DNA of 64,000 nt from Halobaculum roseum (lineage in GTDB: Archaea > Halobacteriota > Halobacteria > Halobacteriales > Haloferacaceae). Both the position numbers and the translations under genes were made by a program. Of the stretch, positions 1 through 64,000 are shown piece after piece. The stretch's first letter is position 1. Every line of letters begins with the position of its first letter. The DNA lies in the NCBI RefSeq assembly GCF_019880245.1, contig NZ_CP082286.1:2126521-2190520 (forward strand), in the 5' to 3' direction. Below the pieces are notes generated by a model. It did not search any database. It was not told the origin of the DNA and was given only the letters and a program-made list of their open reading frames with translations.

Positions 1-1063
1 GGTTCACCTCCTCCATCACTTCGACGTACCCCCAGTCCTCGGCGGCCCACTCGTCGGTAAGCCCCGGCATCGCCGTCAGCGGGAGCACTTCCTCGGCGTC
101 GGTCTCCGCGACCAACTGTTCGGCCGCCCGCTGCGATTCCAGCGGGTCCGCACAGACGTACCGCAGGTCGTGTTCGTCGATCACGTCGCCGGCGCGCTCG
201 ATGTCGCGCGTGGTGGGCTGATCGTCGGGCGCGAGACCGGTCAGCGTCCGGAACGACAGCCCGTAGCGCTCGGCGGCGTACGCGAACGAGTCGTGGCCCG
301 CGACGAGCACCGTGTCCCTCGCCGCGTCGGCGACGAGCGACTCGATCCGCTCGTCGAGCGTCTCCAGCTCCGTGCGGAACGCCGCGGCGTTGTCCGCGTG
401 GGCGTCGGCCGCGTCGGGGTCGACCGCCGACAGCGCCCCCCGGACCGTCCCGGCGGCATCGCGGACACGGAGCGGGTCCATCCAGAAGTGGGGATCCATC
501 CCGCCGTGGTCGTGGCCGCCCTCCCCGCCGTCGTGGTCCTCAGTGTGGTCGTCGTGGCTCTCCTCGGTGTGGTGTTCCTCAGTGTGGTCGTCGTGGCTCT
601 CCTCGGTGTGGTCGTCATCGTGATGCGCTTCGTCGTCGTGGCCATCCTCGGTGTGGTCGTCGACGTGATGTTCGCCGGCGGCGATGAGGTCCACGTCGGC
701 GCTGGCGTCGACGGTTTCCACCTCGCTCCCGTCGGCGTCGAGGTCACCGAGCACGTCGTCGACCCACGGCTGGAACCCCGGCATCCCGTGTACGAGCAGG
801 TCGGCGTCGCGGATCTCCTCGCGAACGCGCGGGCCGGGCTCCCAGCCGTGGCCGTGCTGGCCGACGGGCACGAGCAGGTCCGTCGCGGTCGCGTCGCCGG
901 CGACCCGCGCCGCGATGTCGCCGAAGACGAAGAACGACCCCTGCGCCGTCGGGCCCGCGTCCGCCGGTTCGCTGCCTGCTCGACCGCCGAGGCATCCCGC
1001 GATCGAACCGACTCCGACCGTCCCGGTCGCGGACGCGATCAGGCGGCGGCGAGTGATGTCCAT
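1..1063 (-). CDS. Metal ABC transporter substrate-binding lipoprotein (ZnuA/TroA family), 3' end outside window
   Basis: Binds Zn2+ or Mn2+ outside the membrane and delivers it to an ABC permease. The start at 1063 gives a Tat-lipoprotein leader: twin arginines with a third Arg at residues 5-7, a hydrophobic stretch, then lipobox SIAGC with Cys24. A His/Asp/Glu-rich loop, the family's metal-collecting loop, spans roughly residues 133-182 and contains a 13-residue tandem duplication. Downstream DPHFWMDP and AGHDSFAYAAERYGL carry the expected His ligands. 354 codons are visible and the frame runs off the left edge without a stop. The permease and ATPase genes are probably further left. Zn versus Mn cannot be decided from sequence; the His-rich loop favours Zn. 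Confidence 0.88.
   Translation of the reverse strand, partial: MDITRRRLIASATGTVGVGSIAGCLGGRAGSEPADAGPTAQGSFFVFGDIAARVAGDATATDLLVPVGQHGHGWEPGPRVREEIRDADLLVHGMPGFQPWVDDVLGDLDADGSEVETVDASADVDLIAAGEHHVDDHTEDGHDDEAHHDDDHTEESHDDHTEEHHTEESHDDHTEDHDGGEGGHDHGGMDPHFWMDPLRVRDAAGTVRGALSAVDPDAADAHADNAAAFRTELETLDERIESLVADAARDTVLVAGHDSFAYAAERYGLSFRTLTGLAPDDQPTTRDIERAGDVIDEHDLRYVCADPLESQRAAEQLVAETDAEEVLPLTAMPGLTDEWAAEDWGYVEVMEEVN
538..615 (-). repeat. 39-bp tandem duplication in the His-rich loop of the metal-binding protein
   Basis: Two nearly identical 39-bp units (538-576 and 577-615) encode two consecutive 13-residue His/Glu/Asp blocks. The repeat is in frame, so it lengthens the flexible metal-binding loop without breaking the protein. 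Loop length varies widely in this family. Confidence 0.8.
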
Positions 1064-1068
1064 CTCTG

Positions 1069-1130
1069 GTTGTTAATCTAGCCCTCTAGAATAATAACTT
1101 TGCCATTGTAGTGGGATGATAGTTAACAAC
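1069..1130 (-). promoter_or_regulatory. Promoter of the metal-binding protein gene with flanking inverted repeat
   Basis: Read on the minus strand, an AT-rich TATA-like stretch (AAGTTATTATT) lies about 30 bases before the ATG, fitting a leaderless transcript. GTTGTTAA at 1069-1076 and TTAACAAC at 1123-1130 are perfect inverted copies bracketing this promoter. CTAG repeats at 1078-1081 and 1086-1089 lie between them. A metal-responsive repressor (DtxR/SirR or Fur type) would be expected here. That assignment is inference. Confidence 0.45.
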
Positions 1131-1209
1131 GCGACTCGGCACGAGAGACATCCCGGCACGCGACGCCGCCGCCCGAACACCGAAGCCCTCGCGGTCCTCC
1201 GACGTACCC

Positions 1210-2685
1210 ATGACCGACGCAGCCGCGCCCGCGAGCGCCGCCGACCCGGTCGTCGCCGACCGCCTCGACGACTACCGGGAGTCGCTGTTCGACCTCCTCC
1301 GTCTGCGCACCGTCAGCGCGACGGGCGAGGGGATGGACGCGGGCGCCGACGCCGTCCGCGACCTGCTGACCGACCACGGGTTCGACGCCCGCCGCATCGA
1401 GACGGACCGCTACCCCCTCGTCTACGGCGAACGCGTCGCCGACGACCCCGACGCGCCGACGGTCGTCTTCTACGGCCACTACGACGTGCAGCCGGCCGAG
1501 CACCCCGAGCAGTGGGAGTCGCCGCCGTTCGAGCCGACGGTGCGCGACGGGAGCGTCTACTGCCCCGGCGCCGGCGACAACAAGGGCCAGTTCGCCGCCC
1601 ACGCGTTCGCGCTCGACGCGCTCGCCCGCGCCGACGCGGTGCCCGAGGTGACGGTGAAGCTCCTGATCGAGGGCGGCGAGGAGAGCGGGAGCCTCGGGCT
1701 GAAGGCGTACCTCGACGGGGAACGCGAGGACGAGCGAAGCGAGGTCCGCGATCCCGGCGTCGACGCCGACGCCCCCGCGGCGGCCGCCGTCCGCGACGCC
1801 GACCTCGTGTACGTCGCCGACGGCCCGCAGCACCGCTCGGGCCGCCCGACGCTTATCTACGGCAACCGCGGGATCGTCACGTTCCAACTGGACCTCGAAA
1901 CCGCGAACGCCGACCTCCACTCGGGCAACTTCGGCGGCCCCGTCCCGAACGCGGCGACCGAACTCGCCGAGGTCGTCGCCTCCCTCACCGAACGGCACCC
2001 GGAGACTGCCCCCGAGCGCGGCTATCCCAGCGGCGGCGACCGCGTCGCCGTCGACGGTTTCCACGACGGCATCGAGGTGACCGACGCCGACCGCGACCTC
2101 GTGGCGGCGCTCCCCGACGACGCCGACGCGGTGCGCGAGGAGTTGGACCTCACCCACCTCACGACCGACCGGGACTACTACGAGCGCCTGCTGCTGGAGC
2201 CGACGATCACGGTCAACGGCCTCGACGCGGGGTATCAGGGCGAGGGGAGCAAGACCGTCATCCCCGGCGAGGCGACCGCGAAACTCGACTCGCGGCTGGT
2301 GCCCGGACAGGACCCCGACACCGTGCTCGAGCGTCTCGAGGAGCACGTCGCCGACGTGCACCCCGACGTGTCGGTGCGCAAGGGAACCGGCTTTCCGCCG
2401 ATGAAGACGCCAGTCGACACTCCCGCAGCGTCGCCAGTGCTGGAGGCGCTGTCGGCCGTCTGGGGCGCCGAGCCGGTGGAGCTGCCGGTGCTGGGCGGGT
2501 CGCTGCCGGCGGCGTTCTTCCGCCGCGTCGACGCGCTCGCGGACGTGCCGGTGCTGGTGGTGCCGTACGCGAACCCCGACCAGGGGAACCACTCGCCCAA
2601 CGAGCACCTGGATCTGGACTGCTTCGAGAACGGGATCCGGACGACCGCCGCGTTCCTGGAGCGGGTCGCCGACGCGGACCTGTAG
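1210..2685 (+). CDS. M20 family metallopeptidase (dipeptidase/deacylase-like)
   Basis: A 491-residue di-zinc hydrolase of the M20 family, close to the CNDP/DapE-like dipeptidases and probably cytosolic. Visible family motifs are GHYDVQP with His90 and Asp92, GDNKG with the bridging Asp123, and EGGEESGS with the catalytic/metal Glu157-Glu158. The dimerisation (lid) domain occupies about residues 215-370, and C-terminal NHSPNEHL supplies another metal ligand. Length fits the dipeptidase branch. It lies 86 bases upstream of an S9 peptidase on the same strand, so the two may work together in peptide turnover. Exact substrate is unknown. Confidence 0.88.
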   Translation: MTDAAAPASAADPVVADRLDDYRESLFDLLRLRTVSATGEGMDAGADAVRDLLTDHGFDARRIETDRYPLVYGERVADDPDAPTVVFYGHYDVQPAEHPEQWESPPFEPTVRDGSVYCPGAGDNKGQFAAHAFALDALARADAVPEVTVKLLIEGGEESGSLGLKAYLDGEREDERSEVRDPGVDADAPAAAAVRDADLVYVADGPQHRSGRPTLIYGNRGIVTFQLDLETANADLHSGNFGGPVPNAATELAEVVASLTERHPETAPERGYPSGGDRVAVDGFHDGIEVTDADRDLVAALPDDADAVREELDLTHLTTDRDYYERLLLEPTITVNGLDAGYQGEGSKTVIPGEATAKLDSRLVPGQDPDTVLERLEEHVADVHPDVSVRKGTGFPPMKTPVDTPAASPVLEALSAVWGAEPVELPVLGGSLPAAFFRRVDALADVPVLVVPYANPDQGNHSPNEHLDLDCFENGIRTTAAFLERVADADL

Positions 2686-2771
2686 TCGGCACCCACCAGC
2701 TCTCCTGCCGTCGGGCCGTCTCCCTCGCCGCCTGCCGAACGCTTTAGCCGCGGGGCGCACGCCGTGAGCGT

Positions 2772-4715
2772 ATGCCCGACACAGCCGGCGCCGACTACGG
2801 CGTCGCCCGATTCCTCGCCGTCGAACACGTCGACTCCCCGGCGTTCACGCCGGCGGGCCGCCTCCTGTTCCTCGCGGACACCTCCGGCACGCCGCAGGTG
2901 TGGACCGTCGACGAGCCGGGCGCGTGGCCGACGCGGCTCACCCCCTACGAGGAGCGCGTCTCTGCGCTTTCGGCCTCGCCCGCCGACGAGTCGTTCGTGT
3001 ACGCGATGGACCGCGGGAGCGACGAGCGCGATCAGCTCCTGCACTACGACCTCGCGACGGGCGTCGAGCGTCCGCTCACGGACGACCCCGACTCGAAGCA
3101 CGCGTGGGGCGCGTGGGGCCCCGACGGCGACCGGGTCGCCTACACGGCCAACCGCGAGGCCGACGGCCGATTCGACGTGTACGTGCAGGCGGTGGGCGGC
3201 GTCGACGGCGACGGCACGGTCACCCCCGCCGGCGACCCCGAGCGCGTGTACGAGGGGCCTGGCGGCTGGCTGAACGTCGCCGCGTTCGGTCCCGAGGGCC
3301 GTCGGCTCGTGCTCACGAAGGCGCACTCCAGCTACGACGAGGACCTCACGCTGCTCGATCTGGAGTCGGGGGAGACGACCAACCTCTCCGACGACTCCGA
3401 GGCGACCTACTCGCACGTTCACTTCGACGGCGACGGCGGGTTGCTCTGCGTGACGAACCGCGACAGCGACACGGCCTACGTGGGTCGGCTCTCGCTGTCC
3501 GACGGGTCGGTAACGCCGGTCGCGGGCCACGACGTGACGGCCGACGCGACCGGCGAGCCCGGAACCGACGAGTGGGACGTGGACGGCCTCGCGTTCGACC
3601 GCGACACCGGCCGGATCGCGTACACCGTCAACGAGGGCGGCTACTCGTCGCTGCGCGCGGGGACGCTCGCCGGCGACCCCGAGGACCCGCGCTTCGATCC
3701 GACCCCGACGCCGGATGTGGACGGGATCGCCGCCGATCTCGTCTTCGGTCCGGACGCCGAGCGCCTCGCGTACACCCACACGTCGCCGACGACGCCGTAC
3801 GGCGTCCGGACGATCGAGTTCGTTGACGGCGGCGGGACCGTCGCCGGCGACGGCGACGCCGTCGAGCGCGCTGAGGGGGGCGCCCCGACCGACTGGACGC
3901 CAGTCGGCCGCAACGGCCTCCCCGACTCGGCGTTCCACGCCCCGGAGACGGTCCGCTACGAGACGTTCGACGGACGGGCGATCCCGGCGTACTGGACGCT
4001 TCCGCCGGGCGTCGACGCCGACGACCCCGACGAGCGGGTGCCCGCGATCGTCGACATCCACGGCGGGCCCGAGCACCAGCGCCGGCCGTGGTTCTCCCCG
4101 ACGAAGCAGTACTTCCTGAACAGGGGGTACGCGGTGCTGGAGCCGAACGTCCGCGGCTCGTCGGGCTACGGGAAGGCGTACTCGCACCTCGACGACGTGG
4201 AGAAGCGCATGGACTCGGTTGCCGACATCGCCGCGGGCGTGGAGTGGCTGGCCGAGCAGCCGTCGGTCGACGACGACCGGATCGTCGCCTACGGCCGCTC
4301 CTACGGCGGGTTCATGGTCCTCGCGGCCATCACCGAGTACCCCGACCTGTGGGCCGCCGCCGTCGACTTCGTCGGCATCGCCGACTTCACCACCTTCCTC
4401 GAGAACACCGGCGAGTGGCGCCGGGGCCACCGCGAGGCCGAGTACGGCAGCCTGGAGGACGACTACGAGTTCCTGAAGTCGATCTCGCCGCTGACGAGCA
4501 TCGAGGAGGTCCGGTGTCCGCTGTTCGTCCAGCACGGCGCGAACGACCCCCGGGTACCGGTCGGCGAGGCCGAGCAGGTCGCCGACGCGGTTCGCGAACA
4601 GGGGGTCCCCGTCGAGACGCTGATCTTCGAGGACGAGGGCCACCACACGACGAGCCGGGAGAACCTGATCGCGGAGTTCGAGGCGATCGCGGACTTCCTC
4701 GGCGAGCACGTCTGA
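2772..4715 (+). CDS. S9 family prolyl oligopeptidase / acylaminoacyl-peptidase
   Basis: A 647-residue serine peptidase. The first ~390 residues form a beta-propeller of WD40/TolB-like blades, and the rest is an alpha/beta-hydrolase domain. The nucleophile lies in GRSYGG (Ser510), the acid in NDPRVP (Asp592), and the His in GHHTT (624-625). The order Ser-Asp-His and the propeller filter are typical of S9 enzymes that cleave short peptides or acyl-peptides. No signal peptide is seen, so it is probably cytosolic. The closest subfamily appears to be S9C acylaminoacyl peptidase. Confidence 0.9.
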   Translation: MPDTAGADYGVARFLAVEHVDSPAFTPAGRLLFLADTSGTPQVWTVDEPGAWPTRLTPYEERVSALSASPADESFVYAMDRGSDERDQLLHYDLATGVERPLTDDPDSKHAWGAWGPDGDRVAYTANREADGRFDVYVQAVGGVDGDGTVTPAGDPERVYEGPGGWLNVAAFGPEGRRLVLTKAHSSYDEDLTLLDLESGETTNLSDDSEATYSHVHFDGDGGLLCVTNRDSDTAYVGRLSLSDGSVTPVAGHDVTADATGEPGTDEWDVDGLAFDRDTGRIAYTVNEGGYSSLRAGTLAGDPEDPRFDPTPTPDVDGIAADLVFGPDAERLAYTHTSPTTPYGVRTIEFVDGGGTVAGDGDAVERAEGGAPTDWTPVGRNGLPDSAFHAPETVRYETFDGRAIPAYWTLPPGVDADDPDERVPAIVDIHGGPEHQRRPWFSPTKQYFLNRGYAVLEPNVRGSSGYGKAYSHLDDVEKRMDSVADIAAGVEWLAEQPSVDDDRIVAYGRSYGGFMVLAAITEYPDLWAAAVDFVGIADFTTFLENTGEWRRGHREAEYGSLEDDYEFLKSISPLTSIEEVRCPLFVQHGANDPRVPVGEAEQVADAVREQGVPVETLIFEDEGHHTTSRENLIAEFEAIADFLGEHV

Positions 4716-5147
4716 GCGTTTCCGGGGGTCGGCCGGCCGCGGGGTCGGTCACGTTCGGTACGTCGCCGGAGAATGAGACCTCCGGAGTCGGTGTGTCATC
4801 CGGTGAATCGGGTTCGGTTGACAGTGTCGCGGTTTCTCGATCGATCGGCTCGGATCACTCTCGACCGACCTCGAAAGCCCCCGTCGCTGTCGAGGGCTGC
4901 GACTCGCTGTGCTCCTCGGCTCGCTCCACTTCGTTCCGCTTGCCTGCGGTGCTTGCTTCGCCTCGCCGCTCGACAGCGACGGCCCCTTTCAGTCCCACCC
5001 ACAGCACCGCACAGTGGCCTCCCCCTCCCCCTCCCCCTCCCCAACCGACTCGCTCGGCTTCGCCTCGCTCGCCCCTCGCGCGCCCTCGCTCGCGCACGAG
5101 GCGCGAGCGCCGCACGCCACCGCGACGACGTATCTACCACCGCACGC
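4716..5147. other. 432-bp non-coding region between convergent genes
   Basis: No credible gene. It holds a structured repeat element (4868-5003, listed separately), a C/T-rich tract of CCTCCC-like units at about 5017-5042, and the clustered GCTCGC/GCGAGC words common in haloarchaeal spacers at 5045-5125. Both flanking genes end into this region. Confidence 0.7.
4868..5003 (-). repeat. Dispersed structured element, copy 1 (minus orientation)
   Basis: Read on the minus strand it begins with GTGGGACTGAAAGGGG and ends with GGGGGCTTTCG. CTCGACAGCGACGG (4969-4982) and CCGTCGCTGTCGAG (4881-4894) are perfect complements, forming a 14-bp stem. GAAAG (4873-4877) and CTTTC (4986-4990) on the plus strand extend it past an internal loop. 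The loop holds GCAAGCACCGCAG, GGAACGAAGTGGAGCG and GAGGAGCACAG, all recognisable in copy 2 at 29622-29742. The stem sequence differs between copies while pairing is kept. Confidence 0.7.
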
Positions 5148-5897
5148 TCACCACCCGTTCTCGATGTCCTCGTTCAGCGCCTCCAGGATCCGCTCGGTCG
5201 TGTTCGCCACCACCTGCTCCATGAACTCCGGGTCCGAGTTCGTCGGGTCGCCGAGCCCGCCCAACTCGGTTACGTCCGAGAAGTACGTCCACGAGCGCGT
5301 CTCCGGGAGGTCGTCGGCCTCCTGTGGTTCCTTCCGGTCGGACTTCACGAGGTCGTCGCGCACCAGTTCCACGAAGCTCGTCTCGTGGTCGCCGGCGTGG
5401 CCCCACCCCTCGCCGAAGTGGTCCTCCAGCTCGTCGCGCCCGAAGTCCGTCCAGTGAACGAAGTGCGCGCCGATGTCGTGGTCGCGGTTCAGCCGGTCGG
5501 TGGCGAGCGCGAGCGCCTCCTTGTTGCCGCCGTGGCAGTTGAGAAAGAGCACGCGCTCGGCGCCGTGTTCCGCGAGGGAGGCGCCGATGTCGATGAGCGC
5601 CTGCTTGTAGGTGTCCTGCGAGAGCGTCACGGTCCCCGGGAACGGCATGTGGTGTTCGCTGTACCCGTACGGGAGCGTCGGCGCGCGAAGCAGGTCGAGG
5701 TCGTGGTCGGGCGCGGCCTCGACGAGCTCCGCCGAGAGGTACCCGGCGCGGAGGCTGTCGGTGGAGAGAGGGAGGTGAACTGAGTGCTGCTCGGTGCTTC
5801 CGGTGGGGACGACGACCGCGTCGGCGCCGAGGAAGGCGTCGCCGGCGTCCTCCCAGGTCATCGTCGCCAGATCGTGTTCGGTCTCGGGTTCGGGCAT
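5148..5897 (-). CDS. Creatininase family amidohydrolase
   Basis: A 249-residue member of the creatininase/creatinine amidohydrolase fold, which uses two divalent metals to hydrolyse cyclic amides. In archaea the family also includes the FAPy deformylase ArfB of flavin/F420 synthesis and mycofactocin MftE-like peptidases. VVVPTGSTEQHSVHLP carries Glu/His ligands, and FLNCHGGN is the second hallmark motif. The start at 5897 was chosen because MPEPETEHDLATMTW leads straight into the family's N-terminal strand. The reading frame stays open further upstream, but that part looks non-coding. Substrate cannot be assigned; ArfB-like activity is one possibility. Confidence 0.82.
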   Translation of the reverse strand: MPEPETEHDLATMTWEDAGDAFLGADAVVVPTGSTEQHSVHLPLSTDSLRAGYLSAELVEAAPDHDLDLLRAPTLPYGYSEHHMPFPGTVTLSQDTYKQALIDIGASLAEHGAERVLFLNCHGGNKEALALATDRLNRDHDIGAHFVHWTDFGRDELEDHFGEGWGHAGDHETSFVELVRDDLVKSDRKEPQEADDLPETRSWTYFSDVTELGGLGDPTNSDPEFMEQVVANTTERILEALNEDIENGW

Positions 5898-6066
5898 ACT
5901 TCCGTGCCGGTCGCCCCGGGGCATACTCCTTCGGGAAGCGGCACGCCAGGGCCGCGTCGGCACGCACGGACCCCGTCGGCACACGAGGACCGTGACGGCA
6001 CGCGAGGGCTTCGGCGACAGCCGACGGGCCACGCGGCTTGAAGTCGCGCCGCCCCGATCCGAGACC

Positions 6067-7656
6067 ATGAACGACGAGGACCGCGCCGCGGCGGCCGACC
6101 TGATCCGGCGGACGATGCGCCGCGACCGGCTCCCCGGCGTCAGCGTCGCCGTCGTCGACCGCGACGGCGTCCGCTACGCCGAGGGGTTCGGCGCCCGCGA
6201 CCTGGCCGGGAACCGCCCGGCGACGCCGGAGACGCTGTACGGCGTCGGGTCGGTCACCAAGTCGGTGACGGCGCTGGCGATCGCGCAGTTGGCCGAGGCG
6301 GGGATGCTCGACTTCGACGACCCGGTCTCGGACCATCTCGACGTGGACCTGGGGGACGACCCCGACGACCCGATCCGGCTGCGGCACCTCCTGTCGCACG
6401 CCTCGGGGGTCCCGTCGCTGGCGACGAGCGAGGCGCTCATCGGCCGGCGACTCCGCCGCGACACCGACACCCTCCCGCTGTCGACGGAGGCCGACTTCCG
6501 GGCGCACGTGGAGGGCGCCGTCGGCGGCGACGGTCGCGGCGACGACAGCCGCGGCGACGACACCGACGGCGCGGGTTCGGTCGGCGGCGGTTCAGTCGGC
6601 GTCGACGCGGCCGGCGGCCCGACGACCGCGGGCACCGAACACGTCGGCGCCCCCGGCGAACGGTTCGCCTACAGCAACGAGGGGTACGTCCTCCTGGGCG
6701 ACGTGATCGAGGCGTGTACCGGCCGCCCGTACGATCGCTACGTCGCCGAGCACGTCCTCGACCCACTGGGGCTCGACCGCGCCACCTTCGACGACACGGC
6801 GTTCGCGATGGACGACGATCACGCCACCATGTACCTGCGCGAGGACCGCGGGTCCGGTCCCGCCGCCGCCCACGCCCGCGGCGGGCCCGCGGGCGACGCC
6901 GGGGGTCGGGACGACCTCGTGGCGGCGTCGGTTCCCGTCCGGGAGCTATCGCGGCCGGCGGGCGGGCTGTTCGCCTCGGTCGAAGGGCTCGGGCGGTACG
7001 CCAGGCTGCTGTTGAACGACGGGAGCCTCGACGGCCGGGAGGTCGTCTCGCCCGAGTCGGTCGCGGCGCTCACCGAGGGGCGCGTCGACACGCCCGGCGG
7101 GCCGTACGGCTTCGGGTGGCGGACCCGCGAGGCGTGCGGCCGGGAGCTCGTCGGCCACTCCGGGTCCATCGCCGTCTCGACGGCGTACGTCGGCTTCAGC
7201 CCCGAGGCGGGGATCGGCGTCGCCGTGGCCGCCAACGCCGCGCCCGACTACCCCCTCGTCAGACTCGGGGAGGGCGTGTTCGCGTGCGCGCTCGGGGAGG
7301 AACCGGCCGAGGCGGTCCCGTTCTTCGAGCGTCGCCGGCGCTTCGATCGGTTGACCGGCGAGTACGCCTCCTATCGGGGAGTGAAGCGCGCGGTCGTCGC
7401 CCGCGACGGCGGCGGCCTGCGGCTCGAACTGGCCGGCCCGATCGGCGGCGAGTCGCTGCCGTTGACCGAAGCCGTCGGCGACGACCCGCACGCGTTCACG
7501 ACGCCCAACGAGGCGGGCGAGCGGGTGCCCGTGGAGTTCCGCGTCGGCGACGGAACCGGCGACGACGCAGCGCCGGGCGCCGACCGGGGGATCGACCTGT
7601 TGTACGACCGCTGGCACCTCCACAAGGTCGCGGACGACCCCGAGGCGTCGCTGTAG
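6067..7656 (+). CDS. Serine hydrolase of the beta-lactamase (class C / PBP-like) family
   Basis: A 529-residue protein with the active-site set of class C beta-lactamase-like esterases/peptidases: S62-V-T-K65, Y202-S-N204 and H364-S-G. Between SxxK and YxN sits a low-complexity Gly/Asp insert (about residues 157-185) rich in GDDSRGDD-type repeats, a typical haloarchaeal surface loop. The last ~110 residues form the beta-barrel DUF3471-like domain found after many of these hydrolases. No signal peptide is seen with the ATG at 6067. In archaea such proteins are esterases or D-amino-peptidases rather than resistance enzymes. Confidence 0.85.
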   Translation: MNDEDRAAAADLIRRTMRRDRLPGVSVAVVDRDGVRYAEGFGARDLAGNRPATPETLYGVGSVTKSVTALAIAQLAEAGMLDFDDPVSDHLDVDLGDDPDDPIRLRHLLSHASGVPSLATSEALIGRRLRRDTDTLPLSTEADFRAHVEGAVGGDGRGDDSRGDDTDGAGSVGGGSVGVDAAGGPTTAGTEHVGAPGERFAYSNEGYVLLGDVIEACTGRPYDRYVAEHVLDPLGLDRATFDDTAFAMDDDHATMYLREDRGSGPAAAHARGGPAGDAGGRDDLVAASVPVRELSRPAGGLFASVEGLGRYARLLLNDGSLDGREVVSPESVAALTEGRVDTPGGPYGFGWRTREACGRELVGHSGSIAVSTAYVGFSPEAGIGVAVAANAAPDYPLVRLGEGVFACALGEEPAEAVPFFERRRRFDRLTGEYASYRGVKRAVVARDGGGLRLELAGPIGGESLPLTEAVGDDPHAFTTPNEAGERVPVEFRVGDGTGDDAAPGADRGIDLLYDRWHLHKVADDPEASL

Positions 7657-7762
7657 CCGCGTTTCCGTCCCACGGCGCGAGCGGCGGACGACCCGGGACG
7701 GACCGTGTGACGGCCACCCGCGAAAGGGTTACAAAGGGATTCGGCATACTCTCCGGCAACTG

Positions 7763-10303
7763 ATGGAACTGATCGTCACCGAGAAGGACAACGCCGCGCG
7801 GCGCCTCTCGGAGATCCTCTCGAACGGGGACTTCGACACGGAGCGGCGGGCCGGCGTCAACGTCTACCGCTGGGGTGGCACCCGCTGCATCGGGCTGTCG
7901 GGCCACGTCGTCGCGGTGGACTTCCCCCCGGAGTACGACGACTGGCGGGACGTGGAGCCGGTCGAACTCATCGACGCGCCCGTCCGAAAGCGCCCGACCC
8001 AGGAGGGGATCGTCCGCGCGCTGCGGCTGCTCTCGCGGGACGCCGACCGCGTCGTCATCGCGACCGACTACGACCGCGAGGGCGAGCTGATCGGCAAGGA
8101 GGCCTACGAGCTGATCCGCGAGGTGAACGAGGACGTGCCCGTCGACCGCGTGCGCTTCTCGTCGATCACGGAGAACGAGGTGCGCGGTGCGTTCGAGGAC
8201 CGCGACGAGATCGACTTCGACCTCGCGGCCGCGGGGGAGGCGCGCCAGATCATCGACCTGATCTGGGGGGCGTCGCTGACGCGGTTCCTCTCGCTGTCGG
8301 CCCGCCAACTCGGCGACGACTTCATCTCCGTCGGGCGGGTGCAGGGACCGACGCTGAAGCTCATCGTCGACCGCGAGCGCGAGATCGAGGCGTTCGACCC
8401 CGAGGACTACTGGGAGCTGTTCGCCGACCTCCTGAAGCGCGAGGGCGCGGAATCGGACCCCGACAAGGACGCCTTCGACGCGCAGTACTTCTACGAGGAC
8501 GACGACGGCACCGAGGCCGAGCGCGTCTGGGACGAGGCGACCGCCGAGGCGGTGTACGGCCGACTGCGCGAGGCCGAGGCGGCGACCGTCTCATCGGTCC
8601 GTCGCCGCCGGCGGACCGACGAGCCGCCCGCGCCGTTCAACACGACGCAGTTCATCCGCGCGGCCTCCTCGATCGGCTACTCCGCCCAGCGGGCGATGAG
8701 CATCGCCGAGGACCTGTACACGGCCGGGTTCATCACCTATCCGCGGACGGACAACACCGTCTACCCCGAGGACCTCGACGAGCGCGAGCTGCTGGAGGAG
8801 CTGTCGATGGGCCGCGAGTTCGGCGACGACGCCGAGTCGCTGCTGGAGTTGGACGACATCGAGCCGACCGAGGGCGACGAGGAGACGACCGACCACCCGC
8901 CGATCCACCCGACGGGCGAGCTGCCGGCGGCCTCGGAGCTCTCCGACGACGAGTGGGAGGTGTACGAGCTGGTCGTGCGCCGGTTCCTCGCGACCTGCGC
9001 CCCCGACGCCGAGTGGGAGCACCTCCGCGTCGTCACCGAGGTCGAGGAGGGCGACGACGCCGTGGGCATCGACGAGGGCCTCCTCAGGCTCAAGTCCAAC
9101 GGCAAGCGCCTCACCGAGGAGGGGTACCACGCGGTGTACCCGTACTTCTCGACCAACGAGAGCTACGTCCCCGACGTGACGGAGGGCGAGGCGCTGGGGA
9201 TCGTGGAGACGGCGCTGGAGGCCAAGCAGACCCAGCCGCCGCGGCGGTACGGCCAGTCGCGGCTCATCGAGACGATGGAGGACATGGGGATCGGGACGAA
9301 GGCGACGCGCCACGACGTGATCCAGAAGCTGTACGACCGCGGCTACATCGAGAGCGACCCGCCGCGCCCGACCGGGCTCGCGAAGGCGGTCGTCGAGGCC
9401 AGCGAGGAGTTCGCCGACCGGATCGTGAGCGACGAGATGACCGCCCAACTGGAGGCGGACATGCAGGCCATCGCCTCGGGCGAGAAGGAGTTCGACGAGG
9501 TCGCCGACGAGTCCCGGGAGATGCTCTCGCGGGTGTTCGAGGAGCTGGTCGACTCGCGCGAGGAGGTCGGCGACCACCTCCAGAAGTCGCTGAAGGCCGA
9601 CAAACAGCTCGGGCCGTGTCCCGAGTGCGGCGACACGCTGCTCGTGCGCAAGTCGCGCGCCGGCTCGTACTTCGTCGGCTGCGACGGCTACCCCGAGTGC
9701 GAGTACACGCTGCCGCTGCCGTCGACGGGAAAGCCGCTCATCCTCGATGAGGTGTGCGACGACCACGGGCTGAACCACGTGAAGATGCTCGCCGGGCGCA
9801 AGACGTTCGTCCACGGCTGCCCGCAGTGTCAGGCCGACGAGGCCGACGAGGAGGAGGACGAGGTCATCGGCGAGTGCCCCGACTGCGGGGAGGAGCACGG
9901 CGGCGACCTCGCGATCAAGCGCCTTCGCTCGGGCTCGCGGCTGGTCGGCTGTACCCGGTACCCCGACTGCGACTACTCGCTGCCGCTGCCGCGCCGCGGG
10001 GAGATCGAGGTGACCGACGAGACCTGCGAGGAGCACGACCTCCCGCACCTCGTCGTCCACTCGGGCGACGAGCCCTGGGAGCTGGGCTGCCCGATCTGCA
10101 ACTACCGAGAGTACCAGTCGCGGCAGGCGGGCTCGGAACTGGAGACGATCGACGGGATCGGCGAGAAGACCGCAGAGAAGCTGAAGGACGCCGGCGTGAA
10201 CGACGTGTCCTCGCTCAAGGAGATGGAGCCGGACGCGCTCGCCGAGCAGGTCGACGGGATCGGCCCGGACACCGTGCGCGACTGGCAGGCGAAAGCCGAT
10301 TGA
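7763..10303 (+). CDS. topA: DNA topoisomerase I (type IA)
   Basis: An 846-residue type IA topoisomerase, which relaxes negatively supercoiled DNA by single-strand passage through a 5'-phosphotyrosine link. The Toprim domain starts at residue 1 (LIVTEKDNAARRL) and contains the acidic TDYDREGE motif. The catalytic tyrosine is Y326 in FITYPRTDN. Two four-Cys zinc-ribbon repeats follow at about residues 617-650 and 705-745, each ending in the same YTLPLP/YSLPLP pattern. A C-terminal helix-hairpin-helix DNA-binding domain (GIGEKTAEKLKDAGV, GIGPDTV) fills about residues 795-846. Length and architecture match haloarchaeal enzymes. Confidence 0.96.
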   Translation: MELIVTEKDNAARRLSEILSNGDFDTERRAGVNVYRWGGTRCIGLSGHVVAVDFPPEYDDWRDVEPVELIDAPVRKRPTQEGIVRALRLLSRDADRVVIATDYDREGELIGKEAYELIREVNEDVPVDRVRFSSITENEVRGAFEDRDEIDFDLAAAGEARQIIDLIWGASLTRFLSLSARQLGDDFISVGRVQGPTLKLIVDREREIEAFDPEDYWELFADLLKREGAESDPDKDAFDAQYFYEDDDGTEAERVWDEATAEAVYGRLREAEAATVSSVRRRRRTDEPPAPFNTTQFIRAASSIGYSAQRAMSIAEDLYTAGFITYPRTDNTVYPEDLDERELLEELSMGREFGDDAESLLELDDIEPTEGDEETTDHPPIHPTGELPAASELSDDEWEVYELVVRRFLATCAPDAEWEHLRVVTEVEEGDDAVGIDEGLLRLKSNGKRLTEEGYHAVYPYFSTNESYVPDVTEGEALGIVETALEAKQTQPPRRYGQSRLIETMEDMGIGTKATRHDVIQKLYDRGYIESDPPRPTGLAKAVVEASEEFADRIVSDEMTAQLEADMQAIASGEKEFDEVADESREMLSRVFEELVDSREEVGDHLQKSLKADKQLGPCPECGDTLLVRKSRAGSYFVGCDGYPECEYTLPLPSTGKPLILDEVCDDHGLNHVKMLAGRKTFVHGCPQCQADEADEEEDEVIGECPDCGEEHGGDLAIKRLRSGSRLVGCTRYPDCDYSLPLPRRGEIEVTDETCEEHDLPHLVVHSGDEPWELGCPICNYREYQSRQAGSELETIDGIGEKTAEKLKDAGVNDVSSLKEMEPDALAEQVDGIGPDTVRDWQAKAD

Positions 10304-10341
10304 ATTCGATATCCGTTCCACGGCCCCCCGTCGAAGACGCT

Positions 10342-10509
10342 ATGCGGATCCGCGACGACGCCGGAGCGGTGAACACTGACCGCAACCCCGACGACGCGAC
10401 GTTCGTCGACGATCTTCCGGCGAACGCCCGCGAGGAACTCGTTCGGTACGTCGCTCGAACGAACCGTGAGCGGAACCGAGCGATCTACGACGCGTTGGCA
10501 GACGAGTAG
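10342..10509 (+). CDS. Small uncharacterised protein (55 aa)
   Basis: A 55-residue acidic protein starting MRIRDDAG and ending YDALADE, 38 bases after topA on the same strand. The second half (residues ~28-55) looks like one amphipathic helix pair: ARE-ELVRYVARTNRERNRAIYDAL. No Cys and no membrane segment. I do not recognise a family. Codon use is typical for the genome, which supports translation, and co-transcription with topA is plausible. Confidence 0.55.
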   Translation: MRIRDDAGAVNTDRNPDDATFVDDLPANAREELVRYVARTNRERNRAIYDALADE

Positions 10510-10636
10510 CCCGTGCCCTCGCGACCTCCCCGCAGGCGCCCGTTTTCTGTCGGTTGGTCGTCGGTCGTTTCGCTCCCCTCGCCTCAACGGGATCACCCGC
10601 GCCCGCATCCTGGCGTCACCCCGACCAGTCAGTACC

Positions 10637-10663
10637 TTTATTTATAACTGAACGAGTGTTCAG
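10637..10663 (+). promoter_or_regulatory. TATA box followed directly by a palindromic operator
   Basis: TTTATTTATAA (10637-10647) is a strong archaeal TATA box about 25 bases before the GTG at 10666. It abuts CTGAAC-GAGT-GTTCAG (10648-10663), a perfect 6-bp inverted repeat with a 4-bp spacer lying on the transcription start region. A repressor bound here, most likely of TetR type by palindrome shape, would block initiation. No regulator gene is adjacent, so the regulator is probably encoded elsewhere. Confidence 0.6.
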
Positions 10664-10665
10664 CT

Positions 10666-11490
10666 GTGGCCCTCCAGACTGCCCTCCAGCGGACGCCGTC
10701 GACGCTCGTCGACAATCCCGTCCTGTTCGTTCCCGTGCTCGCGTTGACTCTCGTGCAGGTACCGCAGTTGCTCCTGCAGTCGAGCGCGCCGCTGATCGCG
10801 AGCCTCGTCTCGCTCGCGGCCTCGGCGCTGTACCTCGTCGCGGTGCCGTTCTTCCAGGCGGGGATCATCGGCATGGCCGACGAGGCGCTCGACGGGCGGA
10901 CGTCGCTGTCGACGTTCGTCGCCGCCGGCAAGGAGCACTTCGTCTCCGTGTTCGTGGTGTATCTGATCCTGCTGGTGGTGAACGTCGCGCTCGGGATGAT
11001 CGCGTTCGTCGCCGGCATCGTCGGCGTGGTGAGTCTCCTCGGCTCGCTGCCCACGGGCGCGCCCGACCCCGGTGGGGTGAACGTCGCGCTGTTGGCCGCC
11101 GTCGCCGTCGTGGTGCTCGCGGTGATGCTCGCGTACCTCGTCGTCGCGTTCCTGATCCAGTTCTACGGGCAGGCGATCGTGATCGACGGCTACGACGCGA
11201 TCGAGTCGATCACACACAGCGCCGGCGTCGTCCGCCGCAACGTCGTGAGCGTGCTCGGCTACTCCGTCCTCGTCGGCGTGCTCGCTGGCGGGTTCGGGCT
11301 GGTCATCGGCCTCGGGTCCGCGCTGGCGGCGCCGCAGTTCGGCGCGGGCGCGCCAGTCGACCCGTTCGTCGTCTCCATGCCGTCGCTGGGGGCGGTCGCG
11401 ATCTCCGCGGTGACGGTCGTGCTCGGGACGCTGTTCGGCGGCTTCTTCGGGACGCTGTCGGTTGCGTACTATCGGGAGCTGACGGCGTAG
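10666..11490 (+). CDS. Multi-pass membrane protein, DUF7847-like
   Basis: A 274-residue integral membrane protein with about six hydrophobic segments. These start with a re-entrant-looking N-terminal stretch and include LIASLVSLAASALYLVAVPF, a VFVVYLILLVVNVALG segment, and a last pair near residues 195-265. The layout resembles the haloarchaeal DUF7847/glycerophosphoryl-diesterase membrane-domain-like proteins. The start is a GTG at 10666, favoured by the TATA box about 25 bases upstream. The palindrome on the promoter suggests repression by a small-molecule-responsive regulator. Function unknown. Confidence 0.7.
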   Translation: MALQTALQRTPSTLVDNPVLFVPVLALTLVQVPQLLLQSSAPLIASLVSLAASALYLVAVPFFQAGIIGMADEALDGRTSLSTFVAAGKEHFVSVFVVYLILLVVNVALGMIAFVAGIVGVVSLLGSLPTGAPDPGGVNVALLAAVAVVVLAVMLAYLVVAFLIQFYGQAIVIDGYDAIESITHSAGVVRRNVVSVLGYSVLVGVLAGGFGLVIGLGSALAAPQFGAGAPVDPFVVSMPSLGAVAISAVTVVLGTLFGGFFGTLSVAYYRELTA

Positions 11491-11514
11491 GCGCGGCCGA
11501 ACCTACTGAACTGA

Positions 11515-11831
11515 CTTGGCCGTCGCCGTTGCGACGCTCGTATCCCTCGGCGAACGTGCGCCATCAGTCCTCGGCGTACTCCACGGCGTCCCAGAAGTCG
11601 AGATCGAGCGTCTCCTTGGGTCGTCCGCGCCGATACAGCCGGTCGATGTGAACGTACCCTGAGCGGTGTCGATCCGCGCGATCTGCACTTCCTCCTCGGT
11701 CGTCGGATCGTTGTAGTGGACGACGACCGCGAACTCCTCGGGTCGTCGAACCCGGGTCGGGCGCGGGCGCTCAGGAAGTACTCGTGGTCGGCGTACCGGC
11801 CGAGCCGGTACTCGAACGTCGACTCGCCCAT
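11515..11831 (-). pseudogene. Decayed partner gene of an HTH regulator (two frameshifts and a stop)
   Basis: Read from ATG at 11831, the frame gives MGESTFEYRLGRYADHEYFL..., loses one base near 11744, and continues in another frame as EEFAVVVHYNDPTTEEEV. It loses a further base near 11662 and continues as YVHIDRLYRRGRPKETLDLD. A TGA at 11564-11566 interrupts the end, after which the frame reads WRTFAEGYERRNG. Joined, this is one ~100-residue beta-rich protein resembling small haloarchaeal partners (DUF7718- or TumE-like) of HTH regulators. Two closely spaced deletions plus a stop argue for decay; assembly errors are the alternative. Confidence 0.6.
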
Positions 11832-11858
11832 TCAGGCGACGGGCTCGACGAACACGCG
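11832..11858 (-). pseudogene. Residual 3' end of a second HTH regulator gene
   Basis: This stretch encodes RVFVEPVA followed by a stop, identical in protein to the last eight residues of the intact regulator ending at 11980 and nearly identical in DNA. It directly abuts the ATG of the broken gene at 11831. It therefore looks like the tail of a lost paralogue that once preceded that gene. Confidence 0.6.
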
Positions 11859-11953
11859 CCACCTTTTTCATCGTCGGGTCGCGCTTCGCGCGACCACTCC
11901 TCGAAAAATGTGGATCAAAAAAGGGCCGCTCGCTCACTCCGTTCGCTCCCGGA
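11859..11953 (-). repeat. ~95-bp hairpin repeat, copy A
   Basis: It begins (plus strand) CCACCTTTTTCATCGTCG and ends with CGGA at 11953. It contains a perfect hairpin GGTCGCGC(11877-11884)-TTC-GCGCGACC(11888-11895), then CTCGAAAAATGTGGATCAAA and a GCTCGCTCAC..GTTCGCTC tail. Copy B at 14023-14115 matches almost base for base, differing by about 2 single-base length changes and a few substitutions. It separates the intact HTH gene from the remnant HTH tail. Confidence 0.85.
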
Positions 11954-11979
11954 CAGCGACAGATCCTCCACGATACCGC

Positions 11980-12300
11980 TCACGCGACCGGCTCGACGAA
12001 CACCCGCTCGTGTTTCAGCCGCGGAGCCTTCCGTCCGCCGGATTCCTCGTACTCGACGACACCATACTCGAACAGCACGTCGAGATCGCGGTGCACCGCA
12101 GCAACGTCGCGGTCGACCGCGCCCGCGAGCGCCGTGATCGACTCGGGCGTCTCGGTCCGGATCGCGTCGATCAGTTCCTCGCGACGCTCGGTGAGGACGG
12201 TCGCCGCCGCCTCGCGGTCGAGGATCAGGAAGTCGTCGTAGCCGGCGCTCGCGAGCCGTCGGGCGAACTCGGCTTTGCTCTCGCGGGTGTCGACGGCCAT
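11980..12300 (-). CDS. HTH DNA-binding protein (HVO_A0114-like, MarR/ArsR-type winged helix)
   Basis: A 106-residue winged-helix protein. The HTH lies around residues 40-90 (LIDAIRTETPESITALAGAV, then DVAAVHRDLDVLFEYGVVEY), followed by the wing ESGGRKAPRLKHERVFVEPVA. This matches haloarchaeal HVO_A0114-type putative DNA-binding proteins, often encoded just upstream of a small toxin-like partner. Here the expected partner is separated by a hairpin repeat and is broken. A TATA-like AGATTTTTG lies upstream of the ATG at 12300. Likely an autoregulatory antitoxin-type repressor; this role is inferred. Confidence 0.72.
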   Translation of the reverse strand: MAVDTRESKAEFARRLASAGYDDFLILDREAAATVLTERREELIDAIRTETPESITALAGAVDRDVAAVHRDLDVLFEYGVVEYEESGGRKAPRLKHERVFVEPVA

Positions 12301-12430
12301 GCTCGTGTTTTGATGTGAGCGGTCAAAAATCTGTGCGTCACGTACACATCACGAGAACGATTGTTGTCGGCGAAGTTATTACCCCGTCTCGGTGGGGTCT
12401 TCCACGGTACAACCGTATTCCCGAGGGTGT

Positions 12431-12667
12431 TCACTCGGGACTGTTCTCTTCTGCGAACGCACGAACGCGCTTCTCGTGTTCGACCGACAGCCCGGTCTCC
12501 CGTGCACTACGGAGCTGCTCGTTCACGACTGCGTTCTGCTGGGGGCCCCATTCCTCGGGCGGATGTGTCCGGATGTACTCGACCCACCGCTTGATGCCCT
12601 CGAGACGGGCTTGCTGATTCCGTGCATGCTTCTCGGCAAGCCGCTCAGATCGATTTGAGTCGCTCAT
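12431..12667 (-). CDS. Small helical partner protein of the nucleotidyltransferase (78 aa)
   Basis: A 78-residue, mostly helical, charged protein (MSDSNRSERLAEKHARNQQ at the start, GPQQNAVVNEQLRSARETGL in the middle). Its start overlaps the end of the upstream nucleotidyltransferase gene by 23 bases, so the two are translated as a unit. The segment with HPPEEWGPQQNAVVNEQL looks like the shared region of short haloarchaeal partners of MNT-type genes, but I cannot name a family. It may be the antitoxin or a cofactor of a two-gene system. Confidence 0.65.
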   Translation of the reverse strand: MSDSNRSERLAEKHARNQQARLEGIKRWVEYIRTHPPEEWGPQQNAVVNEQLRSARETGLSVEHEKRVRAFAEENSPE

Positions 12668-13247
12668 AGCTGTCCTCGACTCCGAGTCGTCCGACCCATT
12701 CTTCGAGCCGGTCGATCCTAAGTGTTTCCTCGAAGAGCAAGTACAGGTGAGCTGCGTCCTCTAAGTCCTTCTCGGCGGCCAAGTAGAGCTTGTACGCGAT
12801 CTGCAGCTCGAGCGGTCCGATCGGCAGTTCACGCCCCCCGACTCGAGCACTGATGGAATTCGATAGCGACGCGCGGTCGAACTCGTCGGTCGGGAACTTC
12901 ACCTCCAGGTGGGGGGTAGTTTGATCTTCTGGGGCGACCCAGATATTCGTCCCCGCCGAGAGGTTGCCATACATCTCTTCGAGTGGCATCGCCGGCCCCC
13001 AGAAGCCGGCTTCCTCGAGTTCGTCGACGAGAGCGTCCACCTCCGGAGCCGACAGCTCCTCGATCAGGACGTCGACGTCGTCAGTCGCTCGCGCACGACC
13101 GGTGAGAATGGCGAGGTAGCCCGCGATGAACGCATGATCGACATCGCACCGTGCGGCGACAGCCGAGAACTCGAGCGCCAACTCGTCGAGTTCGTTCGGC
13201 GGGCGCTCTACGACGAGTATGTCGCCCTCGATCGAAACGCCTGCCAT
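12645..13247 (-). CDS. Nucleotidyltransferase-fold protein (MNT/AbiEii-like)
   Basis: A 200-residue protein with the minimal nucleotidyltransferase signature at residues 40-60: FIAGYLAILTG, then RATDDVDVLIE with the metal-binding pair Asp57 and Asp59. The canonical Gly-Gly/Ser pair is Ala-Gly-Tyr here. A C-terminal helical part (about 125-200) with LEVKFPTDEFDRA and LQIAYKLYLAAEKDLEDAAHL fits DUF6036-like proteins. The KLYL..EKDLEDA pattern is shared with type IV toxin-like AbiEii proteins, which modify tRNA or other substrates with nucleotides. It is co-translated with a 78-residue partner. A toxin role is likely but not proven. Confidence 0.75.
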   Translation of the reverse strand: MAGVSIEGDILVVERPPNELDELALEFSAVAARCDVDHAFIAGYLAILTGRARATDDVDVLIEELSAPEVDALVDELEEAGFWGPAMPLEEMYGNLSAGTNIWVAPEDQTTPHLEVKFPTDEFDRASLSNSISARVGGRELPIGPLELQIAYKLYLAAEKDLEDAAHLYLLFEETLRIDRLEEWVGRLGVEDSYERLKSI

Positions 13248-13426
13248 TTCCCGGCTCTACTCGCCGGCCGGACATTAAGTGCACCCCTGGAACCCCGGGC
13301 GAGACGACTCCGAGGTCGGATCGGCCCTACCGGGTTCATCTTCGGGTGTCCTCGCTCGCTGTTCAAGGGCTGCACAAACCGTGGATCCGCGTTCGCGAGC
13401 GTCGACGGCTACGGTCACATGTTGAT

Positions 13427-13753
13427 TTAGGCGTAGTATACGCCCTCCCACTCGTCGTCGAGGTACTCCAGCGCAGTGTCGAGATCGCGGACGACGTCAC
13501 CGACGCGCTTCCCACGCTGGTCGATATACACGATCCCCTCGTGCGGAAGGCCGTCCCCCTCGACCAACGAGAGGAAGTCGTCGTCGAACGTGACGAGCGT
13601 CCAGTCTCGGTCGCGAGCGTACCTGAGCTGCTCCCTGTCCGTGTGGCCCGCAGTCTCCTCCTCGTGGGCGGTGTGGACAGTTCGACCACGCTGGCGGAGT
13701 CCGTCGGCCACCGGAGCCCAGATACTCTCGTCGAGATACAGCACCGGGCTCAC
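13427..13753 (-). CDS. DUF5615 family PIN-like toxin
   Basis: A 108-residue PIN-like RNase. LYLDESI (Asp8) at the N-terminus and TLVTFDDDFL near residue 55-64 supply the acidic metal-binding residues of the DUF5615 branch of PIN nucleases. Its ATG overlaps the end of the DUF433 antitoxin gene by four bases (ATGA at 13750-13753). The pair is a standard archaeal/cyanobacterial type II toxin-antitoxin module. Predicted to cleave RNA when the DUF433 partner is degraded. Confidence 0.88.
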   Translation of the reverse strand: MSPVLYLDESIWAPVADGLRQRGRTVHTAHEEETAGHTDREQLRYARDRDWTLVTFDDDFLSLVEGDGLPHEGIVYIDQRGKRVGDVVRDLDTALEYLDDEWEGVYYA

Positions 13754-13983
13754 GCGGAGGCCGACGACTCCGTCGCGGGACGAAGCTCCTCGATGTGCTC
13801 GTAGTAGTACGCGAGCGCGGTGTGCACGTCAACGAGGTCCAGCGGCGGGTACAACTGCGTGATCTCGTCGGGGTCGTACCCGCTGTGCTCGTAGGCGCTC
13901 GCGACGTCGACGACGCGAATGCCGGTTCCCTCGATGGTCGGCGAGCCGGCGCTGTGGTCGTCGTCGCGGACGATCTCGGTCAT
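13750..13983 (-). CDS. DUF433 family antitoxin
   Basis: A 77-residue DUF433 HTH antitoxin with the family core IEGTGIRVVDVASAYEHSG, then DEITQLYPPLDLVDVHTALAYYYEH. I chose the ATG at 13983 over one 12 codons upstream: an AT-rich TATA element (14007-14018) then lies about 27 bases before the start, and the leader residues of the longer form look random. It is the first gene of the TA operon, followed by the overlapping PIN-like toxin, and probably represses its own promoter. Confidence 0.88.
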   Translation of the reverse strand: MTEIVRDDDHSAGSPTIEGTGIRVVDVASAYEHSGYDPDEITQLYPPLDLVDVHTALAYYYEHIEELRPATESSASA

Positions 13984-14006
13984 CACTCGGTGGTTCGTCG
14001 GTATGG

Positions 14007-14018
14007 GGTATAAATTCA
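14007..14018 (-). promoter_or_regulatory. TATA box of the DUF433/DUF5615 module
   Basis: On the minus strand AATTTATACC lies ~27 bases before the ATG at 13983, the spacing of a haloarchaeal leaderless promoter. It sits directly next to the edge of hairpin repeat copy B. Confidence 0.55.
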
Positions 14019-14022
14019 AGTC

Positions 14023-14115
14023 CCACCTTTTTCATCGTCGGGTCGCGCTCCGCGCGACCCTCCTCGAAAAATGTGGATCAAAAAGGGCCGCTCGCTCACT
14101 TCGTTCGCTCGCGGA
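14023..14115 (-). repeat. ~93-bp hairpin repeat, copy B
   Basis: Second copy of the element at 11859-11953, in the same orientation. It keeps the CCACCTTTTTCATCGTCG end, the 8-bp stem GGTCGCGC/GCGCGACC with loop TCC instead of TTC, the AAAAATGTGGATCAAAAA block and the GCTCGCTCACTTCGTTCGCTC end. It ends eight bases before the stop codon of the type IIG gene. On the minus strand it lies between the end of that gene and the TA promoter. Confidence 0.85.
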
Positions 14116-14123
14116 ACAGTACC

Positions 14124-17100
14124 CTACTCCCCAACGGCTTCCTCGACGATCTCGATCTCCTCGTCGGTCAGCCCGTACAGCTCGTAGACGATCTCGTCGA
14201 TCAGGTCGTCGGTGCGCTCGATCTGCTCTTCCAACTCTTCAGCACGAGCCTTCGTCTCTAGATAGCTCTCCAGCCCGTCGCGAACGTCGTCGACGGCGGG
14301 CAGCGTGAGCGCGCGGAGCCGGTCCACCAGCGAGTTCGTCTTCGTCGCGGTCTCGCGGAAGCCGGCGAACCCGCCAGCCTCGTCGACGGCGACCGGGACG
14401 AACGCCTCGATGAGATCTGCCTCCGTTTCGGTGAGGTCCGTGATTCGCAGCGCCGGGAGTGGGTCCGTCTCCGTGTAACCCCACTGGTCCGTCTCGTGTG
14501 CGTCCTCGTCGTCGGGTTTGTAGCGAGCGGTGAGCTGGATCTCGACCGTCGTGTCGGCCCTACGGATGACTTCTGCGTGGCCGACGCGGAGATTCGGTTT
14601 CTGCTCGGTCGTCTCTTGGAGGATTGACTCGGCGGCATCCTCCGGAGGTTGGGTAAAGCCGACATCCGCGAGCTTCGGGCCATCGGAATATGACCCAAGG
14701 TGATCTTGAATTTTCAGATTCAGCGATTTGAGGGCTCTTTGTGACTCTAACTGCGAATTAGCAAGGGAGCAAAGCTGGTTGAACGCAGAATCAGACTCTG
14801 TTTGAGCCTCCGCGTTCACAGTCTCAGGTTGATCTTGTTTGGGAACCTCTGTATTCTTGGCATGGTTCACATTCGGCAGGCAGAATGGTTCCAGATAATC
14901 CGTTTTGAACGTAAAGTACCCCCCTCTGAGCACATACCCAGTGCTTCGAAGATAGAACCAGAGCAACTTGCTATTCAAAATCGTGAGTAGGAACTTCTCA
15001 TGAATACCCTCCTCGGCTACAATCCCGTATACTTTGGATTTGTGGAAGACTCCAACATCGTCATAGGTGAAGTTCCCACCGTAGCTGATTTCCGGTGTGA
15101 CCAACTTCTGATTGAGAAATTCCGGCATATTCTGTGCTCGGGTAAAGTCGTACCATCTTTCGGTATCCATGCTCCCGCTATCTCGTGATCGAAGATCAGA
15201 CTCGTGTGATTTGAGATAGTCGTGAGTATTGGGATAATCCGATTCCAGCGTATCCTCGCTAATGAATTCTAGCCCTGTGCTTCCACTGTGATACGGTAGA
15301 ATGACTGACTGCGGCGGGTCAAGTGGTTCATATCGCTTCACGTCTTGACCTTTGAGAAACGGATAGACAAGTGAGGATTCTACGACTGCTTTCTCGCCAT
15401 GGCCGTTTTCGATCAGCGTTGTCTCTCCTCGGTCCTCTATTTGATTAACCAAGTACGTATTATCAGCACTCGTGATGACTCCTTGGTATATCTTCTTAGT
15501 AGCATCTGCGAGAGAGAGTGCCTTCTCATCAATTTTCTTCAGCACCCTGAGGACCTCTGGGGATTTGAATACCCAAGGGTCTCCGTCCAGTTCTGGATCG
15601 ATTCTCCGGTAGTTCGGCGTTGTACCGGTGGCTAACTCTTGTGGATCAATTTCAGCGTATTTGTGCCCTTGTTGTCCAGATTTGCTGAGAACAAGAACAC
15701 AAGTGTACACGGATGCGTTTCTGAATACTTGTCTGTGTCCGAATGATAAAATCTGCTCAATAGCTTCTCTCTCAGCTAGGAATTCGCGCAACCCCTCTCC
15801 GAAGTCATTTTGGAAGAACTTGTGTGGTTCTATGTACCCGAGGTATCCATGGCTAGACAACAGTGTATACCCCTTCTCAGTAAAGTTCGCATATAAGTCG
15901 AAGTTTCTCGTCGAGGATCTGTACTGAGAAAGGTATTCTGCTTGTTCTGGGACGGACGTGCGGAGTTCTTGGATCCGCACATACGGAGGGTTCCCAACAA
16001 CCGCATCGAACCCCCCATCGTCGCGCTTCTCCCCATCAGTCCCGAAGAACACCTCGGGGTACTCCAGCTCCCAGTGGAAGAAGTCCTCGTCGTCGGCCAT
16101 CGCCTGCGCCGACGCAAACCAATCCTCCCCCTGCACCTCAGCCCACTCCTCGGCGTCCTCGATCGCTCCGGCCATCTCCTCGTACACACCCTCGGGCACA
16201 TCCAACCCGAACTGCTCAGCAGTGTGGACGTTCGCCAACTCGAATAAGCGCCCGTACAACGGATCCGAGCGAATCTCGTCGTACGTCTCCTCCATCGACT
16301 TGATGTCCGCGAGCGTCTCGTTGTCGATGGCGAGCAGCTCCGACATCAGCTCCATCACGTGCTCGAGCGTGTCGCGGCGAGCCTTCGCGAACACTTGCGT
16401 GAGCGTCAACTGTCCGCCTTCCTGGGCGCTATCATCTGACAGCACCTCGGTGATGTCCGACCCCACCAACGAGTTCCCATCCTTCAGGTGGTGGTCGAGG
16501 AACGCGAGCGGTTGGTCAGTCGCAAGCGTCTCTAGCCACATCGACAGCTTCGCGAGCTCGACGGCCATCCCGTTGATGTCGACGCCGTAGATACACTCGC
16601 GGGCGATGATCCGCCGGATGTCCTGTTCGTCGTAGCTTTGAATCTCCTGCTGGCGGATGACCTCCATCACCTGCTCGGTCAGATACCCAGTTGCCTTCGT
16701 GAGGAAGTGCCCCGAGCCCATCGCCGGATCGAGCACGGTCAACTCGCGGATCTGCTCCAAGAACGGCGCGATGTACCCCTTGTCGCCAGGCTCCAACCCT
16801 TCCTCTTCGCGGATGTCCGCTTTGATCTCCTCGACCAGCGGGTCGATCGTCTCCTCGACGATGTAGGCGACGACGTAGTCCGGCGTGTAGTATGCGCCGG
16901 TGGCCTTGCGCTCGCCGTCGTCGTTCACCACGTACAACTCCCCCGCCTCGACCGTCTCGACGGCGTCGGCGACGCTCACCTCCGTCGCGGGCTTCCACAC
17001 CTGCCCGCCGTCCTCCGAGACTGCGGCGTACTGCTCGGATGCGATACGGAACTCGTGTTCGAGCAGGCCCTCGTAGATCGTCCCGAGGTGACGCGTGTCC

Positions 17101-18350
17101 AGGTCGGCGTAGTCGGCGAGCACGTAGCCGTCGCCGTCGTCGGCCGTCGTCGTCCCGAGCCGATAGACGACCTCGGCGACGTAGCGGTCGGCGACCTCGT
17201 TGTTCGCGAGGAACGCGTGCTCGTCGTCGTCGAAGAGGCCGCCGTTGTACGGCGGGATGCCCAGCGACTCCTCGCCGGAGTCGATGAGCCCGAACAGGTC
17301 CTGGAGGCGCCCCCACATCGACGTCGAGTACTCGCTGTATTCGTCGAAGGAATCGCCCGCGTCAATGTCCTCGTGGATCTCTTGGCGCAGCTCGTCGAGG
17401 CTGAAGTTCTCGTTGAACTCGGCTTCGCGAGCGGGCTCGTCCGGGCTGATGAGGTGCCGCGATTCGGCATAGAGGACGAACATCAGCCGGTACAGGAGGA
17501 CGAGCGACTGCTCTTTCAGCTCCTCGCGAGCCTCCTCGTCGTCGGGATCTATCGCGAGGTCGTTGGTCTCGACGAAGCCCTCGCCGAGGATGCGCAGCGC
17601 GGTGAAGACGTTGTCCTGCAGGTCCTCGCCGAGTTCCTGTGCGGCCGTCTCCGATTCGTTCCAGACGGTTTCGAGGAACGTCGTGCCCGCCGTCTCGCGG
17701 AACGCGGCCGGCCGGAAGAACGCGTAGAAGTACTTGAACTGTTCGAGGTCGCCGGATTCGAGGAGTTCGGGCAGGTTGACCTCGTAGTAGGTCTCGGTGG
17801 CGTAGTCTTTGGTGCCGTAGAGGCGCCACGTCCTGCCGTCCGTGAGGATGCCCCACTCCAGCCGCTCGGGCGTGTGTTCGAGGTAGTACTTGATCTGGTG
17901 GGAGGCGTCGCGATACGATCGCGTCTCGGCGAACCGTTGGGTGAAGTCGGCGTCCCACTGCTTGGCTTCGAGCACTGCGGAGGCCAGCGAGTACATCGCG
18001 TCGCGGTCGCCGTCGCGCTTGCGGCTGCTGGCGTCGCGGCGTTTCTCGTCGGACTCGAACAGGAGGCGATCGTTGTACCCCTCGCTGTCCGGGAGGGTCG
18101 TCTCCGAGAGTGACCCGAAGCCGAGGACGTCCAGCACCTCGTCGATCCACGAGTCGAGCAGCTCGTCCTCCTTGTAGGAGGCGACGAGCTCGCCCTCCAG
18201 TTCCCACAGGTGTTGGAGTTCCTCGAAGGCGGCCCCGGCCGCCTCGTCGCAGTCCCACGCGTCGAGGTCGTCGACGCGCTCGTCGAGATAGTAGCCGGAG
18301 AAGAGGTTCGAATTACGGTAAGGCGCGGACCCGAGCGTCGCCTGACTCAT
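14124..18350 (-). CDS. Type IIG-like restriction enzyme/DNA methyltransferase (Eco57I/PglX-type)
   Basis: A 1408-residue protein combining modification and probably cleavage. The N-terminal region has a nuclease-like LEAKQ motif (Glu128, Lys130). The gamma-class adenine methyltransferase has motif [14 protein letters not shown] near residue 540 and motif IV NPPY at 787-790. A target-recognition region follows at about 790-1220, and a coiled-coil-rich C-terminus spans about 1335-1408. No separate brx/pgl or hsd genes are next to it, so it looks like a stand-alone type IIG system. Bases ~14690-15960, encoding the recognition region, are clearly more AT-rich than the rest, as if exchanged. It heads a minus-strand run with TA genes. 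Confidence 0.87.
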
Positions 18351-18450
18351 GTGCTATCCACCGAGGGAGTCCGCGTCGGCAAGAATCTACGGGTGTCACA
18401 CCGCTCGCATCCGCGCCCTTTTTAGCGCTCTGCACACCATCCCCACCAAC

Positions 18451-19173
18451 ATGAGCGCCCCCTGGGAGGAGTGGGATCACGTCCTGAAGATCGACCCGGA
18501 CAAGGAACTGTACGGCGACGAGACGTTCGCGGACGCCTGCGAGACCGGCACGGACGCCATCGAGATCGGCGGCACGCTGGACGTGACCTCCGAGAAGGCC
18601 ACCCGCGTCATCGAGGCGTGCAAGGAGCACAACGTCCCGCTGTACCAGGAGCCGTCGAACCCGGCGGTCGTCGTCGACGACGAGGCGCTCGACGGCTACC
18701 TCATCCCGACCGTCTTCAACGCCGACGACCCGTTCTGGATCACCGGCGCCCACAAGGAGTGGGTGCGCATCGCCGACGACCTCGACTGGGACCGCACCCA
18801 CACCGAGGCGTACATCGTGCTCAACCCCGACGCCTCCGCCGCCGAGCTCACCGGCGCCGACTGCGACCTCACCCCCGAGGAGGTCGGCGCGTACGCCCGC
18901 GTCGCCGAGAAGATGTTCGGCCAGGACATCGTCTACGTCGAGTACTCGGGCACCCTGGGCGACCGCGAGACCGTGAAGGCCGCCCACGACGCGCTCGATG
19001 ACTCGACCCTCTTCTACGGCGGCGGCATCCACGACTACGACGACGCCCACGCGATGGGCAAAGTGGCCGACACCGTCGTCGTCGGCGACCTGCTCCACGA
19101 CGAAGGCGCCGACGCCGTCCGCGAGACCGTCGAGGGCGTCACGGACGCCCACGCCGAGCTCGCCGACGCCTGA
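18451..19173 (+). CDS. Geranylgeranylglyceryl phosphate synthase
   Basis: A 240-residue TIM-barrel prenyltransferase that joins geranylgeranyl diphosphate to sn-glycerol-1-phosphate, the first committed step of archaeal ether-lipid synthesis. Typical haloarchaeal signatures are KIDPDKELY at the start, [11 protein letters not shown] for the phosphate-binding loop, [29 protein letters not shown], and C-terminal [10 protein letters not shown] and [12 protein letters not shown]. The ATG at 18451 follows a TATA-like CTTTTTAG about 33 bases upstream. It stands alone between a divergent restriction gene and a convergent histidine kinase. Confidence 0.95.
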
Positions 19174-19239
19174 GTCTCGCCCGCCCCGTCCCGCCTCCCC
19201 TCCGTTTCCCCGCCCCGGATCCCCCTCCGACGCCGGTTT

Positions 19240-20595
19240 TCACGCCTCGTGGTCGCCGTCGCCGCCGACCCGGGGGAACCGCAGCGTGACGACGCTCCCG
19301 CCACCCTCGCGGTCGTCGACGGACGTGGCGCCGTCGACGGCGTCGACGATCCAGTGGACCACCCACAGGCCCATGCCGGAGCTGGACTCCAGGGCGTCCT
19401 CGCCGCCCTCCTCGAGCACGGTCCGCTCGCGCTCGGGGAACCCCGGGCCGTCGTCGGCGACCGACACCTCGACGACTCCGCCGCCCTCGTCGCCAGCGTG
19501 CGCGCCACCGGCACTGCCGTGGGCGCCGGCACCCCCGCCATCGCCGTGCTCGGCCGCGAGCGTGTCGTCGGGGCGGATCCGCACGACGACCTCGACGGTC
19601 GGGTCCGACGCGTCGTTGTGCTCGACGGCGTTCTCGACGACGTTGTGGATCGCCGACTCCAACAGGTCGTGGCCCGGCACGATCGCCCGCCCGGGATCGG
19701 CGTCGGTCCGGAACGACACCGTCGCCTCCGGGTAGTCGCGACCGATCGCGGCGACGACGCGCTCGGCGACGAGCGCGAGGTCGGTCGTCTCATCGACGTG
19801 CTCGTCGCCCAGCACCGCGTCCTCCGCGAGGCGGGCGTGGTCGCTCAGCCGCTCGATGCGCTCGGCGCGCGCCTCGATCCCGTCGAGGTACTCGACGATG
19901 TCGGCGTCGCCCTCGCGGCGGGCGCGGTCGAGATAACCCGCGATCACCGTGAGGTCGTTGCGCACGTCGTGGCGCAGCACCCGGTTGAGCACCGTGAGCA
20001 CCTCGACGAGCTGCTCGTAGCGCGCGGTCGCCTCCTCGGCCTCGGCGGTGCGCATCCGGACGCGCACGTCGCCGATGCCGACGGCGGCGCCGAAGACGAC
20101 GCCGCCGCAGGCCCAGCCGCCGGCCGCCGCAGGCGAGAACGAGTCGAGCGCCCCGACGGCGGCGCTGTACGCCTGCATCACCACCGCGCCCACGACCAGC
20201 GGGATCACGCCGACGACGAGCCAGCCGGCCAGGCGAGCGTGGTGCTCGCGCGGCAGGTCGGTCCGGGCGACCCACGCGAGGACGACACCGTACGCCCACA
20301 CCGCACACAGCGGTCCGACGAGCCCCAACACGACCGACCCCGGGCTCCGCCCGGCCGAGGTGAACGCCAGCGCGGCGGTGCCGACGACGAGCGCGCCGGT
20401 GAACGCCCCGCTCGCGGCCAACGCCCTGGAGAACCACGCCGGCCCGCCGGTGTCGGCGGCGGCGTCGCCCGCGGCGGACCCGCTGTCGGCGACGCCGGTA
20501 CCCCCGCCGTCGGTCGCGACGCTGTTCGCGTCGCTGCGGTTCCCCCCGGGTCGGCCCGCGTCCGTCACTGCGCGTCGATTCGGGTCCGGAGGCAT
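19240..20595 (-). CDS. Membrane sensor histidine kinase
   Basis: A 451-residue kinase. After a ~50-residue disordered acidic N-terminus come four to five membrane segments (about residues 58-175), a short linker helix, and the HisKA domain with His209 in LRHDVRNDL. The HATPase_c domain follows with N-box IHNVVENAVEHN, G1 DDGPGFP and G2 GMGLWVVHWIV. A Gly/His-rich acidic insert lies inside the ATPase domain. No extra sensory domain or adjacent response regulator is seen, so its signal and partner are unknown. It resembles orphan haloarchaeal kinases that sense through the membrane bundle. Confidence 0.88.
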   Translation of the reverse strand: MPPDPNRRAVTDAGRPGGNRSDANSVATDGGGTGVADSGSAAGDAAADTGGPAWFSRALAASGAFTGALVVGTAALAFTSAGRSPGSVVLGLVGPLCAVWAYGVVLAWVARTDLPREHHARLAGWLVVGVIPLVVGAVVMQAYSAAVGALDSFSPAAAGGWACGGVVFGAAVGIGDVRVRMRTAEAEEATARYEQLVEVLTVLNRVLRHDVRNDLTVIAGYLDRARREGDADIVEYLDGIEARAERIERLSDHARLAEDAVLGDEHVDETTDLALVAERVVAAIGRDYPEATVSFRTDADPGRAIVPGHDLLESAIHNVVENAVEHNDASDPTVEVVVRIRPDDTLAAEHGDGGGAGAHGSAGGAHAGDEGGGVVEVSVADDGPGFPERERTVLEEGGEDALESSSGMGLWVVHWIVDAVDGATSVDDREGGGSVVTLRFPRVGGDGDHEA

Positions 20596-20727
20596 AAGCG
20601 TACCTTCCCGGGTATCACCGCGCGGAACCGGGCCGCTCAGGCCGACCGAACCGCCCGTGGTAAGCCTTCACGGGGCGTGACAACGGGGATCGACCGAGTT
20701 TAAAGCCTCGCGCCGGAACCGGACTGT

Positions 20728-22032
20728 ATGCACGGTCGAACCTACACGGCTGACGCGACCCCGGGCGAGGCGGTCACCGTCGCCGGCTGGGTCCACGAGA
20801 CCCGCGACCTCGGCGGCATCGCGTTCCTGATCCTCCGCGACAAGACGGGGAAGATCCAGGTCAAGCTCGAGAAGGACGAGATGGACGAGGCGATGGTCGA
20901 CACCGGTCTCGACGCCCACCGCGAGTCCGTCCTGAAGGTCGAGGGCGACGTGAAGGAGGAGCCCCGCGCGCCCACCGGCGTCGAGGTCGTCCCGACCGAC
21001 ATCGAGGTCGTCGCGCCCGCCGACCCCGAGCTCCCGCTCGACCCCTCCGGAAAGGTCGACGCCGAGCTCCCGACCCGGCTGGACAACCGAACGCTCGACC
21101 TCCGCAAGCCCGAGGTACAGGCCGTCTTCGAGATCCGCGCGGAGCTGCTGCGCGCCGTCCGCGACGCCTTCCGGAGCCACGACGCCACCGAGATCAACAC
21201 CCCGAAGATCGTCGCCACCGGCACCGAGGGCGGCACGGAGCTGTTCCCCATCTCCTACTTCGGCGAGGAGGCGTTCATGAACCAGAGCCCGCAGCTGTTC
21301 AAGCAGCTCATGGCCGGCTCCAACCTCGAGCGCGTCTTCGAGATCGGCCCGATCTTCCGCGCCGAGGAGCACAACACGCCCCGCCACCTCAACGAGGCCC
21401 ACTCCATCGACTTCGAGGGCGCCTTCTGTGACCACACGGAGGCGATGGACGTGGCCGAGGCGGTCACGAAGGCCGCCTACGAGGCGGTGCAGGAGAACTG
21501 CGCCGACGAGCTGGAGACGCTCGGGCTCGCCGACGAGTTCGCGGTCCCCTCGGGCGAGTTCCCGCGCCTGAGCTACCAGGAGGCGCTCGACCGCGTCAAC
21601 GCGACGGGCGAACTCGACGAGCACCTCGTGTGGGGCGACGACCTCTCGACGGAGGCCGAGCACGTGCTCGGCCGGGAAGTGGGAGAGCACTACTTCATCA
21701 CCGACTGGCCCTCGGAGGTCAAGCCGTTCTACATCAAGGACCACGACGACGACGAGGAGAAGTCGACCGGCTTCGACATGATGCACCCGCGCATGGAACT
21801 CGTCTCGGGCGGCCAGCGCGAGCACCGCCACGAGCAGCTCATCGCGGGCTTCGAGCAACAGGGCCTCGACCCCGAGGAGTTCGAGTACTACACGAAGATG
21901 TTCAAGTACGGCATGCCGCCCCACGCCGGCTGGGGGATGGGCGCCGAGCGCCTCCTCATGACGATGCTCGATCTGGACAACATCCGCGAGGCCGTGCTCT
22001 TCCCGCGCGACCGCCAGCGTCTCAGCCCGTGA
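20728..22032 (+). CDS. aspS: Aspartyl-tRNA synthetase (archaeal, probably non-discriminating)
   Basis: A 434-residue class IIb synthetase that charges tRNA with aspartate. The N-terminal OB anticodon-binding domain covers residues ~1-105. Motif 2 is [14 protein letters not shown] and motif 3 is [16 protein letters not shown] near the end. Length matches archaeal enzymes, which lack the bacterial GAD insert. Haloarchaea use such an enzyme to form Asp-tRNA(Asn) as well, which GatCAB then amidates; this is family knowledge, not visible here. Confidence 0.95.
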
Positions 22033-22172
22033 TCGCGTTCCGGGCCCCGGCGTGACGGGCGGGACGGCTGTCAGCCGCTGATCCCGATCTGACGCAACCG
22101 AGGGGTTCCGCCCCCAGCTCGGACGATCGCGGGATCGAGTGGACCACCGGCCTCCGACACGACCGGCGCCAC

Positions 22173-22188
22173 TCAATCGGCGGTTTGA
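22173..22188 (+). promoter_or_regulatory. Palindromic operator upstream of the surface-protein gene
   Basis: TCAATCGGCGGTTTGA has outer arms TCAA/TTGA and closely matches TCAAATCGCCGTTTGA at 25661-25676, upstream of the linked regulator. The two 16-mers share TCAA, a TCGSCG-type centre and GTTTGA. It is followed by AT-rich CATTCAGTACCTCAATAG, a possible promoter. Confidence 0.5.
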
Positions 22189-22316
22189 GCATTCAGTACC
22201 TCAATAGTGCCGCCCCCGCATGGTCCACCCGTGATGCGACTACGACCCTCCCGCCGGCGACCTCGTCGCCGGCAGCCCTCCACGCGTAGCGGTCTCCCAG
22301 CAACACCGTCCGACGG

Positions 22317-24140
22317 GTGGTGTCCGTGACGCGGTTCGTTGGCACCAAGGTCCTTGCGGCGGCGCTCGTGCTCGTGCTCGTCGTCTCGGCCGTCCCGTCG
22401 ACCGTCGGCGCCGTCGCGACGACGGGAGCGCCCACCCACTCGACGGAACAGACGGACGAGGCCACCGGCACGATCGACACCGACGGGGACGAACTTCGGC
22501 TTCAGGCCGGACCGGGACAGGCCGTGTCCGGACGCACGTCGCTCCCCGCGGGAACGGAGGTGAGCGTCCGGATCCACTCGACCGGGGACACCCAGCCGGC
22601 GTTCATCAGGTCGGCCGACGCGGTCGTCGCGCCGGACGGCTCGTTCCGTGCGGTGTTCGACCTCTCGTCGGTCGAAGCGGGGGCGAGCGTCGAGGCGTCC
22701 GTCGTCCACAACGGAACGGTGCTGGCACGCGCGCCCGGTCGGATACTTCAGTGTGAGTCGGCCTGTGCGGCCGTCACCCCGGAGACGCCGAACGCGACGG
22801 TGAACAGCCCCTCGCCGGACGGGACGATCGAGGCGGGTCCGGGTCGAACCGTCAACGGGACCGCGAACCTCCCGCCGGGGACCACCCTTACCGTACGGAT
22901 GGAGGGGACGGGGTCGACCTCGTTCCTCCATCAGGGCTCGGCGGTCGTAGACCACACGGGCGCGTTCCGGGCCGGATTCGACCTCACGCGGATCCCGGCG
23001 CCGGCACCCGGACGGATCACCGTCCGACACAACGGCACGGTCATCGCGTCGCGGTCGGTCGAGGTAACGACGTGCGAGGACGACTGCGAGCCGCCGGAGC
23101 CGCCCGAGGCGGGATCGGACTCCTCGACGATGCACCAGCGCAACCAGACGCTGTACGACGACCTCGCCACCGTCACGGTGGACCAGGGGTCGGTCGCCCG
23201 GATCGAGTTGACGCTCGAACCTCGCACGTCGACGCTCACGATCGGCGGGCCGAACCTCAGTTACGCGCTCAACCTCTCGGTGATCGACGGGAACGACGAC
23301 GACCGCGTCGTCGTGCTGTTCGAAACCGCCGCGATCGGTCAGGGTGACGCGGCGGTCTCCGTCGCGGACGAGCGCGACGAGGTTTCGGTCATCGACGAAC
23401 GGGTGGACGGCAACCGATCGGTACTCGACGAGGGCGTCTATCCGCTCGTCCAGTCCGTCGGGGGGCTCTCGACGGAGCGCGACGACAACGCGACGACGTT
23501 CCTCGTCGAACGGGGCCGGCTGGCGGTGACGGACACGCCGATCGACGGGGACGGGAACGAATCGGTGGTCGAATCGCCCGGCATCGAGACCGAGAACACG
23601 AGCGACCGGGACGCAGAACCCGAACCGATCCGGGGGACGATCGGGGAGCCGACCCGGATGACGGTCCGGACCGACGAGGCGAAGGCGATGATCGTCCGCA
23701 TCGGGCCGTACAACGGCGCGTACACGCTCACTGCCGTCGTCCGCGACGGCGACGGCGACGAGCGTGTCGGCCTCGCGTTCGACACGAGTGTCGCCGCCGG
23801 GGTCAGCGACGGCGACCCGCTCGTCGCCACATCGAGCGAGGACTCCGTCGTCGTCACCTACGAGAACGGAACGCTCGCGGCGGACACGTATCGGATCGTC
23901 CTCTCGCGTACCGACGGGCTTCCGGAGGACCGCGACTGGGAGTCGGCCACCGACGAGACGGGCCGGATCGTCGAGTCGACGAGGTTCGTCGTCGCCGAGG
24001 GCGTGCAGAGTCCGACCCAACGCGACGATCGAGCGTCCCCCCGCGGCGGGATTCCGATCGTCCCGTTCGGCGCACTCGCGGTGGCCGGGCTCTTCGCGAC
24101 CGTGGGGATCGGGCTGGTCACCGGGGCGATTAAACGCTGA
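22317..24140 (+). CDS. Cell-surface protein with signal peptide, repeated beta domains and C-terminal membrane anchor
   Basis: A 607-residue secreted protein. Residues ~8-33 form a Sec-type signal (VLAAALVLVLVVSAVPSTVGA). Two similar beta-sandwich repeats of the haloarchaeal BGTF-like type follow (about 50-140 and 160-250); each has an 'EAGPGRTVNGTANLPPGT'-like opening and a '..HNGTVLA' ending. Two further beta domains cover ~270-400 and ~440-565. A single C-terminal helix (IVPFGALAVAGLFATVGIGLV) ends in Lys-Arg. Many N-x-T sequons suggest glycosylation. It is the first gene of a locus with a subtilisin-like protein and a regulator. The start could also be the GTG one or two codons downstream. 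Confidence 0.7.
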   Translation: MVSVTRFVGTKVLAAALVLVLVVSAVPSTVGAVATTGAPTHSTEQTDEATGTIDTDGDELRLQAGPGQAVSGRTSLPAGTEVSVRIHSTGDTQPAFIRSADAVVAPDGSFRAVFDLSSVEAGASVEASVVHNGTVLARAPGRILQCESACAAVTPETPNATVNSPSPDGTIEAGPGRTVNGTANLPPGTTLTVRMEGTGSTSFLHQGSAVVDHTGAFRAGFDLTRIPAPAPGRITVRHNGTVIASRSVEVTTCEDDCEPPEPPEAGSDSSTMHQRNQTLYDDLATVTVDQGSVARIELTLEPRTSTLTIGGPNLSYALNLSVIDGNDDDRVVVLFETAAIGQGDAAVSVADERDEVSVIDERVDGNRSVLDEGVYPLVQSVGGLSTERDDNATTFLVERGRLAVTDTPIDGDGNESVVESPGIETENTSDRDAEPEPIRGTIGEPTRMTVRTDEAKAMIVRIGPYNGAYTLTAVVRDGDGDERVGLAFDTSVAAGVSDGDPLVATSSEDSVVVTYENGTLAADTYRIVLSRTDGLPEDRDWESATDETGRIVESTRFVVAEGVQSPTQRDDRASPRGGIPIVPFGALAVAGLFATVGIGLVTGAIKR

Positions 24141-24257
24141 CACGAGGAACCGTGGCAGTGATCGGGACGTGCGACCGCCCAGACGGCGACCTCGACAGGG
24201 AGGCTTCCGCACGACACGACAGGGGTGCGAACATGCAGGGACACGGAGCATCGAACG

Positions 24258-25649
24258 ATGTGGCGTGACGGTCGCGACGGTCCCCGGGCGACCCTCGCCG
24301 GGATCCGAGGACGGATCCGTGTGGACCGGGAGCGGCTGCGACTGATCGCTGCGGCGGTCCTCGCGGTGTTACTCGTCCTCGGGGGCCTCCTCGGAACGAG
24401 CGCGTGGGGACTCGGCGCTGATCGTCCGGCACCGAGCGAGGCTAGCCGGTCGGAATCGACCGCCGTCGACGAGCTACACGAACGCGGAGTCACGGGGTCG
24501 AACGTCACGGTCGGGGTCGTCTCCGCGACGGGAGTCGACCCGTCCGCGGCCGGCGTCGACGACCGGGTCGTCGCGGCCCGCGCGTTCGGAACCGAGGGCG
24601 TGGTGCCCGCCTCGGAGTCGGCCCGTCACGGGACGGCGACGGCCGCGACGGTCGCCGACGTCGCGCCCGACGCCGAGTTCTACCTCGCGTCGTTCGACGC
24701 CGCGACGGACTTCACGGCGGCGCTGCGGTGGATGCGGCGGTCGAACGTCGACGTGATCGTCGCCCCCGTCTCGTTGTACGCCCGGACCGACGGTGACGCC
24801 GACGTGAACCGGGCCATCGAACGGACGGTCGCCGCCGGTTCGATCGTCGTCGTCCCGGCCGGAAACGTCGGACTGAGCCACTGGCGGGGCGAGTTCGCGC
24901 CGAACCGGACTGGAACGCATCGGTTCGCCGGCGGTCCCCGAACATACCTCCGGGGCGAGGACTCGCGGGTGTCCGTGTGGCTGTCGTGGAACCGATCGGC
25001 GGCGCCGACGCGAGCCGAGCAGACGGGCGATGGCGAATCGCCGTCTCCCCCGTTCAGCGTCGAATTGTATCGCGAAACCGAGCGAGGAAACAGACTCGTC
25101 GGTCGGTCGGTCCCGTATCACCCCTCGGACGGCCGAACGGTGCGGCTGTCCCGTCGCGTCGATCCCACGGGGACGTACTTCGTCACGATACGCGGCCCCC
25201 GTGATGCGGGTCCGGTCGCGCTTCGGCTGCTCTCGCCGACGCACACGCTTCAGTACCGCGACCGCGCCGGCAGTCTCGTGGCTCCGGGCGACGCACAGCG
25301 GGCGATCACCGTCGGCGCGTGGGACCCCCGACGGGAACGGGTACATCGGTACAGCGGCGCCGGACCGACCGCCGACGGGCGTACCGGTGTCGATGTCGTC
25401 GCGCCGTCGCCCCGGGAGGCCCCACCCGTCGCGGCGGAGTTCGACGGAACGTCCGCGGCGTCGGCGTACGTCGCGGGCGTCGCCGCGCTCGTTCGGTCGG
25501 CGAACCCGGACTTGACCCCTCGACAGGTCAACGCGGTGCTCGCGGCGACGGCGGGCGATGTCGGCCCCGCCGGGCGGGACCCCGTCAGCGGCTACGGGGT
25601 GGTCGCGCCGAACGCCGCCGTCGGCCGCGCCCGCAACCTCTCCACGTGA
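24258..25649 (+). CDS. Membrane-anchored subtilisin-like (S8) protein lacking the canonical catalytic Asp
   Basis: A 463-residue protein with one N-terminal membrane helix (LIAAAVLAVLLVLGGLLG), putting the domain outside the cell. S8 landmarks are visible: the His motif as ARHGTATAATVADVAP, the oxyanion Asn in PAGNVG, and the nucleophile in FDGTSAASAYVAGVAAL. The Asp motif, normally DTG or D-x-TG, reads VGVVSATGVD, so the catalytic Asp is replaced by Ser or Ala depending on alignment. A beta-rich PPC-like insert separates the Asn and Ser motifs. It may be a pseudo-protease or binding protein. The ATG at 24258 is preferred over a GTG at 24225. Confidence 0.78.
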   Translation: MWRDGRDGPRATLAGIRGRIRVDRERLRLIAAAVLAVLLVLGGLLGTSAWGLGADRPAPSEASRSESTAVDELHERGVTGSNVTVGVVSATGVDPSAAGVDDRVVAARAFGTEGVVPASESARHGTATAATVADVAPDAEFYLASFDAATDFTAALRWMRRSNVDVIVAPVSLYARTDGDADVNRAIERTVAAGSIVVVPAGNVGLSHWRGEFAPNRTGTHRFAGGPRTYLRGEDSRVSVWLSWNRSAAPTRAEQTGDGESPSPPFSVELYRETERGNRLVGRSVPYHPSDGRTVRLSRRVDPTGTYFVTIRGPRDAGPVALRLLSPTHTLQYRDRAGSLVAPGDAQRAITVGAWDPRRERVHRYSGAGPTADGRTGVDVVAPSPREAPPVAAEFDGTSAASAYVAGVAALVRSANPDLTPRQVNAVLAATAGDVGPAGRDPVSGYGVVAPNAAVGRARNLST

Positions 25650-25660
25650 CGCCCCACCGA

Positions 25661-25676
25661 TCAAATCGCCGTTTGA
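25661..25676 (+). promoter_or_regulatory. Palindromic operator upstream of the membrane-bound regulator gene
   Basis: TCAAA-TCGCCG-TTTGA is a perfect 5-bp inverted repeat with a 6-bp spacer, ending 48 bases before the ATG at 25725. The copy upstream of the surface-protein gene (22173-22188) suggests that the regulator controls both its own gene and the locus. Confidence 0.55.
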
Positions 25677-25724
25677 ACGATACGTGCGTATTTGGTCCTC
25701 GAATCGCACCTATCGAACACAGCA

Positions 25725-26351
25725 ATGGCGAGTCCGATCGAACGTCTTCGCGGACGTACCGCCCGCCCCGCCACGGAGTCGCGCGTCATCGATCTGGCCG
25801 GGGAGGAGTCGGAGGACGTCCTCGACGCGCTGGCTACCGGGACACGCCGGCAGCTGTACCTGTCGCTGTTCGACTCGACGGCGACGACGAGCGAACTCGC
25901 CGAACGTGTCGACACGTCGGTACAGAACGTCCACCATCACGTCTCGGTGCTCCGTGATGTCGGCCTCGTCGAGCCGATCGACACGGTCTACTCGGAGAAG
26001 GGGAACGAGATGACGGTGTACGGCCCGGCCTCGGACCCGTTGGTGCTCGTCGGCGACCATCGACACGTGGGCTCGGACGACGTCTCCCTCGCCGATCTCG
26101 GTGCCGGAGTCGGACTGCTCGCGCTCGCGAGCGTGGTCGTGCAGTGGGCGGCCGAACGGGTGTGGACACAGGTGTCCACGGTACCCGGCGCGGTCGGCAC
26201 GGCCAGCTACGCCGATGGCGGGTCCTCGCTCGTTGCCACGATCGCGTGGTTCGTCTTCGAGGTCGTCGAACCCGGGGTGCTGTTTTTCGTTGCGGGGCTC
26301 CTCGTCGCCGTCCTCGTCTCGCTCGCGTCCGGCGGGGATCGGACTCGTTGA
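25725..26351 (+). CDS. ArsR-like winged-helix regulator with C-terminal membrane helices
   Basis: A 208-residue regulator. The winged helix (about residues 25-95) includes LATGTRRQLYLSLFDS, TSELAERVDTSVQNVHHHVSVLRDVGLVEP and the wing TVYSEKGNEMTVYGP. Two hydrophobic helices follow (about 125-145 and 170-195), so the DNA-binding domain is tethered to the membrane. This architecture is common in haloarchaea and suggests sensing of membrane or envelope state. Linked surface genes and shared palindromes at 22173 and 25661 make them its probable targets. Confidence 0.8.
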   Translation: MASPIERLRGRTARPATESRVIDLAGEESEDVLDALATGTRRQLYLSLFDSTATTSELAERVDTSVQNVHHHVSVLRDVGLVEPIDTVYSEKGNEMTVYGPASDPLVLVGDHRHVGSDDVSLADLGAGVGLLALASVVVQWAAERVWTQVSTVPGAVGTASYADGGSSLVATIAWFVFEVVEPGVLFFVAGLLVAVLVSLASGGDRTR

Positions 26352-26372
26352 TCCCCTCATCGCCGCCGCGCC

Positions 26373-26936
26373 TCACCTGATGCGCTCGTTCTCGCCGTCG
26401 TCGCCGCGTCGCCACCGCGCCACCTCCGCGCCGCAGTCCGCACAGACGGTGACGAGCTGCGCCTCGTCGTCGGGCGCGCGTTCGATCGACACCGCGACCT
26501 CGTCGCCGCAGGCTGGACAGTCGTCGCGCTTCAGCTGCTCGCCGTACGCCAGCGGCGCGCCCAGCGCGAGCGCCGTCACCCGATCCTCGCCGACGTTCCA
26601 CCCGCGCTGGAACTTCCCCGGGGGGATCCGGATCGCCTCCATCGGCCCGACCTCGACCTCGCGGCGCTCGGCCGGCGCGCCGGGATCGGCCGAGCCGACG
26701 GGGTCGTCCGGGGCCTCGGGCTCGGGGCCGACGACCCACGTCGCGGTTCCCGAGAGCACGACGAACCCCTCCTCTTGCACCTCGTGGGTGTGGTAGGCGA
26801 ACGCGAACGAGTCGCCGGGCGCGAGCTCGTAGTAGTTGATCGCGAGGTCCTCGCAGCCGAGCGGCTCGGTGAGGTGGCGCATCACCGCCGCCGGCTGCAG
26901 CGAGTTGTCGAGGTCGTCGAGGACGACGTGGTCCAT
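26373..26936 (-). CDS. Cupin-domain protein with C-terminal zinc ribbon
   Basis: A 187-residue protein. A cupin barrel spans residues ~10-125 (LAPGDSFAFAYHTHEVQEEGFVVLSG; then GPMEAIRIPPGKFQRGWNVG). It carries the His-x-His and Glu ligands of motif 1, while motif 2 lacks the usual His. A CPACG...CADCG zinc ribbon follows at ~140-175. The ATG at 26936 was chosen because the upstream in-frame extension lacks family character and crosses the promoter. Such haloarchaeal proteins are annotated as cupins of unknown substrate. Confidence 0.82.
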   Translation of the reverse strand: MDHVVLDDLDNSLQPAAVMRHLTEPLGCEDLAINYYELAPGDSFAFAYHTHEVQEEGFVVLSGTATWVVGPEPEAPDDPVGSADPGAPAERREVEVGPMEAIRIPPGKFQRGWNVGEDRVTALALGAPLAYGEQLKRDDCPACGDEVAVSIERAPDDEAQLVTVCADCGAEVARWRRGDDGENERIR

Positions 26937-27043
26937 ACCGCAGGGGACGAGCGTCGCGATAAAAGGTCGCGGGTCGGCGCCCTCCGAACGACAAAAGCCT
27001 ACTGGCAACTACCTTACACGCCTGGCGCGTCAAGTCTCCTCCT

Positions 27044-27634
27044 ATGGAAGACAGCGACGCCGAACTCCACGAGGCGGTGCTCGCGGAGGCCGGCAACCGC
27101 GGGCCGACGATGCGAGTTCGCGACCTGGTCTCGATCGACGAGCGCTCCCACCGCGACGGCGCCGGCGTGGCTGCGAACCTCGTCGAACGGTACGTCGAGG
27201 CGGTGGGCGAGGACGGCCCCGTTGACGCCGACCGTCTGCGTCGGGCCCTCTCGGAGCGCCGCACAAGCGCGGAGTCGTGGGTCGGTCCGGACGCGGTGTA
27301 CGAGGTGGGCGAGGGCCGCGTGAGCGCGTTCCCGAACCTGTGGCACGACAGGCTCGGGCCGGACGCCGACCTACGGGGATTCGCCGAGACGATCCTCGCG
27401 GACGTGGACGACACGAACGAGGCGTTCGACGTCGGCGGCGCCGGCCACGGCGTCCCGCGGAGCGTCCTCGTCGAGGCGGCCGCGGTGATCGCCGGCGTCG
27501 ACCCCGAGGAGACGGCGGCGGCGCTGGACGGCTTCCGGCGCGAGGGCGTCTTCAGCGTCGACGCCGACCAACACCCCCACGCTCGGGTGCAGTTCACCGA
27601 CGACGCGCGGCCCGAGTCGCTCTCCCCGGAGTAG
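27044..27634 (+). CDS. Uncharacterised haloarchaeal protein (196 aa)
   Basis: A 196-residue soluble acidic protein that I do not recognise. It starts MEDSDAELHEAVLAEAGNRG and has no signal peptide, Cys or membrane segment. The sequence alternates helical blocks with Gly/Pro turns, e.g. VRDLVSIDERSHRDGAGVAA and GGAGHGVPRSVLVEAAAVIAG. The end resembles a small winged-helix (DPEETAAALDGFRREGVFSVD), so a DNA- or RNA-binding role is conceivable. It sits 70 bases before pantoate kinase on the same strand. Confidence 0.65.
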   Translation: MEDSDAELHEAVLAEAGNRGPTMRVRDLVSIDERSHRDGAGVAANLVERYVEAVGEDGPVDADRLRRALSERRTSAESWVGPDAVYEVGEGRVSAFPNLWHDRLGPDADLRGFAETILADVDDTNEAFDVGGAGHGVPRSVLVEAAAVIAGVDPEETAAALDGFRREGVFSVDADQHPHARVQFTDDARPESLSPE

Positions 27635-27703
27635 TCGGCCGGGCGAGGTCCCGGGCCCGCCCGGAACCGAAACCCATACTCGCTCCCCGGCGCTCGGGCG
27701 CGT

Positions 27704-28576
27704 ATGGACGAGGCGACCGCGTTCGCGCCGGGACACGTCACCGCCTTCTTCGCGCCGTACCCCGACCGCGACCCCGCCCGCGCCGGGTCCCGCGGCGCAG
27801 GCCTCGCGCTCTCGGACGGCGTCGAGGTGACCGTCCGACCCGCCGACGGGACCGGGGAGGGGTCGGACCCCGCCGGCGACGCCGGCCTCGCGTCGCTCGA
27901 ACTCGACGGCGTGCCCGCCCAAATGGAGCCCGTGGAGCGGGTGCTCGCGGAGTTGAACGTCGCCGCCGAGGTCGCGGTGTCGAGCGACGTGCCGGTCGGC
28001 GCGGGCTTCGGCGTCTCCGGCGCCGCGGCGCTTTCGACCGCCCTCGCGGCGAACGCCGCCTTCGATCTGGACCGCTCGGAGAACGACCTCGTGCGCGTCG
28101 CCCACGCCGCGGAGGCGGCCGCCGGAACCGGCCTCGGCGACGTGGTCGGGCAGTTCCGCGGCGGCCTCCCGGTTCGGCTGGAGCCGGGTGCCCCCGGCTA
28201 CGGCCGCATGGACGGCGTGCCCGCGCGCCCCCGCGTCGAGTACGTCTCCTTCGGCGAGCTCTCCACCGAGCGGGTGCTCGGCGGCGACCTCGACCCCGTA
28301 CGCGAGGCGGGCGAGGCGGCGCTGACGCGGCTGATGCGCGCCCCCGACGAGGCTGAGCTGCTCGCGGCCGGCCGGGAGTTCGCCGTCGAGGCCGGCCTGC
28401 AGGTTCCGGAGGTCGCGGAGGCCGTCGAGGCCGTCGAGGCGGAGGGCGGCCTCGCGTCGATGGCGATGCTCGGGCGCACGGTGTACGCGCTCGGGACCGG
28501 GCTCACCGACGCCGGCTACGACGCCGCCGCGTGTTCGATCCACCCGACGGGCGCGACGCTGCGCCCCGAGGAGTAG
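27704..28576 (+). CDS. Pantoate kinase
   Basis: A 290-residue GHMP-superfamily kinase that phosphorylates pantoate, the first step of the archaeal route to 4'-phosphopantothenate. The ATP loop VPVGAGFGVSGAAALSTALA (about residues 101-120) matches GHMP motif 2. The N-terminal AFAPGHVTAFFAPYPDRDP and C-terminal ACSIHPTGATLRP are typical of archaeal PoK. It lies directly upstream of phosphopantothenate synthetase, the next enzyme, which confirms the pathway. Confidence 0.93.
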   Translation: MDEATAFAPGHVTAFFAPYPDRDPARAGSRGAGLALSDGVEVTVRPADGTGEGSDPAGDAGLASLELDGVPAQMEPVERVLAELNVAAEVAVSSDVPVGAGFGVSGAAALSTALAANAAFDLDRSENDLVRVAHAAEAAAGTGLGDVVGQFRGGLPVRLEPGAPGYGRMDGVPARPRVEYVSFGELSTERVLGGDLDPVREAGEAALTRLMRAPDEAELLAAGREFAVEAGLQVPEVAEAVEAVEAEGGLASMAMLGRTVYALGTGLTDAGYDAAACSIHPTGATLRPEE

Positions 28577-28680
28577 CCCCGGCCCGTTCCGAGACGGAGT
28601 CACGGCCTCGCCGCCGAGGGGAAGTCCCCGATCCGCCCCGAGTAAACGCGCTTTTCGTCCCCCGCCGACGAGTCGGGGGT

Positions 28681-29517
28681 ATGACCGACGACGCCGGCGT
28701 CGACGGCGACGCCGAGACGGACGCGGACGACGAGCGCGGCGGCGATCCCGAGGTCCCCGCGGACCCCGAGCACGAGTCGGAGATCCCCGAGGACCACCCA
28801 CGGTACGAGTCGCTGCTCACCCGCCACCGCATCGAACACGGCGTGGACATCGGGATCACCTCGAAGCAGGGGCTCATCGCCGAGGGGCGCGGCGAGGCGT
28901 TCGACTACCTGCTGGGCGAGGAGACGCTCCCGAGCGCGGACGCCGCCGCCCGCGCGGCCGCCGCGCATCTCCTGCTGGCCGAGCGTCCCGTGCTCTCGGT
29001 GAACGGCAACGTCGCGGCGCTGGTGCCCGGCGAGATCGTCGACCTCGCCGGGGCGACCGGCGCCGACGTCGAGGTGAACCTCTTCAACCGCACCGAAGAG
29101 CGCATGCAGGCCATCGCCGACCACCTCCGCGAACACGGCGCGGGCGAGGTGAAGGGGCTCACCGCGGACGGCCGTATCCCCGGCCTCAGCCACGAGCGCG
29201 CGAAGGTCGATTCGGACGGAATCGGCGACGCCGACGTGGTCGTCGTCCCCCTGGAGGACGGCGACCGCGCGGAGGCGCTGGGCGCGATGGGGAAAACCGA
29301 GATCGTGATCGACCTGAACCCGATGAGCCGGTCGGCGCAGGTCGCGGCCGTCCCGATCGTCGACAACATCATCCGCGCCGTCCCCAACATCACCCGCCAC
29401 GCCGAGGAGCTGGCAGACGCGAGCGACGAGGACCTGTGCGAGATCGTCGAGCGCTTCGACCCCGAGGCCGCCCTCGTCGAAGCCGAGCGTGCCATCCGCG
29501 AGGGCGACCTGGACTGA
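28681..29517 (+). CDS. 4-phosphopantoate--beta-alanine ligase (phosphopantothenate synthetase)
   Basis: A 278-residue enzyme joining 4-phosphopantoate to beta-alanine with ATP, the second archaeal-specific step towards CoA. Family features include HPRYESLLTRHRIEHGVDIGITSKQGLIAEGRGEAFDYLLGEET-type N-terminal blocks, VNGNVAALVPGEIV, VEVNLFNRTEER and the C-terminal VIDLNPMSRSAQVAAVPIVDNIIRAVPNI. The N-terminal ~35 residues are an acidic haloarchaeal extension. It follows pantoate kinase by ~100 bases. Confidence 0.94.
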   Translation: MTDDAGVDGDAETDADDERGGDPEVPADPEHESEIPEDHPRYESLLTRHRIEHGVDIGITSKQGLIAEGRGEAFDYLLGEETLPSADAAARAAAAHLLLAERPVLSVNGNVAALVPGEIVDLAGATGADVEVNLFNRTEERMQAIADHLREHGAGEVKGLTADGRIPGLSHERAKVDSDGIGDADVVVVPLEDGDRAEALGAMGKTEIVIDLNPMSRSAQVAAVPIVDNIIRAVPNITRHAEELADASDEDLCEIVERFDPEAALVEAERAIREGDLD

Positions 29518-29831
29518 GCGAACGGCACGACGATCCCGACACCCGAACGCAGTACGGGCGGGTGTCCGGGAGAGAACGATCTGCGGAACCGCCGCGGCGA
29601 CGATCCTCGACCGACTTCGGGCGGGACTGAAAGGGGCCGCGTTCTCGACGCTGCACGACCCCGCAAGCACCGCAGCGCGAACGCAGTGAGCGCGAGGAGC
29701 GCAGGGGCGGTCGCGCGAGTCGAGAACGCGGGGGCTTTCGCGGTCTTCGCCCGCTCGGTGAAATCGTCACCGACGGAGGCCACCGCCGAATCAGAACAGT
29801 TACCTCCTAGTCACGAAACCGAACCCGATCA
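29518..29831. other. 314-bp intergenic region
   Basis: It holds structured element copy 2 (29622-29742) and the promoter of the downstream NUDIX gene; the AT-rich AGTTACCTCCTAG at 29799-29811 is the best candidate. No credible gene is seen. Confidence 0.6.
29622..29742 (+). repeat. Dispersed structured element, copy 2
   Basis: Starts CGGGACTGAAAGGGGC and ends GGGGGCTTTCGCGG. CCGCGTTCTCGAC (29637-29649) and GTCGAGAACGCGG (29719-29731) form a perfect 13-bp stem, flanked by GAAAG (29629-29633) and CTTTC (29735-29739). The loop carries GCAAGCACCGCAG, GAACGCAGTGAGCG and GAGGAGCGCAG. The blocks match copy 1 (4868-5003, opposite strand), but the stem sequence is different with pairing preserved. 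Confidence 0.7.
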
Positions 29832-30407
29832 ATGACCGACATCCGCGGCGTCGTCCTCGGCGCGATCCGTCGCCCGGACACGGACGAGTACCTCGTCCAG
29901 CGGCTTCCCGGCACGCGCGACGGTCACCACTTCCACCGCTTCATCGGGGGCGGGATCGAGCCCGGCGAACCGAGCGACGCGGCCCTCGTTCGCGAGTTCC
30001 GCGAGGAGCTCGGCGTCGCCGTCGACGCCGGGGCCGCCGTCTGCACCGTCGAGAACCTGTTCGAGTACGACGGCGCCTCCCACCACGAGTTCGCGGTCGT
30101 CCGCGAGGCCCGGTTCCGGGACGGTTCGCTGTACGAGCGCGAGCGGTTCCACGGGAACGACGACGGCGGGATCGAGTACGAGGCGTACTGGCGCTCGCTG
30201 GCGGCCCTCCGGACCGCGGACGCCCCGTTCTTCCCGGCCGGCGTCGCCGACGCGCTCGCGAGCGACGAACACGTCCACGTCGTCAGCCCGCACGAGGCCG
30301 ACGCCGCGGCCGTCGCCGACGCGCTCGCGAGCGACGAACACGTCCACGTCGTCAGCCCGCACGAGGCCGACGCCGCGAACGTCGCCGACGCCGACGTTCG
30401 CGACTAA
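29832..30407 (+). CDS. NUDIX hydrolase with duplicated C-terminal tail
   Basis: A 191-residue NUDIX protein hydrolysing a nucleoside-diphosphate-X substrate. The NUDIX box is degenerate but readable: GGGIEPGEPSDAALVREFREELGV, with the REFREEL catalytic helix. The core ends near residue 137. The tail contains a 23-residue unit (VADALASDEHVHVVSPHEADAA plus one) present twice, encoded by a perfect 69-bp tandem repeat, and the start of a third copy. Closest relatives appear to be haloarchaeal ADP-ribose/NTP-type hydrolases. Its end overlaps that of the convergent molybdoenzyme gene by four bases. Confidence 0.85.
   Translation: MTDIRGVVLGAIRRPDTDEYLVQRLPGTRDGHHFHRFIGGGIEPGEPSDAALVREFREELGVAVDAGAAVCTVENLFEYDGASHHEFAVVREARFRDGSLYERERFHGNDDGGIEYEAYWRSLAALRTADAPFFPAGVADALASDEHVHVVSPHEADAAAVADALASDEHVHVVSPHEADAANVADADVRD
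30243..30380 (+). repeat. 69-bp tandem duplication in the NUDIX gene
   Basis: Units 30243-30311 and 30312-30380 are identical except in the last codon (gcc versus aac), and a third copy of the first nine bases follows at 30381. The repeat is in frame and adds 23 residues. Near-identity points to a recent event. Confidence 0.9.
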
Positions 30408-31549
30408 TCGAACCCGGACACCAGGGTCACGAGCCACTGCATCGGGTCGCCCCGTTCGCGCACCTCCACGGACTCCACCCACTTGACCCACTGGAACCCC
30501 CGGCGCCCGGGTGCGACGAGGCGCGCGGGGGCGCCGTGGCCGTGCGAGAGCGGCCGGCCGCGGACGTGCGTCGCCAGCAGCGCGTCCTCGGCCTCCTCGA
30601 TCGGGAGCGACCAGCGGTAGCCCGTGACCGAGGTGAATCGGACGTACCGCGCTCCGTCCTCGACGCCCGCGGCGTCGAGCAGGTCGCCGACGCGGACGCC
30701 GCCCCACCGCTGGTGCGTGTACCACCCGGAGGTGCAGTCGAGCGTCGCCGCCAGTTCCGTGTCCGGTCCCACCGGGGCGCCCCCGCCGTCCCTGCCGCCC
30801 CCGCCGTCCATGCCGCCCCCGAGGTCGTCGTAGCCGAGGTCCAACTCCTCACCGACCAGCCCCCGTACCGCGAGGGTCCACGAATCCCGATCGATCGGGT
30901 CGGGGTCGTCGGCGACCCACGAGGTGACCGGGAAGCCGCCGCCCTCGGTCTCGGTGTCGTAGAGATCCCCGGTCGGCTTCGAGCCGGTGAACCGTCGGCT
31001 CGCGCCGCCGAGGGCGCGGTCGGCCGCCTCGCTCGCGCGCCACGCGACGGTGCCGGCGAGCAGGAGCGCGCCGACCTTGAGGGCCGCGCGACGGTCGGGG
31101 TCCACGTCGCGCGGGGAGTGATAGCGCCCGCGGAGGTGGTACAGCACCAGCGGAACGAGCAGCAGGCCGAGGCCGACGTGGAGGTTGAGGGTCGTCCACG
31201 CCAGGATCGGTACGTTGCCGCCGAGCACCCAGAAGGCGCCCGTCGCCAGCGCCGCGAGCGTGACTGCAGCCTGGAGGACGGACAGCGGCGTGAAGCGGTC
31301 CCACGAGGCCGTCGACGTGACGCGTCGGCGGACCCGCCACAGCTTGAACCCGACGAGCGCAGCGAGCGTCAGACCGACCGTCGAGTGGAGCCAGAACACC
31401 CACGCGCCGCTCGGGGTGCCCCGGGTGAACGAGTACAGGCCCGAGGCGACCTCGAACGCGACACAGGCGGCGATGGCCCAGTCGACGACGCGGGCCGGCG
31501 GCTGGACGCGGCGGAGGGCGCGAGCGACGGCGCCGCGAAGGCCGCTCAT
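30404..31549 (-). CDS. Membrane molybdopterin oxidoreductase (sulfite-oxidase-like domain fused to a cytochrome b561-like bundle)
   Basis: A 381-residue protein. The first ~190 residues hold five hydrophobic helices with spaced histidines (VFWLHSTVGLTLAALVGFKLW; NLHVGLGLLLVPLVLYHL), like a b-type cytochrome or DUF4405 bundle. The rest is a SUOX-type Mo-pterin domain with the metal-binding Cys in LDCTSGWYTHQRWGGVRVGDLL, and GHGAPARLVAPGRRGFQWVKWV. This fuses the two parts that MsrP/MsrQ-like systems have as separate subunits. The active site probably faces outward. Substrate unknown; sulfite or methionine sulfoxide are family precedents. Confidence 0.84.
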   Translation of the reverse strand: MSGLRGAVARALRRVQPPARVVDWAIAACVAFEVASGLYSFTRGTPSGAWVFWLHSTVGLTLAALVGFKLWRVRRRVTSTASWDRFTPLSVLQAAVTLAALATGAFWVLGGNVPILAWTTLNLHVGLGLLLVPLVLYHLRGRYHSPRDVDPDRRAALKVGALLLAGTVAWRASEAADRALGGASRRFTGSKPTGDLYDTETEGGGFPVTSWVADDPDPIDRDSWTLAVRGLVGEELDLGYDDLGGGMDGGGGRDGGGAPVGPDTELAATLDCTSGWYTHQRWGGVRVGDLLDAAGVEDGARYVRFTSVTGYRWSLPIEEAEDALLATHVRGRPLSHGHGAPARLVAPGRRGFQWVKWVESVEVRERGDPMQWLVTLVSGFD

Positions 31550-31663
31550 ACCCGATCGGAGGGGCCGGACCGACATAGGTTCGTGGCCGAACGTTGCCCG
31601 CGACGCACCCGGTCGCCGTCCGCGACGGCAACGCCCAAGGGCCGCTCGGCCGTCGACCCGCGC

Positions 31664-32398
31664 ATGCCAGTCGCACTCGTCACCGGCTCCTCCCGCGGGA
31701 TCGGCGCCGCCGTCGCGAAGCGGTTCGCCGCCGACGGCCACGACGTGGTCGTCAACTACCACACCTCGGAGGCCGCCGCCGAGGAGACGGCCGAGGCCGT
31801 CCGCGAACACGGGCAGGAGGCCACCGTCGTGGGAGCGGACGTGTCCGATCCCGACGCCGCCGCGCGCCTCGTCGACGCCGCGGTCGAAGACCTCGGCGGG
31901 CTCGACCACGTCGTCAACAACGCCGGGATCGACCAGCACGTCTACACCGAGGACCTCGACCCCGAGGACTTCGACCGCGTAATGGACGTGAACGTCAACT
32001 CGGTGTTCGCCGTCACCAAGGCGGCGCTCTCTCATCTCCGCGACAGCGACGCGGACCCGACGCCCTCGGTGACGAACGTCTCCTCGATCCTCGCGTACAC
32101 CGGCGCGCCGATCGAGGTCCACTACGCCGGCTCGAAGGGGGCGCTGCTGTCGGTGACGAAGAGCCACGCCCGCGACTTCGCCCCGGACATCCGGGTGAAC
32201 GCGGTCGCGCCCGGCCACGTCGAGACGGACATGACGAGCGACCGGAGCCCCGAGGAGAAGCGGGAGGAACTGGCGGAGATTCCGATGGGGTACTACGGCC
32301 AGCCGGCGGACATCGCCGAGGCGGTCGCGTACCTCCGGGACGCGCGGTTCGTCACCGGCGAGACGCTGCACGTGAACGGCGGCGAGCTGATGCGGTAG
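31664..32398 (+). CDS. SDR family oxidoreductase (FabG-like 3-oxoacyl reductase)
   Basis: A 244-residue classical short-chain dehydrogenase. TGSSRGIG at residues 7-14 binds NAD(P), NNAG stabilises the fold, and the catalytic Ser (VSS) and YxxxK (HYAGSKGAL) are present. The C-terminus DARFVTGETLHVNGGELM is typical of FabG/PhaB-like reductases. A perfect 7-bp hairpin after the stop may act as a terminator. In haloarchaea such enzymes reduce acetoacetyl-CoA in PHA synthesis or sugar/steroid substrates; which one is unknown. Confidence 0.85.
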   Translation: MPVALVTGSSRGIGAAVAKRFAADGHDVVVNYHTSEAAAEETAEAVREHGQEATVVGADVSDPDAAARLVDAAVEDLGGLDHVVNNAGIDQHVYTEDLDPEDFDRVMDVNVNSVFAVTKAALSHLRDSDADPTPSVTNVSSILAYTGAPIEVHYAGSKGALLSVTKSHARDFAPDIRVNAVAPGHVETDMTSDRSPEEKREELAEIPMGYYGQPADIAEAVAYLRDARFVTGETLHVNGGELMR

Positions 32399-32415
32399 AC
32401 GGCGCCCGAGAAATC

Positions 32416-32431
32416 GGAGGGAGTTCCCTCC
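32416..32431 (+). terminator. Hairpin after the SDR gene
   Basis: GGAGGGA-GT-TCCCTCC is a perfect 7-bp stem beginning 18 bases after the SDR stop. The following bases are CTC rather than a clear T-run, so a terminator role is tentative. Confidence 0.4.
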
Positions 32432-32434
32432 CTC

Positions 32435-32460
32435 TAGTGTGATCGTACACTAAAATTTTA
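32435..32460 (+). promoter_or_regulatory. Operator and TATA box of the VapBC module
   Basis: TAGTGT-GATCGT-ACACTA (32435-32452) is a perfect 6-bp inverted repeat lying directly against AAAATTTTA, the TATA region about 28 bases before the ATG at 32487. Type II antitoxins with AbrB-like domains usually bind such palindromes at their own promoter. Confidence 0.6.
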
Positions 32461-32486
32461 AATCCGAAACCGACATACCGTTACGC

Positions 32487-32726
32487 ATGGGCGACACCGA
32501 GGCCGAGAGCACCGTGTCCGGGAACCAAGCGAACATCCCGGCACGGATCCGGCGGGAACTCGACATCGACGACGGGGACCACCTCCGCTGGGAGGTCCGC
32601 GACGACGGGACGCTCCGCGTCGAAGTCGTCCAGCAGCGAGCGGGGACGTTCGCCGACTTCGACGGGTACGGGGGGACGGCGGACACCGACGCAGCAGTCG
32701 AGCACGACGGGTGGGGTGTCGAATAG
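32487..32726 (+). CDS. AbrB/MazE-type antitoxin (VapB)
   Basis: A 79-residue antitoxin. The swapped-hairpin AbrB/SpoVT DNA-binding domain fills residues ~8-48 (SGNQANIPARIRRELDIDDGDHLRWEV, DGTLRVEVV). The remaining acidic tail (DFDGYGGTADTDAAVEHDGWGVE) would wrap and inhibit the toxin. It is co-translated with the PIN toxin: its TAG shares a base with the toxin's GTG start. Confidence 0.85.
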   Translation: MGDTEAESTVSGNQANIPARIRRELDIDDGDHLRWEVRDDGTLRVEVVQQRAGTFADFDGYGGTADTDAAVEHDGWGVE

Positions 32727-33160
32727 TGCCGCGCGCGCTCGTCGATACGTCCGTCCTGTTCGCGGCGGCCTACCGTCGAGACGCCGCACACGAGGATGGA
32801 ATCACCGTTCTCCGGGGTATCGACTCGGGGGACCTCCCGGAGGGAGTCGTACCGGAGTACGTCCTCGCCGAGACGCTCAACGGTCTCACGACCCACGCGG
32901 GACACGACGCGGCGGTCGACTTCCTCGACCGGATCGAGGAGAACGCGAACATCCACATCGAGTCGGTCACGGACGCTGTGCGCGCCTCGGCGAAGTCGGT
33001 CTTCCGACGACATCCGCGGCTCTCGTTCGTCGACGCGGCGATCATCGCACACATGCGCACGGCCGGGCTCGGCTATCTGTACGCCTTCGACGACGATTTC
33101 GACGGGATCGACGACGTGTATCGGTTGTGCTCCGATACGAACCCGTACCGCCCGGACTGA
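32726..33160 (+). CDS. PIN-domain toxin (VapC)
   Basis: A 144-residue PIN RNase. Conserved acidic residues are Asp7 in ALVDTSVLF, Glu in EYVLAETLNGL, Asp in LSFVDAAIIAHM, and Asp in LYAFDDDFD. The GTG at 32726 overlaps the antitoxin's stop by one base, favoured over the in-frame ATG at 32711 inside the antitoxin gene. With VapB it forms a complete type II module. The target RNA is not predictable. Confidence 0.88.
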   Translation: MPRALVDTSVLFAAAYRRDAAHEDGITVLRGIDSGDLPEGVVPEYVLAETLNGLTTHAGHDAAVDFLDRIEENANIHIESVTDAVRASAKSVFRRHPRLSFVDAAIIAHMRTAGLGYLYAFDDDFDGIDDVYRLCSDTNPYRPD

Positions 33161-33184
33161 GGACTGATCCGGGCCGTTGCTCCG

Positions 33185-34336
33185 CTACAGCGCCGCCTCG
33201 ATCCGGTCGAGTCCCTCCTCCAGTCGCTCCATCGAGTTGGCGAACGAGAGCCGAAGCTGCCCGCGGCCGGCCTCGCCGAAGCCGTCGCCGGGCGCGAGCA
33301 CGACGCCGGCGTCCTCACACAGTCGCCTCGCCAGCGGGAGGCTCGCCTCGTCGGTGTCGGGGTTCAGGAAGGCGTAGAAGGCGCCCTCCGGATCCGGCGC
33401 GGTCACGCCCGACATGTCCGAGAGGCGGTCGGCGACGTAGTCGCGACGCTCGCGGAAGGCGTCGTACATCTCCTCGACGGGCGCTTGCGGCCCGGTGAGC
33501 GCGGCGATCGCGGCGTGTTGGGCGACGCTCCCGGTGCAGGCGGTCGTCGACTCCCGGATCTTCGTCGCCTCGTCGACGACCGTCGGGTCGCCGGCGAGCC
33601 AGCCGACGCGCCAGCCCGTCATCGCGTACGTCTTCGAGCAGGAGCCGACCGTGAGCACGTGTTCGGGGTGTCCGGTCAGGGCGGCGACGCCCGTGGGATC
33701 GCGGTCGTACGTGAGCTTCGCGTACACCTCGTCGGCGATGACGTACGCGCCGTGGTCGGCGGCCGCGTCGACGACCGCGCGCACCTCGTCGGGGTCGGCG
33801 ATTCGGCCGGTGGGGTTCGAGGGCGAACAGAGGATCACCAGCGAGGTGTCCTCGCCCATCTCGGCGATCAGGGTGTCCGCGTCCAGATCGTAGTCGGGCG
33901 CGGGCATCGGCACCTCGACGGGTGTCGCGTCGGCCAGTCTCGCCTGCGTCCAGTAGTTCGGCCACGACGGCGACGGCAGGAGCACCTCGCTGCCGGGCTC
34001 GACGGTCGAGAGCACCGCGAGGTGGAGCGCCTCCATTCCGCCGGTGGTGACGACGACCTCGTCGGCCGCGTGCCGAACGTCGTACTCGCGCGCGAGGGTG
34101 TCGGAGATCGCCTCCCGTAACTCCGGGAGGCCGGCGTTGGAGGTGTAGTGGGTGTGTCCGCCGCGGGCGGCCGCGACCGCGGCGTCGACGGCGTGCTCGG
34201 GCGTGTCGAAGTCGGGCTCGCCGACCTCGAGGCGGACGAGGTCGCGCCCCTCCCGCTCCAACTCCTGGGCGAGGTCGAACATCACGCGGATCCGCGAGCG
34301 GTCGCACGCGCGGACGCGGGCGGTCGGTTCGTGCAT
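33185..34336 (-). CDS. Class I/II PLP-dependent aminotransferase
   Basis: A 383-residue fold-type I aminotransferase resembling archaeal aspartate/aromatic aminotransferases. The PLP lysine is K235 in GSCSKTYAMTGWRVGW. Other landmarks are the Asn-Pro-Thr-Gly block CSPSNPTGRI, DEVYAKLTYD and the C-terminal substrate-carboxylate Arg in GRGQLRLSFANSMERL. The start at 34336 (MHEPTARV) agrees with family length. It stands alone, so amino-acid specificity cannot be inferred from neighbours. Confidence 0.9.
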   Translation of the reverse strand: MHEPTARVRACDRSRIRVMFDLAQELEREGRDLVRLEVGEPDFDTPEHAVDAAVAAARGGHTHYTSNAGLPELREAISDTLAREYDVRHAADEVVVTTGGMEALHLAVLSTVEPGSEVLLPSPSWPNYWTQARLADATPVEVPMPAPDYDLDADTLIAEMGEDTSLVILCSPSNPTGRIADPDEVRAVVDAAADHGAYVIADEVYAKLTYDRDPTGVAALTGHPEHVLTVGSCSKTYAMTGWRVGWLAGDPTVVDEATKIRESTTACTGSVAQHAAIAALTGPQAPVEEMYDAFRERRDYVADRLSDMSGVTAPDPEGAFYAFLNPDTDEASLPLARRLCEDAGVVLAPGDGFGEAGRGQLRLSFANSMERLEEGLDRIEAAL

Positions 34337-34439
34337 GCCCGGTGGTTCTCCTCGGGGGAGTTGAAGCTACGCGTGGCTGCAGTCCGTGCACGAGCCGCGG
34401 TCGCGAGAAAAAACGAGATCGGCGGCCGGTCGACCCGGC

Positions 34440-35051
34440 TTACAGCTCGACTGCTTCCTTGTTCCCGAGCGACTCGGGGACGGTGAAGCGGATGCTCGTG
34501 GTCGCGCCGGCCATCGTGTTGACCTTGATCGTCACTTCGCTGCCCTCGCCGAGTTCACCGTTGATGACGCTCGTATCGAACACGAGGTTCAGGCGGTCGT
34601 CGGCGTCGTTGAGGACGTTGTTCGAGTCGTCGGAGTCCTTCACCGTCTGGTAGGAGAACTCGTTGCTCTGGAGGCTTCCCGGGAGGCTCTCGTACTCGGC
34701 GGTGGTGTTCGCGATCAACTGATCCGTTCCGCTGGGACCGATCCAGGTGACCGTGGCGTTGTGGATGTCGATCTCGCCGGCGCCGGGCGCCTGCGTGACG
34801 GTCACGTTCACGATGTCGACGGCGTCGCCGGCGCTGTTCACGTTACCGACGGTCGAAACCTCCTGGAGCCGGTCGCTGACCTGTTTGCTCGACTGCTGTC
34901 CCGTTTCCTGCGACTTGCTCTGGAGGAATCCCGCGGTGTTGATGAGGACGCCGGCGGCGATCGCCGCCACCAGCACCATCGCGATGAACACGATGAGCGT
35001 CCCGATACCCACCTGCCCGCGCTCTTCCTCGTCCGTGATGAATTCGAACAT
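34440..35051 (-). CDS. Archaellin (type B flagellin)
   Basis: A 203-residue structural subunit of the archaeal rotating filament. The class III signal is clear: charged leader [13 protein letters not shown], then the hydrophobic helix [28 protein letters not shown], cut by the prepilin peptidase between Gln/Gly and Val. N-x-T sequons in the beta-rich outer domain fit N-glycosylation. No other arl (fla) or che genes are nearby. It may be a minor or alternative archaellin. A GGAG motif precedes the start. Confidence 0.92.
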
Positions 35052-35109
35052 TGCGTGTGGTTCTCCGCTCCCTGATCGGAGCTATCGAACCCTCCCGCGG
35101 ACTGGTACT

Positions 35110-35132
35110 TGAGTTACGCCCTCGAAAACTCA
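35110..35132 (-). promoter_or_regulatory. Inverted repeat upstream of the archaellin gene
   Basis: TGAGTT (35110-35115) and AACTCA (35127-35132) are perfect inverted copies separated by 11 bases, about 60-80 bases upstream of the archaellin ATG. On the minus strand the AT-rich GAGTTTTCG within it could be part of the promoter. A regulatory role is inferred. Confidence 0.4.
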
Positions 35133-35309
35133 GTAGTGATATCGGGGTGCCCTCCGGCGGTCGAGCCGGCCGCCAGCTTCGCGGGTAGTGGGCCGGCGCA
35201 TGGCCGTCAGTGACGGTGCGGAGCGGTGCGGACGCGTCGCCCGACGGACCGCTTCGCCGTGCCCGTACCGGGCGGGGGATTTATTGTCGGATGTCATTCG
35301 TGTGGTTGT

Positions 35310-35462
35310 ATGCCGAACTGCACTCACTGCGGGACGGACATGGGAACCGTCGAGACGGCGACACACTGTACGGACTGCGGGACGGGGCCGCTGTGCTCCG
35401 CCTGTTGGGGCGTGTCAGTCGAGCGACCGTCGGGGACTTTCTGCCCGAACTGCTTGGAGTAG
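35310..35462 (+). CDS. Small zinc-ribbon protein (50 aa)
   Basis: A 50-residue Cys-rich protein with CTHCGTDMG, CTDCGTGPLCSACWG and a final CPNCLE. Four Cys pairs can hold two zinc ions. ATG at 35310 follows the TATA-like GGGGATTTATTG by about 30 bases, making it preferable to an in-frame ATG at 35226. Haloarchaea have many zinc-finger microproteins of this size, thought to be regulatory or protein-binding. Confidence 0.7.
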   Translation: MPNCTHCGTDMGTVETATHCTDCGTGPLCSACWGVSVERPSGTFCPNCLE

Positions 35463-35488
35463 TCGCCCGCGGGCGGGCGGAAGTGGAC

Positions 35489-36520
35489 TCACTCCGCGGT
35501 CACGTCGGCCGCCAGCTCGGCGGGCGGACCGCCGTCGAGGCGGTCGCGGTCGTGGGACTCGGCGAAGTCGATGTCGGGTCCGGTGGGCACGATCCGCTTG
35601 GGGTTGAGGCTCTCGTGGGACTTGTAGTAGTGGCGGGTGATGTGGTCCACGTTGACGGTCTCGGCGACGCCTGGGATCTGGTAGATCTCCTTGGTGTACT
35701 CCCAGAGGTTGTCGTACTCGTGGATCCCGCGGCGGTTACACCGGAAGTGGGTGTGATAGACGTGGTCGAACCGGACCAGCGTCGCGAACATCGCCACGTC
35801 CGCCTCGGTGAGCCGGTCGCCCGCGAGGTAGCGCCGGTCCCCGAGCAGGTCGTCGTACTCGTCGAGGGCGGCGAACAGCTCGTCGACGGCCTCGTCGTAC
35901 GCCTCCTGCGTGCTCGCGAAGCCGGCGCGGTAGACGCCGTTGTTGATGCGCGGGTAGATATCGTCGATCAGGTCGTCCACCGCCTCGCGAGATCCCTCGG
36001 GGTAGAGGTCGACGCCGTTGCCGAGGTCGTCGAAGGCTGTGTCGAGCATCCGCATGATCTCCTCGCTCTCGTTGTTGACGACGGTCTCGCGTTGCTTGTC
36101 CCAGAGGACGGGGACCGTCACGCGCCCGGTGTACTCGTCGTCCGCCCTCGTGTAGATCTCCCGGAGGTAGTCGGCGCCGTACAGCGGGTCCGGCTGTTCC
36201 TCGGAGAACTCCCATCCCTCGTCGTAGCGCTCGGGTTGTGTGAGCGACAGCGAGATGACGTCGTCCAGCCCCTTCAGCGCCCGCGTCATCGCGACGCGGT
36301 GGGCCCACGGGCACGCCCGGCAGATATACACGTGATAGCGGTCGGGTTCGGCGGGGAACTCGGGGTTGTCGACGGGGTCGGCGCCGGGCTCCGGCACCGA
36401 GCCGTCGATCCAGTCGCGGAAGCTGGTCTCGGTTCGCTCGAACTCGCCGGAGTCGCCCGTGTCGCGGCGGACGCCGGTGCGCCACTCGCCGTCGACGAGC
36501 ATGTTGGTCGCGTCGCTCAT
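35489..36520 (-). CDS. Xi-class glutathione S-transferase family protein (glutathionyl-hydroquinone reductase-like)
   Basis: A 343-residue GST-fold enzyme. The thioredoxin-like domain has the nucleophilic motif YICRACPWAHR at about residue 67, and VPVLWDKQRETVVNNESEEIMRML follows. The helical C-terminal domain carries the Tyr-rich DHVYHTHFRCNRRGIHEYDNLW block of the Xi class. The family reduces S-glutathionyl-hydroquinones. Haloarchaea use gamma-glutamylcysteine rather than glutathione, so the natural thiol is probably that. The start at 36520 agrees with homologue length; an in-frame ATG nine codons upstream is less likely. Confidence 0.88.
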   Translation of the reverse strand: MSDATNMLVDGEWRTGVRRDTGDSGEFERTETSFRDWIDGSVPEPGADPVDNPEFPAEPDRYHVYICRACPWAHRVAMTRALKGLDDVISLSLTQPERYDEGWEFSEEQPDPLYGADYLREIYTRADDEYTGRVTVPVLWDKQRETVVNNESEEIMRMLDTAFDDLGNGVDLYPEGSREAVDDLIDDIYPRINNGVYRAGFASTQEAYDEAVDELFAALDEYDDLLGDRRYLAGDRLTEADVAMFATLVRFDHVYHTHFRCNRRGIHEYDNLWEYTKEIYQIPGVAETVNVDHITRHYYKSHESLNPKRIVPTGPDIDFAESHDRDRLDGGPPAELAADVTAE

Positions 36521-36666
36521 TGGTCGTGATCCATCGTGGGCGGCCACACGCTAAAGCCGTGTGGCGGCGGAAGCCGCCGGTTCACGTCCGCCTGCCCGGC
36601 CGGCCACACGAATATATTCCGAATTCGAGGGAATAAATTATGTCGATGCGCGCTGATCGGCCCGGT

Positions 36667-36825
36667 ATGGTTCGGACGTGCCAGAACTGCGGGGGAACGG
36701 TGACGGAGCGCTACGCTCGGGTGTTCGCGCCCGACGCGACGGCCGGACCGCGGGTGTGTCCGAACTGCGAGGACCTCGTGCGCGACGGCGCGAGCGTCCG
36801 CGAGGCCCGCGCGAACCGCGGATAG
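36667..36825 (+). CDS. Small zinc-ribbon protein, DUF7563-like (52 aa)
   Basis: A 52-residue protein with two CxxC pairs: CQNCGGTVTERYARVF and VCPNCEDLVRDGASVREAR. It closely follows the haloarchaeal DUF7563 pattern (C-x2-C, VRVF, CPNCEDK..DGA..REAR). An upstream ATG at 36640 is in frame, but family length favours 36667. The AT-rich GAGGGAATAAATTATG upstream supplies a promoter. Function unknown. Confidence 0.72.
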   Translation: MVRTCQNCGGTVTERYARVFAPDATAGPRVCPNCEDLVRDGASVREARANRG

Positions 36826-36849
36826 CGGCCCGACCGCCAGGACGGTACC

Positions 36850-37584
36850 CTACTCGACGGTCCCCGCGCTCACCCGCGCGAACCCGCCGAGCAGCGTTCG
36901 GTACTCCACGTCCGCACACGCATCCCGGAGCGCGCGGTGGGCCGCGGCGACGCGCTCGTCCTGGACGGTCGCGGGCGACCGCTCCAGCGACCTCGCCGTC
37001 CCCGGCGGCGACCCCGCGCGGACGAACAGATCGAACGCCGGGTTCAGCAGCCGCCATCCCGACCGCGTCGTCCGCGCCAGATCCAACAGCGCGATCCGGC
37101 CGCCCGGCCCGACGAGGTCGGCCCACTCGCGAACCGCCGCCGCCGGCTCCGGGAGCATCCCCACGACGAACGCGCCACAGCAGGCGTCGACGGCGTCGGG
37201 ACGAAGCGGCGGGCGGGTCGCGTCGCCGCGGACGAAGTGACCCGCGGCGCCCGTCCCGCTTCCCCCGTCGCGGTCGCCCCCGTCGCGTTCTCGCTCGCGT
37301 TCCCGTCCGCGTTCGCGCGCGACGCGGAGCACGCCGGACGCGAAGTCGACCCCGACGTACGTTCCGCCGGCGTCGAGGCGGTCCGCGACGTACGGCCGGT
37401 TCGCGCCGGTTCCGCAGCCGAACTCGACGACGGTCGCGTCCGCGGGAGGATCGAGCGCGTCCGCCAACGCCCGCCGGAGCGTCGCCACGAGGGGGCCGCT
37501 CCTGGCGAGCGCGTCGTACGCGCGGGCGATGCGGGTGTAGAAATCCGGGGCCGACGGGTCCGGTCGGTCACGCGAGGGTGCCAC
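36850..37584 (-). CDS. Class I SAM-dependent methyltransferase
   Basis: A 244-residue Rossmann-fold methyltransferase. The SAM motif I is VVEFGCGTGANRPYVADRL and motif II TYVGVDFASGVL. Post-motif GHFVRGDATRPPLRPDAVDAC and GGRIALLDLART complete the UbiE/COQ5-like fold. An Arg/Glu-rich low-complexity insert lies after motif II. No ATG fits, and a GTG at 37584 starts two bases after the stop of thiR, implying coupled translation. Substrate unknown. Confidence 0.83.
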   Translation of the reverse strand: MAPSRDRPDPSAPDFYTRIARAYDALARSGPLVATLRRALADALDPPADATVVEFGCGTGANRPYVADRLDAGGTYVGVDFASGVLRVARERGRERERERDGGDRDGGSGTGAAGHFVRGDATRPPLRPDAVDACCGAFVVGMLPEPAAAVREWADLVGPGGRIALLDLARTTRSGWRLLNPAFDLFVRAGSPPGTARSLERSPATVQDERVAAAHRALRDACADVEYRTLLGGFARVSAGTVE

Positions 37585-37586
37585 GG

Positions 37587-38588
37587 CTACAGGAGGTCGC
37601 GAACCGTCCGGGCGACCGTCGGCGCGTCCGGACCGAGGACGTACAACACCGGCTCGACGCCGACGCCGCCGGTCTGGTAGACCGCGAAGACGTCGCCGAG
37701 GGCGTCGGTGGGGTCGTCGCTGTCGGCGGTCGCGTCGCCGGCGGCGCCGCCCTCGCTGCCGGCGCCCGCCCCGTTGCCGAGACGGCCCGCCACGGCCGCG
37801 CGGACGGGGTCGTCGGGGGAGCCGGCGTCGGTCTCGCCGTGATCGTTCGGCTCGAACTCGATCGCCTCGACGCCGGCGTCGGCCAGGCCCTCCACGAGGT
37901 CGGGGTCGTAGCGGACGTTCACCGCCGCGCGGGCGTCGACGCCCGCCGCCCGCGCCGACAGCAACACGCCCGCGACGTGTTCGCTGACGCCGAACTCGGG
38001 GTCGCTCGGCACGCGGGCGGTCCCCTTCACGTCGAAGATCCGGCCCGGAACGGCTGCGATGTCGTCGATGTCGACCGCGTCGGGCACGCACTCCACGAGG
38101 TTCGAGCCGACGTGGGGGATGAGCCCCGCGAACCCGGAGGTCGCGGTGAGCGTCCGGACGCCGCGGCGCAGCGAGGAGAGCGTCCGCTCGCGGTCGCGCA
38201 GACCGCTGTCGGGGTCGTGGACCGCGAAGTCGTAGTCGGCGCCCGCCAGCTCCGGCATCGCCGCCTCGTGGAGCTCCGCGAGCAGGTCGCCAGCCTCTAG
38301 TCGCCGGATCAGCACCTCGAGCTCCACGAGCGCGCCGACGCGACTCAGGTCGCCCGACGCGAGCCCCTCGGCGACACGGTCGACGGCCTCGCGGACGCGC
38401 TCGTCGTCGGCGACGCGGTCGTTGGTCGCCACGTCGCCGTGTGCGTACTTCGACACCGCCGACTGGCTGATGCCGAGCGCGTCGGCGACCTCCCGCTGGG
38501 TCAGGTCGCGCTCGCGAAGCGACTCCGCCAGCAGCGCGCGGACGGTCGGGAGGAACTCGTCGACGACGACCTCCTCGATGAACCTCAT
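37587..38588 (-). CDS. thiR: ThiR-type transcriptional regulator (HTH plus ThiN domain)
   Basis: A 333-residue regulator. The N-terminal HTH (residues ~18-55: [33 protein letters not shown]) precedes a ThiN thiamine-phosphate-binding domain (about 120-333), with [20 protein letters not shown] and [25 protein letters not shown]. In archaea, fused HTH-ThiN proteins repress thiamine synthesis/transport genes when thiamine phosphate is plentiful. Gly/Ala/Asp-rich insert at ~265-300. The start overlaps the dcd stop by four bases (ATGA). Confidence 0.88.
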
Positions 38589-39208
38589 CGGTCGGGCTCC
38601 CCGTCCCCGCCGGACTCGTCGGCGTCGCCGGTCGCGAACTCGGGGTCGTTGCCGATGCGCGACGCCTGCGGGCCGGACTGGTCCTGGTACTTCGAGCCGC
38701 GCTCCTCGCCGTAGGGCCGGTCGGCGGGCGTCTTCAGCTCCGTGAACGTGAGCTGTGAGATGCGCATGCCCGGCGAGAGCGCGACGGGCGCGTTGCCCAG
38801 GTTCGACAGTTCGAGGGTGATCTGTCCGCGGTACCCCGGGTCGCAGAGTCCGGCGGTCGCGTGGACGACGATCGCCAGGCGGCCCAGCGAGGAGCGCCCC
38901 TCGACGTGCGCGACGATGTCGTCGGGGATGGCGACCGTCTCCTTGGTCGTGCCGAGCACGAAGTCGCCCGGGTGGAGGATGAAGTCGTCGCCCTCGGGGA
39001 CGTGGGTCTCCTCGACGTACTCGTCGACCTCGCGGGCGTCGGTCGGGTGGATGCAGGGGATGTTCGTCCGGCGGAACTCCAGGAACTCCGAGCCGAGCCG
39101 GAGGTCGACGCTCGCGGGCTGGACCTGCGTGTCCACGTCGTCGAGCGGATCGATCGCGAGGTCGCCCTCCTCGAGCCGGGCGAGGATGTCGGTGTCCGAG
39201 AGTATCAT
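38585..39208 (-). CDS. dcd: dCTP deaminase
   Basis: A 207-residue trimeric deaminase converting dCTP to dUTP. Hallmarks are MILSDTDI at the start, [58 protein letters not shown] and [12 protein letters not shown]. The extra C-terminal ~30 residues are acidic and haloarchaea-like. It is the first gene of a dcd-thiR-methyltransferase run with overlapping or 2-base spacings, so probably one transcript. Confidence 0.94.
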
Positions 39209-39267
39209 TACCGGAGGCGCGGCCGCCGGCGGCCTAAAGCTTCTCTCATTGCGGGCCGGTTGCCGCC

Positions 39268-39984
39268 TCAAAACAGCTCGAACACCAGCCCGATCGCGGT
39301 GAGGACGCCGACGATCGTCGCGGCGGTCCCGACCGAGTGGTCGCGCGCGTCCGCCAGCCCGTACGTCCGGATCACGCCGGCCCAGACCGCGACGACGACG
39401 GCCGCGAGCAGGCCGACCAGTTCGACGCCGCCGATCGCCGCCCGGAGGGCGTCGAGCGCACCCTCGGGGTTCTCCGGGAGCGCGACCGTTCGAAGGCGGG
39501 AGATCACCAGTACGCCGACGGCGAGCAGGCGCGCCAGGCTCGGCACCATCCCCCAGCCGGCGACCGCGAGCGTGTCGGCGAACGCGCCCTCGCCGTCGGC
39601 GAGCGCGCTCGCGGCGTGGAGGACGCCGCCCTGCACGAGCCACACCACCGGGACGAGCACGACGGTCGCCGGCGGGAGCCACGACAGCTCCTCGGCGACG
39701 AGCGCGCCCAGGTTCCGCTCGACCTCCTTCGGCTCCCCGCAGCCGGTCGGCGTGTCGTCGAACATCGAGTCCTCGCAGAACGGCTCGCCGGGGTACGCCG
39801 GGTTGTCGACGGTGATCGGCACGTCGAGGGCGGCGGCGAACTCGCCGAGGAAGACGGCCAGCCCGCCGGCGGTGGCGAGGGTGACGACCGCGACCGCGGC
39901 GGCCGCGTGGGCGAACGGCGGGGAGCCGTCGTGGGCCTCGTAGTAGCGACTCGGTCGGAGGAGGGGCGTGCGGGGACGCGACAT
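39268..39984 (-). CDS. Yip1-domain membrane protein
   Basis: A 238-residue integral membrane protein with five hydrophobic helices. An extracytoplasmic loop between helices 1 and 2 holds the Cys pair CEDSM...GCGEP, which may form a disulfide. The helix layout and [21 protein letters not shown] resemble haloarchaeal Yip1 proteins. The ATG at 39984 ([15 protein letters not shown]) matches these relatives. Function unknown. Confidence 0.75.
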
Positions 39985-40110
39985 CGTCGGCTCCTCTCGG
40001 GCGGGCGACAAATGCGTTCCGTTCGCCCGTCGGGGACTCCGACAGCGCGGTGCTGGGGGCACGGCGGCGCGGTGCGACACCCTTTCGGTCGCGCTCCCCG
40101 CACGCGGGGT

Positions 40111-40455
40111 ATGAGCATGAAGCAGGCCATCGTCGTCCGCACCGACCTCGGGATGGGGACGGGGAAGCTGGCCGCGCAGGTCGCCCACGCGTCGCTGTCG
40201 GCCTACGAGGACACCGGGACGAAGGCGCGCAAGGCGTGGAAGGGCGAGGGACAGAAGAAGGTCGTCCTCAAGGCCGCCGGCGAGTCGCAGATCTTCGAGC
40301 TGGCCGACCGCGCCGAGCGCGAGGGGCTCCCACACGCGGTCATCCGCGACGCCGGGCACACACAGCTCGACCCCGGAACCGTCACCACGCTGGCGGTCGG
40401 CCCGGGCGAGGAGTCGATCGTCGACAAGGTGACCGGCGACCTCTCGCTGTACTGA
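40111..40455 (+). CDS. pth2: Peptidyl-tRNA hydrolase, archaeal/eukaryotic type (Pth2)
   Basis: A 114-residue hydrolase freeing tRNA from drop-off peptidyl-tRNAs. Family marks are [57 protein letters not shown]. Its stop shares a base with the downstream truD start (TGATG), so the two are translationally coupled. An ATG two codons downstream (MKQ) is equally possible as start. Confidence 0.95.
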
Positions 40456-41819
40456 TGCGGGAGGCCCATCCCCGCGAGCGCGCCACGGGCGTCGACTTCT
40501 ACGTCAGCGACGCCGACGGGATCGGCGGCCGCCTCCGCGTCGCCCCCGAGGACTTCCGCGTCCGCGAGCGCGAGCGGATGGACCCGGAACCGCTCGACGC
40601 CCACGAGGGATCGTACCCCTTCCTCCTCCTGCGGGCGACCCTCCGCCGCTGGGACACCAACGACTTCGCGAGCGCGCTGTCGAACGCGATCGGCGCCAGC
40701 CGCGAGCGCGTCTCGTGGGCCGGCACGAAGGACAAACACGCCGTCACGACGCAGCTGTTCACGGTCCGCGACGCCGACCCCGAGGAGATCCCGGACCTCG
40801 ACGGCGCCGACATCGAGGTGCTCGGGCGGGTCGGGCGCGACCTCACCTTCGGCGACCTCGCGGGCAACGAGTTCGCGATCCGGATCCGCGAGACGGCGGG
40901 TGACCCCGATCCGATCACCCGCGACCTGCGGGCGTTCGCCGCCGGCGACAGCGCCGCCGCCGGCGACAGCAACGTTGCCGCCGACGACACGGCGGTCGAG
41001 ATCGCGGTGCCGAACTACTTCGGCCACCAGCGCTTCGGGAGCCGCCGGCCGATCACCCACGAGGTCGGCCTCGCGGCGATCCGCGGCGACTGGCGCGGCG
41101 CGGTGCTCGCCTACTGCGGCAACCCGTACGACACCGAGCCGGAGGACTCCCAGCGCGCCCGCGAGGTCGTCGAGGACCAGGCGGACGCCGACAGCCCGGA
41201 CTGGAGCGCCGCGCTCGAGGCGATGCCCGGTCGCCTGCGCTACGAGCGCTCGATGCTCCACCGGCTCGACGAGGGCGCCGACTGGCGTGAGGCGCTGGAG
41301 GCGGTCCCGTCGAACCTCCAGCGGCTGTTCGTCAACGCCGCGCAGTCGTACGTGTTCAACCGGATCCTCTCCGAGCGCCTGCGCCGCGGGCTGCCGTTCG
41401 ATCGCCCGGTCGCGGGCGACGTGGTCGCGTTCGTCGAGCGGGACACCGCGTTCCCGAAGCCCGACATGGACCGGCTCCAGCGGGCGACCGAGGGGCGCGT
41501 CGACACGCTCGCGCGCCACTGCGAGCGCGGGCGGGCGTTCGTCACCGCGCCGCTGGTGGGCACCGAGACGGCCCTCGCGGACGGCGAGCCCGGCGAGATC
41601 GAACGCGAGATCCTCCGCGACCTCGACGTGGATCCGGGCGACTTCGAGCTGCCGGGGGAGTTCGCCTCCACGGGCACCCGTCGGGCGATCCTGCTCCCGA
41701 CCGACCTGACGGTCTCGGCGGAGGATGGCGACCCGGTGTTCGAGTTCGCGCTGCCGTCGGGGTCGTACGCGACGGCGGTGCTTCGGGAGTACATGAAGTG
41801 CGATCCGGAGCGGCTCTAG
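40455..41819 (+). CDS. truD: tRNA pseudouridine(13) synthase TruD
   Basis: A 454-residue TruD-family pseudouridine synthase. The catalytic Asp lies in [12 protein letters not shown], and [21 protein letters not shown] and the TRUD insertion domain (about residues 180-370) follow. [14 protein letters not shown] is another conserved block. Length matches archaeal enzymes. Coupled to pth2. The last 22 bases of the gene, including the stop, are repeated just downstream. Confidence 0.94.
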
Positions 41820-41856
41820 GACAGCCGCGGCGGTGTGCGATCCGGAGCGGCTCTAG
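41798..41856 (+). repeat. 22-bp direct repeat at the end of truD
   Basis: GTGCGATCCGGAGCGGCTCTAG-type 22-mers occur at 41798-41819 and 41835-41856, a 37-base spacing. The first contains the last six truD codons and its stop; the second is non-coding. A short tandem duplication is the simplest explanation. Confidence 0.85.
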
Positions 41857-41965
41857 AACTACCCTGCGGTGAGGACGCCCCGGTTCTCCCCGACCCGGAC
41901 CTATTTCGCGCGGACCGTCGAACGACGCCCATGACGCGCCACCTCGACGCGGCGGAGGACCGACG

Positions 41966-42340
41966 ATGAACGCGGCGGCGATCGACCACTTCGTGCTCAC
42001 CGTCTCGGACGTGAGCGCGAGCTGTGACTTCTACGAGTCGCTGGGGGCGGAGGTCGTGACCTTCGGCGACGACCGGAAGGCGGTCCGCTTCGGCGACCAG
42101 AAGATCAACCTCCACCCGACCGACGGCGACGTGACGCCCGTCGCGGCCGAGCCGACCGTCGGCGCCGGCGACTTCTGTCTGCTGACGGAGACGCCGATCG
42201 AGACCGTCGAGGCCGAACTCCGCGAGCGCGGGATCGAGATCGTCGAGGGGCCGGTCGAGCGAACCGGCGCGGTGGCGCCGATCACGTCGGTGTACGTCCG
42301 CGACCCCGACGGCAACCTCGTCGAGATCGCGACGACCTGA
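41966..42340 (+). CDS. VOC (glyoxalase/extradiol) family protein
   Basis: A 124-residue single-module vicinal-oxygen-chelate protein. It contains IDHFVLTVSDVSASCDFYESLGAEVV, the strand FGDQKINLHP, and the C-terminal TSVYVRDPDGNLVEIAT. His5, His in NLHP and Glu near the end are placed like the metal ligands of this family. It probably acts as a dimer. Substrate unknown. Confidence 0.86.
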   Translation: MNAAAIDHFVLTVSDVSASCDFYESLGAEVVTFGDDRKAVRFGDQKINLHPTDGDVTPVAAEPTVGAGDFCLLTETPIETVEAELRERGIEIVEGPVERTGAVAPITSVYVRDPDGNLVEIATT

Positions 42341-42398
42341 CCGGCCGTCGACGGGGCGAACGAACGGGCTTATCCTCGCGCCGTCCCTTCCGACGGTA

Positions 42399-43169
42399 AT
42401 GAACTGCCGGCGGTGCGGCTCGTCCCTTCGCAAGCCCGGGGACTACTGTCTCGCCTGCGACACCGCCAACTGCGAGAGCGTCGTGATCGAGTTCGGGGCC
42501 GACCGCGCGACGCTCACGATGCTCGGCTTCGAGCCCGAACACCCGCCCGACGACTTCGACCCCGCGTCGCTGGTGCTCGGGGAGACGACGGTCACGACCG
42601 TCCCCGACGACGGCGAGCGCACCGCGAAGGTGCAGCTCCGGAACTTCGCCGGCCGCGTCGCCGACGAGGTACGGCGCAAGCGCCCCGAGACGGTGTACGC
42701 CGCCGGCGAGCGCGAGCCGCTGCGGGAGGCCCGCGCGCAGCTGCACTACGAGTTCTACCGCGTCCCCGACGAGGACCCCGTCGGCGCCGTGCTCGCCCGC
42801 CGCGGCGAACCGGCGCTAGAGGTGGTCGACGCGCCGGCGGAGGCGAAGATCGGCGGCTCGCACTCGACGCTCATCGGCGAGCGAACCGGGATGAAGGCGA
42901 TCCTCGCGGCCGCCGAGCACCCGCACGTCAAGAAGGTGATCCCCGGCCCCATCGACGCCGGTGGCTCCGGGTCGCGCACGGGCCTGCGCGCGAAGGTGAC
43001 CCGCGCCGACGAGCACGGGAACGTCCGGCTGCTCCTGCGTGACGGCTCCAGCGTGCAGGAAAATCGCGTCGTCACGACCGCCGGCGACCGCGAGACGGGC
43101 GAGCGGGTGCGCGACGACCTGAACGAGGTGCTCCAGGAGTCGGGGTTCGCGGAGGGCGGGGGGCGGTAG
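42399..43169 (+). CDS. DUF2103 / predicted metal-binding protein
   Basis: A 256-residue protein starting with a zinc ribbon (CRRCGSSLRKPGDYCLACDTANC). The core includes FYRVPDEDPVGAVLARRGEPALEVV and KIGGSHSTLIGERTGMKAILAAAEHPHVKKVIPGPI, then GSRTGLRAKVTRADEHGNVRLLLRDGSSVQENRVVTT. The layout matches archaeal DUF2103 proteins, whose zinc ribbon recalls NMD3. RNA-binding is likely but unproven. Confidence 0.75.
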   Translation: MNCRRCGSSLRKPGDYCLACDTANCESVVIEFGADRATLTMLGFEPEHPPDDFDPASLVLGETTVTTVPDDGERTAKVQLRNFAGRVADEVRRKRPETVYAAGEREPLREARAQLHYEFYRVPDEDPVGAVLARRGEPALEVVDAPAEAKIGGSHSTLIGERTGMKAILAAAEHPHVKKVIPGPIDAGGSGSRTGLRAKVTRADEHGNVRLLLRDGSSVQENRVVTTAGDRETGERVRDDLNEVLQESGFAEGGGR

Positions 43170-43178
43170 CGCCCGGCG

Positions 43179-43667
43179 TCAGACCGTCCCGTGATCGCCG
43201 GCGAGCCCGTACTCGTCGGCCTCCGCGCGCGGGTCGGCGCGCTCGTACAGGGCGTGGAGCGTGAACGAGACGTTCCGCTTGCGGCAGCTGTCGCGGTAGG
43301 CCGCCAGCGCCTCGCGGTCGGGGAACTGCACGCGGAAGTCCCATCCCGTGTGGTCGCCGCTGGCGGACACCGGGCGGGCGCCGGTGTCGGCGAACACGTG
43401 GGATGCGGTCCGCTGGGTCGTCTCGGGCGCGAGCGTCGCTCGGTAGAACCGGAAGTCCGGTCCCTCGCCGAGCACGCGCACGTCCTCGACGGACTCGTCG
43501 TTGGCGAGTGCGTCCTCGAAGCGTGTCAGGTCGTCGCCGCGGGCGAAGAACTCGATGCGCGTGGTGTCCCCCTCGATCGTCCGCTCGAGGTCGGCCGTCA
43601 CCTCGGGCGCGGCCGCGAGGGCGTCGCGGAGGACTGGCGTCGACAGCGTGAATTCGGCGATGAGCAT
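43179..43667 (-). CDS. Bat-type (bacterioopsin activator-like) sensor domain lacking the HTH
   Basis: A 162-residue protein matching the GAF/HTH-associated N-terminal domain of haloarchaeal Bat regulators: [50 protein letters not shown]. Those proteins continue with YGLT..Q..AL and an HTH_10 domain. Here the sequence stops after [12 protein letters not shown], and only nine bases remain before the convergent neighbour, so the HTH is absent. It may be a truncated regulator or a modulator acting without DNA binding. Confidence 0.72.
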
Positions 43668-43823
43668 TCCGGCGGTCTCCTATCAGAGTACCGACCATCC
43701 ACGGAGATAAAGGTGTGCCACGGTGTCCCCGAGGAGGGCTCCCGGGACGGGCCGCCTCGACCGTCGACGACGACGGGCGGAATTCGCGGGGTTTTTGACG
43801 CCCAACGGCGAAGTCGCGTTCAT

Positions 43824-44102
43824 ATGGCTGAACAGCAGAAGGCGCGGAAGGTCGGCAGCGCCGGCCGCTTCGGCGCGCGATACGGGCGCGTCGCCCGAAA
43901 GCGCGTGTCGGACATCGAGGCAGAGATGGAGAACGCCACCGTCGACGGCGACTCGGTCAAGCGCATCGGCACCGGCGTGTGGGTCAACGAGGAGACCGGC
44001 GAGACGTTCACCGGCGGCGCCTACCGGCCGCAGACGCCGGGCGGTCGCTCGGTGCGGCGCAGCATCCGCGCCGCCCTCGAAGACGAGAGCGACGACGAGT
44101 AA
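43824..44102 (+). CDS. rpl37ae: 50S ribosomal protein L37Ae (Cys-less variant)
   Basis: A 92-residue large-subunit protein (eL43). [20 protein letters not shown] and VKRIGTGVW followed by [24 protein letters not shown] match archaeal L37Ae. The four zinc-binding Cys normally flanking the GTGxW block are all absent: the first pair region reads NATVDGD and the second VNEETGE. The fold must be held without zinc. It heads a conserved archaeal cluster with rpoP, pcc1 and prefoldin beta. Confidence 0.9.
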
Positions 44103-44123
44103 CCCCCCGATCCTCTCACACAG

Positions 44124-44258
44124 ATGAGCTACAAGTGTTCCCGGTGCAAGCGCGACGTCGAGCTCGACGAGTACGGCGGCGTGCGCTGTCCGTACTGCGG
44201 ACACCGCGTGCTCCTCAAGGAGCGCGCGCCCGACGTGAAGGAAGTCGACGTTTCCTGA
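44124..44258 (+). CDS. rpoP: RNA polymerase subunit P (Rpo12)
   Basis: A 44-residue zinc-ribbon subunit of archaeal RNA polymerase. [32 protein letters not shown] contains the two CxxC pairs, and the end VKEVDVS is typical. It lies 21 bases after rpl37ae in the order found in many archaea, and the next gene begins 10 bases after its stop. Confidence 0.95.
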
Positions 44259-44268
44259 CCCGGGCGCC

Positions 44269-44535
44269 GTGCCCGCACCCGACGCGTACGACCACCGCGC
44301 GGTCCTTCGCTTTCCGTACCCCGACCAGCGGCGCGCCCGGACCGTCCACGGGGCGATCGCCGTCGAGGTCGGCGACATCGACGACGACCGGTCGACGGCC
44401 GCCGTCGACCGCGCGGGCGACACCGTCGAGGTGACCGTGCGCGCGCGCGACCTCGTCGCGCTCCGGGCCGGCGTCAACACCTGGACCCGGCTCGTCGAGA
44501 CGGCCGAGACGGTGGCGGCGACGGCGGAGCGGTAA
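44269..44535 (+). CDS. pcc1: KEOPS complex subunit Pcc1
   Basis: An 88-residue Pcc1 homologue, the dimerising subunit of KEOPS, which makes t6A37 in ANN-decoding tRNAs. Features are HRAVLRFPYPDQRRARTVHGAIAVEV and VTVRARDLVALRAGVNTWTRLVETAE. The start is GTG at 44269, ten bases after rpoP, so the two are probably one transcript. Confidence 0.9.
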   Translation: MPAPDAYDHRAVLRFPYPDQRRARTVHGAIAVEVGDIDDDRSTAAVDRAGDTVEVTVRARDLVALRAGVNTWTRLVETAETVAATAER

Positions 44536-44692
44536 GCGACCCTCGGAGGAGGCTCCCGGTCGTTGACGGCGCGCCGGCGCCGTTCGCGACGCGCACGGCC
44601 ATTCCGTTCGCCGCTCGCGCCGAGGGCTCACTCACTTGACCGCACCGCTCACGGCCGTGGGCGGCTCGGCCCGGAGACCTCGCCGCCGTTCA

Positions 44693-44735
44693 CGAGGCGT
44701 TCAGTCGCTCGCTTCGCTCGCTCTTTCACGCCTCG
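44693..44735. repeat. Hairpin with pyrimidine-rich loop upstream of prefoldin beta
   Basis: CGAGGCGT (44693-44700) and ACGCCTCG (44728-44735) form a perfect 8-bp stem around a 27-base loop of GCTCGCTTCGCTCGC-type words. Such GC-rich palindromes are frequent in haloarchaeal spacers. It sits in the 245-bp gap between pcc1 and pfdB, where it may terminate the first transcript. Confidence 0.45.
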
Positions 44736-44780
44736 CTCCCAATGACCGGGCTTTTCACCCCGAAGCCCAACTGCCCGTGT

Positions 44781-45176
44781 ATGCAGGGTAATCTGCCGCC
44801 GGAAGCTCAAGAGAAGATCGAGGAACTGCAGGACCTTCAGGAGCAGGCCCAGCAGCTCGCCGAACAGAAACAGTCCACGCAGACCTCGCTGACGGAGGCG
44901 CAGTCCGCGCTGGACGCGATGGAGGACATCGACGAGGACTCGACGATGTACCGCGAGGTCGGCGAGATCCTCGTCGAGACCGACTACGAGACCGCCTACG
45001 ACGACCTCGAGGAGAAGGTCGACACCCTCGAGATGCGCGCCGAGCGCTTCGACTCCCAGGAGGAGAAGGTCCAGCAGCAGTTCGAGGAGCTTCAGGAGGA
45101 GCTCCAGCAGATGCTGCAGGGCGGCGCGGGCGGCGGCCCGGCGGGCATGGGTCCCGGCGGCGCCGGCGGCGCGTAA
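44781..45176 (+). CDS. pfdB: Prefoldin subunit beta
   Basis: A 131-residue jellyfish-chaperone subunit. Two long coiled-coil helices ([43 protein letters not shown]) flank the beta hairpin region with [26 protein letters not shown]. The last ~20 residues are a Gly-rich tail. It works with the alpha subunit, not encoded here, to pass unfolded proteins to the thermosome. Followed after three bases by a DUF3194 gene. Confidence 0.94.
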
Positions 45177-45179
45177 GCC

Positions 45180-45440
45180 GTGAGCGACGACCGCCCCGAG
45201 CCGACCGACGAGGAGGTCGTCGAGACCGCCTCCGAGGCGGCCGAAGGGGTCGTGCTCGCGCGGTATCGACAGTCTGATCTCCGTGACTTCGACGTGACCG
45301 TCTCCTTCGAGGACGGCGTCCTCGACGTGGACGTGTACGTCAATCCGCCGGCCGACGCCGAGGCGGACGCCGACGAGGTGGCCGACGAGGCCGCCCGCGC
45401 GGCCCGCGACGCCGTCGACGAGCTGTTCGGGCTCGCGTAG
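45180..45440 (+). CDS. DUF3194 family protein
   Basis: An 86-residue protein that follows prefoldin beta in most Euryarchaeota. It shows a helix (EEVVETASEAAEGVVLARY), strands (FDVTVSFEDGVLDVDVYVNPP) and a C-terminal Ala/Asp-rich helix. GTG start at 45180. The conserved neighbourhood suggests a role in protein folding or ribosome function, but none is established. Confidence 0.85.
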   Translation: MSDDRPEPTDEEVVETASEAAEGVVLARYRQSDLRDFDVTVSFEDGVLDVDVYVNPPADAEADADEVADEAARAARDAVDELFGLA

Positions 45441-45485
45441 GCCCCTCGATCCGTTCGTTCGACCGCCGCTCGCCCGTATTGACGT

Positions 45486-45531
45486 GTATCTGATACGAAC
45501 GTTTATTCTCGATCGGGTGGTATGCTACCAC
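45486..45531 (+). promoter_or_regulatory. Promoter with two palindromes before a zinc-ribbon gene
   Basis: GTATC-T-GATAC (45486-45496) lies just before the TATA-like GTTTATTCTC, and GTGGTA-TGC-TACCAC (45517-45531) ends at the base before the ATG at 45532. Both are perfect inverted repeats. They occupy the two positions where regulators usually act: next to BRE/TATA and at the start site. Confidence 0.55.
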
Positions 45532-45741
45532 ATGGCAGCCAGACGAAGCGCCGGCACGACCGCACTCGACGTGTACCGCGACCGCCTCCGCGAGGCGCCA
45601 ACCTGTCCGGAGTGCGGCTACACCGACGACGGCGGCGACTGGCAGACCGCATACCGCGAGCAACAGCTCGTCTACCGGCACAGCTGTCCGCGCTGTGCGG
45701 CGATCGACACGCGCGTGCTCCGGTTCGACGGCGCGAGGTAG
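45532..45741 (+). CDS. Small zinc-ribbon protein, HVO_0649-like (69 aa)
   Basis: A 69-residue protein with CPECGYTDDGGDWQTAYREQQLVYRHSCPRCAAID, a two-CxxC zinc ribbon resembling haloarchaeal HVO_0649-type zinc-finger proteins. The basic N-terminus MAARRSAGTTALDVYRDRL precedes it. ATG at 45532 is preferred to an upstream in-frame start, as the TATA-like element lies ~28 bases before it. Function unknown; the promoter palindromes suggest regulated expression. Confidence 0.7.
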   Translation: MAARRSAGTTALDVYRDRLREAPTCPECGYTDDGGDWQTAYREQQLVYRHSCPRCAAIDTRVLRFDGAR

Positions 45742-45876
45742 TCGGGGTCGGCGGCGGGGGGTGGCCGTCGGGATCGAGGTCGACCGATCGGTCGCCCGTC
45801 GAGCCGGCGATCGATCGGTTCCGGGCCGGTTCGCGGCGATAGTAACGCTTACGCGCGGTTCCGTCCAAGGGCGCTC

Positions 45877-47319
45877 GTGACACCCGCAGGCGACTCGCCG
45901 TCACGCGGCGTCCTCCTGATCACGGTCGACTCGCTGCGCGCCGACGCGCTCGGGCCCCACACGCCGACGCTTCGCGAGCTCGCCCGCCGCGGGACGGCCT
46001 TCGAGACGGCCGTCGCGGGCGGCAACTGGACCCCCTTCTCGTTCCCGGACCTCCTCGGGGCACGCCCGGTGTTCGCCGACGCGTCGACGCCGGGGCCGGC
46101 AACCGACCCGACGCTCGCGGAGTCGCTGTCGGCCGCGGGCGTGCGCACCGCCGGCGTCAACGCGGGGAACGGCTTTCTGACGGAGTACTACGGCTACGAC
46201 CGCGGCTTCGACGCCTTCGAGTCGTTCCTCGACGGCGCCCGTACCCCGGTCGGGCGCTTCCTCACGACCCATCCGACGGTCAACGGCTGGGTGCAGTACC
46301 TCGGCTGGCCCCTCGGCAACGCCGCCGCGAAGCTGCGCGGACACGAGCGGCGCCACGCGGTCGACACCTCCCACCTCCACGCGCTCGAACGCCGGGCGTT
46401 CGACGCCGTCGACGACGCCGCGGCCGACGACGACCGCCCCTTCTTCCTGTGGCTCCACTACATGGACACCCACACCCCGTACGTCCCCGCCCCGCGGCAC
46501 GTCCGCGCGGTCACCGACGGCGAGGTCGGGTCGTTCCAGACGCTGCTGGGACACCTCCGTGCCGGGCTCGGCAAGGAGGTCGACGAGGGAACCCTCCGAA
46601 CCCTGCGGGCGCTGTACGACGCCGCGGCCCGGCAGGTCGACGAGTCCGTCGAGCGCGTCCTCGAAGAGCTCTCGGCGGCCGGCCTGCGGGATGAGACGAC
46701 GGTGGTCCTCGCCGGCGACCACGGCGAGGAGTTCCTCGACCACGGCCACCTCGCGCACTACCCGAAGCTGTACGACGAGCTCGTCCGCGTTCCGTTCGTC
46801 GTCGACCATCCCGACGCCCCCGCCCGCCGCGAATCGTCGCCGGTGCCCCTGCGCGACGTTCCCCCGACCGTCTGCGACGCGCTCGGCGTCGAGCCGCCGG
46901 CCGCGTTCGCCGGCGAGAGCCTCCTGCCGACGGTCACCGACGCAGTCCCGCCCGAACGCGAGCCGGTCACCTCCCTCGCCCTGCGTGGGGAGTCGGTGAC
47001 GAGCCAGCCCATCCCGCGCCGGCTCGGGGACGGCACGCCGCTGGTCTCGGCCCGAACCCGGGAGTGGACGTACATCCGCGAGCCGGACGGCGGGGTCCGG
47101 GTGTTCGACCGCGAGCGCGACCCCGGAGAGCGTGAGCCCGTCGACCGCTCGGCGGTCCCGCGCGAGACGATGCGCGATATCGAACGCGCGGCCGACGACC
47201 GGCTCGCGCTCCTCCCCGACGCCGGCGACGCCGCGGATGCCGACGGCGACCGCGGCGACGAGGGGGACGAGGTGCCAGACGAGATCGGACGCCGCCTCGA
47301 CGCGCTCGGCTACCGCTGA
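45877..47319 (+). CDS. Sulfatase / alkaline-phosphatase-fold hydrolase
   Basis: A 480-residue alkaline-phosphatase-superfamily protein. Metal-binding VLLITVDSLRADALG at the start, LWLHYMDTHTPYVPAP in the middle and VVLAGDHGEEFLDHGHLAHY later are family landmarks. The nucleophile segment reads GGNWTPFSFPDLL, without the C/S-x-P-x-R sulfatase motif, so a Thr/Ser nucleophile and phospho- or phosphonate-ester substrates are possible. Starts with GTG at 45877. No signal peptide seen. Haloarchaeal relatives sit in cell-surface sugar loci, which is not the case here. Confidence 0.8.
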   Translation: MTPAGDSPSRGVLLITVDSLRADALGPHTPTLRELARRGTAFETAVAGGNWTPFSFPDLLGARPVFADASTPGPATDPTLAESLSAAGVRTAGVNAGNGFLTEYYGYDRGFDAFESFLDGARTPVGRFLTTHPTVNGWVQYLGWPLGNAAAKLRGHERRHAVDTSHLHALERRAFDAVDDAAADDDRPFFLWLHYMDTHTPYVPAPRHVRAVTDGEVGSFQTLLGHLRAGLGKEVDEGTLRTLRALYDAAARQVDESVERVLEELSAAGLRDETTVVLAGDHGEEFLDHGHLAHYPKLYDELVRVPFVVDHPDAPARRESSPVPLRDVPPTVCDALGVEPPAAFAGESLLPTVTDAVPPEREPVTSLALRGESVTSQPIPRRLGDGTPLVSARTREWTYIREPDGGVRVFDRERDPGEREPVDRSAVPRETMRDIERAADDRLALLPDAGDAADADGDRGDEGDEVPDEIGRRLDALGYR

Positions 47320-47411
47320 ATCGCCGCCCCGGCGTCCTCGGCTACCGATGACCGGTAGTTTTCACGTGCGGAGACCCGAACGTATTTGTACGAACCCGAG
47401 CCAGCGGGAGT

Positions 47412-48197
47412 ATGGTCGAGGCGTTCGCGGTGGCGAGCGGGAAGGGTGGCACCGGCAAGACCACCACCACGCTCGCGCTCGGGATGGCGCTCGCACGGCG
47501 GTACGACGTGACCGTCGTCGACGCCGACACCGGCATGGCGAACCTCCTGTTTCACGCCGGGCTCGCGGACGCGCCGGTCACGCTTCAGGACCTGCTCGCG
47601 CCGGACGCGAGCGGTCCCGACGGCGCCGCCGTCGACGTGGCCGATGCGACGTACGAGCGCCACGGTATGCGGGTCGTCCCCTGCGGCACCAGCCTCGCGG
47701 CGTTCGAGCGCTCGGACCCCGCCCGGCTCCGGGAGGTGGTCGCCGAGCTCGCCGCCGACACCGACGTGCTCCTGTTGGACTCGCCGGCGACGCTCGCCTC
47801 GAAGTCGGCCGTCCTCCCGATCGTCCTCGCCGACCGCGTGGTCGTCGTCACCCAGCCCACCATCCCCGCGCTCTCGGACGCGCTGAAGGTGCAGGAGTAC
47901 GCCGCCTCCTACGGCACGGGGATCGCGGGCGTCCTGTTCAACAAGGTCCGCGGCGACCTCGGCTCCGTCGGCGACCAGGCCGAGCGCTACTTCGAGGGGT
48001 CGACGCTCGGCTCGGTCCCCGACAGCGACGCCGCACGGGCGGCCCGCGACGCCGGCGAACCCCTCCTCGCGCACGCGCCCGACAGCGACGCCGCCGCGGC
48101 CTACCGCGCGGCCGCCGCCGGGATCGACCCCGAGCCGAAGGCCGCCGGCGACGTGGCCGACCGGTTCCGGAGCGCGGTCGTCCCCGAGCGGCCATGA
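47412..48197 (+). CDS. MinD/ParA-like P-loop ATPase
   Basis: A 261-residue deviant-Walker ATPase. Walker A is AVASGKGGTGKTTTTLALG (KGGTGKTT, residues 10-17), switch I VVDADTGMANL, and Walker B VLLLDSPATLASKSAVLPIV. The membrane-targeting helix of MinD is not obvious at the C-terminus. It overlaps the next gene by four bases (ATGA), pointing to a functional partner. Haloarchaea carry several MinD paralogues that position motors and other polar structures. Confidence 0.88.
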   Translation: MVEAFAVASGKGGTGKTTTTLALGMALARRYDVTVVDADTGMANLLFHAGLADAPVTLQDLLAPDASGPDGAAVDVADATYERHGMRVVPCGTSLAAFERSDPARLREVVAELAADTDVLLLDSPATLASKSAVLPIVLADRVVVVTQPTIPALSDALKVQEYAASYGTGIAGVLFNKVRGDLGSVGDQAERYFEGSTLGSVPDSDAARAARDAGEPLLAHAPDSDAAAAYRAAAAGIDPEPKAAGDVADRFRSAVVPERP

Positions 48198-48808
48198 CCG
48201 GCGAGCCCGATGCCCACGCGGCCGCCCCGATACGCGAGCGACTCCCCGACGGCGACCTCGTGGGCGCCCGCGTCGCCGCCGACTTCGCCGCCCCGCTGGC
48301 GAGGGCGCTCGACGACCGACTGACCGGCTACCTCCGGCTGGAACCCGGCGACGCGCTGCTGGGTGTCGGCGGGAGCGAGGCCGTGATCACGGTCGAATCC
48401 GGGGTCCCCGTCCTGGCGTACGACGCCGGCAACGCCGGCGCCGACGCCGACGACGCCGACGGTCCGGCGGCGCTGGCGGCGCTCGCGGGGACGACGCCCG
48501 TGCGGGTGGAGCGCTACCGGCTCCCCGCCGAGGCGCTGGCGTCGCTGCACGACACGGAGGTCGAGGGGAGCGACCCGTTCCGCGTCGCGCCCGGCGCGCC
48601 CGCCCGGGAGCTCGCGGGCGACGACGCGCTCGCCGAGCGAACCCGCGAGGCCGCGCCGGCAGAGCGCCGCGACGCGGCGGGCGACCACGACGCGCTGGCG
48701 GCGTTTCTCGCCGACGAGGAGCGCGTCGAGGCGGTTCGTCGGGAGGCGCGGGCGGAGGCACGGGCCCGGGCGGAGGAGTGGGACCTGGGCGACCAGCTCG
48801 CGGAGTAG
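48194..48808 (+). CDS. Uncharacterised partner of the MinD-like ATPase (204 aa)
   Basis: A 204-residue acidic protein, translationally coupled to the upstream ATPase. I do not recognise a family. A compact beta-rich part (LTGYLRLEPGDALLGVGGSEAVITVESGVPVLAYDAG) is followed by a helical, Ala/Arg-rich C-terminus (VRREARAEARARAEEWDLGDQLAE). No membrane segment or Cys. Position suggests an adaptor or activator of the ATPase. Confidence 0.68.
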   Translation: MTGEPDAHAAAPIRERLPDGDLVGARVAADFAAPLARALDDRLTGYLRLEPGDALLGVGGSEAVITVESGVPVLAYDAGNAGADADDADGPAALAALAGTTPVRVERYRLPAEALASLHDTEVEGSDPFRVAPGAPARELAGDDALAERTREAAPAERRDAAGDHDALAAFLADEERVEAVRREARAEARARAEEWDLGDQLAE

Positions 48809-48936
48809 CCGGATCGCGGAGCACCGAACCGCGGCGCACCCGGCCCGCGGAACACCCGGCCCACGGAGCGACCGGACCACAGAGCAACCGACCGAGCTAC
48901 GGTGGCCGAACTCCTGGTTCCGGCAGTGACCCTCCC

Positions 48937-49770
48937 GTGACCCTCCTGCGACTGCTTTCGGCCCGCGACGTTGCGGACTTCGCCGAGTGGTACCGCGCGG
49001 GCGCCGAGTATACCGACCGCGTCGCCGACGGCATGGACTTCGACCGCGACGGGGCGGACGCGACAGGCGCGGACCCTGTCGCCGAACCGTCTGAGACGGT
49101 CGCCGCGCTGCGCGGGGGGCGGACGGACCTGTCGCCGGCGGCGTCGAGGGTGGTCGCCGCGACGTACCTCGGCGACGCGGCCTTCGGCCGGCCGTTCCTG
49201 GCGTACACGCCGCGGTGGTACCGCCTCGCGCTGGCCGGCCCGGTCGCGCTGGCGGCGCGTCGCCTCCGGCGGGTGGCGGCGCCGTTCCGGGAGGGCGTCG
49301 CCACCGCCGTCGCTGACGGCGACCGTGACGGTGACGGCGACCGGCGGGCCGCCGCGTCGCGGACACGGGCACGAGAACCAGAGTACACCGCCCCGTCCGG
49401 GCTCTCGGTCGGCGCCGACGCGGTCGCGTCGGTGCGCGATCCGGGCGGCTTCGAGGCGTTCGAACGGTCGTTCGTGCTCGCGGACGCCGTGTTGCACACG
49501 GAGTGGTTCGCGCACGTCGCCGACGCCGCCGGGATCGCGGTGCCCGAGGACCTGATCGAGCGCACGGTTCGGGAGTCCGCGGCGTACTACACCGGCCGCC
49601 GTGCGAGTCTCTCCCCCGACGTGCGGCGGTTCCAGCGCCTGCTGTTCCTCGACGACGCGTGGGTCAGGGACGTCGACGCGAGCTACCGGCTGAACTCGGC
49701 GCTGTTCGGCGTGTGGGAGCGGATCCTTCGAGAGGAGCGGCGGCGACTCGAACGCGCGAGCCGGGAGTGA
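48937..49770 (+). CDS. Uncharacterised haloarchaeal protein (277 aa)
   Basis: A 277-residue protein, mostly helical, not recognised. It begins VTLLRLLSARDVADFAEWYRAGA from a GTG at 48937. The middle has an Asp/Gly-rich low-complexity loop (about residues 128-145), and the C-terminal half carries VDASYRLNSALFGVWERILREERRRLERA. A moderately hydrophobic LALAGPVALAARRL segment may touch the membrane. It is the third gene of a run after the MinD-like ATPase. Confidence 0.6.
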   Translation: MTLLRLLSARDVADFAEWYRAGAEYTDRVADGMDFDRDGADATGADPVAEPSETVAALRGGRTDLSPAASRVVAATYLGDAAFGRPFLAYTPRWYRLALAGPVALAARRLRRVAAPFREGVATAVADGDRDGDGDRRAAASRTRAREPEYTAPSGLSVGADAVASVRDPGGFEAFERSFVLADAVLHTEWFAHVADAAGIAVPEDLIERTVRESAAYYTGRRASLSPDVRRFQRLLFLDDAWVRDVDASYRLNSALFGVWERILREERRRLERASRE

Positions 49771-49868
49771 CTGCGGTCGGAAGCGATCGAGTGGAGGGTG
49801 GAGAGCGGGGACCGGAGACAGAACGGGACCGCGCGGGGAGCGGGGACCGAACCGGGGGCGTCGTCCGG

Positions 49869-50171
49869 TCAGCGCCCGGCCGGATCGCTCGCGTCGGTCG
49901 CGTATCCGCGCCCCAGCGCCAGCGAGGCCGCGTGTGCGAGGATCAGGCCCGCGAGGAGGAGCGGTCGCGTCGAGGCGGCGCCCGAGACGAGCGCCGGGAG
50001 GTACGCCAGCGGGAGGAGGGCGGCCAGCCAGAAGGCGACCGTCTCGCCGACGCGGACGGCCCCGTCGAACGCCGCGCTCGCGGAGGCGGCCGTTCGGCGG
50101 GCGAGCTGTGGTGCCGACACGTCGTCGGCGTCGGGGAAGCGGACGGAGGGTGTTCGGTCGGTCGTGGACAT
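49869..50171 (-). CDS. Small membrane protein (100 aa)
   Basis: A 100-residue protein with two hydrophobic helices (VAFWLAALLPLAYLPALVSG; PLLLAGLILAHAASLALG) after a soluble, Asp/Ala-rich N-terminus. ATG at 50171 is preferred over an upstream GTG; ACTATACGTG on the minus strand about 35 bases upstream could be its TATA box. No family recognised. Confidence 0.6.
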   Translation of the reverse strand: MSTTDRTPSVRFPDADDVSAPQLARRTAASASAAFDGAVRVGETVAFWLAALLPLAYLPALVSGAASTRPLLLAGLILAHAASLALGRGYATDASDPAGR

Positions 50172-50478
50172 AGGTTGGGCGTACCCGGTACGTGGAACCG
50201 GGACCACGTATAGTCGCCAGACCGTTGGCGGCGCTTCGCTCGGTTCACGGGCCGTTCACGACCGTTCGCGCCGCGGTCGAGGGGAGAGACGGTCGATTCA
50301 CGACTGTTTCTTAGACGGTTAGACTATTCATCGGCTTCTCTCAGGGCGTTATCGTGGGACTACCCGGGTCGCCGCCGTCCGGGTTCGAACCGCACGGTTC
50401 GTGCGGTCGAAGCGCACGCTTTGCGGCGATGTCCGCCGCGACGCGAGGGCTTTGGGCGGACGGAGTGTTTCGATTCGT
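50172..50478. other. 307-bp divergent promoter region
   Basis: It separates the small membrane protein (minus) from the MFS gene (plus). AT-rich GACTGTTTCTTAGACGGTTAGACTATTC at ~50302-50329 contains a TTAGAC direct repeat. At 50390-50406 CCGCACG-GTT-CGTGCGG is a perfect 7-bp hairpin, overlapping the palindrome GGTTCGAACC (50382-50391). No gene is credible here. Confidence 0.5.
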
Positions 50479-51801
50479 ATGAATCTCCCCGCCGCGCGTC
50501 GCCCCCGCATCGATCGCGGGACGGCGCTGGTCGGACTCGCCGCGGTCACGCGAGTCACCGCGGGGGCCCTCCTCGGCACGTCGCTGGCGGTCCACGTCGG
50601 GCGAACCGGGTCGGCGCTCGAGGTGTCGCTGCTCGCGACCGCGTTCTCGCTCGGCATCATCCTGTTCGCGCCCGTCTGGGGCGCGTTCGCGGACGTGACC
50701 GGTCGCCGGAAGCTGATCCTCGTCGCTACCGGCCTCGGCGCGACGCTCGCGCTCACGCCGCTGATCGCCGTCGACGCCGTCGCGGCCGCCGCCTCGGCGG
50801 TGCTCCCCGTCACTGTCGACCCAGTGTGGATTCAGGTGCTCGTGCGGGGGCTGTACGCGGTCTTCATCGCCGGATTCGGACCGCTGATGTTGACGGTCGC
50901 CTCCGAGCGCGGCGGTCCCGGCGGTCGCGGGAAGTCCGTCGGCTCTTACAACGCCTTCACCGCCGCGGGGTCGGGCGCCGGCCAGTTCACCTCGGGGCTG
51001 CTCCTCGGCGCGCTCGTCCCCGGCGACGTGTACGTCGTCGTCGCGGCCGTCTCGCTGTCGGCGACCGTCGCCGTCGCGCTCGTCGACCCCGGCGACGCGA
51101 CGCCGGACCCCGACGCGGAGTCGCTTCCGCGGGAGATCCGGTCGCGGCTGCTGCCCGCCGCCGGCGAGCGCGGTCACCTCTCGACGAACGGGCTCGGCTG
51201 GCTCTACCTCGGCCTGTCGGCTCGGCAGGCGACCGTCTCGGGCGTCGGCGCGCTCATGCCCGTGTACATCGTGGCGACCTTGGGGCTCCCGGAGGCGTGG
51301 ATGGGCGCGGTGCTGGCGTTCAACCCCGTTTCACAGACCGCGTTGATGTACTACCTCGGCGGCGTCGTCGACGAGCGGGGGCGCAAGCCGATGATCACGC
51401 TCGGGATGGCCGGCTCGGCCGTCTTCGGCCTCGTCGCGGCGGCGGCGGTGTTCGCGCCCGGCGGGCTCGCGGCCGCCGGCGTCGTCGCGCTCGGCTACGT
51501 CACGCTCGCGGTCGCGTTCTCCGCGATGTGGACCGGGTCGGTCGCGTTCGTCGGCGACGTGGCGCCGGAGAACCGCGAGTCCGAGCTGATGGGGCTGGCC
51601 TCGACCGCGCGGTCAGTCGGGGGCGTCGTCGGCCCGCTGGGCGTCGGCGCCGTCGCCACGGTCGCGGGCTACCCGACGGCGTTCGCGGCGGCGTCGGTGC
51701 TCGCGCTGGCGGCGGCCGCGGTCGTCTCGCTCCGCGTCGCCGAGAGCCGCCCGGCGGTCCCCGGCGCCGGTACGGGAGCCGGCGTTCCCGCGGACGACTG
51801 A
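50479..51801 (+). CDS. MFS transporter
   Basis: A 440-residue major facilitator with twelve predicted helices. The loop 2-3 signature reads GAFADVTGRRKLILVATGLG, and the equivalent loop 8-9 GGVVDERGRKPMITLGMAGS. Together with a preserved Arg in the first half (AAVTRVTAGALLG), this fits drug/metabolite efflux-type MFS proteins. ATG at 50479 is chosen since the upstream in-frame extension is arginine-rich and overlaps the promoter hairpin. Substrate unknown. Confidence 0.86.
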   Translation: MNLPAARRPRIDRGTALVGLAAVTRVTAGALLGTSLAVHVGRTGSALEVSLLATAFSLGIILFAPVWGAFADVTGRRKLILVATGLGATLALTPLIAVDAVAAAASAVLPVTVDPVWIQVLVRGLYAVFIAGFGPLMLTVASERGGPGGRGKSVGSYNAFTAAGSGAGQFTSGLLLGALVPGDVYVVVAAVSLSATVAVALVDPGDATPDPDAESLPREIRSRLLPAAGERGHLSTNGLGWLYLGLSARQATVSGVGALMPVYIVATLGLPEAWMGAVLAFNPVSQTALMYYLGGVVDERGRKPMITLGMAGSAVFGLVAAAAVFAPGGLAAAGVVALGYVTLAVAFSAMWTGSVAFVGDVAPENRESELMGLASTARSVGGVVGPLGVGAVATVAGYPTAFAAASVLALAAAAVVSLRVAESRPAVPGAGTGAGVPADD

Positions 51802-51871
51802 CGGGGTCGTCGGGACGAACGATCGCCGCGCCGCCGACCGACTTTTGCCCTCCGGGGCCGACCGCCCGTCC

Positions 51872-52609
51872 ATGCGTGACATCGACGGCGACGCGGTCGC
51901 GATCACGGGCGCGAGTTCGGGCATCGGCGCGGCGACGGCGCGGACGCTCGCGGCGGCGGGCGTCGACCTGGCGCTGGGCGCCAGACGCGAGGACCGGCTG
52001 GCCGACCTCGCGGCCGAACTGGAGACCGAACACGGCGTCCGCGTCGAGGCGACCGCCGTCGACGTGACCGAGCGCGAGCGGGTCGAGGCGTTCGTCGAGG
52101 GCGCCGCGGAGGCGCTCGACGGGCTCGACGGCGTGGTCGTCAACGCCGGCGTCGGCCTCGACGGCGACCTCGACTCGATGTCGATCGACGACTACCGCAC
52201 GATGATGGGCGTCAACGTCGACGGCGCCTTTCACACGGCGCGGGCGGCGCTCCCGCACCTCCGCGAGTCCGACGGGACGCTCGTGTTCGTCGCCAGCTTC
52301 GCGGGCGAGTACCCCCGCCCCGGTAACCCGGTGTACGCCGCGAGCAAGTGGTGGGTCCGCGGCTTCGCCCACAGTCTCGAGGGCAGCGTCGGTCCCGACG
52401 GCGTCGCCGTCAGCGTCGTCAACCCCACCGAGGTGCGCACCGAGTTCGCCAGCGAGCAGGGGGCGTCCTTCGAGGAGCAGTTCGACTCCGAGGACGTGAC
52501 GGACCCGGGAGCCATCGCGGACGGCATCCGCTTTTGTCTCTCCCAGGAGGGTACCGATACCGTGAGCGAACTCGACCTGTACCGACGCGATAAGTTCTCC
52601 GGGTGGTGA
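51872..52609 (+). CDS. SDR family NAD(P)-dependent oxidoreductase
   Basis: A 245-residue classical SDR. Cofactor loop TGASSGIG (residues 12-19), NAG, a catalytic Ser in FVAS and YAASKWW for Tyr-Lys are visible. The C-terminal region with VNPTEVRTEF and EDVTDPGAIADGIRFCL matches the YdfG/serine-dehydrogenase-like group. It follows the MFS gene by 70 bases on the same strand. Confidence 0.86.
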   Translation: MRDIDGDAVAITGASSGIGAATARTLAAAGVDLALGARREDRLADLAAELETEHGVRVEATAVDVTERERVEAFVEGAAEALDGLDGVVVNAGVGLDGDLDSMSIDDYRTMMGVNVDGAFHTARAALPHLRESDGTLVFVASFAGEYPRPGNPVYAASKWWVRGFAHSLEGSVGPDGVAVSVVNPTEVRTEFASEQGASFEEQFDSEDVTDPGAIADGIRFCLSQEGTDTVSELDLYRRDKFSGW

Positions 52610-52722
52610 GGCGCCCGGCGCGGTCGTTCGCCGCTGCTCACGCCGCCCCGAGACTGCCGCCGGATCTGATAGAAACAACTGTTAACTCCGACCACGTCAT
52701 TAGATCACACGGGTGATCCCCG

Positions 52723-52866
52723 ATGTGCCACTTCGAACGCTACAGAGCCGAAGGCGAGTACGAGTTCCCGAAGGAACCTGAGGAACGCGACGGGGAAGCC
52801 GAGTTCGAGGACGAGTTCGAGGCGGCCGAGGACGTCCGCATCGTCGCCGACGGCGGCGACGAATAG
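52723..52866 (+). CDS. Small acidic protein (47 aa)
   Basis: A 47-residue, strongly acidic protein (MCHFERYRAEGEYEFPKEPEE, then EDEFEAAEDVRIVADGGDE). It follows an AT-rich ACAACTGTTAAC promoter-like stretch. No family recognised; the MCHFE start resembles other short haloarchaeal acidic proteins. Confidence 0.5.
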   Translation: MCHFERYRAEGEYEFPKEPEERDGEAEFEDEFEAAEDVRIVADGGDE

Positions 52867-52995
52867 CGTCCCCGGACCGCGGACCAGTCGCGGGCGACCG
52901 CGACCGGCTGGCGCGCACCGGCGACGGCGGACGGTTGCTCGTCGCGGTCGCCCACCCGCGATCGATTCTTTTCCACGTTCCGTGAGGTGCCGACC

Positions 52996-53574
52996 ATGGG
53001 CACGATCGACGACCCCTACCGGCTGGTCGAGTGTTCCGACTGCGGCGCCCTCGCCGTCGGCGGGGACGAGGTCGGGTGTTGCGGGTCCGCGATGACCCCC
53101 GTCGGCCGGCCGGGCGACGACGCGACAGACGCCACGCCGTCGCCGGGCGCTCCCGACCGCGCGGACGACTTCGGGGATCCCCCGGAGCCGGACCTGGACG
53201 AACTCCTCCGGGTCGTGTTCGGCATGTCGCCGGCGGAGCTCGACGTCTGTCTGTGTGTCATGGAACACGGGACGGTCTCGGTCGCAGAGCTGACCGACCG
53301 CGTCGACTACGACCGCAGCGTCGTCGCTCGCCACCTCAACCACCTCGCGGATCTGGGGGTCGTCGAGAAGCGACGGCAGATCCTCGACCGCGGCGGCGAC
53401 GTGTACGTGTACACCCCGGAACCGCCCGAAACCGTTCGCCGGCGGTTTCGCGAGACGTTCCTCCGGTGGGCCGCCGTCGGCGTCGACCGCATCGACGACC
53501 TGAGCCGCGAGAAGGTCGAGGGGATCGCCGAGGCGGCGTCGGCGACCGAATGGACCGTGTTCAGGGAGTCGTAG
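52996..53574 (+). CDS. TrmB/MarR-like HTH regulator with N-terminal zinc ribbon
   Basis: A 192-residue protein. An N-terminal Cys-rich part (CSDCGALAVGGDEVGCCG) is followed by an acidic linker. A winged helix spans ~75-150 (LLRVVFGMSPAELDVCLCVMEHGTVSVAELTDRVDYDRSVVARHLNHLADLGVVEKRR). The wing DRGGDVYVYTPEPPETVRRRF fits haloarchaeal TrmB-type transcription factors. ATG at 52996. Target genes are not evident. Confidence 0.78.
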   Translation: MGTIDDPYRLVECSDCGALAVGGDEVGCCGSAMTPVGRPGDDATDATPSPGAPDRADDFGDPPEPDLDELLRVVFGMSPAELDVCLCVMEHGTVSVAELTDRVDYDRSVVARHLNHLADLGVVEKRRQILDRGGDVYVYTPEPPETVRRRFRETFLRWAAVGVDRIDDLSREKVEGIAEAASATEWTVFRES

Positions 53575-53638
53575 CCCCGGCGGAGATCGGAACGGGACGC
53601 CCGACCCGGGGAGGGTGTCCCTCCCCGGTGCGGGCCGT

Positions 53639-54112
53639 TCAGACCGCGTCGTCGATCGCGACGTAGACGCCGCCGAGGACCAGCCCGTAGACGACGTGCC
53701 ACAGCAGCGACGGCGCCGCGAAGTTGGGCAGCGGCGGACTCGCCGGCGACCCGACGGCGCTCAGCCACACCGGCATCACCAGCGCCGCGAGGACCGCCCA
53801 GGTGACGACGCCCCAGCCGACGCCGAGGCCGACCACCTTCGCGTCGGAGTCGAGACCGACCGCGCCGGCGATGCCGGCGAAGGCGACCCCGAGTACCGCG
53901 CCGTGAGAGACGTGGACCACCATCCCGACCCCCGGGTTCGGCGGCGGCGCGAGCCCGTACAGCGACGGGATCGCGACCGCGATCGTCGGGGGATTCATGG
54001 CGATCACCAGCACGCCCATCGCGATCCCGCCGGCGATCCCGGCGAGCGTTCCCGCGCGCCAGTTGCCCGGCGGCGATTCGGTACCGTGTGCGGACTCAGT
54101 CTGTGTCGACAT
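53639..54112 (-). CDS. Four-helix membrane protein (DUF6789-like)
   Basis: A 157-residue membrane protein. Four hydrophobic segments are visible: LAGIAGGIAMGVLVIAM, GMVVHVSHGAVLGVAFAGIAG, VVGLGVGWGVVTWAVLAALVMPVW and LLWHVVYGLVLGGVYVAI. His residues lie in helices 2 and 4 (HVSHG, WHVVYG). This spacing resembles haloarchaeal DUF6789/histidine-containing small membrane proteins. Function unknown. Confidence 0.68.
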   Translation of the reverse strand: MSTQTESAHGTESPPGNWRAGTLAGIAGGIAMGVLVIAMNPPTIAVAIPSLYGLAPPPNPGVGMVVHVSHGAVLGVAFAGIAGAVGLDSDAKVVGLGVGWGVVTWAVLAALVMPVWLSAVGSPASPPLPNFAAPSLLWHVVYGLVLGGVYVAIDDAV

Positions 54113-54247
54113 GCGTGCTCACGGTTCGCTCGGCGGCGACAAGGCGGCGCGCCGGCTGTTCGCACGCGCGGCTCTACGGCGATGGATTGAAATAGGAGTT
54201 CGCAACCGGCCCGACCGGTCGGGCCCTCGGCGGTCGGGGGCGCCGCG

Positions 54248-54604
54248 CTAGAAGGTGATGATCTCGTAGTCGTCGTCGACGAGGCTCCGGATGCTGGGGT
54301 GGCCGTCGTGCTCGTCCAGCGTCACGAGGCCGGCGTCCTGGACCGCGTCCTCGACGCCGAAGGCGCCCGAGCAGTAGTCACAGACGGAGGTGTCGTCGCG
54401 AACCGACCGATACAGTTCGTGGTAGTCGCTGTCCTCGTCCTCGAGTTCCGGGACCCACTGCGTCCCCGCGCCGTCGAAGACGAGCTCGAGTTCGTCCTCC
54501 TCGTTCTCCGCGAACTCCTTGGCCGCCTCCAGCCCGTTCGCGAGTCGACCGAGGTTCTCGTGACCGTCCGTTCCTGCCAGAATGATGATCGCTGCTTTCG
54601 TCAT
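54248..54604 (-). CDS. DsrE/DsrF-like family protein
   Basis: A 118-residue DsrE-fold protein. Strand KAAIIILAGTDGHENLGRLANGLEAAKEF and GAGTQWVPEL open the Rossmann-like fold. A CDYCSGAFGV motif places Cys residues near where sulfur-relay DsrE proteins carry theirs, though a Cys pair is unusual. A TATA-like CCTTTATAAAAAC lies ~75 bases upstream on the minus strand. Possible role in sulfur transfer or redox signalling. Confidence 0.78.
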   Translation of the reverse strand: MTKAAIIILAGTDGHENLGRLANGLEAAKEFAENEEDELELVFDGAGTQWVPELEDEDSDYHELYRSVRDDTSVCDYCSGAFGVEDAVQDAGLVTLDEHDGHPSIRSLVDDDYEIITF

Positions 54605-54788
54605 GGCGAACTACCGTACCGCAAGCCGACGGAAAACTCGACCGTGGCCGTGCGGCGCCGACGCGCTCGGGCGATGTTTTTATAAAGGCGTTCGCGTCCG
54701 CCGGACCGAACGACCGTCGCCGCGGTGTCGGCTGACGATCGCGGCGGCGGAGGCAACCTTATTGTCACACGTTGTCAATGCTCTAGGC

Positions 54789-54974
54789 ATGGGAGTCGAA
54801 TGTGCGATCTGGCGGGCTTGCACCGGCGAGGAGGCGGTGGCACGCGCGAGCGACGCGTCGCCGCCGCGGTCGTTCCGCAACCGGCCGGCCTGTCGGGCGT
54901 GCCTCGACGCGCTCGAGGCGGACCCGACCGTAACCCTGGAGATCGCCGAACGGTTCTCCGCGCGGCCCGCCTGA
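54789..54974 (+). CDS. Small Cys-containing protein (61 aa)
   Basis: A 61-residue protein (MGVECAIWRACTGEEAVARA, NRPACRACLDALEADPTV). Three or four Cys (Cys5, Cys11, CRAC) could bind zinc. The promoter region CAACCTTATTGTCACACG is AT-rich ~30 bases upstream. No family recognised. Confidence 0.5.
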   Translation: MGVECAIWRACTGEEAVARASDASPPRSFRNRPACRACLDALEADPTVTLEIAERFSARPA

Positions 54975-55007
54975 GCGCTCGCGGCCGTCGTGGGGATCGC
55001 GGTCGAC

Positions 55008-55403
55008 TCAGGCGTCCCCGTCGCCGCCGGCGTCCTCCTCGGCCGCCTCGAGGAGCATCACCGCACAGCCCATCAGCGCGACGTTCTTCAGGAAGTTGAT
55101 CTTGTTGCCCTGGCGTTCGCCGCCCTGCTGGTTCCAGAAGTCGTGAATGACCGGCGTCGTGCTCGCGAAGAACACGATGAGCGCGCCGGCGGCGAGGCGG
55201 GGGAACCGCCACAGGATGATGCCGACGTTCGCGACGAACAACATCCCTGTGGCGAACGGGACCGCGACGTCCGGCATCGGGACGCCCTTCTCCTCGGCGA
55301 TCCCCACGCGCTTGTCGTTGTTGCGGAAGCCGTCGATCGCCATGTACGCGAGGATCCCGCCGTACATGAGCCGCCCGAGCCGGGATGGTGCGTCGCCGGC
55401 CAT
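55008..55403 (-). CDS. DoxX family membrane protein
   Basis: A 131-residue four-helix membrane protein of the DoxX/DoxD-like family: LGRLMYGGILAYMAIDGFRN, VAVPFATGMLFVANVGIILW, LAAGALIVFFASTTPVIHDFW and KNVALMGCAVMLLEAA. The helix 1 DGF and helix 3 HDFW blocks are typical. It starts two bases after the stop of the upstream Asp-box protein, so probably co-transcribed. Confidence 0.82.
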   Translation of the reverse strand: MAGDAPSRLGRLMYGGILAYMAIDGFRNNDKRVGIAEEKGVPMPDVAVPFATGMLFVANVGIILWRFPRLAAGALIVFFASTTPVIHDFWNQQGGERQGNKINFLKNVALMGCAVMLLEAAEEDAGGDGDA

Positions 55404-55405
55404 CG

Positions 55406-56452
55406 TCAGATCGCCTCGATCCGGCTCACGTTCGTCCCCACGCGCCCGACGGTGTGGTACTCCCCGTCGTCGCCGCGGCGGATGATCCGTCCCTCCACGT
55501 CGTCGCGGACGTCGGGCACGTCGAACAGCCCGGAGCCACAGAGCACGTCGCCGTCGTGGACGGTCCACGTCTCGATCACCTCGTGGGGTTCGCCGGGGTA
55601 CGGCACGCGCTCGAAGTCGCGCCCGAAGTTGGTCGACTCGAACAGCGCCGTCTCGTGCTCGTCGTTCACCCACGCCGGCGGCGCCTCCTCGCCGCCGCAG
55701 AAGAACACCGTCCCGTCGTGGACGAACACGCGGCGGATGTACGAGAAGTCGTTGCCGCGGTCGACCCGGTTCCACGAGTCGCCGGCGTCGGTCGTCCGCC
55801 ACAGCCCGCCCTCGCCGACCGCGTGACCGAGGCCGAGGTTCTCCAGGTCGTGGTCGAGGTATCCCGTCGTCGCGAGCCACACGTCCTCGGAGACGGGGAG
55901 GATCTGGTGGATGTCGTCGACGATGGTGTCGCGGCGGTCGCGCCACGTCCGCCCGCCGTCGTCGCTCAGGTGGATCCCGCCGGCCTCGACGCCCGCGATG
56001 AGGTGATCGGGACGACCCGGCACGACTTCGAGGGCCCGTAGGCGGGCGTAGTGAGGGTCGATCGGCGACTCCCAGTGACCGCGGGAGGGCAGGTCGCGAA
56101 AGCCCTTCAGCTCCGCCCACGTCTCGCCCTCGTCGACCGAGCGGAACACGTACGGGTCGTTGGTGCCCGCGTACCACGCGCCGTCGCGGGTCGCGAGGAT
56201 CGACCACACCTCGCTTTGCCCGGCGTGCCAGAATCGGTCGCCCAGCGGGACGCCCAGATCGGTCCAGGTGTCGCCGCCGTCGGTCGAGCGGAACGCGCCC
56301 TCCGAGGAGGCGACGAACACGCCCTCCGTGTGGTCGAACGTGCGGACCGCGGTGACGACGCCACACTCCAGCACTCGCTCCGGATCGCCTCGATCGAACG
56401 GGACGGCGTCGACGCGGTACAGCCCCTCGTCGGTCCCGATCAACAGTGACAT
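55406..56452 (-). CDS. Asp-box (sialidase-like/BNR) beta-propeller protein
   Basis: A 348-residue six-bladed propeller. Asp-boxes of the S/T-x-D-x-G-x-T-W type recur: STDGGDTW, SVDEGETW, SDDGGRTW, TTDAGDSW. There is no signal peptide, unlike secreted sialidases, and no catalytic Arg triad can be assigned. It may bind or process a metabolite inside the cell. ATG at 56452 is preferred over one four codons upstream. A TetR-type palindrome and an AT-rich promoter separate it from a divergent TatD-like gene. Confidence 0.8.
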   Translation of the reverse strand: MSLLIGTDEGLYRVDAVPFDRGDPERVLECGVVTAVRTFDHTEGVFVASSEGAFRSTDGGDTWTDLGVPLGDRFWHAGQSEVWSILATRDGAWYAGTNDPYVFRSVDEGETWAELKGFRDLPSRGHWESPIDPHYARLRALEVVPGRPDHLIAGVEAGGIHLSDDGGRTWRDRRDTIVDDIHQILPVSEDVWLATTGYLDHDLENLGLGHAVGEGGLWRTTDAGDSWNRVDRGNDFSYIRRVFVHDGTVFFCGGEEAPPAWVNDEHETALFESTNFGRDFERVPYPGEPHEVIETWTVHDGDVLCGSGLFDVPDVRDDVEGRIIRRGDDGEYHTVGRVGTNVSRIEAI

Positions 56453-56473
56453 ATCGTGTGTCAACGCATCCCA

Positions 56474-56501
56474 GATAATAAATATTTACCAAACTGTAAA
56501 C
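56474..56501. promoter_or_regulatory. Divergent promoter with TetR-type operator
   Basis: AGATAATAAATATTT is the AT-rich core between the Asp-box gene and the TatD-like gene. TTACCAAACTGTAAAC (56486-56501) matches TTACCATCTGGTAAAC at 61417-61432 in 12 of 16 positions, keeping TTACCA and GTAAAC at equal spacing. The latter is next to a TetR gene, so both are probably its operators. Confidence 0.6.
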
Positions 56502-56621
56502 CGCTAAGTGCCGCCGCGATCACGGTCATTGTAACGACGGTGGCGGCCGCACGCTGGACCGACATCCCGCCGACCCGACGGCGGACGACCGCCCACGACC
56601 GCCCACACACACGACCCACCC

Positions 56622-57623
56622 ATGACCGACCACTACCCCACCGCCCGCCCGACGGACGCGACGTACCTGGACGAGGACCTCGACCTTCCGACGGAGCTGC
56701 TGAACACGCCGTGGATCGACGGCCACAACCACGCCCACACGCTGTCGTACGAGGACCGCGAGCGGTACGCCCTCTCGGGGTGTGCGGGGATGGTGATGGT
56801 CTCGTCGGGCTACCACTGGACCCCGTACAAGCCCGTCCGCGCGTCCGATATCCGCTACCTCTGGGACGACGCGATCAACCGCCGCGCGGCCATCGAGCGC
56901 AACCACTTCTTCGAGGCGAAGCTCGGGCTCGGTATCCACACCGGCGTCCGGATCGAGGACCCCGACGCGGTGCTGGAGGCGATGGACGAGTACTGCGAGC
57001 TGGAGGAGATCGCGGTCGTCGGCGAGACGGGCGTCACCCCGAGCCAGCACATCGAGGCGTGGGATCTCGACGAACAGCGCGCCGTCGTCGAGGCCCAGAT
57101 GGGGATCGCCGCCGACCACGACCTCCCCGTGATCCTCCACACGCCGAACACGTCGCCGCCGGCGAAGCGCTCCTACCGCCCCGAACTCGCCACCCCGGGC
57201 TACGAGAAGAACCCCGGGCTCGGCACCGAGCCGGTGATCGACGGCGACAACCCGGCGCTGGAGGCGGTGAAGATCGACGTGGCGGCGGCCCGCGACGCCG
57301 GGCTCCCCGAGGAGCGGGTGATCGCCTCCCACGTCGACGAGAACAACACGGCGTACCTGATGGAGGAGACCGACTGCTACCTCAGCTACACCATCGGCCA
57401 CTCGTGGCTCGTCGGCGTCGACGCCGCGACCGTCGCCGACGCCATCGACGAGTACGGCCCCGAGCGGATCATGATCGACACCGACTGCGCGAACGTCCTT
57501 CGAACGGACCCGTACGCGATCAAGCGGGCGATGTTCGAGCTGTACCGCTACGGCATCGACGCCGACGACATCCGCACGGTCGTGTGGGAGAACCCGAAGC
57601 GCGTGCTCGGGTTCGACGGGTAG
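56622..57623 (+). CDS. TatD-like / amidohydrolase-superfamily metallohydrolase
   Basis: A 333-residue metal-dependent hydrolase of the amidohydrolase superfamily. IDGHNHAH provides the HxH motif, VVGETGVTPS the bridging Glu, VILHTPN the third His, SHVDENN the fourth and MIDTDCANVLR the Asp. Haloarchaeal relatives are called TatD-related. The surrounding Asp-box, DoxX and, further down, FAH/amidohydrolase genes suggest a role in small-molecule breakdown rather than DNA repair. Confidence 0.82.
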   Translation: MTDHYPTARPTDATYLDEDLDLPTELLNTPWIDGHNHAHTLSYEDRERYALSGCAGMVMVSSGYHWTPYKPVRASDIRYLWDDAINRRAAIERNHFFEAKLGLGIHTGVRIEDPDAVLEAMDEYCELEEIAVVGETGVTPSQHIEAWDLDEQRAVVEAQMGIAADHDLPVILHTPNTSPPAKRSYRPELATPGYEKNPGLGTEPVIDGDNPALEAVKIDVAAARDAGLPEERVIASHVDENNTAYLMEETDCYLSYTIGHSWLVGVDAATVADAIDEYGPERIMIDTDCANVLRTDPYAIKRAMFELYRYGIDADDIRTVVWENPKRVLGFDG

Positions 57624-57862
57624 TCGACGCATCGGCCGCCAGTTCGGCTCGGTTCGCACCGTCGCGGTCGGACCGCGATCCGGTTCTCTGTGCCGGCTCG
57701 ATCAGGGTCCTGTTCACGGCCGCGATCGAGGTACCCGACGAGTTCGGGAGCGATCGTATCCCCGAGCGGTCGGCTCACGCCGACAACCGGGGTCGAGAAC
57801 GACCGCTGAGGCCGGAGCAGGAAGTACCCCATTCTTGATATGCTGGCCGAAAACACCGCCGT

Positions 57863-58927
57863 ATGAACGGTTTGGAACTCACGTTTCGCCTGATCGCCGG
57901 TCTCCTTCTCATTCTCGCGAACGGGTTCTTCGTCGCCATCGAGTTCGCACTGACCCGCGTTCGACAGTACCCACGATCCGAGTTCGACGTTCCGGGCCTC
58001 CGACGGGCCTGGGAGATGACACAGGACCTCGAGATCTATCTCACGAGCTGTCAGGTCGGCATCTCCGCGACCAGTATCGCCGTCGGCATCGTCGCGGAAC
58101 CGGCGTTGGCCGCGTTGATCGAACCCGTCTTCGAGAACACGCTGCTCGCGTCGATCGGGGCGGGCGGCATCGTCGCGTTCGTCATCATCAACCTACTCCA
58201 CCTGACTCACGGGGAACAGACGCCCACGTATCTCGGGGTCGAACGGACGAAATTCGTCGCTCGGTACGGTGCGACCCCGCTCTACTGGTTTGCCAAGGTA
58301 CTCTATCCCGTTATCGTGATCGGCGACGTCGTCGCCAAGTGGACGCTCGGACTGTTCGGCGTCGAGATGACCGGCGCCTGGCTCGAAACCGAAGCCGACC
58401 GTGTCCAATCGCGGGCGGACCTCCGCCACCGACTCGGGTCCTTGCTCGACCGAGGGAACCTCTCCGAGGAGCGCAAAGAGGAGGTCATCAACGCCTTCAC
58501 CGTCGGCGAAGAGCCCGTCAGCGAAATCATGACCGACCGTGAAGACATCGTGTTCCTCTCGAAAGACGCCCCCGTGCAAGAGAACCTCGATCGGATCGGA
58601 ACGAGCCCTCACACTCGGTTTCCCCTGATCGGGGATGATATCTCCGATTTCAGGGGCATCGTTTATATCCCTGCGGTTATCGACCGGATCGACGAGCTTC
58701 AACGCGTCGAGGTCACGTTAGAGGACATCGCTGCATCGGCGATGACGCTACAAGCGGATACCCTCATCAGCGATGCCGTCGACCGGTTTCAGGAGGAACA
58801 CCAGGAACTCGCACTCGTGTATTCCGAAGCCGAAGGGACCGTCGTGGGACTGATCACTGCGACGGACGCCCTGGAGGCGGTGATGGGCGAGATCAAGGAC
58901 CCACTCGATATCGAACTCCAGAACTGA
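57863..58927 (+). CDS. CNNM-domain / CBS-pair membrane protein (CorC/HlyC-like)
   Basis: A 354-residue protein. The DUF21/CNNM bundle (residues ~1-180) has ADGFFVAIEFALTRVR-like opening (NGFFVAIEFALTRV) and LHLTHGEQTPTYLGVER. Two CBS motifs follow, the first around SEIMTDREDIVFL. The second carries VGLITATDALEAVMGEI. The transporter-associated CorC domain at the C-terminus is absent. CNNM/CorC proteins export Mg2+ or resist its loss. A promoter-like CTTGATATGC precedes the ATG at 57863. Confidence 0.85.
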   Translation: MNGLELTFRLIAGLLLILANGFFVAIEFALTRVRQYPRSEFDVPGLRRAWEMTQDLEIYLTSCQVGISATSIAVGIVAEPALAALIEPVFENTLLASIGAGGIVAFVIINLLHLTHGEQTPTYLGVERTKFVARYGATPLYWFAKVLYPVIVIGDVVAKWTLGLFGVEMTGAWLETEADRVQSRADLRHRLGSLLDRGNLSEERKEEVINAFTVGEEPVSEIMTDREDIVFLSKDAPVQENLDRIGTSPHTRFPLIGDDISDFRGIVYIPAVIDRIDELQRVEVTLEDIAASAMTLQADTLISDAVDRFQEEHQELALVYSEAEGTVVGLITATDALEAVMGEIKDPLDIELQN

Positions 58928-59084
58928 ACGAGGAGTCACGGTGAACCGAACGGACTGCGTGAGTCGGTCCTCGTACACTGTGTGAGTTGCGAGGTTCACG
59001 GACACACCCACCGGGTGGTGCAGCGACAAGAATATCGACCTACTGGGGTTCGACAGCCCCGCGGGACCGGGCTCCCGCTCGCGC

Positions 59085-59972
59085 CTACCGATACTCGCAG
59101 TCGTTGGTCAGCTCGCCCAGCCCCTCGACGCCGACGGTTACGGTGTCGCCCTCCGCCAGCAACACCGGCGGCTCGCGGTAGACGCCGACGCCCGGTGGCG
59201 TTCCGGTGAATATCAGGTCGCCCGGCTTCAGCGTGAACGCCCGACTGCAGAAGGACACCAGCTCGTCGATCCCGAAGATGAGCTGGTCGGTCGAGGAGTC
59301 CTGCAGGCGCTCGCCGTTGACCTCGGCGTAGATGTCCAAGTCGTGCGGGTCGTCGACCTCGTCGGCCGTCACGAGTTCCGGGCCGACCGGCGCGAACCCG
59401 TCGAGGCTCTTCCCGCGGACCCACTGGCCGTCGCCGTGCTGGAGGTCGCGGGCGGACACGTCGTTGCCGACGAGGTAGCCGGCGACGTGATCCATCGCGT
59501 CGTCCTCGTCAACGCGGCGGGCCTCCTCGCCGATCACGACGACGAGTTCCGCCTCGTAGTCGACCTTCTCCGTGTACTCGGGGTCCCAGCCGATCGTGTC
59601 GTCGGGCCCGGCGACGGTCGTCGGGAACTTCGAGAACAGCACCGGCGTCTCGGGGATCTCGTTGCCGCCCTCCTCGGCGTGGTCGCGGTAGTTCAGCCCG
59701 ACGCAGACCACCTTCTCGGGGTCGCTCACGGGCGCGTGTCTGTCCACCTCGGCGGCGTCGTACACGCCGGTTCCGGTCTCCTCGGCGTACTCGACGGCCA
59801 GCTCGGCCTTCCGTCGCCACTGCCAGTTCGCGAGCAGGTCGACGGTCGCCTCGGGGATGGCTACCCCCGCGGCCGCGCCGGCCTCGGGAAGTCGTACGAT
59901 CGTGTCGTCGTCGCGGACGGCGCCGGTCCACGCGGCGTCGTCCTCGGGTGTGCTGTATTGTCCAAATCGCAT
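59085..59972 (-). CDS. Fumarylacetoacetate hydrolase family protein
   Basis: A 295-residue FAH-fold enzyme cleaving C-C bonds of 2-keto- or acylpyruvate-like compounds, or decarboxylating oxaloacetate. Marks are VVCVGLNYRDHAEEGGNEIPETPVLFSK, DYEAELVVVIGEEAR (metal Glu), GNDVSARDLQ, KSLDGFAPVGPELV, and the end TGTPPGVGVYREPPV. It lies upstream (in the minus direction, downstream) of the amidohydrolase with 52 bases between, so the two are probably one operon. Substrate unknown. Confidence 0.87.
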   Translation of the reverse strand: MRFGQYSTPEDDAAWTGAVRDDDTIVRLPEAGAAAGVAIPEATVDLLANWQWRRKAELAVEYAEETGTGVYDAAEVDRHAPVSDPEKVVCVGLNYRDHAEEGGNEIPETPVLFSKFPTTVAGPDDTIGWDPEYTEKVDYEAELVVVIGEEARRVDEDDAMDHVAGYLVGNDVSARDLQHGDGQWVRGKSLDGFAPVGPELVTADEVDDPHDLDIYAEVNGERLQDSSTDQLIFGIDELVSFCSRAFTLKPGDLIFTGTPPGVGVYREPPVLLAEGDTVTVGVEGLGELTNDCEYR

Positions 59973-60024
59973 CTGTGTGTGTCGTGAACGCGGTCGTCGG
60001 GGCGGGTGCTGTCGTCGTCGCCGT

Positions 60025-61380
60025 TCAGAGGTCGATCCCGGCCTCGTCGACGAGCCGGTGGCCCGACTCGACGAACCGGTCGAACTCCTCGTCGACGAGG
60101 TCGTTGGTCAACTCGCCGTCCCGCTTGACGGGCTCACCGTCGACGAGCACGGTGTCGATGTGCGAGGCGTCCGACTGGAAGACGATCGTCTGCACCGCCG
60201 AGTGCGACGGCGCGGTCATGAAGTCGCTCGCGTCGAGAACCACGACGTCCGCGCGCTTGCCGGGCGTGAGCGTCCCGATCTCGTCGTCGAGCCCGAGCGC
60301 GCGGGCGCCCTCGATGGTCGCCATCTCCAGGGTGTCGCGGGCGGTGAGCCCGAGCTCGGTGACCTCCTCGCCGGTCTCGAGGATCTCCTGGTTGCGGAAC
60401 ATCCGCTGGACCTGCATCCCGACCCGCATCTGGCTGCCCATGTCGCCGCTGATGTTCGAGGAGACGTCGACGCCCCACGTCGGGCGACCGCCCGCCTCGA
60501 GCACCTTCCCGGTGACGGGGATGCCGTGGCCCATCTGCATCTCCACCTCCGGCGTCGACGAGAAGGAGACGCCCTGCTCGACGGCGTGGGTCACGTCCTC
60601 CTGGGTGAAGTGGTTCCCGTGGGCGACGTTCACGTCGGGGCCGAGCATGTCCTCGTAGGCGCCGAAGCCCTGGTACTCGGGGTTGTACTCCGAGGAGGTC
60701 CACTGTGCGGCGCCCATGTGGATGGTCGAGAGCGCGTCCAACTCCCGCGCCAGCTCCAGATCGGCGACGGCGGTCTCGTCGGTACAGAAGTCCGGCCCGC
60801 GGAGGCCGAGCGCCAGGCTGAGCAGGTCGTCGTCGGCGATCTTCTCGTCGTGAAGCTCGCGGATGTTGTCCTCGGGGAGGCCGACGTCGCTGTCGTACCA
60901 CCACTTCGCCGCGTCGTCACCCGGCGGGCCGTAGGTGTACACCGCGCGCAGTCCGGCGTCCTGCAGCGCGTCGACGGCGCGCTCGCCGTGTTCGAGCGTG
61001 TTGGGGTACGACCAGTCCAAGGCCGTGGTCGTCCCCGTGTAGAGCTTCTCGAAGGCCCCGAAGAGCCCGCCGAGGTACATGTCCTCGGGCTCGTAGAGCC
61101 CGGTGATGTTGCCGAGCATGTGCTCGAAGTACTCGCCCATGAGCGACCAGTCGCCGGCGATACCCCTGACCTGCGTCTGTGCGAGGTGAATGTGCGAGTC
61201 GACGAGCCCCGGGAAGACGATCTTCCCCGACGCGTCGATCACCTCCGCGTTCGCGTCCGAGAGGTCCTCGCCGACCTCGACGATCTCGCCGTCCTCGATC
61301 AGCACGTCGCCGCCGTCGACCTCGCCGATGTCCGGGTCGAGCGTGACGATCGTGCCATCCTTGATGATCGTTTGTCCCAT
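60025..61380 (-). CDS. Amidohydrolase (TrzA/MTA-SAH deaminase-like)
   Basis: A 451-residue aminohydrolase of the AtzA/TrzA/MtaD group. The HxH in FPGLVDSHIHLAQTQVRG, His in IHMGAAQ, His in VNVAHGNHFTQED and Asp in GVDVSSNISGDMG fit the metal site. Such enzymes deaminate or dechlorinate N-heterocycles or hydrolyse cyclic amides. ATG at 61380 (MGQTIIKDG) is chosen; in-frame ATGs at 61386 and 61395 add two or five residues. A TetR-type palindrome lies 37 bases upstream. Confidence 0.87.
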   Translation of the reverse strand: MGQTIIKDGTIVTLDPDIGEVDGGDVLIEDGEIVEVGEDLSDANAEVIDASGKIVFPGLVDSHIHLAQTQVRGIAGDWSLMGEYFEHMLGNITGLYEPEDMYLGGLFGAFEKLYTGTTTALDWSYPNTLEHGERAVDALQDAGLRAVYTYGPPGDDAAKWWYDSDVGLPEDNIRELHDEKIADDDLLSLALGLRGPDFCTDETAVADLELARELDALSTIHMGAAQWTSSEYNPEYQGFGAYEDMLGPDVNVAHGNHFTQEDVTHAVEQGVSFSSTPEVEMQMGHGIPVTGKVLEAGGRPTWGVDVSSNISGDMGSQMRVGMQVQRMFRNQEILETGEEVTELGLTARDTLEMATIEGARALGLDDEIGTLTPGKRADVVVLDASDFMTAPSHSAVQTIVFQSDASHIDTVLVDGEPVKRDGELTNDLVDEEFDRFVESGHRLVDEAGIDL

Positions 61381-61416
61381 GTCCATCGGCAACATGGGTG
61401 TGGGGGTATGAAAGTA

Positions 61417-61432
61417 TTACCATCTGGTAAAC
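61417..61432. promoter_or_regulatory. Operator between the amidohydrolase and TetR genes
   Basis: TTACCA-TC-TGGTAA (61417-61430) is a perfect 6-bp inverted repeat, extended by AC to the 16-mer shared with 56486-56501. It sits in the promoter zone of the amidohydrolase gene and ~60 bases before the TetR gene. Confidence 0.7.
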
Positions 61433-61491
61433 GGCGGATCCGGCCGGGTCGAGACAAAGTGCTATATGTGGTTCGGCGCAATCTCCCGGCA

Positions 61492-62151
61492 ATGAGCAAG
61501 TCGGACGAGGGGTCCGTTCCCCCGGACACCCGCGAGGACATCATGGAGGCGACGTTCCGCGCCCTCAGCGAGCACGGCTACTCCGCCCTCCGCATGCGCG
61601 ACATCGGCGAGGAGATGGAGATGACGCGGCAGGTGATCCACTACCACTACGACGGGAAGCAGGACCTCATGTCGAGCTTCCTCGAGTACATCATCGACCA
61701 GTACGAGGGCAGCGTCGAGGTCGACGGCGACGCCCCGCCCCGGGAGGAACTGGAGGCGCGCGTGCACCAGTGCCTGTTCGGCCCCGGGTTCGAGGAGTTC
61801 TCCCACTGGGACCGGATGAAGGTGTACCACGAACTGTTCACCCACGCCCAGAACGACGAGGAGCACCGCGCCATCTTCAACGAGCACTACGGCCGGATCC
61901 GCGGCAGCATCACCGAGGTCGTCGAGGACGGCATCGAGCGGGGCGTCTTCCGCGACACCGACCCCGAGCGGGCCGGGCAACTCATCACCGACATCATCCA
62001 CGCCGCCCGCGGCCGCAAGCTCTCGCTGGGACACGACGACGCCCCCGAACAGGCGTGGCGCTCCATCGACGAGTTCGTCGTCGACTCGTTGCTCGCCGAC
62101 GCCGAGCGGTCGGACGCCGAGCGGTCCGACCTCGACGGCTCCGACGCCTGA
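61492..62151 (+). CDS. TetR family transcriptional regulator
   Basis: A 219-residue TetR repressor. The N-terminal HTH (residues ~15-60) reads IMEATFRALSEHGYSALRMRDIGEEMEMTRQVIHYHYDGKQDLMSSFL. The rest is the helical ligand-binding domain, ending in an acidic DAERSDAERSD tail. It is divergent from an amidohydrolase gene, and the palindrome between them is its probable operator. Ligand likely a substrate of the neighbouring hydrolases or an acyl-CoA. Confidence 0.9.
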   Translation: MSKSDEGSVPPDTREDIMEATFRALSEHGYSALRMRDIGEEMEMTRQVIHYHYDGKQDLMSSFLEYIIDQYEGSVEVDGDAPPREELEARVHQCLFGPGFEEFSHWDRMKVYHELFTHAQNDEEHRAIFNEHYGRIRGSITEVVEDGIERGVFRDTDPERAGQLITDIIHAARGRKLSLGHDDAPEQAWRSIDEFVVDSLLADAERSDAERSDLDGSDA

Positions 62152-62180
62152 CTGGCCCCGCGGCTCGCTCGCGCCCGCAC

Positions 62181-62579
62181 TCATTTCCCGTCCTCGATCA
62201 CGCGGAGTCGCGGCTGGCGCTCGCCGTCGCCCTCCCGGAGGGTGAACGACCCCGCGAACGCGACGCGGTCGCCGACGGCCGCGTCGCCGTCGACCTGCGC
62301 GATCAGGCCGACGTCGTCGAAGTCGGCCAGCGCGAGCCGGTTCGGCGAGCGAACGTCGCCGGGCGTCACCTCGACGCGGGTCACGGCCCGCACCTCCCCC
62401 GCGCCGAGTTCCTCGGTCCCGTGGACCGACGGGTCGCCGCCGCAGTCGGGACACCGTGGCTTGGTGTAGTACCAGCGGCGCCCGCACTCGCGACAGACGA
62501 ACGCGCGGTCGGCCGGCGGGTCGCCGTCGCGGCCGCGGTCGTCGGCTCCCGTCTCCGATCCGCCGTCGCCCCCGCTCAT
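62181..62579 (-). CDS. OB-fold/zinc-ribbon beta subunit of haloarchaeal ketothiolase (DUF35 family)
   Basis: A 132-residue DUF35-type protein. The zinc ribbon CRECGRRWYYTKPRCPDCG precedes an OB barrel with GAGEVRAVTRVEVTP, ADFDDVGLIAQVDGD and GDRVAFAGSF. Its start overlaps the thiolase stop by four bases. In Haloferax/Haloarcula two-subunit ketothiolases, such OB proteins are needed for thiolase activity. ATG at 62579. Confidence 0.86.
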   Translation of the reverse strand: MSGGDGGSETGADDRGRDGDPPADRAFVCRECGRRWYYTKPRCPDCGGDPSVHGTEELGAGEVRAVTRVEVTPGDVRSPNRLALADFDDVGLIAQVDGDAAVGDRVAFAGSFTLREGDGERQPRLRVIEDGK

Positions 62580-63754
62580 GCTTCGAGCATCGTGCAGACG
62601 CTGTTGTTCCCGAACCCGGCGACGTTGATCGCGAGCCCCCGCGCGGCCCCGTCGACGCGCCGTTCGTCGGGGAGATCGCCCCGGAGTTGCCACACGAGTT
62701 CGACGATCTGTGAGATCCCGGTCGCCCCCAGCGGGTGGCCGCGGGCCTTCAACCCGCCACCGGGGTTCACCGGAAGCGCGCCGTCCAGGGCCGTCTCCCC
62801 GTCCATCGTCGCCTCCCACGCGGTTCCGGGGTCGTAGAAGCCCAGTTCCTCCAGCTCGATCAGCTCCAGCACGGTGAACGCGTCGTGGATGCACGCCACG
62901 TCCACGTCGTCGGGGGCGACGCCCGCGGCGTCGAACAGGCGCTCGCCGGCGACGCGGACGCTCTCGATGGCCAGCGGGTCCGGTCGCTCGGCGACCGGGT
63001 GGGTGCCGGTCGCGCTCGCGTGGGCCGTCACTCGGACGGGGCGGTCGCCACCGCGTCCCTCGTCCGTGCCGCCGGCGCCGTCGCGGTCGCCGCGGGTCAC
63101 GACGACCGCCGCCGCGCCGTCGGTCATCGGGCAGCAGTCGTACAGCCTGAGCGGCTCGGCGACGACCGGCGAGTCGAGCGCGTCGTCGACGGTGACCTCG
63201 CGGCGGAACTGCGCGACCTCGTTGGCGACGGCGTTGCGGTGGTTCTTCGCGGCGACGGCCGCCAGCGCCTCCCGGGGGGCGTCGTGCCGGTCGAGGTACG
63301 CGCCGGCCGCGAGCCCGCCGAACGACGGGAGCGTGAGCCCCTGCGCGTACTCCCGGGAGTGCGTGAGCCTGCTGATGGCGTCGGTCACGGCCGAGGTGTC
63401 GGCCGCGGACATCCGTTCGGCGCCGACGACGAGCGCGACCTCGGAGGCGCCGCTCGCGACCGCCTCGATCCCGCGGTGGACCGCCGTCGCCCCCGTCGCG
63501 CTCGTGTTCTCGACGCGGTCGGCGCTGACGCCCTCGAGCCCGAGCGCGCCCGCGAGGGCGTTCGCGAGCCCCGACTGCTGGCCGAGCGCCTCCGCCAGCG
63601 CCGTCCCCGCGTGCAGGGAGGTCACGTCTCCCCACTCGATCCCGGCGTCGGCGACGGCCCGCCGGCACGCCGTCGCCGCCAGATCGACGAGCGGGCGGTC
63701 GTCGGCGGACGTGAACCGGGTCGTGCCGACGCCGGGCAACGCGATCCGACTCAT
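62576..63754 (-). CDS. Haloarchaeal-type beta-ketothiolase alpha subunit (Ser in place of catalytic Cys)
   Basis: A 392-residue thiolase. The nucleophile block reads VENTSATG with Ser85 where bacterial thiolases have Cys (NACASG). This agrees with the described haloarchaeal-type ketothiolases, which use a Ser-His-His triad. CIHDAFTVLELIELEELGF and KARGHPLGATG supply the His residues. It forms a complex with the OB-fold subunit downstream, four bases overlapping. Probable role in acyl-CoA condensation or thiolysis. Stop/start with the CoA-transferase gene overlap. Confidence 0.9.
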   Translation of the reverse strand: MSRIALPGVGTTRFTSADDRPLVDLAATACRRAVADAGIEWGDVTSLHAGTALAEALGQQSGLANALAGALGLEGVSADRVENTSATGATAVHRGIEAVASGASEVALVVGAERMSAADTSAVTDAISRLTHSREYAQGLTLPSFGGLAAGAYLDRHDAPREALAAVAAKNHRNAVANEVAQFRREVTVDDALDSPVVAEPLRLYDCCPMTDGAAAVVVTRGDRDGAGGTDEGRGGDRPVRVTAHASATGTHPVAERPDPLAIESVRVAGERLFDAAGVAPDDVDVACIHDAFTVLELIELEELGFYDPGTAWEATMDGETALDGALPVNPGGGLKARGHPLGATGISQIVELVWQLRGDLPDERRVDGAARGLAINVAGFGNNSVCTMLEA

Positions 63755-64000
63755 CAGTCGTCGTCGCTGCCGTCGTCGCCGTCCGCGTCGCCGAAGATCC
63801 CCGCGGCCGCCAACTCGTCGAGTTCGGCCTCGGAGTAGCCCAACTCCGCGAACACCTCGCGGTTGTGCTCGCCCAACAGCGGCGGCGCCCGGTCGAAGCC
63901 GCTCTCGCCGTTCGCGAACTTCAGCGGGTGCTCGATCACCGGGATCTCGCCCAGCTCGGGGTGTTCGATCTCGGAGACGGCGCCGCGGGCGTCGACCTGC
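63754..64000 (-). CDS. Class III CoA-transferase (CaiB/BaiF family), C-terminal part only
   Basis: 82 codons of a CoA-transferase before the right edge. GEIPVIEHPLKFANGESG, RAPPLLGEHNREVFAELGYSEAELDELAAAGIF is the usual C-terminal block of CaiB/BaiF enzymes (HT-PPLLGEH-vL-LGY). The acidic tail DADGDDGSDDD is a haloarchaeal trait. Its last base overlaps the thiolase start. The family moves CoA between carboxylates. The N-terminal two-thirds lie outside the window. Confidence 0.85.
   Translation of the reverse strand, partial: QVDARGAVSEIEHPELGEIPVIEHPLKFANGESGFDRAPPLLGEHNREVFAELGYSEAELDELAAAGIFGDADGDDGSDDD

Follow-up and report, generated by a model that had tools for sequence, protein, structure and literature searches.

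The DNA analysed here, referred to as the window, is a stretch of 64 kb from Halobaculum roseum that contains two copies of a structured element. Copy 1 occupies positions 4867–5000 on the minus strand, in the interval between a plus-strand gene ending at 4715 and a minus-strand gene ending at 5148. It consists of GGGTGGGACTGAAAGGGG, a 14-bp stem, a loop, the returning stem, GGGCTTTC and GGTC, and matched the covariance model with a score of 90.2 bits (E 3e-14). On the minus strand the landmark GGGTGGG begins at 5000 and CTTTC finishes at 4873. By direct reading, the 5' arm of the variable stem (CCGTCGCTGTCGAG, minus strand, 4969–4982) pairs perfectly with the 3' arm (CTCGACAGCGACGG, minus strand, 4881–4894). 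Copy 2, at 29619–29745 on the plus strand, consists of GGGCGGGACTGAAAGGGG, a 13-bp stem, a loop, the returning stem, GGGCTTTC and GGTC, and matched the model at 94.1 bits (E 6e-15). Its stem is a perfect 13 bp, CCGCGTTCTCGAC/GTCGAGAACGCGG, and its loop keeps the block order of copy 1 with slight differences (GAACGCAGTG, GAGGAGCGCAG).

An earlier, sequence-only reading of the window had described copy 1 as a minus-strand element with a perfect 14-bp stem and a set of quoted loop blocks, all of which are present in the sequence, and copy 2 as having the same blocks in the same order around a different, perfectly pairing stem, a description that the 13-bp stem confirms. It had also placed copy 1 between converging gene ends. 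This is accurate for the locus, but the convergent setting is a minority one in the family as a whole.

Both copies are preceded by further structured sequence. Upstream of copy 1, at 5036–5120 on the minus strand, direct reading revealed a module comprising a hairpin, GCGCGCGAGGGGCGAGC, a second hairpin and GAGTCGGTTGGGGAGG, which was found with many copies of the element. The sequence TCGGYTGGGGAGG, which ends this module, occurs 20 times in the genome of the window, and 15 of these occurrences adjoin an element on the same strand. Between the module and copy 1 lies another repeat-like tract, the G-rich tandem stretch GGGGGAGGGGGAGGGGGAGG (5018–5036, minus strand), which has a shorter orthologue in the near relative G009. 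A small hairpin, CCCGACACCC...GGGTGTCCGGG, was read directly upstream of copy 2 at 29535–29571 on the plus strand, and hairpins resembling it precede other element copies without the TCGGYTGGGGAGG module.

Structure and covariation of the element

The element is about 110–135 nt in length and comprises, from 5' to 3', GGGYGGG, ACTGAAAG, GGG, a stem arm of free sequence forming 13–14 bp, a structured loop, the second arm, GGG and CTTTC. GAAAG is paired with CTTTC in an outer helix, and the loop consists of AAGCACCGCAG and GAGGAGCGCAG surrounding a variable inner hairpin. GGGYGGG, GAAAG, GGG..GGG and CTTTC are near-invariant across the family. The sequence GGGNGG stands immediately 5' of GACTG in 90 of 97 copies, forming a sharp 5' edge, and its G residues are unpaired within the hairpin.

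Pairing between the two stem arms of one copy holds at 95% of positions 4–12, compared with 39% for shuffled partners. In a first set of 15 copies of equal stem length, 97.5% of paired cells held and 21 of 32 pairs had changed on both sides, a result matched by none of 500 shuffles. For 103 distinct matches, 94.1% of cells were paired and 27 of 32 pairs covaried (0/500 shuffles), in an alignment that was fitted to the covariance model and is hence biased toward structure. Compensatory changes, which a structured single-stranded element requires in every helix, were found throughout: all six helices received at least some covariation support from the 103 matches, the weakest being the fourth helix, of two pairs, at 74% paired. 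In genus g13 the outer helix GAAAG/CTTTC is replaced by CAAAG/CTTTG, a compensatory switch in an otherwise nearly fixed helix. The selection on structure that had been inferred from the two window copies is thus supported by the further copies and by strong covariation, including in the shuffle tests; the lack of each was among the three refuting conditions set by the sequence-only reading.

The identity of the folding strand was assessed from stems with at most one departure from pairing, in which G-U pairs and A-C mismatches occurred in a ratio of 26:7 (p=0.001). The conserved loop, used as a control, had no corresponding excess of C-to-T over G-to-A. Since a cruciform would yield equal numbers of G-U and A-C, this asymmetry suggests that the sense strand folds alone; it appears to do so in single-stranded form, as RNA or ssDNA, and not as a symmetric DNA cruciform. 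The orientation of the loop is constant in 202 of 203 scorable interiors. The sole copy with its loop inverted between the stem arms is at locus L062 (about 1532–1625), and loop inversion as a general mechanism was rejected at this frequency (1/203).

Distribution and genomic setting

The genome of the window contains 22 occurrences of the 17-mer GGGACTGAAAGGGGCCG and 28 exact occurrences of its 13-base core GACTGAAAGGGGC, compared with 0 for the reversed-motif control, which identifies a repeat family and not a chance pair. Both copies noted by the sequence-only reading are therefore real at their sites but belong to a far larger family. A covariance-model search of haloarchaeal genomes, which that reading had proposed, matched 187 of the 242 genomes searched in the class and left 55 without a match. 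In a phylum-wide sample 15 of 120 genomes matched, all 15 inside the order Halobacteriales, and 0 of 101 genomes outside the order did. Within the samples searched, the element is confined to this order. An exact-motif scan of a genome collection was in agreement, every one of the matches listed being haloarchaeal. Haloarchaeal megaplasmids carry copies of the element; none was present in the viral contigs, searched with the exact motif, or in the phage records searched.

The window gave no match in Rfam at the gathering threshold, and the loci of five copies, searched with E-values up to 10, gave matches at chance level only. Strings of the element sequence likewise gave no relevant match in the open-access literature. 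This agrees with the initial failure to recognise a named family. The element is apparently a dispersed structured repeat that is so far undescribed in Rfam and in open-access papers; an earlier description elsewhere is possible.

Gene context was assigned with a simple gene caller based on codon usage, which was checked against the first genes of the window. The great majority of copies (212 of 225) lie between called genes, with genes on both sides, and two overlap a called gene. Single copies, drawn from several genomes, share their direction with the downstream gene in 75 of 112 cases (p=0.0004) and with the upstream gene in 59 of 112, which is no bias; a role as terminator of the upstream gene only was rejected on the latter figure. 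An element followed by a co-directional gene usually has its end about 95–160 nt before the start codon, and AT content reaches a maximum 25–30 nt before the start codon. A peak at this position fits the promoter expected of a leaderless gene; the element thus typically lies outside the downstream mRNA. The convergent setting, as in copy 1, is the rarest class. Copies within 800 nt of one another are arranged head-to-head only (20:0:0), with a spacing of mostly 39–51 nt.

Other sequences were observed in the vicinity of the element. The motif (G/A)AACACTACC, a 9-mer enriched about 74 times, is found 28–48 nt 3' of CTTTC in approximately 20 of 198 copies, for example at L022, L179, L194 and L247. 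At nine plasmid loci the element is preceded, in divergent orientation and at close range, by a gene for an OB-fold (Ssb-like) DNA-binding protein; gene and element occur together on haloarchaeal plasmids at L257, L258, L259, L261 and L262 (about 1050–2080) and also at L015, L020, L035, L153 and L212. This gene was rejected as a partner of the element, the association fitting one conserved plasmid neighbourhood only. No recurrent transposase neighbour was found in the element clusters listed.

Evolution of the copies and candidate functions

The collinear near relatives G000 and G009 have 21 of the compared element loci in common. In ten retained pairs the stems differ by 1.4%, the loops by 2.7% and the end blocks by 0–1.7%, with no gaps. 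The flanks of the same ten pairs differ by 7.3% and 10.1% and contain 192 gap columns. Sites with swapped interiors were left out of this comparison, which biases it toward slow change; so limited, the slower change of the element relative to its flanks points to selection that would keep it in place at retained sites. At other shared sites, including that of window copy 2, the entire interior differs, and the orthologue of window copy 1 has a deleted core. Identical 14-nt stems with unlike flanks occur in G000 at three pairs of unrelated loci. In one family, some but not all genomes have the element at the nucS-endA site (the gene names being a reading of the sequences), and 11 copies from this site covary at 18 of 32 pairs. 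The retained sites and the shared stems together indicate that sites can be long-lived while sequences still travel between them, most simply by gene conversion.

Two side observations concern rearranged copies. At L093 (about 2672–2740) an element in G009 corresponds to a short tandem array of CGGTGTGGTCCGTCGTCGCCGT in G000. A nested double-hairpin insert, TGGTTCGAG...TCGTCATCACGA...TCGAACGA, lies within the minus-strand element copies L010, L012, L043 and L294 from different genomes; it is placed at CG^CAG, without visible target duplication, and has the look of another small mobile repeat, one that may target the element.

The principal alternative is that the element is a non-autonomous mobile repeat of the SMR/PATE type, its hairpin recognised as ssDNA by a trans-acting transposase, in which case structure would be selected through transposition and not through a function for the host. 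We regard this as possible, if on balance doubtful. Core deletions and the one switched orientation have counterparts in other haloarchaeal repeats (PMC3119063). There are dozens of dispersed copies, in numbers that vary widely between related genomes, and the element is missing at some orthologous sites; folding of a single strand only and the three unrelated-locus pairs sharing a stem would also be accounted for. REP repeats rely on a Y1 transposase. Such Y1/RAYT dependence was rejected for the element, since 6 of 15 element-rich genomes lack PF01797 and 11 of 15 element-free genomes encode it. A search for an intact pre-insertion site or a clean insertion found none, and the absences examined at orthologous sites resemble deletions or rearrangements. 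A MITE would have terminal inverted repeats matching a known transposon and a target duplication; in the element, GAAAG/CTTTC and the stem constitute inverted repeats, and no intact empty site was seen that would show duplication. The sequence GACTGAAAGGGGCTTTC was considered as an empty target for cassette exchange and rejected, this collapsed form occurring in only 3 of 147 genomes. The lack of matches in the viral and phage collections and the slower change of retained copies relative to their flanks also weigh against a mobile repeat. The initial suggestion of a hairpin-recognised mobile element receives partial support, from the copying of interiors between loci; the Y1 hairpin transposase shows no co-occurrence with the element, and the search for a clean insertion site was negative.

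Four G3 tracts are conserved, with GGGNGG in 90 of 97 copies and the facing GGG and GGG almost invariant, among copies that were selected by a GGGG-containing motif. One idea is that a quadruplex site may be situated within the hairpin, between the fixed 5-bp helix and the freely varying helix of 13–14 bp. It is unlikely that the tracts form a three-layer G-quadruplex in the hairpin (GGG-Y-GGG with the facing GGG/GGG), stabilised by the high K+ levels of haloarchaea and serving as a transcription insulator at gene boundaries, which would be a new archaeal regulatory structure.

Also unlikely is a set of independent small RNAs, each copy with its own promoter and acting in trans. Strong covariation, conserved loop motifs and the single-strand folding signal would be expected of such RNAs, but the sequence immediately upstream of GGGYGGG is GC-rich, has no position-by-position conservation and contains no visible TATA box, and little spacer remains between the two copies of a head-to-head dimer. 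Nor do the stem arms match neighbouring DNA in excess, on which ground the hypothesis of a stem arm acting as a guide to neighbouring DNA was also rejected. A double-stranded DNA site, such as a cruciform or the binding site of gyrase or of a protein involved in nucleoid structure, is likewise improbable: the intergenic position upstream of promoters, the long palindromes formed by head-to-head dimers and stem pairs that are nearly all Watson-Crick would suit it, but a cruciform predicts G-U equal to A-C where 26:7 was observed, and loop orientation is fixed at 202:1.

The reading that we prefer, tentatively and with somewhat less than even confidence, is that of a dispersed repeat, similar to REP, BIME or SMR, kept for an effect of its folded strand at gene boundaries, of which attenuation or insulation is the likeliest. 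The function and mobility that we infer would take the following form. Each copy would act at a gene boundary, folded within the nascent transcript, to attenuate or insulate transcription and so restrict read-through toward the next promoter, and its GC-rich hairpin, flanked by A3 and T3 tracts, may resemble a bidirectional terminator. Copies would spread and be refreshed through recombination or gene conversion between repeats and not by a dedicated Y1 transposase, and the mode of working would be an archaeal counterpart of that of BIME, ERIC or BOX repeats. The multi-copy, order-restricted occurrence, the covariation, the G-U excess, the g13 switch, the slow change and the fixed loop orientation argue for this reading, as do the intergenic position, the downstream co-direction (75/112), the copying of interiors between loci and the termination of transcription at a Haloferax hairpin (PMC7237163). 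Against it are the lack of strand bias to the upstream gene (59/112), which is unlike a classical terminator, a T tract only three long, and a slow-change figure biased by the exclusion of swapped sites. The 55 of 242 class genomes without a match also count against it, since the element is evidently dispensable.

Most genomes of an archaeal class carry a structured repeat, with strong covariation and slow change in retained copies, that is apparently unannotated. If it operates at the RNA level, it would be one of the commoner structured elements in haloarchaea and would bear on how neighbouring transcripts are separated in gene-dense genomes; if it is mobile, its carrier would not be the usual Y1 transposase. 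The model and motif allow easy annotation and testing in culturable haloarchaea.

Comparison with known systems

In Haloferax, a GC-rich hairpin is described close to a TTTC motif, 59% of transcripts were terminated at one hairpin that was tested, and the main intergenic terminator signal is a T tract that is longer and ends in C (PMC7237163). The element resembles these terminators in its GC-rich hairpin near TTTC; the passages of that study consulted report no repeated family (PMC7237163).

SMR-A of Haloquadratum walsbyi (HqIRS42/43/55) is about 110 bp long, has inverted repeats, occurs in tens of copies per genome and shows no target duplication, and SMRs, PATEs, switched repeats and core deletions have been reported among Haloquadratum strains (PMC3119063). 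With these precedents, the dynamics seen in the element are already known in kind. The element is similar to SMR-A in its size, inverted repeats, tens of copies and core deletions or switches between genomes. It is set apart from HqIRS42/43/55 by the description of SMR-A itself, which inserts into near-terminal palindromes of the PATE/IS605 type, whereas the element is intergenic (212 of 225 copies), is found in most genera of the class and has stems that vary by copy. PATEs, derived from IS605-type transposons, are haloarchaeal repeats that lack a transposase, contain palindromes and show no target duplication (PMC3119063). Their palindromes are near-terminal at both ends, whereas in the element one hairpin fills the whole length, and the absence of co-occurrence with a Y1 transposase is unlike the kinship of PATEs with IS605-type transposons.

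The bacterial REP/BIME, ERIC and BOX sequences are dispersed intergenic hairpin repeats with paired or mosaic arrangements and modules in fixed order (PMC2267715). The element, itself a dispersed intergenic hairpin repeat that is often paired and has its modules in fixed order, is of the same general kind; it differs in a sequence that is unrelated to theirs as far as tested, and in a free stem that covaries across the class.
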